Shown piece after piece: positions 1-64,000 of a stretch of DNA of 64,000 nt. The stretch's first letter is position 1; each line of letters starts with the position of its first letter. The stretch comes from Gossypium raimondii (taxonomy: Eukaryota > Streptophyta > Magnoliopsida > Malvales > Malvaceae), in NCBI RefSeq assembly GCF_025698545.1, contig NC_068575.1:57111980-57175979 (forward strand), given 5' to 3'. The notes under the pieces were generated by a model, which was not told where the DNA came from, ran no database searches, and saw only the letters and a list, made by a program, of their open reading frames with translations. The translations under genes were made by a program, and so were the position numbers.

Positions 1-1940
1 CATAAAAATAGTGATATTTTTAAAAATACGTACTAATACTGTCACGGTACTAATAAAAATTAATTTATTTCCCACGCCATTTTATATTTTTAATATTGTT
101 ATTGTAAAAAAATCAGAAAATTGAGTCACGTTTAAAAAACATTTCATTTTTAAAATATAAAATTTTAGATGCATACCATTCTTATTTGTAATATTATTAA
201 TCTCTATCTATATTATATTACAATTTTAACTGACATGTTCAATTATAAAGTTACAACAAATTATGTTAATTGAGTAATAGTTCGGTGATATCAATATTAT
301 TATCGAACAAGAGAATATGGAAGCATGAATATACTCCCATTTAGGGTGGATAAAGATTATTAGTAATTTTAAGCGTTACATCAATACATATTAATTGAAG
401 ATAATTTTGTATGTTCATGTAAATTTTATAAAAAAACTATTTATATGCGATGAAATTCATAGTCAAAATATTATAATTTATAATCTCAACTTTATTATTT
501 TAATTAAATTCATATTTAAATATTTATTAAATTTCAAAATTTATTATGTATATTGTGAATGTGTCGTAATGTAATTTCTTATCGATTTAAATTTACGGCC
601 TAATGATTAAAGATATTATTTAAATAAAATCATGATACACGTTCTACAGTTGATATTTTTTTGAAGTGTTGATATATTATTATTAGTTTAATGAAACAGA
701 GGTATTTCTAATCGGAGAATAAACTATATTGGGCGACGAAGACACGTGGAAAGCATGGAGAGTGAAGCAGCTGACATTATCACCTTGCTTGGATCTTAAG
801 GTAGAAGCTGAAGCATAGCCGCATAGGATCTTCCCTCGCTCGCCTTCTAATCTTACGTGGCACTGTTATAGTACCGTAATCTTCCTCCGTAGAAATCAGT
901 AACGTTGCAGGTTCTTATAAAAATTTTGCGCTTCGTTTTGTAAATTCATATTATACTTTCTTAAAAGAAAATTTATGGATAATTAAGAAGTGAATTTCCA
1001 CAATAAGAAACTGTTGTATTTTTCTTAATCATTTTTATTGCAATTATTAAACTTAGACCTCATGGATCAAGAAATCAATAAAATCAACAATAAATAAAAT
1101 ATCATCATTTGTTATATTTAATGATTGAGTTTTCTGCATTAAAACCACATCGCACATCCTTTTGCTACTTAAATGAACAATATAAGATAATATGTATCAC
1201 AATTTTTAACTTGATTTATAAAATTAAAAGATTTATGTTCAATGTCTAATCCTTAATGAACTTACAAAACATAAAAATTAATTATTGAGTTCACTTCAAT
1301 GGATCATTTAAGAAACAAAAATAAAATAATAATCCACGTAAATATATAAAAGCAAGAAGCAATAATCATTGGCACATTGAGACTTCTAGTCCAATAGGAA
1401 GGTTTTCTTTTAAAGATTCTTGATTCCTTTATATGAGAAAACTTATATTTGTAATTATATAATTTATTTAAACCAGTAAATATGTTTAAAACATTAAGAT
1501 ATAACACCTATATCCAACATATTCACTTAACAATATTTGGTACATATAGGGGAGGTTCCATGATTTGGTAGAATCAGGTCACCTGGCAATACAAATAGTA
1601 GGTTGTTTGTGTGATCAGTTAAGTAGCATTTTTGTTACATGTCAGTTGTCAAGTATAGTAATAGCACTATGTGATCCTACTTTGGTGTTCTCCTTATAAA
1701 AATTGTACAATCGTTATAGTTTCGTAATCTCTCTATGTTCTCTTTTAAAAGATAAAAACAAATGATCATATGCGAGCGAATTCTTAACTAGTTTAAAAGA
1801 AATTCACGGACAATCAACTTTGTATGGTTCAACAATGAGTCACTTGAAAATGTATTTAATGGGATGGTTATCCATGAGGACCTGATTGAACCCTTAACAA
1901 GTCACTAATTGTGTTGACACGTATAATTGTTAAAGTTTTG
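1..1940. other. AT-rich intergenic sequence with two promoter-like patches
   Basis: No convincing gene. Two less AT-rich patches (about 720-930 and 1540-1710) each end in a TTATAAAAATT TATA-like string (near 914 and 1694). The first carries CACGTG and TACGTGGC motifs. The sequence after each TATA-like string is loosely similar (a TTAAAAGAAA-type stretch follows both). Around 1440-1520 the sequence resembles 18960-19050, which lies upstream of the intact CK2 beta gene, so this area may be the 5' flank of the pseudogene copy that follows. Confidence 0.4.
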
Positions 1941-1944
1941 TTTC

Positions 1945-2445
1945 TGTGGACTTGTCAGTCATCCACGCACATTGATTCTTGCTATTAAGTACACATTTTG
2001 GGGTTTTATAGGTGACATGTTCGCTGAAGAACAGAATGAATTGGTTGAATCGGCAGCTGAAATGTTGTATAGTCGTATACATGCCCCTTACATATTAACT
2101 AGCAGGGGAATGTCTTGCTATGGTGGAGTTGCCGCCGTTTATTCCATACATTCTTTTGCTCTTTGTTGGCTTTGTCATATATTGTTTACAAAGAGCTTAC
2201 TACTGCGCGGACAACATTATCCTCCATTTGACTAGTCGGATATTCGTCGTCCAAGTACAAACTGTGAAGATATATATTGTCCTCGATCCAAGTATCAAGG
2301 CAGCATCCTTTCCAATTTCATCTGCAATTTTACTGGCAATGGGGAATAACACGTTTACTGGTTTTAGGTACTAGCTTGACTTTTTACTACATTACACTTG
2401 ATTGTGACATTTGATGGACATACTACTGAAATCAGTACTTTCAAA
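1945..2445 (+). pseudogene. Unspliced fragment of a CK2 beta (casein kinase II regulatory subunit) gene
   Basis: The segment aligns by eye with 21430-22030 of the intact CK2 beta gene downstream, covering the end of intron 2, exon 3, intron 3, part of exon 4 and the start of intron 4. Exon 3 is nearly unchanged ([20 protein letters not shown] against [20 protein letters not shown]). Decay is clear elsewhere: the intron-3 donor GTAAAA has become GTGGAG, and the end of intron 3 plus the first part of exon 4, including the first zinc-ribbon cysteine pair, is deleted. Later exon-4 sequence is shifted out of frame. Introns are retained, so this is a DNA-level duplication rather than a retrocopy. 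It has the same orientation as the parent, about 19.5 kb upstream. No start, exon 1, exon 2 or final exon is seen nearby. Confidence 0.85.
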
Positions 2446-2449
2446 ATTG

Positions 2450-5392
2450 ACAAAAATTAATTTATTTTTAAAAAATACTAATGTCGAAAATGGAAGTGAC
2501 TAAATGGGACTTTTTAACCTTTTTGTTTCTAAAAACTTACATAATCGTTTATCTTTAAAAAGTGCAACTATTTTCCTTTTATTTCTTTTGGCCATTAACA
2601 TCATAAACTAATTAGTGATGACATGTTGAGAGACACTCCCAGAAAACACCGTCCCATGAATTCAAAGCTACCAGTGAATGAAGTACGTATAAAAGAAAAG
2701 CAAAGATGGTGTTGATTTAAAAAATCGATTTCGGAGAAGAAAAGTAGATCGATTTCCATGGAAATACAACATACACGCCGACACATAAACCTGGAACGAA
2801 ATTGTCAGTAACATCAAATTTTAGCACTTTCAGATGCAAAGCCATTAAACATCTTATGTCGATCGGTCATCATTCATGAGCTTAAATGCAATAGATATTA
2901 GTTCATTATTATTTGGAATTTAGTCAGCGATAATAACAATGGATCAATAATAATATTTCTAAACCAAGTTATCGGCATGCTGCACCATCATCAAAATCAA
3001 GTCTAGGAAATAATGAAGAATGGGGCAAAAGAGCACTTGATATAAGGGCAAAAAAAAGTCAGGATAAATAATAAGGAAGAAAATGTTTGGGAACAGAGTT
3101 GTGCACTAATGTTATCAGCAAAGACCCACGAGCCAATGCCTACCATAGAAGTTGTGCCATTCATCAAAAACAGATATTGCCTTCTCTTCCTTATGCCTAG
3201 TCTGTTCATGAAGGCATGCAGTTACGCTCTCACCCCTAATTTTATTACTGAATTAGTAACTTGTGATCCTCTCCTTTTCGCAGGCCAGTCCCAGAGCACA
3301 TAAGATTTGGACCCCCAAACTCGGAAACAAGCACAGATACAACCAATAAATCCATATATTTGCCAAAGTAACTAAATTTCCAAAGGGGGAAAAAGAGCAA
3401 GCCAGAAAAAACACCACAGGCAATATAGTATATACAGCATCATGGTTGCCTTGTTGTTGCACTATCCCGCAAGTTTATTTGAGACCAAAATAACATGAAT
3501 AAAAAAACTACAAAAGCAAGAACCAGCATCATGTCAAAGTGCTGGGTTGCTAAACAAGTAGCAGTCCTGCTAATAATTTTAAAGCACCAGCCCAAGCGAG
3601 ATGGAACAAGCATACCAATCAAGTTTTTAACTGTGAAGAGCTCAGTAACGGTGGCAGATCTGGCCAACCATTCGCCTGTTAACTAACAATTTTGATCCTA
3701 CATTAATACTTTACATGACGTTATGCTTAAATATTCACATTGAACTGAGAATAAACCACCCATGGACTAAATATCATTGAACATAATGAAGACCCCGTAG
3801 GTATGACATTATACATCTTGTTAGACCATACTTTTTACACTTCTCAAGCATAAAGTTCGAAGTGCATCTTATTAACTTATAACGTCACTAAAATACTTGG
3901 GGGGAGGGAAGGCAACTCACTTATTCTCAAGTACAATTTAGTAAAAAGCCAATGATTTCAACAAATTGCAACTCCAACTAAAGGTTGTGCTCAGTATGTT
4001 TTCTTAAAAAAGCATTTTTTAAATCACCAACATAAAAACCCACAGCTTCATTGATTTCTGAGCAAATTAGAATTCTACTTTTCCAAAATCATTTCTCTTC
4101 TAAGCCCAATTTGTAAGGCACTGCCTCCACAAGGGTTTCATTTACCAACAACTTGCCAAAACAACTATAAACCATTTCATGATGCTTCATAATGAGAAAC
4201 AGAAATTTCCCCCAAAATCCATATAACTCAAGTTGGAGAGCACAGCTTCATATAGAGATGCTTCATCAAACAATAACAAGGGAGAAAAGAAATAGCAGCC
4301 GCTGTGACATTAGGAAGTGGTCCTTCAGTAAGAAACAGATACTTTCCTATGGGTCATAAGCAAAAAGTTCAAAATCTTTGCCAAGCATACACCACAAGGC
4401 CAAGGACAACCCAAAACCAGAAAAATGAAAAAAAATTGAACACACGAAACTTTTCTCAAGAAAGATACCAACAAAAAGAACTAAAAAGTGCAACAGTGAC
4501 CAAAGAATCAAACATGTCAGGTGTTGAAGCCATGTCCTTTCCTGTACTAGAATCAAGTCCATTTCGTCTTAGTCGGGAATTCCCATAGAAAAATCAAGCC
4601 AAAACAAAAGTTAGTATGTGTCTACAGTGTACAAGCTTTACCAGATCAGGTTAAGTAAGTCTTTAATTTCCTCCTGGCATGTACATGGCTTCACAAGCAC
4701 CACTTCCAAGAATTACAATATGCTTGTACAAAAAAAGCATACAAGAATATCCTCTAAAGATTTCACATAATCTTCAGGTATAGGTACCATTTGATCTCTT
4801 AGTGCTTATCACCCTTAAGGAAAGATGTTAATGCCTTGTTTCTTACCTTATCAACACTTACCAGTTGAGTTCAGCATGCCAAATTTTCCAAAATCCATAA
4901 CCAAATGTAAATTAATGACTTAATCCTCGCTCAAATACTCAGCCCAGTAGAGTTCGTAACAAAAGCTTCCAAATTATCCATTGGTAGGGTTCTTAAATAC
5001 AAAAGCAAATATTGTTCATATACAGCATATTCTAAGCACTTGCTGTTTAATCTCTACGTAAGATTAGTTTTCCTTACACCATAAACTTGAATACGCACTA
5101 TCACAAGTAACCTGATCTTGAAACTAGAAACAGTTTGAACCAGCACCCTGCCTTTCACATTGAACTTAAGCCTCAAAACCTTGTACTAACATGTATGGAG
5201 GCTATAGCACTTGGCATGCTTCTATCCAATACCATGGGTACCAAAACCAAAGCTTCGAATGCTCCACACCCTACAGAAGCCTCACTGTCTCCGAAATCTG
5301 TTTCATGGACAAATTCACCTTGCTAATACACCTCTCAGAACATATAAACCATCTTCTTCAGGAAGCCTAATCTACATTAGAAATGCATACTA
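2450..5392. other. Downstream flank of the hnRNP gene, no recognised gene
   Basis: This stretch is clearly less AT-rich than the sequence below 2450 and above 9430. It holds only short open frames without recognised domains on both strands. It begins right after a predicted 3'-UTR intron of the minus-strand hnRNP gene. At least the part next to 5392 is therefore likely 3' UTR. How far that transcript reaches, and whether a separate non-coding transcript exists here, cannot be told from sequence alone. Short minus frames at 3003-3209, 3253-3462 and 3440-3667 are hydrophobic but resemble nothing I know. Confidence 0.4.
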
Positions 5393-5465
5393 CTGCAGAA
5401 GATAATTATTACACGTCCACAGGTACAACACGAAAAGTAAAAGGGATAAAAACAATTTAACTTAC
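5393..5465 (-). other. Predicted 73-nt 3'-UTR intron of the hnRNP gene
   Basis: On the minus strand the TGA stop is followed by one T and then a consensus donor GTAAGT (starting at 5465). A pyrimidine-rich stretch and TCTGCAG acceptor end at 5393. The 73-nt length is near the lower limit for plant introns. The exon junction lies within a few bases of the stop, so it would not be expected to trigger nonsense-mediated decay. Confidence 0.55.
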
Positions 5466-5466
5466 A

Positions 5467-8400
5467 TCAGTAGTATGACCCAGAACCACCCCCACCACCC
5501 ATGTAACTGCTACCACCCATACCACGACTGGAGTACATGGATGAGTAAGAGCTACCACCAACCTGCCATGGAAGCAGAAAAAGAACATCGATATAGGCTA
5601 GTATAGTTTTTAAAATATCAAACAAAAGAAAGAAGGAAAAGGACATACACCAGATCCCCTAGGTATGTAATCACCACCATAACCAGAGGATGAGTACATT
5701 CCTCCAACATCACTGCTGCTAAAAGAACCTGAAAACCAGACCAAATGTAAGTCATTAAACCAGAAAACACCAACACTACGTCCACCCCACCCAGGAGGAA
5801 CCCCTCTTCTTTCAATTTTAACAAATCAGCAGCAACTTAGAACACACCTCCACCATAGCCCATGCCCTGACGACTGCCATATAGCCCATGTGAGGTCTGA
5901 CTAGATATAGAATTCCTGCTGCCACCGTATCCTAGATTGGATCTCCCAAGCCTATCAAAATAAGACAAAAGATAACTAAAGCTCCAGAACAAAGAGAATA
6001 AACACCAAAAAGCTCCTAAATAACAAACCTATCACCATATGCATCCACATATGGAGGAGCACCACCAGCAAGTTCATAGTCTAGACGAGCCCTTGAATGC
6101 CTCGGACCATCATCAGCATATCGTGGAGGGACATCATCCTGATTCAACAAGCAAGTACACGGCATAATCAGCTAGGAAATTGTTAAATCATATGCCAATG
6201 ATGACATAATTACTTGAAGGAACTGTGGGACCAACCATAACAGGATATGGCCTTTTTGAGCCAGAAATAGTGTCATAATCACGGCCACGCCCCTCACGAT
6301 AACTAGGAGGAGGTCTTTCAAATCTTTGGGCATATGCATCATCTCCATACGGTCTTCTCGCTGCATTACGAGATGTGGTTCTAGGCAAATCAAAGTAACC
6401 AGGGTTGCGAGAAGAATATTCTTCTCTATATGTGGATCGTCTATCAGGGACAACCCTAGATCCATAATCCATAACTTCTCTGCTCCTTGGAGGAGGAAGC
6501 TCATCACGTTGACTATATTCCCTCTTAAAGCTACCCTTTGGATATGGCATAACTGTCAAAAAAGATTGAAGTAAGAAATTTAAATCTCAAAAAATGAAGA
6601 ATTCAGGTAGACATGAAGCAGGATAGAGCTATACCAGGGGCTCTTCTGTCATAGGATCTAGAAGGGGGAGGTGATAAAGGTCTGCCTCTAGCTGGTGCAG
6701 ACATGAGAGGACGTCTATCTCTTAGTCCAACAGGCCTCTTTAGACTGGGTGGAGGGGCACGGCTACTAATTCCTCTCATCCCACGAGTAGCATAACCACG
6801 TGAATCAGGACGAACCCATGAACCCCTAACTACTCGTCCAGATCCACGCCCAGACCTGAAACTATCACGGCTGACGTTCTTACCTCTGCCTCTTTGATGT
6901 GGTCTCGATAACCTGGCTCTAACTTTGGCCTGAAATAAAAGAATAACCATTAGACAAGGTAATAGCTAAGTCATGTAAACAACATGGTACACCAAGAACA
7001 TTGACTAACCTTGATGTCACCTTCGCCCAACTCGGTATTATTAATGCTCTTAGCACATGTGACAGCAGCATCATGAGTATCAAATGTGACAAAACCATAA
7101 TCCTTCCTGTCAGCAGATGGCATGTTCCGGGCAAGTTCAATCTTTTCTATCTCCCCATACTTCTTCAGTAGCTCTCTAACGCGATCCTCATCCCAAGAAG
7201 GAGGCAGGCAATCAATAAATATGGTCCTAACCTGAAATTGGGAGAAAAAATCATCAAGCTCTCACAATAAGATACATTTATGATTTCCTACAAGCCCAGT
7301 AGTTCATGCCACCTAAAGCAAAAAAGAAAAACTGTTTTGTAGCCAACTACCTCTTGGCTTAGTGGCAAGAGGCTTGTGAGGCATGAGAGCTTGGGACCAA
7401 ACCATAGCAACCCAACCACAAATTATATTAGAAGAAAATTTGTTTTAGTAATTTACCTGTGCCATGATTTCATCACCTGGATCGATGAAGGAATCTGCAA
7501 AAGAAACCTTTGCAGGCCTATCAACCCCAAATAAAACATCTCTCCGTTGAAGACACTTAAAAGCATCCATCGCATCTGAACGGGATGCAAATTCCAAAAA
7601 TGCAAAGCCTCGATTCATTCCTTCATTGTTGCTGTCTTCGACCAACGTTAAGTCCTCAACATTGTCAACTCCGTAATGTTTCAACTTCTCTTTCAACTGG
7701 AACAACAGTCAATAACGAACACATGTTATCTACTTATAAACATTTACAAAGATGGCCCACTTGCTAGTGACCTTAAATAATCCCATGTACTTACTGCTTC
7801 CTTTGTCCATGTCTTGCATATATTACCCAGAAAAAGGGTGTCACTGTCTTGACTTGGGGTAACACCACACTGTTTTCCATTGATCTAGAATTGCAGTCAT
7901 TAGAACAAAATAGTTTTAAGTTTTAGAGTTGATCCATTTTGAAATTCAGAAAAGTAATATTATTGAAGAACAGAATAATTACCACGGGATTCCTAAGTTC
8001 AGTATATGCACGTTTTGCTTGTTCTATAGTTGCAAATCGCAAGAAAGCAAAGCCCTTGTTCTTCTTTGTTTGAGGGTTCATCATCAACCTAACTTCAACA
8101 ATTTCACCCACTTGGTTGAACACTTTCCTGATATCATCTTCGGTAGCATCCTTGTCTAAGCCCCCAACAAACACTTCAAACTCTTTACGCTTGCGTCTCT
8201 CTTGAACAACTTCATGTCGCTCTTCATGCTCGGTTGCATCATCCAAATCTGCATGCTCTGCTTCCTCCCCAGGATGCTCATCATCATCAGCATCACCTTC
8301 TACTTCAACTTCATGAATATCTTCGTCCTCACCATCCTGCTCCTCCTCAATCACTTCCTCTACTTCATCTTCCACTTCATCAGGATCCATCTCCTTCTCG

Positions 8401-9150
8401 TCATAATCCACCCCACCATATTCTTCAGCTTCATATTCAGGTTCATTATCATCCAATTCTAACCTCTCATCTTTTTCATACTCCTCCATAGACTCCTGTG
8501 AGTCATTCTCTTCTGCGACAAAGAAGGGGTATAATATTCAAGGCCGGTCAAGAAGCAATCACCTTAAAGCAGTTGATACGAAATTCTGATAGAAACAAAA
8601 ATATCTCAACAATCCAAATACTTGTAAAGATAATGATTGTGAACCTGGTAGATCCTCGATAAGGGAAATAAATGGACAAGGATATGTTTCTGTGATACCA
8701 AATATGATCCAACGGAAAGCAAAAACTTTATAACATGCTAAACTCGAGGAATAACCCACAAAACTACAGTAAAAGCTACAATTTTGTATAATAGCGACGT
8801 GCCATATAATTTTCAAAAATGCAGATGCCCACATCTATCAGATTGAAAGCAAATCAGATGAACCATAAGCAAACAAAAGACTTACTCTTCATCGAAACCG
8901 ACCCATTGGAATTCAAATTTAAACCGGTGTTTCCCTCCTCGATCACCTCTTTTTGTTCCGGAGTTGGTTTCTCATCAACCTTAACTGCCTCCACGACCTC
9001 CTCAACTGGAATTGAAGCCTCCTTTGCATTCACGGCCTCTTGTGCAGGCTCCGCTGGTGGATTCTCGGATTTAGATGCGCCTCTAGTGTTCCTCGGCGTT
9101 CTCTTTGAACCACCGGCCACAGCTCCTCTCTTCACCATTCTAGGAGGCAT
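5467..9150 (-). CDS. Three-RRM hnRNP R/Q-type RNA-binding protein
   Basis: Predicted 782-residue nuclear RNA-binding protein. Eleven exons fit with continuous frame and GT-AG borders: 9150-8886, 8512-7983, 7884-7795, 7696-7457, 7231-7010, 6929-6635, 6552-6236, 6138-6029, 5951-5848, 5728-5649, 5562-5467. Order: basic N-terminus (MPPRMVKRG), a long Glu/Asp-rich stretch (about 97-190), RRM1 about 199-276 (RNP2 VFVGGL, RNP1 KGFAFLRF), RRM2 about 281-360 (LFLGNI, RGFAFLEF), RRM3 about 377-455 (IFIDCL, DYGFVTF), then an RG/RGG- and Tyr/Gly/Ser-rich tail ending GGSGSYY. The layout matches the SYNCRIP/hnRNP Q-R family. In Arabidopsis it is closer in length and in its long acidic N-terminus to At2g44710 than to LIF2 (about 495 aa). 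This class binds RNA in splicing and chromatin-linked gene control; the specific role here is inference. A splice donor lies one base after the stop codon. Confidence 0.93.
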
Positions 9151-9345
9151 TCTTTAGAAACTTAACGACTGAAAGATCAGAATTCGATAAAGAAGGGAAA
9201 AGGGATAATCGAAACTCCCGACGGAACAGGAAAAAATTAAAACCAACGGATTGATGAGAAATCCGAGATAAGTCGAAACGGAATCCAAATTAAATCTTCT
9301 AACTTAAATAGAAAGTGATTTAGAAAATATGTAAAATCGCAATGA

Positions 9346-9354
9346 AAACCCTAA
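9346..9354 (+). promoter_or_regulatory. Telo-box (AAACCCTAA) upstream of the hnRNP gene
   Basis: AAACCCTAA followed by CCCTAGG lies about 195 bp upstream of the hnRNP start codon, in its 5' UTR or proximal promoter. Telo-boxes are known plant promoter elements of genes for ribosomal, RNA-binding and growth-related proteins. Function here is inferred from position. Confidence 0.5.
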
Positions 9355-9429
9355 CCCTAGGTATGCGAAGGAAATTGGGGGGGGGTAACAATGAGGAAAA
9401 AGACGCGAACTTTGTTTTGGAACTCTATG

Positions 9430-10674
9430 TCTAGGGTGTGTTTAAATTAATACACGATACGAGGTTGATCTCCGTATTTATTTGGGATTTTTATCGAAAT
9501 AAAAAAAAATTCCAAAATATTAGGGTTGAAAATTATTTATTAAATTAATATGTTATTATCGAAGTAGGCCGTTTTTATGGGCTAAAAAAGTAAAAGTGCA
9601 TCAAAAGCTTTGCCTTAACAACTCTGTATCATCGGCCGAATAGTTGAATGTTTGTGCCTTCACCCAGTTTCAAATTCCCTTTTTCATATTTGCTTTCTTC
9701 TTTTTAAATATCTTGTTTGAAGCTTTTTCCTTTTTTTAAATTAAATGTTTTTCAGTTTTTATTTTATTTTTAATTAATAAATTCTCTATTTATAATTATG
9801 TAATTATATATTAAATTGTATATATCTATCATTACTTTAAATATATTTTATTTTTAAAATATCATTTATTTTATATATATATATATATGTACTGAAAATA
9901 TTGATATATGGAATAATTAATTGATTATATATATGGATGGTAAATTTTAGTATTATATATTTTTCTATGTCTATTTGAAATAATTGATTGAAATATTTCA
10001 TTTATAAAAATAATGGTATTTAAAATAATTTTATAATATTATAATTTATAATACCCACAATATAGGTGAAAATATAATGATATTTGAAGCAATTATTTGA
10101 AGTTTTCACATATAAAATATTAATATTTGAAATATTTCACATAAAATAATGATATTTCAAATAATTATTTTTATAATATTGGAATTTATCATGTTGAAAT
10201 ATAACGATATTTGAAATATTCCACATATAAAAATTATATTTACTAACAATAATTATATTTAAAATAATTAATTGATTTTATATATTAGATTTTACCATAT
10301 TTAAAATAATTATTTTATTTTATAATATTAGAATTTACCATGCTCATAATGTACATGAAAAATAAACAAATATTTGACGATAAAATTATATATAAAAATA
10401 ATTAATTTTAAAATTTAAAATATACTTAACATAATATATATTAAAATTTTATTTTCATTAATAATTACATATTTATTATTTTGTTTCTATAAATAATGAT
10501 TTATTAATTAAAAATAATAATTGGAAATAAAATAAAAATACTTAAAAACATTTAAATAGAAAGGCAAAACGCTTAAAGAAAATGAAAAAGACAAGCTGTA
10601 AACCATTTAGCTAATGATGTTGAGTGATGTAAACCTAAAAGAAATAGAAAGCCGCATGTTAACCTCTAAAACAC
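9430..10674. other. AT-rich intergenic sequence
   Basis: Very AT-rich, with many short variants of a TATTTGAAATATTTCACATATAAAA-like phrase (about 9960-10330) that suggest degraded short tandem repeats. A short AT microsatellite lies at about 9875-9888. No coding signal. Confidence 0.5.
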
Positions 10675-11345
10675 TTACAGCACATCTAGTTGTGAGGAAT
10701 GGAATAGGGTTCTAATCAGTAATTCAATTGTTTGATTGAATGGAATTGAATAAAGCTGTAATAGTATTCTTGCGTTTGGTTGAATGAAATAGATGTTGTA
10801 GTAACATAAGGGAAAAAGTTGAAATGACCAAAATACCCTTAATAGAATTTTTTTAAGTAGATAATTATTATTGTTATTAAATTTTAATAGTGCTATTATT
10901 AAATATAATTTAATCATATTTTAATATAATTATTATTAAATATAATTTAATAATATTAATTTTATTGTTCAATGATTGTTAAATGTTCATATAAATTTAA
11001 TTTAATATCTATAAATTTTAATATTTTAATTAAATTCTAATAATTTAGTAATATTTTAAATATATCTAATAGTGTAATTAATATATTATTTATAAAATAT
11101 GATTTATTTCCTAATAACTTTGTAAATGTTATGTCAAAAATAATATTTGAAAATAAATTAATTTAACATTTTATATTTAATATTTAATAATAAAATATTA
11201 TTTAACAATAAATTTAATTTTCTAAATTTAAAATAAATCTAAAAATCACATTTAAAATTATTTTATTATATATTTTATTTTGAATATAACCAACTGAATT
11301 TATTTAATATAAAGTGGGGAAAATATATAACCAAACAAAACATAA
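10675..11345 (+). mobile_element. Degenerate MITE-like element
   Basis: The 5' part (GAATGGAATTGAATAAAGC and the following text to about 10830) and the AT-rich middle match the reverse complement of the element at 18284-18945, including a shared AAAATACCCTTAAT phrase. The right end (CCAAACAAAACATAA) resembles a GTTTGG-type terminal inverted repeat. Left boundary and target duplication are unclear. Non-coding and non-autonomous. Confidence 0.5.
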
Positions 11346-12781
11346 TGGCAAAAGAATAGCCTTACCAAAATAAAGATTATAATAAAGAAAAATAAATGCA
11401 ATAATAAATAAAACCATTAGAGCTTTCTAGGGATCCTAATTGCCCTCAGTATTCACAATCTAATTGATCTTAAAACCATTTGAGCTTTCTAGAGGCTTCA
11501 TCTCTTTCTTTTCTTTAGAGTTTTATCTAGTTCTCTCTTCTTCTTTTTTCCTCTAATCCTCTCTTTTTATCATGTATCTCCGTCTCCAAATCCTTATCTC
11601 CACCTACTCTTTCAATTTTTTGTTTAGTTTGTCCTAAAAGCCCACCAAAACTTATAGATCCATGCATGCAAATCTCTCATTTGTTAATCTCCCACTGTCC
11701 ATCACAATTTTTTTTTTCTGATTTGGGTTGTTTTGTTTTGTTTTTTAAATTTCATTATTGTGTTTAGAACAAGTCAGAGTGAAGGATACCCCTTGTGTTG
11801 ATGCTGTGAAAACAGCATTGTTGGATGAAATCGAAGTTGATAAAACATGTAATCGTAACAATTGGGTTTCAATTTTTGTTTCTTCTTGATTTGTCTTCCG
11901 TAGCTATAATTCATAAACTGAAATCGTGGTTAATATGATGTTTTCGGGTTGGGGTATTTTTGGGGAAAAAATTGGTGGCTATTCGGTGAAAGGCTGGAAT
12001 GGCTATTCTTTAGTTGTAGCACGGAATGGGTATTCCGTGAGTGGCCGGAATGAGGCCGTAATACTACTCGGCCATTTCACTCATTCAATTAAACCAAACA
12101 ATGGAATAAAACTATTGCGCTAAATAAGGTATGAATGGAATAGCCATTCATGCCAACCAAACGCGTTGTTAGGGTATTTAAATTTATTAAATTTATTAGC
12201 TTTGATGACCCAAACTTTTGATATAGCAACATTTAATATAATTTTTTATTTATATTTATTGAAATTTTTATTAAACATTTCAAAAACATGTTTGAGATGT
12301 GTTTTAGTTTATTTAAATGTCTTTGAGTCAATCTAAAATATTTTTAAGTGTTTTAAACTAATTTTGCACAAGTTTGGGAAGTTGCATTGATATTGAGAGG
12401 AATTTTTATCGATAAAAGTAAGTCAGAGAGCTCCTCAAGCATTCCTCCAGCCTTTAACCGATACTTAGGAGGTCTTTCTATCGACGTAAGTCCACTAGAC
12501 TTTTACTGATACAAGTTTACTTCTACCCATACATCTTGTAAGTTGTATCGATACAAGTCTATTTACAATGCTTCCACTGGTTGTAAACAATCACACATTT
12601 TTTCTTTGTTATATCTACACATCAAGAGCAATTTAAAATACAAGAGATGAATATCTGAGCAATGAATTCAAAAGAAAAACATTCAATTGTTTATTCTATT
12701 CATTTTCTCTTGTACGCATTCATTGATAGCTTATTGTAATATCTTTTTATCACTATCAAATCTTGTATTTAGAGGTTCAAT
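11346..12781. other. Repeat-like intergenic sequence, no recognised gene
   Basis: A direct repeat (ACCATT-GAGCTTTCTAG) occurs near 11412 and 11472. A CT-rich run (11500-11620) and a CATGCATG (RY-type) string near 11661 follow. A GGAATGGCTATTC/GAATAGCCATTC-rich stretch ending CCAACCAAACGCGTTG (about 11990-12170) looks like the end of another TIR element. The part from 12400 to 12600 repeats TATCGATACAAG-like phrases. None supports a gene. Confidence 0.35.
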
Positions 12782-14040
12782 GTAACAGCCCGATTTTAGT
12801 TAAATCAAAACAGTAGTTTTGGAACCACAAATCCGAGGTTAAAAAATTATTCTAATATTATTTTTGGTACTTAAAACATGCAAATATTTATGTGTGAAAG
12901 TTTCGTGAAGAAATTTTACTGTTTGAATGCTTAATTCGGTAAAAAGGACTAAATCGCATAAAATATAAAAGTTGTGTTTTATAAGCTAAAGGTGTCTAAT
13001 AGCTATAGAACATTAAAGTAAAGGTCCTTAAGTAGTAAATAGGCCATTTATGAGTTATTGGATGATAGTGGAGTGGCATTTGGTGTAATTACTAATTTTT
13101 TTAATGGTAAAATAGTAAATAAGTAAATTAAAGATAAATTAAATAAAAAATTTACCAACCCATTTGTTTCATCTTCTCCACCGAAATTTTCAGAAAAATA
13201 GGGGTTTTGAAGCTTAAAATTTCAGCCACTTAATTCCTTTGCATGTAAGTGATTCCTTGTTCCGTTTTTATTGATTTTTATGTTTCCGGGATCGTTGCTT
13301 TGTAGTCTAGCTAGTCCATGCTTTAATTTTGAATCTGATAATGATTTTTTGAAATTCCATGGATGAATATTCAATCTTTTTGTTGTTTGATGATGAAAAA
13401 TAAATATTTGTTGATAGATTATCATATTTTATTAAGCGCTTTTTGAAAAAAAATGCTTATTATGGATTAAATTGTGAAATTTGTAAATTGGGGGTTGAAA
13501 TGTGAAATAAATAGAATTAATGGGCTGTTAAGGACCTAGGGAAGATTCGGCTATGCTTTGGTATGATGAAATTTTGTGTATTTTGTGTAGTTTTAAAATA
13601 GGAACTAAATTGTAAAAATGTGAAATTTTAGGGGCAAATATGTAAAATAGCCCTAACGTGTGTTTTGGATTAAATTGAATAAATAGTTGATTAAATAATT
13701 TGATTTTGATAATATATAGATCAAGATAAGTCGAGATTGAGATTAGATCGGGGAAAAGAAAAAGTAGACGAATAGTCGATAATTTCTATTCGAACAACTC
13801 GAGGTAAGTTCGTATAATTAGAATCGAACTTTCATTTAATTGCAATTGTATGAAATGAATATGTATATATATTCGAATTGAATGGTTGAACTAAACGATA
13901 TTGAATTGTCTAATTTGAAATGTATTGAGTAATACCAAACTCCGTTTGAACTATGGAAAATAGTAGGATACGAGTGACATGTCACTAGGGTTACCGTTTT
14001 GGTTGAGCTCCTACATTTGTTGCGGACTCACCACAGCTTG
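12782..14040 (+). mobile_element. LTR-like repeat block (truncated), TGTAACAGCC start
   Basis: Begins TGTAACAGCCCGATTTT. Its layout matches, in the same order, the reverse complement of the 17710 end of the next block: a start, the phrase on resting-state pasture-like AT text, an A-rich leader near 13140-13230, and a TAAGTTC-containing stretch near 13803. It stops where the next block begins. I read it as a fossil LTR or non-autonomous LTR-retroelement piece, probably Ty3/gypsy-related, old and broken. Family assignment is from memory of similar cotton repeats. Confidence 0.5.
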
Positions 14041-17000
14041 TGTAACACCTCTGACCCACATCCTTTGCCGGAATAGGGTTACAGAATATTACTGGAGTTT
14101 ACAGATTAATTACACATAATTCCACTATTTACTTATGATCATATCAAAGCTGTCCACTAAAGTGATCGTCATTAAATTATCTATATCTTGAGCTACGGAA
14201 CTCCGAATTAAGATTTGCTAAATTTCTCTGAAGCTAGACTCACATATCTTCTTACCATAAATTTTTTAAAATTTATAGTTTAGCCAATAAGTACACTTTA
14301 TTCTTTAAAGTCATCATTGTTCTGTTGTGTGACAGTTTCGACCTTTCTTCACTAAAAATTAATTATATCCTCGTACGGGATTTGGATGATGTTTCCGTTT
14401 GTTTCTATTGAAAATAGACTCATTAATAATTTTAAACATATAAATTATAACCCATAATTATTTTTATATAATTTTTAATGATTTTCCAAAGTCAGAACAG
14501 GGATTCTAAAATCACTCTAACCCTGTCTCATAAAATTTTAAATATCTCATAATATGAAATTCTTTTGCTTACACCGTTTCTTCTATGTAAAACTAGACTC
14601 AATAAGATTTTATTTCATATTTTATTAAACCTCTAATTCGATTTCCACAATTTTTGGTGAATTTTCAAAGTCGGACTACTGTTGCTGTCCAAAACTGTTT
14701 TAGTGAAAAATATTGATAACTAAGTTTATAACACCTTCACTTCCTTTTAATTAAACCCTGTACATGACATATAAACCTTAAGATGCACAATAATATTTAC
14801 CAAAGTAATCTGGATAGTGTGCCCTGATGTGTTGATCTGATCCACCAATTTCACATAAATCAACAAAGAACATTAAACACATAGGAGTAAGCTTATGTAA
14901 GCTTAGTAAGATTTTATATATAACTTTAACTCTTCTAATTTTCTTTATTTTCATTTGCACTTCTTTACTTTCCACATTTATCCCATATGCATAACACACA
15001 AGTCATGATCATATCATTCAACCATGGTCACAAGCTAGTGCATTTAACCAAAACCCTTTTTTTTTTCCCCGAATTGATCGCATAATAAGTCATTTCTTGA
15101 AAAAAAAATTGCATAATTTAAATCTTACCACTTTTTCACAAGCACTAGCATATTTTCACTTCAATACTTACCAATTCAATGCATTATATAAATAATCATA
15201 TTACCATTCCGCCAATGGCTTGGCACTTGCCTATGCATCAAGCAACCACACTGGTTAGCATACTTGCACATATATTATATAAATTCAACTTTGATAAACT
15301 TATTTTCTCGACATGTCACACTTGAGTTTATTACAACAACCATATCATATCTCATTTGTTTCACAAATATTTCAATTCTCATGCTTGCTGTATAAATAGC
15401 TTTTCACAATTTATTTCACATTTCATTATACAATTGCAATATCAATTCCATAGTCATTTTATGAGTATATAACTCATATATTCCATATATTTGCAACATA
15501 TTTCACATTCTATTTTCAATTCACTATTTCATATTCTTAGCCCGAAGTAGACTTTATAGAACATACCGGATAAACGTAATAAATACAGATGTGCATTATT
15601 ATGCACTAATGAACAGAGAGCACTTAAGTGCTATACAGAGAGCATAGATGTGCTAATCGAAGAGCACTAACGTGCTAATAATCAGAGAGCACTAATGTGC
15701 TAATAATCAGAGAGCATTGATTTGGTAATAATCAGAGAGCGCGCTAAGGTTACTTAATGGCATGCCACTAATATTCTAGTAGTTCTAATCTCTTCTACTT
15801 GGACAAATTATATTATGCACATATATCACATTTACACTTTTCGCATAATGCTTCTATATAATTTACAATTTAATCCTTGCACCGATAATCCGTATACTTA
15901 TATCTTCACTATCTTTAATACATGTAATATATTTCTAAATTCATTATTCATCCATAATTCACTAATCATCCTTATCATGTATTTCACATATCACTTTTAT
16001 ATATTTTGTAATTTAGTCATTAGCGCAAAATTTTATGTATCAATATATTTTACTTTTAATAACACATATAACATAAGTCAATACTAACACATATTTCTCA
16101 TTCAATTCAATAAAATTACTTACCTCAATATTTACTTAATTAAGCTCAATATAAAATAATAATCAATTTCAATTTCTTGGGTCCATTTATCGCTTACTTT
16201 TCTTAATCAATTTAGGGGACGGTTACGGAATTGAGTACTTCGTTTTCACAATGCCATAGTATAACTATGGTATTGCATATAATCACATATCACACACCAA
16301 AGTCATAGCCCAGCCATGGTCTTACACGGAAGCACATATCACACCGATGTCATAGCCCAGCTATGGTCCAACCATAGTCTTTTCCGTCAATGCGTATGAG
16401 TCACTGAACGAAAGTACTCAATCCAATGTTCCACTAAATTAGAACTTTTATTCAAACATTCATATTTTCACAATTATCTCAGTTTAATAACATTCATATA
16501 CAATAACATACTATAGAATTCATGAAATTTTCATAAAAATTCATTAAAATTATCCATGTGAACTTACCTAGGCCAATCAGTAGAATTTGTAAAAATCCAG
16601 GGACTAGTTTAATATTTTCTCTTTTCTGCGTTTATCTTCGGATTCCCGATCTATAATATAAATTTTCCATTCATTAGCATCTAATTCAATACTAATTCAC
16701 TTCGCAATTTATGCCCTTTAATTTTTGAAATTACACCTTTACCCTAAAATTTACAATTTTTACAATTTAGTCCCTACTCAATTAACACTTTAATTGAACT
16801 AATTTTTCCTCAAATAACACTTTATCTAATCATTTTAGGCTATTATACAGCCTTTGATATTTATAATTTCAGTACAAAACTCCAATTCCTAGCTTTTTCA
16901 CAATTAGGTCCTAAAAATTATTTTCTACTAAGATCACTTAATAAAATCACAATATAATGAAATTAAAACTTCAAATCTATGATAATTCATCAGAAAATTC

Positions 17001-17710
17001 CAGTACTCACTCATGGTAACTTTCAAAATCATTCATAGAATAAAAACAAATGAATTCAATAGTTGGACTTAATTGTAAAAGTCACAAAACATGAAAATTA
17101 CAAAGAAAAGGCAAAATTGAACTTATATGATGAAAAATATGAAAAAAAAGCTTTAAAAATCTCTCCTATGGCGTTTTGGCTGAAGAAAAATGATGAAATC
17201 TCTAGATTTTTCAATTTTGTCTTTGTTTTATATGTTTAATTTGTAAAATTTCCAATTTTGCCCTTGTTTCTCATTATTTTCTTGCCCAAACCGTCCAGCC
17301 CATATAATTTGGGCCTGATTGCCTTTTAAATCCCTCTTTATTAGTCACTTAAGCTATTTAGTCACAATTTAACAAATTTTGCACTATTTTCAATTTAGTC
17401 CTTTTTAATTAATTGACTATCCCAACGTTAAAATTTTCTAACGAAACTTTAATACTAACTCAATGACACTTCATAAATATGTATAAAAATATTTATGGTG
17501 TGGCTTATGAATTTGAGGTCTCGATACCTCATTTTAGACCCAATTTACCTATTAAATTCTTTTTAAATCACAAAATTTACTAATTCAAAAACTCTTCTAA
17601 ATTCACACTTGAACCATAATTATTAATTTATTAAAATTTCAAGCTTACTTGTCTGATTTAGTGATCCCAAATCACTATTTCCGACACTACTGAAAATTAG
17701 GCTGTTATAA
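14041..17710 (-). mobile_element. LTR-retroelement-like block, opposite orientation
   Basis: Bounded by TGTAACACCTCTGACC at 14041 and by AGGCTGTTATA at 17710, whose reverse complement TATAACAGCCTAATTTT nearly repeats the start of the 12782 block. Inside are an array of about 27-bp units with AGAGAGCACTAATGTGCTA (15600-15745) and repeated CATAGCCCAGCTATGGTC phrases (16300-16375). No retroviral-type coding frames are visible. I read it as a fossil LTR-derived, non-autonomous sequence; the exact family is unresolved. Confidence 0.5.
15600..15745. repeat. Short tandem array, about 27-bp unit
   Basis: Four to five imperfect copies of a unit containing AGAGAGCACTAATGTGCTA, each with a small inverted repeat (AGCAC/GTGCT). 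It lies inside the 14041-17710 repeat block. Confidence 0.7.
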
Positions 17711-17750
17711 TTATTCTAATTTCTTGTCTTCTAGTTTTCTTTTTGGGTAG

Positions 17751-18282
17751 AAAATACGCACTGTGGAGCAGGATGGAAAGACCATTAAACTTCAAATTGT
17801 ATGTTTTAGCATGCTGTACTGCTATTTCCTTTTTTTCCTTTTTTGGTTTAATCATTTTTGTGTGTTTTCAGTTTAACTTTGCGTTTTACTAGTTAATTTG
17901 TTCTTTGGTTAAATGTACAGTGGGACACTGCTGGACAAGAACGATTTAGGACAATCACTAGCAACTACTACCGTGGGGCTCATGGCATAATTGTGGGTGA
18001 TCCTTTCCTTTCTAATTTTTCTCCTTTCAGTTCCAACTTTGTGGCTTCCACTGCTTATTTATGCTTCTCATAAACATCTGTTCTTATATCTTTTTCTTTC
18101 TCATTTACTGGTGGCTCCCCTATTAGGTTGTTTATGATGTGACAGACCAAGAAAGCTTCAACAATGTCAAGCAGTGGCTGAACGAAATTGATCGTTATGC
18201 TAGTGATAATGTTAACAAACTACTGGTTGGAAACAAGTGTGATCTTACTGAAAACAAAGTCGTGTCATACGAGATCGCTAAG
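17751..18282 (+). pseudogene. RABD2/Rab1-type small GTPase fragment (three internal exons)
   Basis: Three exons with sound GT-AG borders read in frame without stops: 17751-17798 (KIRTVEQDGKTIKLQI), 17921-17992 ([20 protein letters not shown] then HGII) and 18127-18282 ([20 protein letters not shown] and onward to VSYEIAK). They include the switch II WDTAGQE motif and the NKCD guanine-binding motif (GNKCDL). They match Rab1/RABD2 GTPases, which act in ER-to-Golgi transport. The 5' exons (P-loop, switch I) and the last exon (SAK motif, C-terminal prenylation cysteines) are not found in the window. An LTR-like block ends about 40 bp upstream and a MITE starts at the last donor. It cannot encode a working GTPase. 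The clean reading frame suggests a recent truncation or a captured gene piece. Confidence 0.85.
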
Positions 18283-18283
18283 G

Positions 18284-18945
18284 TTTATGTTATGTTTGGA
18301 TGTGAAATATAAACTAATATTTTGTTTATGTGATATTACATATAAACTAATAAAATCATGTAACTTTTTGTTAATATAAGAATGTTATGTTTGGATGTGA
18401 AATATAATTCTCAAGTTATTTATTACTTCTAATATTTTGTTTTTTATTGTAGAATAATTAAATTATTTGATTCACTAATGATATTTTAGCACATTAAACA
18501 CGCATTGCAGTTTAAAAATAATAAAATAGATTATATATTATTTTTATAGTATTATATATTATGCTTTTTAATTCATATAATAATAATTATATTAAGAATT
18601 TTATAAAATTATATATTTATTTTATTAAATTATATTTAATAATAATTATGTTAAAATATGGTTAAATTATTTATTATTTTAATAATAATCTTATTAAAGT
18701 TTAATAACAATAACAATAATCATCTACCTACAAAAATTCATTAAGGGTATTCTAGTCATTTTAGTTTATTTTTTCCTTATGCTATTACAACACCATTCCA
18801 TTCAACCAAATATAAGAATACTATTACACTTCTATTCCATTTCATTCAGTCAAACAAATAAATTACTAATTACAACTTTATTCCATTACAGCTCTATTCA
18901 ATTACATCTTTATTCCATTACAGTGAACCAAACGTACCGTTAATT
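18284..18945 (-). mobile_element. MITE-like element with GTTTGG-type ends
   Basis: Left end GTTATGTTTGGATGTGA and right end whose reverse complement is GGTACGTTTGGTTCACTG form imperfect terminal inverted repeats around a very AT-rich non-coding body. The phrase GTTATGTTTGGATGTGAAAT also occurs again near 18384, a 94-bp direct repeat at the left end. The body matches 10675-11345 in inverted orientation. It sits in what would have been the last intron of the Rab fragment. Confidence 0.6.
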
Positions 18946-19480
18946 TCTTTTTACGAGGAAAATCTGAATTTATAATTATACAATTTATTTAAATTAGTAA
19001 ACATGACACACATATCAAACATATCCCTTAACAGTATTTCTTTAAATGTATCTCAGTAATTATACTACTATTTATACATAATTTTCTATCACTTTACTTA
19101 CAACTTATGGTGAATAAAATTGAATATTAGTTATAATATTTTATCAGTTTAACCAAAATTAGTGTTAAATAAGCATATATGAACATTATTTATTATTAGT
19201 TCGGATATAGGAGGTTAAAAAACGGTGCAAATAAAACGTAGGGAAGCCGGTTTTTTATTTAACACACCAAATTTAAGTTATTTGCTTAATAAGATTTACA
19301 ATTTATTCCGCATAAGATTTGAGCTCGCATTACCATTTGGGTATGGGTGATTGAAGGACATGATTGATACTATATAAATATACTAGGATTTAATTAGAAT
19401 ATTTTGGAGTCCAGAGATGAGTTTAAAATGCGAACCATAATTTGAGGATGTGAAGTGCAATTAATCCCAGAAAAATCGAG
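18946..19480. other. Upstream region of the CK2 beta gene
   Basis: AT-rich, no coding signal. 18960-19050 resembles 1440-1520 upstream of the CK2 beta pseudogene, hinting that the duplicated segment once reached this far. Confidence 0.35.
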
Positions 19481-19598
19481 AAATGAAATCGGAAAGGGAA
19501 AAAAATTACGGAGGCAGCTGCAGCAAGCAAAGGGCAAGAAAACAAGAGAGACAGAGGGAGCACCTTGAGGAGCTCGTGTTTCTCCCTTTCGTATTCAG

Positions 19599-19607
19599 AA
19601 ACCCTAG
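19599..19607 (+). promoter_or_regulatory. Telo-box-like AAACCCTAG in the CK2 beta leader
   Basis: AAACCCTAG lies in a GC-richer, CT-rich leader (19480-19775) about 250 bp upstream of the start codon. It is probably within the 5' UTR or core promoter. A donor-like GTAAGC follows at 19778, so a small 5'-UTR intron is possible. Confidence 0.4.
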
Positions 19608-19851
19608 TTTTCTCCGTCTTCAGCCCTACGTTACCTGCTTCTCATCCTTCATATCCGCTTCATCCAGCCTCGTTTTCCTTTTTCACTTCTCCAAGAAAAC
19701 GGCCGCCATTTCCTCCTCCGACCTGCAACCCCCTCCCCTTTATTTCTCAATTCTAGGTTCTCACTCTCCCCGCAATGTAAGCTTGAACTTTTAAACCATT
19801 AATAGCAATTGGAAATTGGGTGGTGAAAAATAATAACAATAAATAAAAGCT

Positions 19852-22809
<2,958 letters not shown>

Positions 22810-23357
22810 TGTGATACAGTAACCGCAAGCTGTATGTAAGTTGAGCTGAGATCTCCTATAGTCGGATGGACAGTAGCAGGCAATTTTCACATAGCCTGGT
22901 GATTCTTTCACTGCCGTGGATGCCCTAACATGCAGGAAATGAAGTGCAGAGAAAAAGAATTGGTAGGAGGATTTAAATGGCAATGAAACATGGCTCTGTT
23001 AGTTGAGCACAAATATTTATGTATCTACCCTAGAATTTATTAATGAATTGAACAGAGCATTTGTAAGCGTGTTTCTTTTATCGTGGGTTGAGGATTGTTC
23101 TGAATGTATTCCCTAAAGATAACTATATCCAGTTGCAGGTGTAGTAGCCCCATGTTTTTGAGCAACGTGTTTTCTTTCTTTATTGTGCATTTGCACTGCA
23201 GTAGTAATGGTAAGGTAAACCCTTGCCATCCTAGACTATAGAGTAGGTATGAATTTTGGTTTTCCCCTGACCGCGTGGACAAACAAGCGTTCCTTCATTG
23301 CGTAACTTGTGTGTTGGTCGCTTGCTGCTTCCTGGCAACATACTCCTACCCTACGGA
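22810..23357 (+). other. 3' UTR and downstream flank of CK2 beta
   Basis: No gene. Probably 3' UTR running to somewhere in 23100-23300. A tandem repeat array starts directly after it. Confidence 0.5.
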
Positions 23358-24193
23358 CATGGCCGGCTCATGTTATCTCTCGGCGCTGCAGCGTGCATAA
23401 ACTCACCATCTTTGAAAAATATGGAATAATCAAAAGATACCGTCAAAGAGTCATATGAATTACAAATTGCATTGTATTTTGTTTTTGAATAATTCATGAT
23501 TTACAACAAATAATATCCTTTCCAGGTGAAACAAAGTGGGGAAAAAGTAGTCATTTTACAACATGATCATGTCCGCTCATGTTATCTCTCGATATTGCAG
23601 CGTATAAACTCACCATCTTTGAAAAATATGGAATAATCAAAAGATACCGTCAAAGAGTCATATGAATTACAAATTGCATTGTATTTTGTTTTTGAATAAT
23701 TCATGATTTACAACAAATAATATCCTTTCCAGGTGAAACAAAGTGGGGAAAAAAGTAGTCATTTTACAAAATGATCATGTCCGGCTCATGTTATCTCTCA
23801 TACTGCAGCGCATAAACTCACCATCTTTGAAAAATATGGAATAATCAAAAGATACCGTCAAAGAGTCATATGAATTACAAATTGCATTGTATTTTGTTTT
23901 TGAATAATTCATGATTTACAACAAATAATATCCTTTCCAGGTGAAACAAAGTGGGGAAAAAAGTAGTCATTTTACAAAATGATCATGTCCGACTCATGTT
24001 ATCTCTCGGCGCTGCAGCGTGCATAAACTCACCATCTTTGAAAAATATGGAATAATCAAAAGATACCGTCAAAGAGTCATATGAATTACAAATTGCATTG
24101 TATTTTGTTTTTGAATAATTCATGATTTACAACAAATAATATCCTTTCCAGGTGAAACAAAGTGGGGAAAAAAGTAGTCATTTTACAAAATGA
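23358..24193. repeat. Four-copy tandem repeat, about 208-bp unit
   Basis: Four near-identical copies of a unit running from GGCTCATGTTATCTCTC to AAGTAGTCATTTTACAA. The ACTCACCATCTTTG landmark falls at 23401, 23608, 23816 and 24027 (periods 207, 208, 211). Copies differ mainly in a small segment around CTGCAGCG, where copies 1 and 4 share GGCGCTGCAGCGTGC and copies 2 and 3 are variants. The high identity implies recent expansion. No coding frame spans the array. Confidence 0.93.
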
Positions 24194-24798
24194 TTTCCTC
24201 TTCAATATAATAATCAATTAGTGAGAAAGTTGGAAATTCGGGTGGTTTTGTTTGTTTGCCTGATGGTGCCGAGAAACCAAACACGACTGCATTTTGCGTT
24301 ATGGAAAGATGAAGGCCCCGTTCTTTAATCTGGTTGAAAAGCACTTTTACACCCAAAAGTGCTTTTGGGTGAAAAGTAACAGAGAACATATTTCATTTGA
24401 GGCCAGTACACTAGCTTTTCTAAAGCACTTTTGGGCAGATGAAAACGCAGAAAATTTCTGCTTTTCCGGCCAAAAAGTGCTTCTTAACTGATCTTTTACT
24501 TTTTTAGCCCCACACACAAACTACTGCTGCTTCTTAGCTGGTCTTTTACTTCTTTGCTCTCATCTCTTCTCTCGCTGGTTCTTTGTTCCTCTGCTTCTTA
24601 ACTAACAAATATCACGTTTTTCTCTTTATTTTTGGACAACCACTTCATCTTCAAACTCAAAGAGCCTTTCATTTATATATTTTAACAACTTTAAATGGAT
24701 CTTTGCACCATATAAAATTGATCTTTGGCTGAGAAACTTATTATTACCTCATATTTCTTTAGTGAAGAAGAAGAAGGAATAAGAAAAATCCAACTTAC

Positions 24799-25022
24799 AG
24801 GAGTCTTAAGGTAGAGATATGTCCTATCTCCTTCGGTATATTACCAGTCAATTCATTCCACATGAAATGTCTTCCACAAACAAAAAGAGAAAAGGAGTTA
24901 GCTCTACTGGAAATTATGTGTCAAGAACATTTAAGATATAACAAACTCACAGTATTTTGAGGTGAGAAAGTTGGCCAAGTTCAGGCGCTAAAGTTCCAGA
25001 GAGATTCATATTTAGTAGCTGA
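24799..25022 (-). pseudogene. Captured LRR receptor-kinase exons (two LRR units)
   Basis: Two exons of exactly 72 nt each, the standard one-repeat LRR exon size, with intact borders: 25022-24951 (QLLNMNLSGTLAPELGQLSH) and 24870-24799 (FMWNELTGNIPKEIGHISTL). The sequence resembles the ectodomain of LRR-VIII-1 receptor kinases such as Arabidopsis At1g06840. Signal peptide, other repeats, membrane span and kinase are missing. Retained introns show that genomic DNA was captured. An ATG at 25135 opens a frame that runs through the adjacent intron into the first LRR exon (62 codons, hydrophobic N-terminus). Confidence 0.83.
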
Positions 25023-25289
25023 CTGCAATAATTATATATAGCAGACAGCATTAAGGACAAGCAGCAAAATTTTCCAGAATCAACAAAATGAAAAACGATT
25101 GAAAAGTGGAGCAGCAACCCTATCAGCAACCCCATCTCTCACTCACCGTTTTCAGTCAATCAAAGCCTATCTTCAAATCCAATTCCAATTCTTTGATTCC
25201 ATGATTCCAAGCTTAAGATATAAAAGAATGAATATATGAAATCTTACAAAAATAATAAAAAAAGGGTTGATGAGTTTCAATATACTAAC

Positions 25290-25366
25290 CTTGTTACTCC
25301 TCTGTAAATTGAAGCCCCTCTAGAAAATCCACTACTTTTCCTTCTAAGATGAGCAACATATTCTTG
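25290..25366 (-). pseudogene. Captured AP2-domain exon (AINTEGUMENTA-like type)
   Basis: The minus strand reads [20 protein letters not shown] then YRGVT(R) and ends at a good donor (ACAAG|GTTAGT). This is the linker and start of the second AP2 repeat of ANT/AIL/PLETHORA transcription factors. The break after GVTR is a normal exon border in that family. Only 77 bp are present; the DNA-contacting remainder (HHQHGRWQ...) is absent. No start codon is seen in frame upstream. It lies inside the TIR element, so it is a copied fragment and not a gene. Confidence 0.85.
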
Positions 25367-25482
25367 GCAGAGGAGGCGTGAGAGAAGAAAAGAATGTAAA
25401 AGGTCTTTTGACTGAGTTGATTTTTCTTTTTTGAAACAAAACTGAGTTAGATTTTCTTGAATGAAACAAAGGGACTAAAATC

Positions 25483-25577
25483 ATAAATATTAATTACATA
25501 AATATTAATTACAAACTTATAATTACATAAATATTAATTACAAACTTATAATTACATAAATATTAATTACATAAATA
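25483..25577. repeat. Short tandem repeat, about 29-bp AT-rich unit
   Basis: About three copies of AATTACATAAATATTAATTA followed by CAAACTTAT, inside the TIR element. Confidence 0.75.
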
Positions 25578-26133
25578 GAATTAACAAGAGATGCTATAGC
25601 TTCTAGTTTAAAGAATTCACTTTAAATTGTAAATGCTATTGTAAAATTTTTAGTATTTATATATTATCCTTTTTAAAACTTCAATCCAAATATATGTAAT
25701 ATTTTAATTTGTTAGTTTTATGTTTTCTATGTTATTTGAATATATAATATGAGTTATATATTCAAATACATTTTAAAATAAAATAATACAAATGTGTTAA
25801 AAGCATTAATTAAAATAAAAATAATTTTAATTACTTAGAAATATTTAAAATTAATATTATATATTAAAATATTAATAATAAGTTATAATAAAATTTTTTA
25901 TATTTTTGCTAAAATATCATAATATTAACTAATTTGAACATTATTTAAATACATATTTGTTACTTTATAATATAATGTCTAAAATGGACATTTTATTCTT
26001 CAAAAGCACTTTTTAACAGCAATGCCAAACACTCAAAATTTTCAAAAGCACCTCTTAAAAGCACTTCTAAAAAGCACTTTTCCACAGCACTTCTCAAAAG
26101 CACTTTTTAAAAGCAATGAAGAACTGACCCGAA

Positions 26134-26279
26134 GGCTGGGCAAAATTATCCAACTTTTTCAACACGTGGATTCCTCAGTCATATTTTCCCTACCTCTTAA
26201 AAACTCAATTCTACCCCTTAATCATAAGTGAAATAACAAAAGGACATTGATCTCAAGTTTAATCTTGAATAACCCTTAA

Positions 26280-26310
<31 letters not shown>

Positions 26311-27912
26311 TATTTCTCAATTCTTTTTGGTTTGAAGGTTGGTTAACCACATGATGAAAAGCATGTAGCAGTGTTGGGGAAAAAGAAATGCTACTGTAGC
26401 AGTATAAGTAGGCATGTCGTTTTCAAATAGTCTGGAAACATATGGTAATTTTCTTTTTGGAATTATAGGTCCCAACTCCCAAAAGAAGAACTGCTTGTAC
26501 TTAACTTGATCAAAGCTTTCATTGTGAGACTGATATTTCCTTTTCCATTCTAAAACAATATATCCACCAAAAACCCTTTTCTTCTTCATCATCATCATTC
26601 ATTCATTCAATCTCATGCCATCAACCCTTTTTTTTTTTTTTCAAAATTATAAATTCATCTAGACTCTTATTATTCGTTCATACTCCACATTCAAAATAAG
26701 GATGTTTTTATTTATATATTACGATGGCGGCGAAAATACAAAATAGTTCCGCTCTGCTTGGATTGGGCCCAATTACTTTTTTTAAAAATAAATGGGGTGA
26801 AGCCACGTCGGATTCATGTTATTGGTAGGTTTAAACCGCTATATTGTAAACAACTCCTCCTTTGTCATTCTCCCCAAGTGAAGTCGGGCTTCCCCCCATC
26901 TCCTTCATTTTATTTGAAGTTACAAATAGGATTTTGTTCTCATGGAATTTAATTTTTAGCTTTTATATTAATTTTGGGATTTTATTTCGAAAATAAAATA
27001 CTTTTGAAGTAAATAAACATAATCAATAATTCTTATATAAATTTTTAAAATGATTTTAAATACAAATTTTATATTATAAAAATTAAAATTAAATAGAGAA
27101 TAAATTCCATCCAATTCTTTTGATTTCTTAAATATCTTTTGCTGAGCGTATTATCAATTATAAATAATATATATTTGAAAAATTATAATCAAAATTAATT
27201 ATTATAAAATACAAACATAAATCACATAATTAAATCAAGATAAATTTAAATGGAAAAATCCATACATAAATTGAGGATACGTTGTGCTTTAAAATTGAAA
27301 ATTATTTAGAAATCAAGATTCAACAAAACCATATTTGTGTGCTTCTCACGCTAATCTTTTTTCTTCCTCTGATTTAGTCAACAAAAGTAAAAGAAATAAA
27401 TATAGGAGAAAATAATTAGAAATTTTAAAAACTCAAAGTCGGTTTAGAAATAATTTCGTGACCGAGTATGTTTAACATATATTTTTTTAAAATAGTGGAC
27501 AAATTGCATTTTATAAATAAAAATAATAAATTATATATATATTATGGCATTAAGGTTGTCGTAACAGAAAAAAAAGGAGGAACATTTATAGGGTAAGAGG
27601 GATGAAATTCAAAGGAAAAATAAGAAAGTGTGTATTGGACTGGTTTAAAAGGATGGATTAGCATAAATAAATTCCACGCAAGCATTGCTCTTTTAAAAAA
27701 GGATTATAAGATATACATAAAAGGAAAACATTTTCTCCAAGAAAGGCTTTTTCTAGATTGAAAAAAGAGAAAATCACTCCACTGCACACAAACAAAGGGA
27801 AAACCCAGGAAAAGGAAGATTTGAAATTTTATTCCATTTGATTGAAAGCAAAATAATTTTTTTTTTTTTAAAGAAGGGGTGAGTTTCGGGGAAGTTGTTT
27901 TTCACGTATTTA
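26134..27912. other. Intergenic sequence and MORN gene leader
   Basis: No recognised gene. A T-rich run lies near 26627. The last 130 bp (27780-27912) are probably the 5' leader of the MORN gene. The short frames at 26317-26598 and 26758-26952 have no recognisable domain. Confidence 0.4.
26282..26310. repeat. (ATT)n microsatellite
   Basis: Uninterrupted run of about nine ATT units followed by a T-rich stretch. Confidence 0.9.
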
Positions 27913-30499
27913 ATGCATCAGAAGAAATCGGAAGTTCAGATCGGAAAAGAAAGCAGCGGCGTCTCTTCCGATTTTCATCCTAAACCCTCAACGGTTCATC
28001 ACCACCACCACCAACATCATCATCATCATAGTCTTCCATCTCATCACCTGCAACATTTTAATTACCATCATAGTGTGTATCAGCTTTCCGATACAACAGC
28101 GACGCCAATTTCCGTTTTCCCTCAGATAGTTATCCAGAACCCTCCCCAAAATGACGCAATTGCGCCTGCTTCTTCATCCCCTTCTTCTTCTTCTTCTTCT
28201 TCGCCGACGCCTTACAAGAGACCCCTTTTGGCCCAAACGCCTTCTCTCACAAAAACCCCGACCTTGTACCGTTTTACGTCGCCCCCTCATTTCAGTTCCC
28301 CTAATGCCGCTTCCTTTTTTTCCTTCTCCATTGCTGCTAAATCTTTCATTTATCGGATTCTCCGTCGTTTCAAGCAATTGCGTTGTCTCCGGGTTCATCT
28401 ACGCTTAATCCTCCTTCTATCTCTCCCTTTTTTCTACTTCCTAGTTTCGCATCCAAGCCACTCCTTTTTACTTGACTTCCTATCGGCTTTCGCTTTCTCC
28501 GCTGCGCTGCTTTTTTCCCTTAACCTCGCTCTCCCTCGACTTCCTTCTATTCGTTTGTTCTTAGCCCGTTCTTTTCCAATTAAGTTCAAGCCATCATCTT
28601 CACTCTCGAGGCCTCATTTGCCTGTTTTTTGGTCAATTGGGTCTCGACCAAAATCTGAAAAGCGAGCGAATTCGGGGTGTTGGGTTCAGGTTTATAGCAA
28701 TGGAGATGTTTATGAAGGGGAGTTTCATAAGGGGAAATGTTCAGGGAGCGGCGTTTATTACTATTATTTGAGTGGACGATACGAGGGGGACTGGGTGGAT
28801 GGCAAGTATGATGGCTATGGGGTGGAAACGTGGGCTAGAGGAAGCCGGTATCGTGGGCAGTATAAGCAGGGCCTTAGGCATGGATTTGGGGTTTATAGGT
28901 TCTACACTGGGGATGTTTATGCAGGTGAGTGGTCTAATGGGCAGGGTCATGGCTGTGGAATCCATACTTGTGAGGATGGAAGTCGATATGTTGGGGAATT
29001 CAAATGCGGAGTCAAGCATGGACTTGGACATTACCATTTTAGGTAACATAAAGATCGGTTTGATTTGTTTCTATTTTACATCTTTCTGGTTTATGCTATG
29101 AATAATTTTCCTGTTTCTAATTGTTGCTTTAGTTATCAATTGTTGATTTTGAGATTTACTCTTATTTTGCCATGGTTCTTGGTGTCGGAATACGCTTGTA
29201 GGTTCTGTATGATCTTTTCTTCATAATGCTTTATTGTACTACCATTTGTTGAGAAGTAATATAAGGGTGTAGAGATTAGAAATTGGCATTGGTTTTGTTG
29301 CATGATCACCCTATATTGTTGGATCTGATTGAGAACCCTTTTGTTTGCTTGAATAGTAGATAGGTTTCATCTAAATGAAGATCAAGCAATGTACAGAAAG
29401 TGTAGTATGATTACGTTTAAATGAACCTTTGCAATGTGAGGAGTGCTTTTTAATTCTAAAGAATATCCAGCTATCTGCTTCATGATCATTGTTTAGTATT
29501 TAATGTACTATTTTTGATTTGAATCTTTTGATTTCCTCTATTTAGGAATGGAGATACATATGCTGGGGAATATTTTGCAGACAAGATGCACGGATTTGGT
29601 GTCTATTGTTTTGCAAATGGCCATTGCTACGAGGGTGCTTGGCATGAGGGTAGGCGACAAGGGCTTGGAATGTATACATTTAGAAATGGGGAAGCACAAT
29701 CTGGTCATTGGCAAAATGGAGTTCTTAATGTCCCAAGCACACAGAACTCTACGTATCCAGTATCACCTGTAGCTGTTTATCATTCAAAAGTACTAAATGC
29801 AGTGCAGGTACTTTGACTTCTCTAATTTTAACTTTTAATCCTTTTTAAAATATCTATGAAGAGGTATTTGGTGTTGTAGGTAATAATCTTCTACTTTGCT
29901 TGTCATTGATTTGGATAGTCCTATCTTATGGTCTTCTCAGCTGTTTGATTTGGCATGGCAGGGAAAATAATTGCATGTTCTTGGGTGATTTTTATGTGAA
30001 ATATCAGGGTGCAAACCTAGAGTTGGATAAATTGATGAGCCACTTTTTGCAATTTAGAAGTACCAAGAGGAGCCCAAGTTTTAGAACCATAGCTTGTAAA
30101 ACGCATACAAGAGAGGCATAATACTCGTTAAAATTTGATGATTGCGAAAATTTTCCTTGGCTTGTTTTGTGGTTAAGAATTATGCTTAGCAATGAAACGC
30201 ATTTCATGATTGTTACAGTCATCATCATTTTTCTGTGACATCACAAATCATGAAACACTGAAACGACTGGTCAAGACTGATTTTATGTATATAATCATTG
30301 GTATGATACGCAGGAGGCTCGAAGGGCAGCAGAGAAAGCTTATGATGTGGCCAAGGTAGATGAGAGAGTGAACAAGGCAGTTGCTGCAGCTAATAGAGCA
30401 GCAAATGCAGCAAGAGTAATAGCGGTTAAAGCAGTGCAAAAGCAAATGCATCATACTAATAACAATGACAACATTCCCATTCCCATTCCTATCATGTGA
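27913..30499 (+). CDS. Membrane-anchored MORN-repeat protein
   Basis: Predicted 525 residues in three exons: 27913-29042, 29546-29807, 30314-30499. The first ATG (MHQKKSEVQIGKESSGVSSD) is chosen; the frame stays open a little further upstream but has no earlier ATG there. Order: a His-rich run (about residues 30-45), a Ser-rich run (about 87-96), two hydrophobic segments (about 163-182 and 187-211), then from residue 267 seven full MORN repeats plus a partial eighth (YEGEF..., YEGDW..., YRGQY..., YAGEW..., YVGEF..., YAGEY..., YEGAW..., QSGHW). The C-terminus is Ala/Lys-rich and helical (EARRAAEKAYDVAK). It fits the plant family of At1g77660/At4g17080-like MORN proteins, often mislabelled SET7/9-like; no SET domain is present. 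MORN repeats bind phospholipids or membranes in several proteins. The specific role is unknown. Confidence 0.93.
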
Positions 30500-31880
30500 G
30501 ACTAACAACTGCTCATTTAGTTTTGAAGATACATGAGATAGCGGCGAGAGGATGGTGATTTGTGGGACTTTATCAAATAGGTTTGTGTTTTTATGCTGTT
30601 ATCTCCTTACAGTCCTCGGTGTTTGGTCAAGAGGCTGTAAATTTAACATGCCTGGCATGGGAGAAGAGATGGCTTTAAAAGAAATTATTATTGTAAGAGC
30701 TGGGAAGAATGCCCTAGCATACACAGAGGAAGACAAAGAGCTGAAGATGGTTGATGGCACCATCCATATTTGTGGTTTAGTTATATCTGCTTTTCCTACA
30801 GTTTTGTAAAGATGAGGTAGATGATGATCGTGATGTAATAATATGTAAGTGATGGTATTGGTATGCAAGTCTGGTGACACCTCATCCAGTCTCGGTGTTT
30901 GTTGTGAACTTCGATTGATTTGATTTTGCGATGAAGAAAATCATGCATGTTTTCTCATATTTTCTGTTCTTTTGAGTGAGAGAGTCATGCTATTAAAATT
31001 TGCAACTTTAGGTTAAATCCGTAGTTTACCTCTTTAGTTGTCACTTTAACTTGTGTTAACAACTGTTAAGAAGATTGATAGCAAATCCTATAGTGGTAGT
31101 CTTTCAATTTGACGTGGATATAAATTTAAAATTAAATTTTTAAATATAAATTAAATTTAGAAAGTATTATTTTCTGGACAAATTCAATGCCAATCCCACA
31201 GATACTATAATATGTGATGAACATAAATTAAAAGATTTTTTTAATTATAAATTTTGGACAAGTTCGCAGAGGAGCATCATCCATCTTCACTGTATGTTTA
31301 ACTGTTTATCATATTGTTAGAATTGCAATTTAATTCATCCTAATTCATTTCTACTATTTATTAGTTTTACTGAGTTCGTGTCATTTTTAATCGGTTCATC
31401 AATTTAATTAAGAAAATTACATAAATGCACTTCGTAATTAAATTTAGTTATATTATTCGAATATTCAGTTAGTTTAGTCTTCTTATTTTAAGAAAACCAA
31501 TAAAAATATGCATATATAGAAATTTAAACTCATTTCAAATAGATTAATGAACTCTTCAACTTACCACTCAACCAAAAATTTATTTTAATATATTTTATAC
31601 AATTTTATTTTAATATGCATAATTTATTATCTCCATCTTGTATATATTAATAATGTTGTTAATTGTGTTGGTGTTACAAGTCAACTCGACACTAACTTAC
31701 AATTGATAACAATGTTATGATAAATAATTGTAGTGCATTTAGTATTGTTATTTTTATGTATTTATGTTGTTAATTTTATGTGTTATTGTAATTAATTAGT
31801 TTCAAACCATAGTTTCATTGTTTATTTGTTTGTTATTTTTAAACACATATTTGTATTTTAAATCTGTGATTTCCATGTGC
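30500..31880. other. MORN gene 3' UTR, then intergenic
   Basis: 30500 to about 30950 is likely 3' UTR. The remainder is AT-rich with no coding signal. Confidence 0.45.
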
Positions 31881-32640
31881 ATGCCATGAGGCTAAAACTT
31901 TAATCTGGCAAATTGGTGATCTTAGACGATTTATTTACTTCAAACTTGCATAAGTTAGCCAAACACTTGCAAGATGAGAATTCTCACAAAAATTCTTTAA
32001 GGCACTGAAAAATATAGCGTAAGCAACTCGAAACGAAAAAGCAACGAGAGAACTAAAAAGTCACAAGAAAACAATGCACATAAGGTGTTTGAATAAATGA
32101 TCTGAATATATCTTTTAACTCAATAATCAAATACAATGGGATAATTACAATGCCTTTATTTATAGTTGGGAACCTTCAAATCCAATGGTACAAATTGAAT
32201 TATATCAACGACTAAAATTAATGTCTATCTACAAGATGAGAATCCTAAGGAATTTAAACTCTATACAAATTTATCTCTTAGAATTTACATTAATTACTTT
32301 GGTAACTCTAGTTTTACTAGAATGTTTCATTGGACCACAAAGGCTTCAAATAGATGGGTTTATCCATGGGTTTCACGAATCGGGTCAGTTTAAGTGGGTC
32401 AAATGAGCCTCATTTAATCAATTGACTTCCATGGGATGTTTTGTGCGCAATGGTCACGGGTTTTGATCCGCGGCCCGTGACATTCTCCCCCATCATTCTC
32501 ACAAAACCCTCGTCATGTCCTCAAAATGAAATTGGTTCAACTCGTCTCAAAACTACCTCAATGCCTCAGTTGACTCCCAACTAGTCTCTCTGTCGAGAAT
32601 AGCGGAGAATAGCCCACACTCGAAGCAATTCATGATATGA
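31880..32640 (-). mobile_element. Fossil 3' end and LTR of an LTR retroelement
   Basis: On the minus strand a purine-rich tract (ATGGGGGAGAA, 32493-32483) is followed at 32482 by TGTCACGGGCCGCGG, a typical polypurine tract and 3'-LTR start. The LTR contains a TATAAATA promoter-like string near 32158-32165 and runs to about 31880; its far end is not resolved. About 150 bp of internal sequence precede the tract. It is probably Ty3/gypsy-related, truncated and old. No second LTR is seen. Confidence 0.55.
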
Positions 32641-32920
32641 GAATAGGGAGAATATCGTTCAGTTGAAAGTTGAAAATGTCTAAGATCCGTCTCGCTCAAA
32701 GCACATGTATTATTTCGAGAAAAAACTTATTGTTATAAATATCACAAATCGACTCGATTTTCAAAATTTGTGTTTTTCTACTCTACAAAAAAATCATTTT
32801 CAAACCAAATTTTTTCCAATAGTAGCTCACACTGATAACTTATCCAATGACACATTATTGACTTTCAAGTCTTGATAAGTGCTAAAAATAACATGTTTTA
32901 ACCTCATTATTAACATGTTT

Positions 32921-33178
32921 TATTACAAAAATATGCAGTTACCATGCTTAGGTATTGGGTTGATATGTTCCATGTTTAGAATATTACGAAAATATGCAGT
33001 TACCATGCTTAGGAATTGGGTTGATATGTTAAGTTCCATGTTTAGAATTTTGACTTGTATATAGATAGTAGTTTCCTTGTAATATAACTCGATCATAGGC
33101 TTAATTATCTATACTTGTATGTATATATTCATGTCTAATAATCAATGAGAAATCAATCTTTTCTCTCTATTCTTTACA
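32921..33178 (+). repeat. 5' LTR of the copia element
   Basis: 258 bp from TATTACAAAAATATGC to TTCTTTACA. It contains an internal direct duplication of AATATGCAGTTACCATGCTT (starts about 64 bp apart). Confidence 0.92.
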
Positions 33179-36100
33179 TGGTATCAAGAGCAGCTTTCTT
33201 GGGCTATTGATTATCATTCTTATTCATCACATTCAAAACAGCCATGCCTGACAAAGAAAACTCATCAACGCAGTCTTCATCCAATCCCTCTCATCCTTTT
33301 TTTGTTCATCACTCCGATCAGCCTGGTCATTTACTTGTTCCCATCAAACTAAATGGTGCTAACTATCAATCATGGAGTAAAGCCATGATCCATGCTCTTA
33401 CTGCTAAAAACAAAATTGGCTTTATCGATGGATCCATTGAAGCTCCTTCACAAGACAAAAATCCTGCAGCATTCACACTATGAAATCAGTGCAACAGCAT
33501 GATTTTATTATGTTTAACGCACTCGATTGAACCGAATCTTGCCGAAGGCATAGTGCACGTAAAAACCGCACATCAAGTTTAGATTGATCTTCGAGATCAA
33601 TTTTTTCAAAAGAATGCACCAACAATTTTCCAAGTCCAAAAATCCATTGCTACAATCACGCAGGGGACCATGTCCGTAGCATCTTACTACATCAAACTGA
33701 AAATGCTATGGGATGAATTGGATACTTATCGCAATCCGCTCACCTGTAACCAGACCGCGTCACATCTGGAGCAACTTCAGGAAGACAGATTAATGCAATT
33801 TTTAATGGGACTTAATGAGTCATATAATGCTATTAGATCCAACATTCTCATGATGGCGTCTCTTCCTAATATACGGCAAGCATATTCTCTGATTGTACAG
33901 GAATAAACACAAAGACAACTTTCATCCGAACCAGTCGATAACTTCATCATTGCTGCAGCTGTACAAAACAAGGTGCAATTTTCCAAATTATCCTCTAAAT
34001 TTTGTGATCATTGTCATAGATCTGGACATACTATCAATGAATGTCGTACCTTGAAATTTCATTGCAAATTCTGTGATAAACGTGGACATACCGAGGATCG
34101 TTGTAGGCTGAAGAATGAAAGAGCAGATGGCAATTCTTCAAGCCAAATCCGCGGAGGAAATTGAAACAATGGGAAAGCTATCCCTCGAGCTAATCTTTCT
34201 GAAACTTCTAATGAAAAGGAGGAAAAGAACTCGAATAATCTTCAGGGATTTTCGGTTGAATATCTTCAACAAATAGCAAAGGCATTAGCCTCGGTGGATC
34301 AAGGAACTTCCATTGGTAATGTTGATGTTTATGCAAACGCGACAGGTTTGTTTTCGATATCCAAAGCTTTTGCCAATTCAGCCACGTCAAACTCATGGAT
34401 CTTAGACAGTGGTGCTACTGACCACATGTCTTCGGATTCATATCGTTTTAGATATACAAAACCACCGATAGTACATTCAGTCAATCTACCGAATGGAGCC
34501 ACTGCTCCAATCACAAAAACTGGGAACATAGAATTCAGTCCTGATATTACCCTTAAAAATACCTTATGTGTTCCTACTTTTCATCTCAATTTAATCTCTG
34601 CCAGTAAACTTACTAGAGATTTGAATTGTCGCATTATATTGCTTCATGACTCATGTTTCTTGCAGGACTTGACGATGGGGAAGATGATTGGCTCGGGTAA
34701 ACAACATGGAGGTCTCTATCACATGATGCCTACGTATTTACCCGTTCACTCTTTTCGAGCCTCTAGCACACCAGATCTGTGGCATATGCGCCTCGGACAT
34801 CTATTCCATTCCCTTTTCAAATTAATTTTTCCTTTGTTATCCTTAAATAAGAAATCTATTGATTTTCATAATTGCAGTGTTTGTCCTTTAGCAAAACAAA
34901 CAAGAAGACCTTTTCCTATCAGTTCAATCACCACTAAAGTTCCTTTGGTCTTAATACACTGCGACGTGTGGGGGCCTTATAAAATTGCCACACATAAAGG
35001 AGCCCGTTTGTTTCTCACCATTGTAGATGATTACACACGTTGCACCTGGATTTTTTTTAATGAGACACAAATCTGAAACTCAATATCTTTTATCAAAATT
35101 CATCTGTTTTGTCTATACACAGTTTGATACTTCCATTAAAATCCTAAGGACTGATAATGGTACTGAGTTTGAGCCTCTTAAAACCTTTCTTTATGACCAC
35201 GGTATTGAGCTTCAAACTTCTTGTGTCAACACACCACAACAAAATGGTGTTGTTGAAAGAAAACATCGTCACATCCTTAACGTGGCTCGTTCCCTTAGGT
35301 TTCAATCTAATGTTCCTTTAACCTTTTGGGGCGATTGTGTCTTGACTGCTGTTTACCTAATAAATCGGCTCCCAACACCAGTTTTATCAAACCAAACACC
35401 TTATGAGCGTTTATACAACAAACGTCCAAAACTTGACCATCTCAAAGTTTTTAGCTGTCAATGTTATGCCTCCAATGTTCATCGCAAACTCAAATTTTAT
35501 CCTCGAGCTATCTCTTGTGTTTTCGTCGGATATCCCAATGGACAAAAAGGATACAAACTCTATGATCCCACTACTCAGAAATTTTTTGTCAGTTGTGATG
35601 TACATTTTTGTGAAAATATTTTTTCCTTTTTCTCAACAAGTTTCATCACATTCACCAAACTTGCAGCCACAATTAATTTTGGATGCTGATCAGATTTCTT
35701 TCCCAACAAGTCATGCCCCATTTGCTGAAAATTAGCCATCATCTAGTGACCCTTTACCACTGAACAATTCATCATCCTCGACCAGTCCACCATCATTTAC
35801 TCAACCACCTAATATCACTTTATCATCACCATCCATTCCACCTATTACTACCGAAGAAATGCAACCACCTTCCGTAGCTCTACCTGATGACCAAACTCTC
35901 CGTAGATCAACTCGAACTAAACAAGCACCACGTTGGCATCAAGAGTATATCATGTCATCTGAAGCCAATCACGCTGCCTCGAAAGCAAGTCGGATTCACA
36001 ATACCAGGTATCCCATTACAAATTACTTGACTCTTTCTCATTTCTCACCTAAACATCGAGCTTTTTTAGCTAACCTTACAACACAAATTGAACCTAAAAC

Positions 36101-37550
36101 TTATGAAGAATCTGCACTTCACCCTCATTGGCAAAAAGCTATAGATATAGAATTACAAGCTTTGGAACGTAACCATACTTGGAGCATTGTTTCTCTTCCT
36201 ACAGGACAAAAGCCTATCGGTTGCCGGTGGGTTTATAAAATAAAGTACAATTCTGATGGATCGGTCGAACGTTATAAAGCTCGTCTTGTTGCCAAAGGTT
36301 ACACGCAAGTTGAAGGAATTGATTACCATGAAACATTCTCACCAACGGCAAAGTTAACTACACTTCGATGTCTTCTGACTATTGCTTCTGCTCGGGGCTG
36401 GTATACTCACCAGTTAGATGTGCAAAACGCCTTTTTACATGGTGCATTCCAAGAAGTTGTTTACATGACTCTTCCACAGGGACTTCGCCGTCAGGGGGAG
36501 AATTTGGTATGTCGGCTGAATAAATCCCTTTATGGACTTAAACAGGCTTCACGTAATTGGTTCTCCATATTTTCCATCGCTATAAAGCAAGCTGGTTATA
36601 AGCAATCCAAGGCTGATTACAGTTTATTCACAAAGATACAAGGTACATCTTTTACTGCATTACTCATCTATGTTGATGATATTTTATTAACGGGCAACAA
36701 TTTACAAGAAATTAGCCAACTTAAGCAGACCTTACTTAGGCAATTTCTCATCAAAGACTTGGGCTCATTAAAATATTTTTTGGGTATTGAATTCTCACGA
36801 TCCAAGCAATGCATTTTTATGTCCCAACGAAAATATGCACTAGATATACTACAGGATGCAGGTTTAATTGGGGCCAAACCAGAAAGTTTTCCTATGGAAC
36901 AACAAATAAAGCTCGATGCAACCGACGAGGAATTACTTCACGAGCCAACTAAATATAGGAGACTTGTTGGTCGTCTCATTTACTTAACAGTAACACGACC
37001 AGATATAGTGTATGCCGTACATATGCTCAGTCAGTTTATGGGAGAACCACGGATTCTTTCGAATTGAAGGCTTATTGCGATTCAGATTGGGCAAGTTGTA
37101 GTATGACTCGACGATCTATTTCAGGATATTGTATATTTCTTGGATCTTCTTTAATCTCATGGAAATCAAAGAAGCAGGCGAGCGTTTCGCGATCATCTGC
37201 TGAAGTAGAGTATAGAGCAATGGCAAATGCTTGTTTAGAGATTGCATGGCTCCATTATATCCTACAGGATTTGGGAGTGACAAGAACAAGACCAGCAAAA
37301 TTATTTTGTGATAATCAGTCAGCACTACACATAGCAGCGAATCCGGTTTTTCACGACTGTACAAAACATATAGAGATCGATTGTCATATTGTACGTGAAA
37401 AGCTACAGTCCGGACTTATTAGACCATATTATATTCCGACTAAAATGCAGTTGGCAGACATTTTTACAAAGGCTTTGGGTCGGGACCAGTTTGAAAATCT
37501 GAAAAGCAAGTTGGGAGTTCAAAATATTTACTTACCAACTTAAGGGGGAG

Positions 37551-37808
37551 TATTACAAAAATATGCAGTTACCATACTTAGGTATTGGGTTGATATGTTT
37601 CATGTTTAGAATATTACGAAAATAAGCAGTTACCATGCTTAGGAATTGGGTTGATATGTTAAGTTCCATGTTTAGAATTTTGACTTGTATATAGATAGTA
37701 GTTTCCTTGTAATATAGCTTGATCATAGGCTTAATTATCTATACTTGTATGTATATATTCATGTCTAATAATCAATGAGAAATCAATCTTTTCTCTCTAT
37801 TCTTTACA
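37551..37808 (+). repeat. 3' LTR of the copia element
   Basis: 258 bp, same ends as the 5' LTR and the same internal duplication, about 98 percent identical. It directly follows the polypurine tract. Confidence 0.92.
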
Positions 37809-37813
37809 TGTTT

Positions 37814-38783
37814 TTTGGTGATTATTCGATGTTAATTGTAAATTTTATACTCCTAATCCTTTAAATTCATATTTTAATGTTTAATAGAACAATTGAGAAC
37901 AAAATGAGCGAAATTTGGCGCGCCGGAGCAAGTTGAAGGAGCCACACGGGCCACACCTTTTCACACGGCCAGATAACACAATTGTGTGAGTCACAAGGGC
38001 ATGTGGTAGACCATGTCGATTTCATGGGATTATGCATTGAACAGCAAAACATCATGATTTTTAGGTTTTTTAGGCATTCGAAGAGGTATATATGACAAAA
38101 ATAAAAAGATAAGAGGGAGCCGTTAGAGAATATTCAAGAACAACTCGAAAAACACTATTGAAGTAGATTTCTGTTAAGATTGAGGATTCCCAATTGATTT
38201 CTTAGGAAGTTATCATGAATTTCTTTATTTCTTTCGGTTATACTGCATCTTGAATTTTTATATTCTTGAGCATGAACTAATTTTTTAAATACTTACGAAG
38301 ATAAACGTATGATGGATTCTGTTATTTGATTTTTATTTTACGCAATAAATACTTAATTTCATATTCTCAATCTGCTTATTTCTTGGTTTAGATATTTTTA
38401 CAATATTAATGCTGATAATAGGGAATAAGAATCCTGGTGGCTAGGGCGGAAGGATTCAAATATATATATATATCATCTCAGCAACTCTGAAAAACAACTT
38501 TAGTTGAAGTTTATTGCTAGGCTACCCAAATAAGGAAGATAATAAACTGCAGCACGAAATGAGCAACAGAAAACTCGATGTAAAATAGTTATCAGAAATT
38601 CCCATTACAAACGTCGTGAGGAGCCCCAGAAATACAATTTCAAACAGATAGAGGGGAAATTTTTGTTTTCTATATCGGTGCAGTCAATTGCAACTTATTT
38701 TACAATTAGATACAATACAACTTGGTTAGTTTGTTTGCTTATTTTGACTTGATTGCCGTGAGTGACTATTATCATGCATATCT
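37814..38783. other. Intergenic sequence
   Basis: No gene recognised. Contains a short AT microsatellite at 38459-38472. The last few hundred bases may correspond to decayed first-intron sequence of the kinase copy that follows on the minus strand. Confidence 0.35.
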
Positions 38784-39245
38784 TTAAGAATATTGAGTGA
38801 TAACAAAAGGTTTTAAACTGCATAATTCGTGTGTAATTCCAGCTATATAACTCAGCAACTCAGTACTAATCAACACAGAAACAACAGGACGTAGCTGCAA
38901 ATCATTATTGTAAAGCTTTTTAATAGCAACCTCGAAAGGCTCATCAGCAGGCTTGATTGTACCTTTGTAGATGCTCCTGAAGCCGCCTTTGCCAACCTTA
39001 TGTAGCAGATCGAAATTACAAGTGGCTTCCCTAAAATCTGAAAAAGAGAAGACCCTCAAATTGTGAGATTTTGCTTCGTACAACTCGGGTGTGTTATGCG
39101 GAGAAGCTGCTGAGCATGCGGAAGAAGACTTTGAGATCCGGTCAGGCCCTGAACATCCATCTGCTTTTCTTTCTCCTTTCAACATTGGGTCTGATCTTTG
39201 CCCCTGGCTTCTAAACTTGTCTTTGAAAGAGCGAAAACACTTCAT
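38784..39245 (-). pseudogene. Truncated first-exon copy of the PBL19/20-like kinase gene
   Basis: The frame of 153 codons matches exon 1 of the intact kinase gene at 44465 (MKCFRSFKDKFRSQGQRSDP; ELYEAKSHNLRVFSFSDFRE). The exon-1-equivalent part is 39245-38895; three codons around the PAGGKGEP loop are missing. The glycine loop reads GKGGFRSIYKG, so a core glycine is changed to Arg, while VAIKK is kept. The exon-1 donor CAG|GTATGT has become CAGCTACGT, so the frame reads on into former intron to a stop at about 38784. Catalytic-loop, DFG and C-lobe exons are not found. Homology continues into the 5' UTR and promoter (to about 39680). It is a head-to-head inverted duplicate of the intact gene. 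Confidence 0.85.
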
Positions 39246-39690
39246 TGCAGGATAGGATATTTAAAAGAGGTAGAAGAACAGCAGATGTTCTCCCACTAGA
39301 AAAAAAATGTACAAAATATATGTATGCTAATCAATAACTTAAATGACACAAAACAAAGAAAGGTGATTAACATGAAAATGGTTTAAGAGATTCCATAGTG
39401 GCAGCCATGGAAAAAAGCAGAAAACCAAACGTTCTAGAAAAATACAGCAGAAGTAAATATAAAAAATTAAAGTCGGTAGGAGATAGATAATAAGAGACGA
39501 ATTTACATTAACCAAAGCTAATGATCACTTTATAAACAACTATAAAGCTTTGCATTAAATGGAAACTTCCATAAAAGTTGCCATTTCATGCAAAGTTTTG
39601 CTTCGTCTTTATCCTCGGAAAAATCTGACGGCGTGGATTGTTTTCCAAAAGGAGTTGAAATTCAGATGACTGGGTCTCCCCTTCCGTAAC
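39246..39690 (-). promoter_or_regulatory. Duplicated promoter and 5' UTR of the truncated kinase copy
   Basis: Reading minus, CTCTTTTAAATATCCT before the ATG and the GTGGGAGAACATCTGCT segment match the leader of the intact gene (GCGGGAGAAGATCTGCT). Near 39590-39660 a segment with GAAGCAAAACTTTGC matches 43965-43985. The copied unit thus included the upstream exon and probably the promoter, so transcription is possible. Confidence 0.55.
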
Positions 39691-40277
39691 TAGGACTAGG
39701 TACTGTTGTATTATGAGACGGAGTTGACCTTTTACTTTCCATGCCTCTCTGTGTCACTCGGATTTTATAACCAGAAAACCAAAAAAAAAAGGAGCAGCCT
39801 TTGTTTCTCTCATTTTTTTGATCTTCTCCTATCTTTCGTCAATGCCAAGTAGGAAACTCCCTATCTCAATTCACTATAACAGCAGCTCCTATTGATCTGA
39901 TCTTGGTACCCAGTGTAATATTAAGAAGCTGACACAGATCCAAACTACCTCTCTAATTCATACACCTTGATGCGAAATAAATGCCATTTTCTTTCCACAA
40001 CTTACAGATACAGAAGCTGTAAATTCCCATCCCAATTACTAAAGAAGATAAAGCCAAGTTGCAAATTCAAGTTTTATTTGAAAACGATGCATTATCAATC
40101 AATAGACAATTACAAGGGATGGGAGGAAATATGGCTGTGTGATATCCCTGAAGTAAAAATGGGCTGAGTTTTGGACTTATATGATTTAAGTAAAAGTGGG
40201 TCAGAAGAATTGGGCTCATTTGAACCGACATAACCCATTGTTTAATCTCACCAACAAGTAAAATAGTAAGAAGCCGA
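39691..40277. other. Intergenic sequence
   Basis: No gene. The frame at 39967-40167 has no recognisable domain. Confidence 0.4.
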
Positions 40278-40285
40278 CACGATAC

Positions 40286-40633
40286 TAGACCTGTCCATGG
40301 GCCGGGCGGACAGTTCGCCCGAAATATGAGAGGGTTCGGGTAAAAATATAGGCCCGAAATGTGGGCTTAGATAAAAAAACGAGGCCCGTTTAAAAAATGA
40401 GCTGGGCTCGGGCTCAACTTTTTTGGCCCGAGCCCGACCTGAATATAATAAATATATATTTTATTTTTATTTTTTAATTTTAAAATACTTTAAAAATATA
40501 TTTTTTTATTTTTAAAATATTTTTTTTGTGTTTGTTAAAAATCGGGTCGGGCCGGGCTCGGGCTTATTATTTTTTCCTGGGTCGGGCCTGGGCAAAATTT
40601 TAGGCCCATATTTTGGGCCCATGGACAGGTCTA
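40286..40633. mobile_element. hAT-type MITE
   Basis: 348 bp with terminal inverted repeats TAGACCTGTCCATGGGC...GCCCATGGACAGGTCTA. It is flanked by an 8-bp target duplication with one mismatch: CACGATAC (40278-40285) and CACGACAC (40634-40641). The ends are GC-rich with many GGGCCGGGC/GCCCGAGCCC phrases; the middle is AT-rich. Non-coding. The 8-bp duplication and end sequence fit the hAT superfamily. Confidence 0.9.
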
Positions 40634-40641
40634 CACGACAC

Positions 40642-43600
40642 CCACCCCCATAGGATTTAGGAGCCAATTACACATTTTTTTAATTTTTATGAATTTGAAT
40701 AATAAAATATTATGAAAAGGTTCAAATGTAACATAAATAAAATAAAATCAAAACGTGTTTAATTTATGCCATAAAAATTATAAATTAAAAATTAAAAAGT
40801 GTTAAAATTAACTACTAAAAATTTAAGTTAAAAATTTGTTTGATATATTACTTAATTACAAAATTTAATTAGTTTTTTTATAAATAATAATTTTAAAGAT
40901 AAATGTTTAAAGGATAGTGTTAAAAGTATAAAATAATTAGAAAAATCCACATTAAATTATTAAGTATTTTCAACCTTTTTCAATTTGGATGATTAAACAT
41001 GCTTGAAAAAATTAAATTATTGAAAATATTAAATTTTTCAGCAAATTATGAAACAAGATGGACGTCATAATCATCAATGATCCACAAATTTTTCATAATG
41101 TTTCATTTTCACCAGCTAAAGATTGTATTTCACCATTTATCATCCACCAACTTTACTAATACTTTACCGATGATAAAATTTGAACTTAAAATAGATTTGA
41201 AAGGGGATTTACTCATGGCATTCACACATAGTGAAACTCCAAACTAACCGCTGACGAGGTATTTAGTTTATAAAATATAAAATCATTTAAGATTTTGTTT
41301 GGTAGTTAAGAATTTTAAATATTAAAATGTAATAATCATTTGTAAAATTTAATTTAATTATATAAATTATAATTTAAATATTAAAATAGAACCATTACAA
41401 ATTCAATTATAAAAGATTATACATTTGAATTTAATTTAAATATGAAAATAATTTTACATCCAATATAAGTATTATTAAAAGTGTTTTTCAAACCTAAAAT
41501 GTGAAAACTATAAATCTTCTTAAGGATTCAAAAATTAATTGTTTTGTATTGATAATGGATTTTAAAATGTTTTAACCCAAAACACTTATGAAAAGTCTAA
41601 TATTAATGGAACTTTGCTAGCTTTCATTACCTTCTAAAAAGGTTTAACCTATAAATTGATATATAAATTATACCATTTCCCTCACCTTGATACCTAAAAT
41701 TTTTAGTCACAGGTGGAATCGAACTAATTTTTCCTAAGTTAGTATCATAATTAAATCATCCATTAATCAAATCATTAAGTTTATTTAAAAATGTTTAATC
41801 TATAAATCGATACCTAAGTTATGCCCTGCACTTAAATTTTTCTTTTGACCACAAGTGATATATAAACTATTCTTATTACTCATTTTACACCAAAATGTTA
41901 TAACCGTTAAAAAAAATTAACCAATAATAGATCGTCACATCACATAAACTTTTCAAAAAATAATTCTTTTCATTCTTTCTTTTAGATCATTTCTCTCTCT
42001 TTTTTTCTTTCTTTCTTAATTTGTAATGTCTAGCAATGTTAAAAATGCTCGAAATTCACCCTCTCGAAACTGAGACATTGGTGATTATTTCTGTTTTTGA
42101 ATTTCACTGCCTCAACTTAATGAGATAAAAAAAATTATTTCATCCATCAAAACTAGTGTTCTCAAAATCAGACTAGTTGGACCGGGATCTGATCATAATA
42201 TAGGTCTGGAGATAGGGGTTGAACGAATTGACCTACGAACCAATACAAACTGATTGAGTTGAGCTAAAAAACCAGTTGAATTGATTTTCTTTATTTTAAA
42301 TATATGTATTTTATTTTATGAGTTTTTTAATAATTTATTTGATCGAACTAGACAAATTGATCAAACTGGAAACATGTGACTTGACCAATTTAACTATTAG
42401 TTTGATTCTAAAATTTTGATCAAAACTAAATGCTCACATTTGTTTAAGAAGCCCAAGACGAGAGGAAGAATATAAGAAAAATATATGAAGAGAAAATAAT
42501 GCTTTTTTGTCTTTGTTTATGAAAACAATTTTAATTGGTTATTTTAAAAAAATGAACATAATGATTTAACTAACGTTGAACTAACGAAGGTAAAAAATTA
42601 ATTTAGGTATTATTTGTGGTAAAGAAGAAAAAATGCTTAGGAACCAAAATGGCAAAACGATATAGTTTAGACACTTATTTATGAGAAAAGTTTTTTTAAG
42701 AGGCTTAACGGTTGAACTACTAGAAGTACCAATTTAAGAAAAACATAATTTATGTATTCTATGTATCAAAAATATATTTTAGATACCAAAATAAAAAAGA
42801 AATTATAATTGAAGTACTAATCTGCTATAAATATGGCATAAAATATGGTGGAAGAATTAAACCTGAGGGTGATATCCTGGGGCGGGTAACCCAAGCTTTT
42901 AAGAGAAAACAATAATAGATGAGGGTGCAGTGTAGGGTTCCAAAGAAGCAGGAGCAGGAAAAGGAAAAGAAGGGGAATTCTGGTTCAACGAATCAACGCA
43001 TCGGAAATGGTAGGTGATGATCATAAAAACCTTAGCAGAATTCATATTTTAATAAATTCAGCTTCAAGGACAAACTCAATTACCTTCAATATCTTAACAT
43101 TACAATTGTAATTTGCAAATCAAGCGTGAGTTAAAATAGCAGGCAAAACATTGAGTGAAATAAATTCAACCCAAACCAAGTTGTATTAGTGCTTACAAAT
43201 TAGTGGTATTAGTGCAATGTGTTTATTTAAGATTTTATAATTAAACCTAGTTGTAAGTTGTCAAAATCTCAAGCGGGGCCCCACACCATCTTCCTCGTGT
43301 TGACCACTAGTGTGTCTTGTTAAGACATGTCACGTTACTTCCTCAGTTCTTTCGATGTCAATGAATGGGTTTTCCCCCTTTTATGGCGAAAGGGATTTAT
43401 GTCCCTAAACAAAAGCAATTTTTTGTCCCTGTAATGCAATGCTGGCATCTTAGAAACTGTGTAATCCGATGCATTTTATTGCTTTTTCAAGTTCATAAAG
43501 CAAATCCTGGGATGCTTAAAAAGAGAGTTTGGGGATTATGAACTTAACCATCATGCACCAATGGAGATTCTGATAGATAGGATCCTGTTTTGTTCTTTTC

Positions 43601-43840
43601 AAGGCGGAAAATCACATGGGGTGAAAAGTGAAACTTTTCAATGGCAGGCTGTTATAATGAAATGAAAGTTGAGATTAGGAGTTGCCCTTTGACGAAAGGC
43701 AGGAGAAGAAAGGAACAAAAAGGGAGGGGGGGGGGGGGAGTAAAAGGTCAAACTCAATGACTCTAGTAGGCTAGTCGAAAGACATTTGTTTTCATTTATT
43801 TATTGTTTTGAATTTAGGCTGTCAGCTAAAACCGACTCGT
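40642..43840. other. AT-rich intergenic sequence with a possible MITE remnant
   Basis: No gene. About 42149-42430 begins AGTGTTCTCAAAATCAGAC and ends in text whose reverse complement is AGTTTTGATCAAAATTTTAG. It has repeated GAACTAGACAAATTGATC-like phrases and could be a decayed hAT-like MITE (low confidence). A T/C-rich run lies at 41955-42020. A 13-base G run is listed separately. Confidence 0.4.
43726..43738 (+). repeat. Poly-G tract (13 G)
   Basis: GGGA followed by 13 consecutive G residues, about 740 bp upstream of the kinase start codon and upstream of its likely first 5'-UTR exon. Confidence 0.9.
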
Positions 43841-44063
43841 CTCAGTTTCAATTCGTTGAATTCAACCATCACAAAAATAGTGGTACACAAAGCTTGAGTT
43901 AGGAAAACAGTCCTCGCTTGTCCAATAATCCCAACCAAACCATCTGATTTTCGAAGGATAACCCACGAAGCAAAGCTCTGCAAGAAACGAAACCACGACT
44001 TTCATGGAAATCTCCCAAACCAAACCCTCTTGTACTTGAAATATTCGTCAAGTAACGAATGAG

Positions 44064-44409
44064 GTAAGCCCTTAGCTTTGCTTAATTTTAATTTACATAT
44101 CTATCTCCTATCAACTTCAATTACCTATATTTACTTGTGCTGTATTTTTCTAGAACCTTGTTTTTTCATTTGCTTCTCCATCGTTGACATTCACATCTTG
44201 TTTCTTCAACCGGGTTTTCCTTTAATCTTCACCCTTCTTGCGTTACATTGACCTTTCTTTCCCTCTTTACATTGACGGTATGTTCTTTGCCTTTTTCCCT
44301 TTCCTGCTATTTTGGACGAATTCTTATTGTTAATCACCTTTCTTTGATCCTTCAACTTTTCTTTGGCTTGTGTCGTTTAAGATATGATTATCATACTGTT
44401 ATTTTGCAG
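44064..44409 (+). other. Predicted 5'-UTR intron of the PBL19/20-like kinase
   Basis: Donor GAATGAG|GTAAGCC and acceptor TTATTTTGCAG|ATTTTTG, 346 nt, pyrimidine-rich 3' half. The acceptor-side exon is conserved in the inverted copy. The region before it (43840-44063) is the likely first non-coding exon and core promoter. Confidence 0.6.
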
Positions 44410-44464
44410 ATTTTTGTAGCGGGAGAAGATCTGCTATTTTTATAGCTCTTTTAAATATCCTGCA

Positions 44465-46663
<2,199 letters not shown>

Positions 46664-47339
46664 TGTAGTCAGTAGTGGGCTACTAGTGGATGTTAGCCAT
46701 AGCGGCAGTGATTGTTAATTAAGGAAACATTTGATTAGTGGGTGGAGAGTGGCGTGATAGTGAGCAGGACAAACTGAATATGAATATGATGGTTTCTTTA
46801 GTTTAAAACGCCAATGATCATCACTATATAATATCAATCTCTCTTCTTTTTTTGTAGAATGATAATATTTATTTATCAAATTAATCAAATCGCGGCCTCC
46901 ATAAAAAATCTGTGATTGTTGATGAAGGAAGCATTTGATGAATATGATGGGTCTGCACTTTTTAATCCCACATATTAAGTGCTTTCATCTTCTAACCTTG
47001 GTCCTACCCTACTCTGGGGATACAAGACTAATGAAATAAATAAAATAAAGCAGGCACACCTCAACACTGAATATATCCTTCATACATGTTCACATTCATC
47101 CTGCTTAGGTTTAGCATATATTGTTATGTATTAGTTCCACACTCTAATCAATCGTTCAAGTACTTTGCCCTTTCCCCCTTTTTGATCTTAGAAAACAGGC
47201 ACGGGTACGGAAAGAAGTGCCTTGGAAACTTCACTCCATCAAAACTTCAGCATTAACACAAATGATAAATCTTTTTAACATCTTTTTTTTTCACTCAAAA
47301 TTGATACATCAGTCTGCTAAAAAAAGCAAGATGATGGGA
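46664..47339. other. Kinase 3' flank and FLZ 3' flank
   Basis: No gene. It holds the convergent 3' ends of the kinase gene (plus) and the FLZ gene (minus). Confidence 0.5.
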
Positions 47340-47764
47340 TTAGGCCACAGCAACCGTGCCGGTCCGTACAGCTTTGTTAGGAGTGGAGTTCTGGGCATCT
47401 GATTTTCTAAGAGATCTACCCGATTTCCAGTTCTTTTCTCTTGCTTCATCCATCTCCATCTGTTCTTGTCTACACTCTTTGCTGCAAAACGGCGTATTCC
47501 CTCTGCAAAATTTCCAAACAAATATACCCATCAATCACAACCACTCAAATCAATGAAAATTTCCCATCTTTACTAAATATCTAGTATTAACGTTTTCACA
47601 GTTAAACACAAATTAATGAATTTAAAAACAAACGAATAATAAAGGACTAACCTGTACATGAAAATATCGGAATCGCGAAGCGGTTTGCGACAAAGAGAGC
47701 AGGCATCGAGATAGTGCGCCTCGTACCGATCCGCTTGACCAGCGTAATAATAATAACCCGACAT
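47340..47764 (-). CDS. FCS-like zinc finger (FLZ, DUF581) protein
   Basis: Predicted 91 residues in two exons, 47764-47652 and 47502-47340, joined in phase with consensus borders (TACAG|GTTAGT; TTTTGCAG|AGGG). The FLZ domain fills residues about 18-58: LDACSLCRKPLRDSDIFMYR, then GNTPFCSKECRQEQMEMDEA, with zinc cysteines C22, C25, C44 and C48. The N-terminus is Tyr-rich (MSGYYYYAGQ) and the tail is basic. Plant FLZ proteins are adaptors that bind the SnRK1 energy-sensing kinase. This is a short family member with little beyond the domain. The start is the first ATG of the frame, with a plausible leader upstream (47765-47870). Confidence 0.92.
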
Positions 47765-47870
47765 GACTCGCCGCTATCAACACAAAGGAAAAACAAGGAA
47801 GAGTGGCTATGCCTGTGAGGGGGGAGAGAGCAATTGAAGCTTGGTTGCTATATTTAAAGTACACGGAGCT

Positions 47871-49103
47871 TCGAGACTTTTAAAATGGGAAAGCTTTGAC
47901 TTGGGGAAATCAAGTACTACCCGCTCTATTATGTAAACGCTAAATCCCACCACTTGGTGGCAGGTGTTAAAATTTCATTGGGCTCTTGCAAACATAAGTG
48001 GTTTAGGATGCGCTTCTGTGTTATACAAATGCTAGATTATAAGTAGGCTATCTTCCCTTTCCCTAAAAGTTTATTTTATGAAAGTGGTGCTTTTCTTTTA
48101 CTATTTTTCCCTTTTCTTTAATGATAATAATTTATGAATAAGAATAATATTCTCTCTCTCTCTTTTTCTTTCTTTTTTTATTTTTGCATATTTTTCAGTT
48201 GACTCCCTCTTGTGTTGGGCATTTCTCGTACACCCATGAAATTTCTTATTATTTAATGTGTTTGGATGTTACTCCGGATTCTCTTCTCTTAGACATTTGG
48301 CAATGAAAAAAAAGAGTATGCATGATTCATTTTAGCTAGCGGTATATTAGTTTCCAACAACGGCCATAATCGTTTGGCCTGGACATGCTCTTTTCCATTA
48401 ATTGCTTGCTGTCCCAAGTTTAATAAATAATTATTGGTGCTTAAGTTGCTAATGAATTTCCCTTAGTAATTAAACTAACCAATGCTAGCATTTATTATGG
48501 TTCAATGAACTCATCTCTGCCGTAATCCAGATGATACATACGTTGCCTGTATATTAGTGAAGTGTTAGACATTTGTTTCAAGTAGCGGATATTGCCTTAA
48601 CCTTGTCGTTTACTGCCATTGGTAGTATTCATGAATGATGGTCCATGTATTGTATCGCATTTCTCATACAAATCAGCTACCATTCCTTTGTTTTGCATAT
48701 GATTTGATTGATAGTGAACCCTTTATAATTTATTTTATTCTACTCACCAGTTTTCATAAAATAAATGTAATTATATTTTAATTACCAATTTGTTGAATTA
48801 TATGCATATTTAAAGAAAATCGTGGGTGTCCATAAAATTAAGAATAAATCAATCATAAATGGTGATGCAACTGTTTGAAATTTGATGGGAAATTATATAA
48901 AAGATTGAGAGGGGTTGTTTAGCAATTATGGAGGAGATGGGAACAGTATGGGAACCTCAATAATTTGAAATTCCTTATCAGTATGAAATATATTGATGGG
49001 AAAAAAAATTTGTGGGCGCTTTCATGAATCTTCTGGAGGAGTGGACCACTTGTTTTGGGTCCCTTTCTTTGCTTTACGTCCAACAATGAGTAATAAGTTA
49101 TTA
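47871..49103. other. Intergenic sequence
   Basis: No gene recognised. A short CT microsatellite lies near 48151-48163. Confidence 0.45.
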
Positions 49104-50076
49104 GGGTAAACTAACTAATTGGTCATCTAATTTTTAGGGTCTTTTCATTTTGGTCATTTAAAATGAAATTCTTGTAATTTGATCATCCAACTTTCAATAT
49201 GTTTTCATTTTAGTTAACTGTACACTCCACACCATATTTGCACTTTCATTTTGGTCACCCAAAAATATATTTTTAAGTAAATCAAAGATTAAAGTGAAAA
49301 GTGGTAGAAATTAAAATAATACATAAAAATGGTTAAATTGTACTTGTTTATCTTATTCCTGAAAATTCTAAATTTGAGTTTTGAAATATAAATTTTAAAT
49401 ATTAATATTCAAAATTATAGTAGCAAATTGGTTGGCATTATCAATAGATAAAAATTTCAACAATTTATTTTGATGGTTTTGAATTATTTTAAAAGATTAT
49501 TAATGGAAATGATTGTCTTTAATAGTTGTGTACGAAACCCAAATTTCTTTTGATTACATGATATTGAATCTTCTATGCTAAGCTAAAAAGAAAAAGAAAA
49601 AGAAAAATCCTTACAATTAATTTTATTTTCACTCCAAACAAAACTTATAATTTATGCATAACTTCTTTATCCAAACGAAGAACAAACAATTAATTTAATT
49701 AATTGAAAGCATTTTTCTTTACTTTTAGCTTAACATGGAATATTTAAAGTTATATAAGAATTTTATTTTCGTAGATAGTTATTAAATATGAGTTATTAGA
49801 GTTGATTTCATTAGGGAAAATTTGAATTTTAAAATTTAAAAGGAAATTAAAATTAATTTTAATATTGTAATAACAAATTTATCAATATTATCAATGGATA
49901 AAATATTTTCAATAATTTATTCAATTTATTTTGAAGTTTTTAAATTTAAAATTTCAATATTAAAAAAGATTAGAATTTTTAACGCTTTGAGTGACTAAAA
50001 TGAAAGTATTTTAAAAGTTGAGTGACCAAAATGAAAGTTCCCTAAAAGTTGGGTGACCCAACTAGTGAATTTACCC
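49104..50076. mobile_element. Non-autonomous TIR element (MITE/MULE-like)
   Basis: Left end GGGTAAACTAACTAATTGGT and the reverse complement of the right end, GGGTAAATTCACTAGTTGGG, form long inverted repeats. They continue as repeated TTTTCATTTTGGTCA phrases over about 150 bp on the left and as CCAAAATGAAAGT on the right. The body is AT-rich and non-coding. Target duplication could not be defined. Confidence 0.75.
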
Positions 50077-51960
50077 TATGATTATTAGGAAGGTCCACAA
50101 CTTGTGGAAAAAAATAAAAAAGGAATAGAACCTATGAAACCGAACTCGGAGCTGAGTAGATGTAGGCCCCACTAGCCCAACAAAAGCATCGAATAGTGGG
50201 GCCCGCATGACGCATGATCCAGCTTGCCCTTTTTCCTAGGTCCTTGTCTCCGGGGCCCATGGATGCTGCCCGTGTACCCCGGTCAGCTTCTCCCAACGTC
50301 CTCCTTTTTAATTGCCCGGGACGCGTGCACCTCCATGGGAATTGGGTGATCACCAGCGCAGCACCATAGAATTCATCTGCACGTGCTACGTGGCAACTAT
50401 GTGGAAGAATGATTCGGAGTTCTAGGAACGGTCACGATTTCTTGTGGTAAACGGCGGATCTCGTGCCACGCTGGACCCATCACGATGGGGGAGAGGGGTT
50501 CACTTGCAGGTGATTCTTGTCCGAACCTCCCCACGTTGGAGCGTGTTTTACAATGCCTGCGAGTGGCCACTTTTGTTTTGATGTTATTGGCATAACCACT
50601 CTGTTTGCTCAGCAATTTCATAAATAAATAAAAAGGATATTTTAATTTTTTTGTTTTTTATATTTTTATCAAATTATCATAAAATAAATGAAAATGATTA
50701 ACTTTATTAATATATATGTAAATTGTCACATGGATAACATATTAGTATTTAATAATAGTTATAATTATTCAACAACATTGAAATTAATTGTTAAAAGAAG
50801 TTAAAAATACAGTAATTTTATAATAGGGGAAAAAGGGAAATAGGTTCCACCTCCTCGGGAGATTTTTGGTTGGATCTTGTTAATCATTTAATTCCAAGTT
50901 TTTACACTAATATAAATGTGGTTAAATGACGTACTTTGTGTAGTGGAATTGAAAAGTAGGTTTACATGTTGATTGTGATTTGTACGAGGCAACATACAAC
51001 TGCTTTTTGTAAACTTTATACTACCAATTACAAATGCGGAGGGTAGGGAAATAGGTTTTCGTGCTTTTAAATCTCTAACCCACTTGCGTTGCGGGAACAG
51101 TGGCAATCGCACTGGACTGGACCACTAATAGGCCGCATGTGTGGAATAACATTGCTACTTGCTACACCACCAATATTCCATCGTCAAATCAAATCAACTT
51201 CAATTTAAATATCTAATTCTCCGATCTTTTTCTATATAACCAAACTAGATCGATTAATATGTTTTATTTTTTATTTAAAATACATATTAAATTAATTATT
51301 TTTATTAAAATTTCATCTATTTTTATGGTTAAAAACTAACATGACTAATAAAATAATACCATTACCACTAGATAAAATTTTAACAAGATTAATTTACTTT
51401 TAATAGAAGGGTAAAATATAAATTGATTCATTTCCTGGTAATTTTATCCTATTTGTTACTACTGTCTTTCAACTACATAGCGCAATTGGATTAAAGTAAA
51501 TCCAGCTCTCCTCCCTCAAATCTGGTGGATAAATGAGGGAAACAACAAAGAAATGCTAATGAAAACACAACTCCCCTCCTTTTGTCTTCTCAAAAAGGGC
51601 CTTACCACTCTCATTATCCATATCATTACACTACTAAATACGTATGACCTTGGCTCCTAATTGTTAATTGAGTTAGTTTCCGATTTGTCTGGTTTGGGTT
51701 TTGTGATCCTTTTGCCATGTATGTAAGTTTAGTCTTTGGTTGATTGTAACCCCCTTTCTTTGATCATAGTTTTCATATTATCAAAAGAAAGAAAAAAACT
51801 AATAACAACAAATAATAATCATCTAAAAATATATATTTTTGGGATAAAGAAGACACAGTTTAATGGGGGCGTTTAGTACCTGAATGTTGAAGCTTATAAT
51901 ATTTTGTTTGAAGCATTTCTCTAATAAATTAATTTCATAATCTTTTTTCAAATAAATAAA
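50077..51960. other. Intergenic with a GC-rich island (50100-50620)
   Basis: 50100-50620 is far more GC-rich than its surroundings and carries CACGTG and TACGTGGC (G-box/ABRE-like) motifs at about 50381-50395. Open minus frames at 50132-50353 and 50397-50621 have no recognisable domain. The rest is AT-rich, with no gene seen. Confidence 0.4.
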
Positions 51961-51962
51961 CT

Positions 51963-54090
51963 TAGGGATGGAGCGTCTTGATCACTTGATTGGTCAGTAC
52001 ATTGAGGTGAGAAATTATGGGAGCCGTTAATGCTTTCTCGACCTCGTCTTTTCTTTGTCGTGCTCAAACTCAACAGGCGCTTTGGATTAATAAAGTACTG
52101 TCTATTTTCCGTAGTGTTTCTGGTCATAAAATTAATAGACAGAAAACTCAAATCTTTTTTTTCGAGCAATGCATCTGAAATTATGATTTCGGATATTAGT
52201 GGACGGCTTGGGTTTACAGTGGTTTCAGACTTAGGTAAGTATCTAAGGATGCCCGTCTTCCATAAAAGAGTGACTCTTAACACTTTCCAATTTGTGGTGG
52301 ATAAGGTGCGTTCTAATCTTAATGGTCGGGATGCTCGTCGCCTTTCTATGGCTGGTCAACTACTCTTGTGAAGTCAGTTCTTCTCGCCATCCTGAATTAC
52401 TTTATGAGTACAGACCGTATTCCACGTATGGTGTATAAGAACATTGAGAAAAATTTGCCTGTAATTTCTTATGGGGGTCGTATACTACAGCTAGGAAGCC
52501 TGCACTTGTGAGTTGGAATGATTGCTGTAAGCTAGTTGACTTGGGCGTCTCGGAGTCCGCTGTGTTGTTGGTCAATAAGATTTTTCTTCTTAAGATGGGC
52601 TTTAAGCTGTTGACCGATACAAATGCGTTATGGGTTCGCATCTTGTGGAATAAATATAATATCCATGAGATGATATCACAATCTATTGAACGTAGCAACT
52701 GCTCCATGTTTGGGGATCTCTCTCTAAGGTGTGGAGTGAAGTGAAGAGTGGCATTACATGGGCAATAGGGGATGGTGGCTTAATAAACTTATGGAACAAT
52801 GAATGGCTTACTGACATAGGTCCTCTTAGATATATTTACAGTCGTTATGAGCATTTGGACGAAACTCTCCTTTTAGCTAATATGGTAACTAGTCAGGGAT
52901 CTTGGGATTGGCAGAAACTAAAGTCTTTGTTGCCGCTTTCCATCGTTGATAAAATTTCAGGATTGATTCCTCTAGCAATTGATGGTGGTCCCGATCAACT
53001 TGTTTGGAAATGGATGTCAGGTGGCCGGTTCTCAACAGTTGCCACTTATAATCATTTGGTTGTGCGTAGAAGTGGAGCTTCTGGTCGTTTAGATACTGAT
53101 ATGTGGAAGGTTGAAGCTCCACAACGTGTCAGGAATTTTTTATGGTTATTCAGTCGTTCAAGTCTCCTAACAAATAAAGCTAGATGCCGCACAGGTATGA
53201 GTGATGATAATCACTGTGGCAGATGCGAGGGAGCGATTGAGACTACTCTAGCGGTGAGGGACTGCATCTTTCCTAGTGGGGTCTGGAAATATATTATTCC
53301 ATGTGATATTTGGGAGTTCTTTGCTTTTCCGCTACAAGATTGGTTGCGTTGGAACATACAAAATGCTGGACACATTAATTCGAAAGGAGAAGGGGCAACC
53401 TTGTTTTCAATTATATGCTGGCTGCTGTGGAAGATTGGGAATGATTTTGTGTTTAATTTTATGAGCAGCAGCAGCAGTGAGATAATTGGAACTGGTGTGG
53501 CCTGGGATAGGAGTTTTACGAATGCTCGCTTGAAGACTAACCTTGCTTGTTCGAGTTCTCATGGTATTGGTTGGCAGCAAGCGGCAGCAGGTTGGATCAA
53601 TTTGAGTGTTGATGGATCATTTGCTTATCACCTTTCTCGAGCATCTATAGGGGGCGTCATTCGCGATTCTACTGGTGAATGGCTACTTGGTTTCTCCATG
53701 AAGATTGCAGGGTCGGATGTATTCCAAGTTGAAGCCCGAGCGATATACGAGGGGATTAAGCTTGCATGGAATAGAGGCTTTCGCTGTGTTGAGGTGAATA
53801 GTGATAATGCGAGTTCCTTTGCAGAGGCTACGATGTTGACAATACAATTACAGAAATGCAAATGATTCATTCACCACTCAGACGAAATTGGCAAGTACAT
53901 TTCTGACATATTTCAAGAGAGGGCAATAGGGTGGCTGATGGATTGGCCAAGGTGACTTTGGATGACTCTCAACAACAGCAAATTTTTCTTACCCCACCTC
54001 ATTCGATCTGTTCTTTGTATATGGATGACTTGGGGTGGATAGGGAGTAATTTGCAGACTCCTACTTCAGATTACAGTTCAAGTGACAAGG
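51963..54090 (+). mobile_element. 5'-truncated L1-type LINE
   Basis: It begins within the reverse transcriptase (MERLDHLIGQYIEV), then lacks the FADD catalytic segment. It continues through the thumb (SGHKINRQKTQIFFSSNASE; DLGKYLRMPVFHKRV), the zf-RVT region (VWKWMSGGRFSTVATYN; WKVEAPQRVRNFLWL) and a C-terminal RNase H (NLSVDGSFAYHL; FQVEARAIYEGIKLAW; EVNSDNASSF; GNRVADGLA). Breaks include a stop near 52027, one extra T in the run at 52155-52162, further shifts between 52370 and 52730, and a stop near 53863. One frame of 378 codons (52729-53865) covers zf-RVT plus most of RNase H. The 3' end is A/G-rich with no clear poly-A tail or target duplication. It is dead. Confidence 0.85.
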
Positions 54091-56560
54091 GAAGGAAAAA
54101 AAAGAGAGGAAAAAAGTACGTTTTATGTATTTATTTATAATGGTTTATCATGCACTTAATATTTCGAGCAAAATGTAATAGGCAAAAAATAATATAATAA
54201 ACTAAATGCTAAATTTACTCAATTTATTATAATAAATATATATAGTTAAAATACTACTTTAATAATATATTTTTTTAAAAACTTTGAAAATTTTTATTTA
54301 TTAATTTTATTATTCTAATGCTTTAGTTTATATAAAATGAATTAAAGTAACTAGAAATCTTATCACATGCGTATAAAAATTACTGATTTAAAATATAGAT
54401 ATGTGTTTAAAGATAATATACGTATGGTTTAGAATACAAATGTGTGTTTAAAATAATATACAATAAATAATGAAACGTATGGTTTGGGACTAGTTAATAA
54501 TAACACATTAAATATGTACTATATTAAAATGAAAAAATAAATAAATTATGAGTAGAATGAAATTTAAAAATATATATATCAAATTAGAAATATTAAATGA
54601 ATACAATTGTTTATCATGGTGTTGTCATCAATATTGTGTTTGTGTCGATTTAATTTGTGATTCTAACTCAATCAACAATACTATTAATAAGAAATCTTAT
54701 CAAATGTATGCGTCTCGAAACCACATATTTAGAAAACAAATATGATTTAAAAATAACATACAATAAATAATGAAAAGTACGTATGATCTGAAACTAATTA
54801 ATAATAACACATGAAATATGTAAAATTTTAAAGTAAAAATTAGATTAATTTATGAGTAAAACAAAATTTAAACACAAAAACACATCGATTAAGAATATTG
54901 ACGAATACAATTGTTTATCGTTATTTTGTCATCAATTCGATTTCGTGTCGTGGTTTTTGTGACACTAGTTCAATCAACAATATACACAAATATATAAAAA
55001 CTTAGAACACAAATATTTTATTAAAGTTTCAAATAAAAACTAAAAGTTACTTTAATTTAGATGATAAATGAAAAGGTTTTATATGTATGGTTTCCTTGGT
55101 TCAAATCTCATTATGGATTTTTTTTGAGTTATACAAATATAAAAAGGCAAAAATACTCACATAATCATATAACTTACTTTGCAAATAAAATTGTGTTTTG
55201 GTAATTCCCTAACGAGTTGAAACATGGTTGGTAGGTGACAACAACTCAAGAAAAGACTTAATAAATAATATAGATATATAACTGATAGAGATAATAAATT
55301 ATGCATATCACAATAAAATGTATGAAGTGCATCTTGGTTGAGTGGTAAGTTTAACGGCTTATTAATCCAATTGGTGTGGTTCAAAATTCACTATATGCAT
55401 ATTTTATTGGTTTTTGTTAAAATGAAAAGATCAAAATACTCCCCAATAATATAACTATTTTAATATAAAAGATATTTTCATAATTTCCTACCGAGTTGGT
55501 TATTCAATTGAGGTTGACATCAACTCGTTAAACACTTGATAAATAGTATAGATATTCAACTAATGGAGATAATAATTTGTGCATGTTAAAATAGAAATAT
55601 AATAAATTCATTAAAATAAAGTTTTGATTGGGTGGTAAATTTAAAATTTACAAATCCAATCAGCACAGATTTAAATTTCAATATTTGTATATTTTAATTC
55701 ATTTTATTAAATGAAAAGAATAAAATACCTTTAAATAATTAAAATGTGACATTAATGTAAAATTATCTAATTAAGACAAGATTATCTTTTACAATCTAGA
55801 ATCTTGACATTGTTAAAGATGTGACATTACTTACTTAAGGTAATGCTTAAAATTCAAACATGGTAATTATATACCAGTAAATGTAACCATTTTATTAAGG
55901 TCTATAATCAGTAACAAAAAAATGCACAGAAGCATTAGATTTATGGTATCATATTCATCGTTGAAATGTAGCTATTGGAGTTTTATAGTGCGAATATTAA
56001 AAATTGGCAGTAACCTGGGAATTAGGCCAATTCGTATTTTAACCATTACAAACTATAAAGTGCAGACACATATAAGCCGCATTGTAATCACTCCGATGTA
56101 AAAGTATTATGAAAGTCTTTATATTTGTGGTTAAATTGTTTTCACTCATTTTACTAAAAAATGAGTAAATTAGTTTAAAATTTTATATGTTTTATTGTTA
56201 AAATTGGTTCTTATAAGTCAGCATAAGATGCAGTAGTATGACATATGTAATTGTCTGTTATTTAATCAATAACGTCAAACTTTAATAGAAGAAACAAATA
56301 AAACTTTTAGTAAAAAAATAGTTTACTCATTAATTTAATGTGTAAAATTAATTTGTCCATTTTTTTAATAATTGAAACAAATCTACTGAACTTTTACCTC
56401 TTTAAATGAATTACTAGCAAAAATAAAGGTTTGGGCTCGACATTATAGAATATTCATTACCAACATTCCTAATTCCGTTTAACAGCGTTGACAGCAAATT
56501 GGAAATGTCCTAAATAGTAAATAGAAAAAAGAAAGGAAAAAAAAACCCGAATATTGAGAG
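54091..56560. repeat. AT-rich region with diverged ~300-bp tandem duplications
   Basis: Two ~320-bp diverged copies lie at about 54360-54690 and 54700-54990, sharing ATACAATAAATAATGAAA, TTAATAATAACACAT and GAATACAATTGTTTATC. Two more ~300-bp copies lie at about 55135-55430 and 55435-55740, sharing TTCCTA-CGAGTTG, GACA-CAACTC and ATAGATAT-AACT. The second set contains TTGGTTGAGTGGTAAG and GGTTCAAA strings that resemble Pol III A and B boxes. No coding signal. Confidence 0.5.
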
Positions 56561-56561
56561 T

Positions 56562-56833
56562 GAGCTTGGGAGGGATGGAGGAGGAGTGTGAGGGTGCATG
56601 AAAGAGAGAGGAATGTCAGGAAGGTCCATGTTGGTCTCCATGAACCTGGCATCCGCTGGAAGATCAGTAAATACCACCATTGTAGGAGGGGCAGTCGCTC
56701 TGTTCTCGTAACAGTCCTGTTGGTAGGCTTTGTTTGTGTCTACCTCTACAACTTGTTAGGTTCTGGACTTGTTATTTTTGGGTCCAAACTTAATTTCACT
56801 TCCAGTTCTCATGGGCCCTTTAATAAGGCATAG
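56562..56833 (+). pseudogene. Possible remnant of a host 5' exon (membrane anchor)
   Basis: A frame reads ...VRVHERERNVRKVHVGLHEP, then GIRWKISKYHHCRRGSRSVL, then a hydrophobic span (VTVLLVGFVCVYLYNLLGSG). This looks like a type II signal anchor. The only nearby ATG (56576, ATGGAGGAGG) is in another frame and stops after eight codons, so a frameshift may separate start and body. The frame ends at 56833 and no further exons are recognised. I do not recognise the protein. Confidence 0.3.
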
Positions 56834-59592
56834 GGTTTCTTGAAGAGTAAAATTCAAGAACAACTTGTGTATGAATTGATTACAAAATGACGAGGAGAGT
56901 AGGAGACATGAATGTAAGTAATTTTAGGTAATTATCCATAAAAGAATAAAAGGTTATAGTATTAAGAAAAAAGGAACCTTTACTTTTATATAAATACTGG
57001 AAGGACTAGTACAGCCAGAAAATTGATTGGATTTTAGTCCTAAATAAAAATACAAATAATCAAGATTATTCCTTCCTGTTCATGTCCATATAACTTTGAA
57101 GCATACATTACGAAAAAAAGAAGAACAAAATTATCCTCATAGGCCTCGGCCCCTTTTCATTCATGTGTTTACTTCATTGACTGGTCCATAAAATCAGCAG
57201 AAAACGAAGCGAGTAATATAGCTAGCTGTAAAATGAATAGAAAAAGGAACAAACATCCCGGACTCCCTAGTCCCAAGGGGACATTCCAAGAGTGCACGGG
57301 AAGATAGATCAAAAATGTTCTATTGGTACAACACTACTTGGTTTGTTGGATTGAAAATAGTTTTTAGAAAATAATTTATTTGTTTACTGTTTAAATGGAT
57401 CTGTATAAAATATTTTTTATTATTTAGCAAATTCTTTAGAAGTATTTCATAAAAGTTGCTTTTAATGAAATAAACATACATTTGAGATTTTTTTGTATCT
57501 TTTCATTGTTTAATTAAGTTTATTTTATATCTATAATTTTATATTTTACATTATTTTTGCATATATTGTAATGATTTATTTATAAATAAATACGTTAAAT
57601 TAAATATATAATATTATTCATTTATTAAGTTAGAATATTGACTATCATAAATTGAAAACAACCAAAGCGAATAGATGATTCCTAATTGTGTCATAAAAAA
57701 TAAAAATTAAAGAAACTTAACTTCCAAACCACAATTAGTAGCACATAGCATTAAATTAATAATATCATTCAAGTGCATAATTAGTAATACATCACATGAT
57801 GACTACAATATTTGGTTGAATAATAATAAATTAGCTTAAAAAACAGTAGAATAAAAGGGCTCAGATCCATGGTAAAATTGTAAAACATAAAGACAATTAG
57901 GAGACTCCATTCTTAAAGCTTCAGGCTTTTAACTTTAAAATTCAAGTAAGTCCTTGATTATTTTATTGTATTTTTTTATAGATCCGAAGTTATGGGAGCT
58001 TGATTTAGCTAGTCTTTATACCAAACTGTAAAATTGTTAAAGTTTTAAAAGTTGTCATTGTTGATTTCTTAAAGTTTTAGGTGTTAAATTGATAGATTTT
58101 AAGCTTAGATGTGAGAAATGACTAAATTGTAAAGCTTAATTGATAGTTTTGTACATTAGGAACTAAACTGAATAAAATGTAAAATTGATTGTAAAAATAA
58201 GAAATAGGAGATCTTTAATATATAATAGTGAAATCATAATTCAATTTGAAGCTTTAAATCAAAAATTATGTTAATCCCGATTTTAGAGAATAAATTGCAA
58301 AAAAAAGAGAGTATAAATTGATAATTGAATTTGAATCGATTGATTATTGATAATTCTATATGTTTTATGTTAATCAGTAGTTAATGCCGATTGGAAAATG
58401 TTCAAGACATTTTGATAAACAAAACTTTATCAGTTTGAAAATGTTTTTCGAACAAAATTAATAAAATATTTTATAAAAATAAAAGAGTAATTTTATATTG
58501 ACCATCTTATTTTACATAAAATAAACATATATAAAACAAATGGAACGTATGTTGTTAAAGGAATACATTATGTTACATAACACCATTGTATCTGTTTAAT
58601 TTTGTTAATAATGGCATAAATACAAATCTACCAATTACAATATAAACATCAAAACCTTTCTGATTCGTCAATTACAAGAATATTATTTTTTTTAAGCTTT
58701 GGAATTTACTTTACCTTTTCTTTTCACCTAAAAGGAAAAAAAAAAGAAGCCCATAACTGTTGGCCAAAAAGATAAAGAAAACCTCAATTTTGTTTCCTAA
58801 TAACTTTGACCGCATCTTAACTTCCAGTTGAATTATCTAACCCTCGTTTTACTACATTTTTATATACGACAAAAGATGGTATAAAATTATAATTTCATGT
58901 CATCCTTACCTCTTTTCAATAAAAGCATGATAAATCATATTTTTACTGCTGAATTTTAGCTTCTTCCTCATGAAAAATTCAAATCCAACTAAAAATGCTA
59001 AAATTCAGAAGAAAAATCTGATTTTGTTATACTTTCATTAGAGAAGGATAAAGATAACGTGAAATTACAGTTTCATACAACCTATTCTTTTTATATATTT
59101 ATTTGAAACATTAAAATGTTAATTATGTTCAGACAAAAAAGGTAATTGTACTGATTTTAATGTTCCATCTAATGCTTAAAAATTTTGTAACTTATATGGG
59201 ATAGCATTAAAAGGTGGGTTTAGTATACAATAGAAAATAAATCTATAGATTCAAACATTGAAGATAACATTATTAAAAGAAAGTATTATAAATTAGTGTA
59301 TAAAAAATTGTAACTATTTTATCTGAATATTTACTATAAATAACATTACTTCTTTTGAAACAATAACATTTTAATTTTTTTTGTTATGAAATTAGTGTAA
59401 AATTCACTTCAGTCGGTCGTACAAAACATAGTTGCTGTGAAAAAGCCATCACCAAATCCAATCTCAATTTTTTTGTCTCAGTCCTTGTCCGTATAACGAT
59501 TAACGATTACAACTCTATTCCTACGTGCACCCCATCCTACTCCACTTCAACATACATTCTTCATTCCTTTCTTAACTCATACAGTCCGTCAC
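56834..59592. other. AT-rich intergenic sequence
   Basis: No gene seen. Several GTAAAATTGT/TAAATTGAT phrases at 57870-58480 resemble old repeat debris. Confidence 0.45.
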
Positions 59593-59600
59593 TATATATA
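59593..59600 (+). promoter_or_regulatory. TATA box of the ATL4-like gene
   Basis: TATATATA lies 44-51 bp upstream of the start codon, giving a short leader of roughly 15-25 nt if transcription starts about 30 bp downstream. Confidence 0.65.
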
Positions 59601-59643
59601 CACACATATTTTCGTAATACAACTAAAAACAAGGAATTCATTA

Positions 59644-60597
59644 ATGGCTTCACCCCCACCGTTTTCATATGGCGTGATGGGAGGACCTGTTACCGCCGCC
59701 GAATTTGACACCACGCAACACTCGCATCCTTCTTCCTCCATTGACAATGTCAAGCCAAGTTTAATACTACTACTTTTGATCCTTTCCGTAGCCCTGCTTG
59801 TTTCCGTCTCTCTTTGCCGCCTCCTCCACCGGCGTTGCTTGCGTCACCTCCCACCTTCATCTACCTCCACTATTACCGTCGGTTCCAGCCACCGCATCAG
59901 TCCCGAACAATCATCCATGACTTCGTTGCTCGATTCTCTTCCTCTTTTTACATTCTCTTCTATTTCTCGCGGCTCCAACAACGGGGATTGCGCGGTTTGT
60001 TTGTCGAAATTCGAAGCGCAGGATCAACTCAGGCTTCTCCCTCTTTGTTGCCACGCGTTCCACGCTCATTGTATCGACACTTGGCTCACTTCCAACCAAA
60101 CTTGTCCTTTATGCCGCTCTCAGCCCTTTGCTTCCGACTCCCATCTCAGGAAGGTTTTGCTTCAGTCTTCCAATACTTCAAGTGCGATTGGAATTGGCGG
60201 CAGCGACAGTTTCCGGCTCGAGATTGGCTCTATCAGTCGCCGTCATCCAGGCTCCGACTCCGGCGAGCAGAGAAGGTCTTATTCCATCGGCGCTTTCGAT
60301 TATATCATCGAGGAAGAATCGGAGGTGAGTAGAAATCAAACGCATCGAAACGTGACCGACAAGGAAGCGAGTCTCCCGGCAGATGTTAGTACTGGAAGGA
60401 GTTGGCTCAAGGAATACGATAGGCTGTCGTTTTATTTATCGTCTCGTGCGTCGTCCTTTCGTAGCTCAGGAAGGTACTTAATGGGGAGCAGTCGCCGAAG
60501 CGGTAGTATCTCCTCCGTTACCGGAGATTACGACGTGGAAGCCAATCGCATTGGCGAGGAGATCAGCGAAATGTTTCGTTGGTTCTCAGAGATATGA
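59644..60597 (+). CDS. ATL4: RING-H2 E3 ubiquitin ligase, ATL family (ATL4-like)
   Basis: Single-exon gene, 317 residues. One transmembrane helix (about 37-59, [20 protein letters not shown]) is followed by a basic stretch, a degenerate GLD-like motif (SLLDSLPLF, about 94-102) and a RING-H2 domain (about 116-157) with C116, C119, the C-x-H-x2-H-x2-C core (CCHAFHAHC) and CPLC. A family-specific tail follows: [50 protein letters not shown] and [13 protein letters not shown]. These tail motifs match Arabidopsis ATL4. ATL proteins are membrane-bound ubiquitin ligases, often induced in defence; the target is unknown. A consensus splice donor (CCAG|GTAAGTG) lies seven bases after the stop, so a 3'-UTR intron is likely. 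Confidence 0.94.
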
Positions 60598-61724
60598 ATC
60601 CAGGTAAGTGAAGCCACCTCTTCTTTTACCGTTTGATCTGCTGTAGAATAGCGCAGGGAAATATTGCGTACGTTTATGATATGATTCCACATTTCATCTT
60701 GAATTTCTAACGGGATTTTACTCTGGAGTAGGATACTAATTCTTTTATTGGTACTACTTGGCGGGGTCGGTAATTTTCATATACATTCTATATATTACTA
60801 ATATCAGTACTATATATTTACATTTTCTTTTGTACATATAAGCTAAATTGTCACATTTTATATATGGTGAAATAAGGTGGTGCCCCAATTTTCGTGATTA
60901 ATGGATCATGTTTATTGCTCTTTGGTAGTGAGAAGCATGTATCCCACATTACTTTAATTTCGTTGGGTTGGTGTTTTTTTAGAATTTAACCCATATATTC
61001 ACATAATAAATTGTAAGTGAAATGACAAAAAAAAAAAAACTTGTTTTTTAAAGTTTAATATTTAGAATTTTAAAAATAAATACTTGGAATTAAAACTTGT
61101 ATTCTTCTATTCTATTGATGACAATGGGGAATGGCATGAATGAACAACTCAACGATGTTTTGGTTTAGGTTTAATTGCTCCTTCCAAGTCCCAACCAAAG
61201 CTAATGAAAGGTTTTGTTCATAATTATGGGTTTAGGCAGAAGATCATGTGCTCTTTCAGATGAGTGGAGTCGTTGAATGACAGACTAGAAAATTCTTGGT
61301 TGATTTTGGATAAGAAATCCATTGCTTTTTTTTTTTTTATAAAAGTGAATCTCTCCTCCCTAATTCTCTTCCTTAATGAAAACAATCCAATATCATAACT
61401 CACAAGCAAATCAAGTTTGAAGACCAACAAAGAAAAAAAGTGTAATAAACCAAGACTGAAAGATAGAGGTTCTTTATTTTTCTTCTTTCAAACAAAAAAG
61501 AAAAAAGTGGTTCCCCTGTAACTGCTAAGTGGTTAAGGTGCAGCTGCTTTGCTTTCCTTTTTCTTTTGTATTTCATTTAGGATATGATAGAAAGAACAAA
61601 TACTTAACACACTATCTCTCAATACTCTGGCTCTCGATGGTTAATTAGTAGAGTGAAAAGTGGGAATATATTAGTTTAGGTGCAAAATCTCCAGCATAGT
61701 CATTTGAGCAATTCATTATGCCAA
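60598..61724. other. 3' flanks of ATL4-like and GPI-protein genes
   Basis: The donor at 60605 suggests a 3'-UTR intron of the ATL4-like gene. The remainder is AT-rich, with no other gene seen. Confidence 0.45.
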
Positions 61725-62308
61725 TCAAATTTGGTTCAACAGCGAAATGAATAAATAACTAAAGGTAATAATATAGTTAAACAACATAGCACTTCTGTGT
61801 CCAGCATTGCAAGGAAATGCACTTCCACTATAGCACCCTTTCTTCTGCTTTATCCCTTCACCGCGATCTTCAAGAACGAAGCTAGAATTTGTCCCACCAT
61901 TACTAAAAAGAACACACCAAAAGAAAGGACCTTTGTGGAACCCAATCAAGCCAACTCCCACCTCACTATGCGATTTATTTCTCAAAACAGTTAAGCTCTT
62001 CTTGTCTTTAACAAGAACATTTGCAAAGGCTAGTGATGGCTCTGTATATTTCGATTGACAACCCACAATGTGGCCGGTAATCGTGCCAATTGTAGGCAGC
62101 TCTACACCACAGTTGGGAGCAAATACTTCAGTGAAGTCATCCGTGGGTGGTTTACAGTTTACAGCGCTGTTCCCACTGCAGTTCCCCTTGCATAACTCGA
62201 CATATTGGAGGGCCATGCACCCAAGACCGGGATTATCATTTAGTCGTTCAAGTTTTTGAGCAGTTCTATTCTGGTTAATGATCTCAACAAGATCATTTGC
62301 AGGGTTTC
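61725..62308 (-). CDS. GPI-anchored protein, At3g18050-like (main exon, 5' incomplete)
   Basis: The exon starts after TTGTCCTCAG at 62308 and finishes a split Gly codon before NPANDLVEIINQNRTAQKLE. It encodes 193 residues ending in a TGA at 61727-61725. The sequence is Cys-rich (GCMALQYVELCKGNCSG; NCKPPTDDFTEVFAPNCGVE; GPFFWCVLFSNG) with several N-glycosylation sites (NRT, NCS, NKS, NSS). The hydrophobic C-terminus (LFNYIITFSYLFISLLNQI) is typical of a GPI-attachment signal. It matches the plant family I remember as At3g18050-like GPI-anchored proteins, function unknown, at the outer cell surface. The signal-peptide exon should lie upstream on the minus strand, but none is recognisable up to 64000, so it may lie beyond the window. 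Confidence 0.85.
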
Positions 62309-64000
62309 CTGAGGACAAGCAGCAAATACAGGCCAGTTTTATAGAAGTTCAGTATACCGAAGAAGACAAATATATTGCATCGGTAGGTAATGAATATAAT
62401 TGCAAACTAAATACATTGGATTATGCCCTTTACACCATGTCTCATCATTCAACCATAATGGTTATGTTTCATGTTTTGGGAGATAGAACACCCTACTAAA
62501 CTAATGTCCTATACAGAATCAAAAGATTAAAGTCAGGTATATCTAGCCACAGAAGCATCTAATGTAGTTTAACATGTACCATAATCATTTAAATTGAATG
62601 CAGCCTTGCGTGCCAAAGAGTTGATAGATGAAATGTTACAAAGAGGAGAGCACCCATGGTTCGAATTTCTTATCTATAGCATGAGTAAGAGAGAGGGTTA
62701 TAATCCTATTAACAGGCTCAATGTAGTCAAATCAATGGATGCAGGCTGCAAGTAAAAGTTTAGGAACCAAATGGCTAGCTGTTCTAGTATCTCAAAAAGG
62801 CAACTTCTTCAACCCCTAATATAGCTCTTAATAAAACGAATGGACACATTAGTTTCTCCTTCTATTTAAAAAGATTGGAGATAGAGAGTAATCTAGATTC
62901 ATGAGCAAAATTGATGAATGATGATAGATTGCCTAATAATAATTTGAACATAGATTGGTAAGATTGGTCGAAACTCATAGAGAATACATCTAAGAATTCA
63001 AGGTATCAGTGAACAAAGGTGAAGAAACGATTAAAACAAGTTACCAAAATAAATGATCTTATAGAAATGCGTGACCTACATGATCATTTCCCCTCTTAGC
63101 CTAACTCTTGCTTGGTCTTATCTTGTTTTTCTTTGAATCTTTCATAATGATAAGCTTAAAATATCTTCAAGGAAGTAGCCAAATTCAGCAAATACATATA
63201 CACCATTACATTGAGGTGTAGTTGCCCAAGCATTGGTAAGGCATGTAAGATATTTTAACACTGCCAATAGAGAACATTGTGGCAAAGAACGGAGATTTAT
63301 CTGCTGATAATAGAACTCATTAAGAAAAGATAGGTACACCGTGAACTGCTTAAAGATGTGCAAGTTCCAGCTAGACCCAAACAATCAAGACTAACTGTAT
63401 AACCCCAGAGTTTGGTCGTGAAGCTTGGCACAAGTTGTAATTGAATCTATACATATGGACAATGATACATGGAAGAGATTATCGGGACTGATAACAATTC
63501 CATTCCGGCTAAAATGGTTTCCGTAATGTACGTGTTGGGGTCCAGTGCATCGGTATGAGCACTCTGTCCTAGCTGAAATGCGTGCTGATTTGCTAAGGCA
63601 AGTTGTTTAGAAAATCGTACTTTTGTACCCCTTCACTCTACACCGGGTTGCTTAAAAATTCAGGGAATGTGAAAGCATAAATATTGCCTCTCAATGGAGT
63701 GAAGGTTTTGTTACTCTTGGGGATTTTTTAGTAGGAAATTGCAGCTGAATAAAACAATGTCTTCACTTTCGCAAACCCATCCGCCAAATAGAGAAAGGAC
63801 TATAATTTATAATGACTTTGAATGTCCTACCAGGCTATCAACTTTCAAAATATTTTTCAAGCATCCAACAGAAGTTGCAGATTAAAAAGAAAAGGTACAG
63901 ATAAAGGTTTAATGTTAAGTGTTAAGAAAGGTAATGTTTTTAAGTAAAACAGCTAGATATGTACAGTAAGTGTAGTTAAAAAATGAAAGAGTAGAAGATG
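62309..64000. other. Probable large first intron or upstream flank of the GPI-protein gene
   Basis: No recognisable exon. A minus frame at 63142-63384 contains PQCSLLAVLKYLTCLTNAWA but I cannot tie it to a family. The rest shows no coding signal. Confidence 0.35.

Follow-up and report, generated by a model that had tools for sequence, protein, structure and literature searches.

A single-copy PIF/Harbinger-like element of Gossypium raimondii with an internal patch matching three unlinked loci

Introduction

Uptake of host gene sequence by PIF elements has been described in plants. The grapevine PIF elements treated in PMC2528002 include some with captured exons and introns, and Gisby and Catoni (PMC8903248) describe Pack-PIFs in maize and rice, as well as Pack-TYPE elements that hold DNA from several loci, the latter being a feature of Pack-TYPE elements that is not tied there to PIF specifically. 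For animals, the account in PMC8277862 gives microhomology of 1–36 bp (median 2) at one or more breakpoints in 67.6% of Pack-TIRs; single-copy Pack-TIRs are ascribed to gap filling, and most captures lie near the parental copy, 56.9% of them within 15 kb. At the excision sites of rice transposons, filler DNA has been credited to synthesis-dependent strand annealing (PMC4423477).

Herein, we describe a non-autonomous element of Gossypium raimondii in which short fragments of host DNA lie between two parts of a PIF/Harbinger transposon. The window, that is, the whole stretch of 64,000 nucleotides that was analysed (G000:C11:57111980-57175979), lies on contig C11. Genome searches covered 750.8 Mb in 281 contigs.

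Results

The initial annotation of the window had proposed a TIR element without a transposase at 24314-26130, flanked by a GAA duplication. Both ends were verified, as were both copies of GAA (24311-24313 on the left and 26131-26133 on the right), which gives an element of 1817 bp. The terminal sequences, GGCCCCGTTCTTTA on the left and GGGTCAGTTCTTCA on the right (reverse-complemented), agree at 10 of 14 positions, and AAAAGCACTTTT-type repeats are present inside both ends. The TSDs of PIF/Harbinger elements are 3 bp long and are mostly TTA or TAA; the TSD of this element is also 3 bp long, with two identical copies, but reads GAA. According to Table 1 of PMC4423477, the TIRs of PIF/Harbinger start with GG(G/C)CC. 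This start is found at the left end, GGCCCCGTTC, and the right end, GGGTCAGTTC, deviates from it at one of the five bases. GGGCCAGTTC is found in several relatives. An Rfam scan of the window returned 0 matches.

Other copies in the genome share the ends of the element. When the whole element was used as the query, 40 of 1664 first-look candidates were scored, so the counts of relatives are lower bounds: at least 59 matching pieces were found, comprising the element itself, the donor locus on C3 described below and 57 matches to the end regions. The left end alone matched at least 46 pieces, itself included, with 40 of 104 candidates scored. Eleven long copies were compared, nine of them cut at both ends; L059 and L069 overrun the fetched stretch on the right. 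The nine measure 5569-7186 bp, and seven of them have a TTA or TAA duplication (L010 and L067 have an additional A on the left side), while L065 has none and L066 has CTA. With TTA or TAA in seven of the nine long copies for which both flanks are available, GAA departs from the PIF/Harbinger consensus. The CTA on both sides of L066 (C6:12.82 Mb) is a second off-consensus target in the family.

The long copies hold pieces of the ORF1 and transposase genes. In L009, PF12776 (E 9.6e-24) marks a Myb/SANT ORF1 and PF13359 (E 2.7e-7) the C-terminal part of DDE_Tnp_4, and a piece of L010 matches the N-terminal part of the same domain (PF13359, E 2e-8). In the open stretches of the eleven long copies, a GAIDGTH motif was found in four and a Myb-like motif in eight. 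As the long relatives hold these Myb/SANT ORF1 and DDE_Tnp_4 pieces, the element can be placed in PIF/Harbinger. Of the family and the autonomous relative that the initial annotation had suggested looking for, the family was found; its long members have coding pieces of ORF1 and transposase, and no intact copy was recognised among the eleven.

Two further features of the family were observed. Within its 5' part, L009 (C7:21.96 Mb) has a stretch of ~1.9 kb (L009:4818-6694) that is also found in L059 and partly in L010; the other long copies are without it, and parts of it recur on C1 and C11. It resembles the variable 5' regions described for grapevine Pifvine-3 (PMC2528002). In addition, 22 family loci were examined for unexplained internal sequence, and from these one stretch was picked in L054 (C10:41.25 Mb), a non-autonomous member of ~1.6 kb, in which the internal positions 763-1391 are not covered by the long copies. 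This stretch was considered as a fresh single capture and rejected: because 20 other pieces in the genome match it, it is repeated sequence.

The ends of the element and an internal stretch of it are collinear with the long relatives. The left end, comprising the TIR and subterminal sequence (24314-24599, plus strand), is 96.8% identical to L010 and to L009 (9 mismatches each), 93.5% to L059 and 75-80% to a further eight of the long copies. The element also keeps an internal stretch of 206 bp (25366-25571, plus strand), missed by the initial annotation, that lies upstream of ORF1 in L009 and differs from both L009 and L059 at five positions, tandem-repeat gaps not counted. The right part with the right TIR (25573-26130, plus strand) matches L009 in two pieces, at 91% and 94%. 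Relative to L009 (C7:21.95 Mb), ~3.0 kb between the left end and the internal stretch is replaced by a patch, and ~2.98 kb between the internal stretch and the right part is missing outright at 25571/25573, with nothing filled in. The exact parent element was not found in the genome searches, in which the closest left ends reach 97%.

The patch, or captured block, spans 24600-25368 (~770 bp) and is wider than the exons that it contains. Its three pieces all lie on the minus strand. Donor A, at 24600-25125, comprises 526 bp of an LRR receptor-kinase-type gene (C3:25260698-25261223) and differs from the donor locus at seven positions (98.7% identity). Donor B, at 25131-25206, is 76 bp long, has no recognised coding sequence and matches C4:5504654-5504728 at 93%, with four mismatches and one gap. 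Donor C, at 25218-25368, is a 151-bp fragment of an AINTEGUMENTA-like (AIL) AP2 gene (C6:2310303-2310453), with three differences (98.0%). Thus the claim that intron-containing fragments of two unrelated genes are carried in the same orientation is borne out by donor loci on C3 and C6, whereas the description of a two-donor chimera overlooked the piece from C4. Judged by these matches, the three donor loci are unlinked to one another and to the element, and the donor exons do not lie adjacent in one host gene.

Besides itself and its C3 donor, the A block matched an 80% relative elsewhere on C3. The C block matched C6 at 98% and three shorter stretches elsewhere at 81-95%, and for the B block C4 was the only match in the genome search. 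Since B stands at 93% and A and C at 98-99%, B may have been copied from a different allele or from a copy missing from the assembly. In genome searches of the assembly, the chimeric block had no match other than itself. The element contains host gene sequence with parental gene loci elsewhere in the genome, which is what defines a Pack-TYPE element (here, a Pack-PIF). A MITE is a short, high-copy, homogeneous derivative formed by internal deletion; we rejected this identity for an element of 1817 bp with an internal block that has a single match in the assembly.

The two LRR exons had been correctly located between 25022 and 24799. They are 72 nt each, at 24951-25022 and 24799-24870 on the minus strand, and lie within donor A. 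At the C3 donor locus one ORF has an LRRNT_2 domain just upstream of the copied stretch; from this match and the general look of the LRR exons, the gene is a putative LRR receptor kinase. A weak match to ALE2_N (E 0.00097) at the same locus is under its cut-off. The C6 donor gene has two AP2 stretches and is presumably AINTEGUMENTA-like by its signatures, although WRI1 was the best of five PDB matches and the donor may be a WRI1-like gene instead. The AP2 exon had been drawn at 25366-25290: the AINTEGUMENTA-like piece and its 3' limit stand, but the exon is 5'-truncated and starts at 25367. The introns retained in the captured fragments disfavour a spliced-RNA template.

Both gene pieces read on the minus strand of the window, opposite to the element's own genes. 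The truncated AIL exon keeps its splice donor and is followed by an intron, and it has no splice acceptor of its own. If spliced, it would join the LRR exons in frame. There is no ATG in the open stretch preceding the AIL exon, and no sign of function was seen.

Five joints can be read in the element. At joint 1 (element to A), the 12-mer TGCTTCTTAACT at 24592-24603 (plus strand) also occurs at 24478 in the element's left end, and in L009 and L010, and AACT is common to it and donor A. The 12-mer is possibly a re-copied tract; alternatively, a 3-bp deletion was followed by a blunt joint. At joint 2 (A to B), GCAAC at 25126-25130 (plus strand) is part of a second CAGCAACCC at 25124-25132, which repeats the 9-mer of 25112-25120. 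Under the re-copy reading, the tract and B have CCC (3 bp) in common. At joint 3 (B to C), the 13-mer AAGCTTAAGATAT at 25209-25221 (minus strand) recurs unchanged on the same strand at the donor locus on C4, at 182 bp and ~257 bp from the near and far ends of the B fragment, respectively. A hit of this kind arose by chance in 2 of 5000 Markov resamples when the surrounding 300 bp were used, in 1 of 300 for the whole B locus and in 6 of 300 for the four loci together, although the sequence pools searched for the filler were wider than those resampled. Because donor A also holds an overlapping 11-mer, the source of this filler is uncertain.

Joint 4 (C to element) has GGC (3 bp) in common, and joint 5, the unfilled deletion, has AAAT (4 bp). 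Random joints simulated between the same sequences reached 3 bp at a frequency of 7.0-7.7% and 4 bp at 2.4-2.6%. Read post hoc, each of these statistics is modest; together, the shared bases and re-copied tracts fit template switching.

Divergence from the donors was used to date the capture. Between the element and donors A and C, 10 of 677 bases differ (1.5%), which, at a general rate of 7e-9 substitutions per site per year that is not specific to the species, would place the capture at about one million years ago. Donor B, at 93%, would imply an older date. The left end diverges by 3.2% from its closest copies and by 6-25% from the other nine long copies.

Two repeats elsewhere in the window were recorded. 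At 23358-24194, about four units of 208 bp (96% matches) stand in tandem; this array ends 116 bp to the left of the TSD of the element. At 32931-33028 and 37561-37658, 4.6 kb apart, an identical 32-bp tandem consensus suggests local duplication.

Discussion

For the mosaic described here, with its donors, its joints, the single match of its chimeric block and its intact ends and TSD, we consider it probable that an internally deleted PIF/Harbinger element had its gap repaired by copying, the template being switched to three unlinked loci in turn. A break or an excision gap would have arisen inside a longer parent element. The growing strand would have departed from the element at ~24599, copied 526 bp of the LRR receptor-kinase-type gene on C3, moved on to 76 bp at the C4 locus and 151 bp of the AIL gene on C6, and re-entered the element at 25366. 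The switches may have been aided by matches of 3-4 bp and accompanied by short re-copied tracts. Such a process could be described as abortive gap repair or as synthesis-dependent strand annealing in which the template is switched. The transposase region would have been lost in a second deletion of ~3 kb, at 25571/25573. Either deletion may have come first, and the repair may have taken place at the present site or before the last jump. A fuller version, with a single repair of at least five template switches among C11, C3, C4 and C6, re-copied tracts at three joints, and a putative minus-strand spliced AIL-LRR fusion expressed from the element, we consider very unlikely to hold as a whole.

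Gisby and Catoni favour another model for Pack-TYPE elements, with Pack-PIF, CACTA and hAT examples (PMC8903248), in which host DNA caught between two family copies is carried along when both copies move together as a single element. The window element fits this model poorly, and we consider such an origin quite unlikely here: the pieces are only 76-526 bp long, come from three other contigs, and lie between two parts of one element rather than between two complete ends. Moreover, four end or subterminal words of the family were searched for over 6.5-9 kb at each donor locus, and none occurs there. At E up to 0.01, BLAST of the donor loci against the family found 10 weak matches, none at C3, one at C6 and nine at C4, the best with E 6e-5. 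Among 60 resamples of the C4 locus, only one equalled it in the number or strength of family matches. Five matching stretches were read, and their A+T content was 91-97% for the four at C4 and 62% for the one at C6. Control stretches of 6.5 kb, taken from the window away from the element, all matched the family (8/8, with 1 to 97 matches each); their best E values ranged from 0.003 to 1e-13, several being far stronger than those of the donor loci. Because the C4 stretches are A+T-rich and all eight controls also match, we read the donor-locus matches as A+T-rich background, each one unproven. Two stretches of the window, 7001-13501 and 37001-43501, had 97 and 37 weak family matches (best E ~1e-13); these are probably A+T-rich sequence, possibly old family remains.

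The fragments could also have been acquired in several rounds of repair or transposition, with the intermediates since lost. The two separate deletions relative to L009 and the unequal donor identities (98.7, 98.0 and 93%) speak for such a history, but A and C are similarly diverged (7/526 and 3/151), the three pieces abut with short joints, and genome searches with the A, B and C blocks found no intermediate; we regard it as unlikely. An assembly artefact or chimeric contig, for which no supporting point was found, is extremely unlikely: A and C differ from their donor loci at several bases, the joints lie inside an element with a matching TSD and intact ends, and the right flank, the flank searched, has no second copy in the genome.

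Gap repair with template switching has parallels in published systems. The single-copy Pack-TIRs of animals described in PMC8277862 are alike in having filler within a TIR element, short microhomology at the joints and an origin ascribed to gap filling. Those elements are from animals, and most of the captures lie near the parental copy; here the donors are on other contigs, which counts against the gap-repair reading. The rice excision sites of PMC4423477 likewise have foreign segments ascribed to synthesis-dependent strand annealing; those fillers are 1-123 bp long and lie at excision sites, whereas the patch here is ~770 bp, has three parts and lies inside a retained element.

Among plant elements, the Pack-PIFs of PMC8903248 are likewise non-autonomous members of PIF that have TIRs and a TSD and have taken up genic DNA. 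The Pack-TYPE pipeline described there dropped singletons, and this single-copy element would fall outside its clustering filter; it fits better with the single-copy Pack-TIR kind than with clustered Pack-TYPE elements. The transduplications of Pifvine-3 (PMC2528002) are also PIF elements with exons and introns of host genes. In those elements a long 5' region, separate from the regions of ORF1 and the transposase, is described as housing the foreign DNA, whereas the window element has lost its transposase and holds a three-part patch.

The initial annotation had held such a chimera to be less ordinary. Since capture by PIF elements (PMC2528002, PMC8903248) and multi-locus Pack-TYPE elements (PMC8903248) are in print, the element is less unusual than that. 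Exon capture by PIF, multi-locus Pack-TYPE elements and an origin by gap filling have each been published already, and what is known of the class is unchanged. The notable point is that the donors and joints are cleanly readable. Two donors are close enough for the joints to be read base by base, and the element is therefore a useful test case, for PIF, of gap repair with template switching against the fusion of neighbouring copies.
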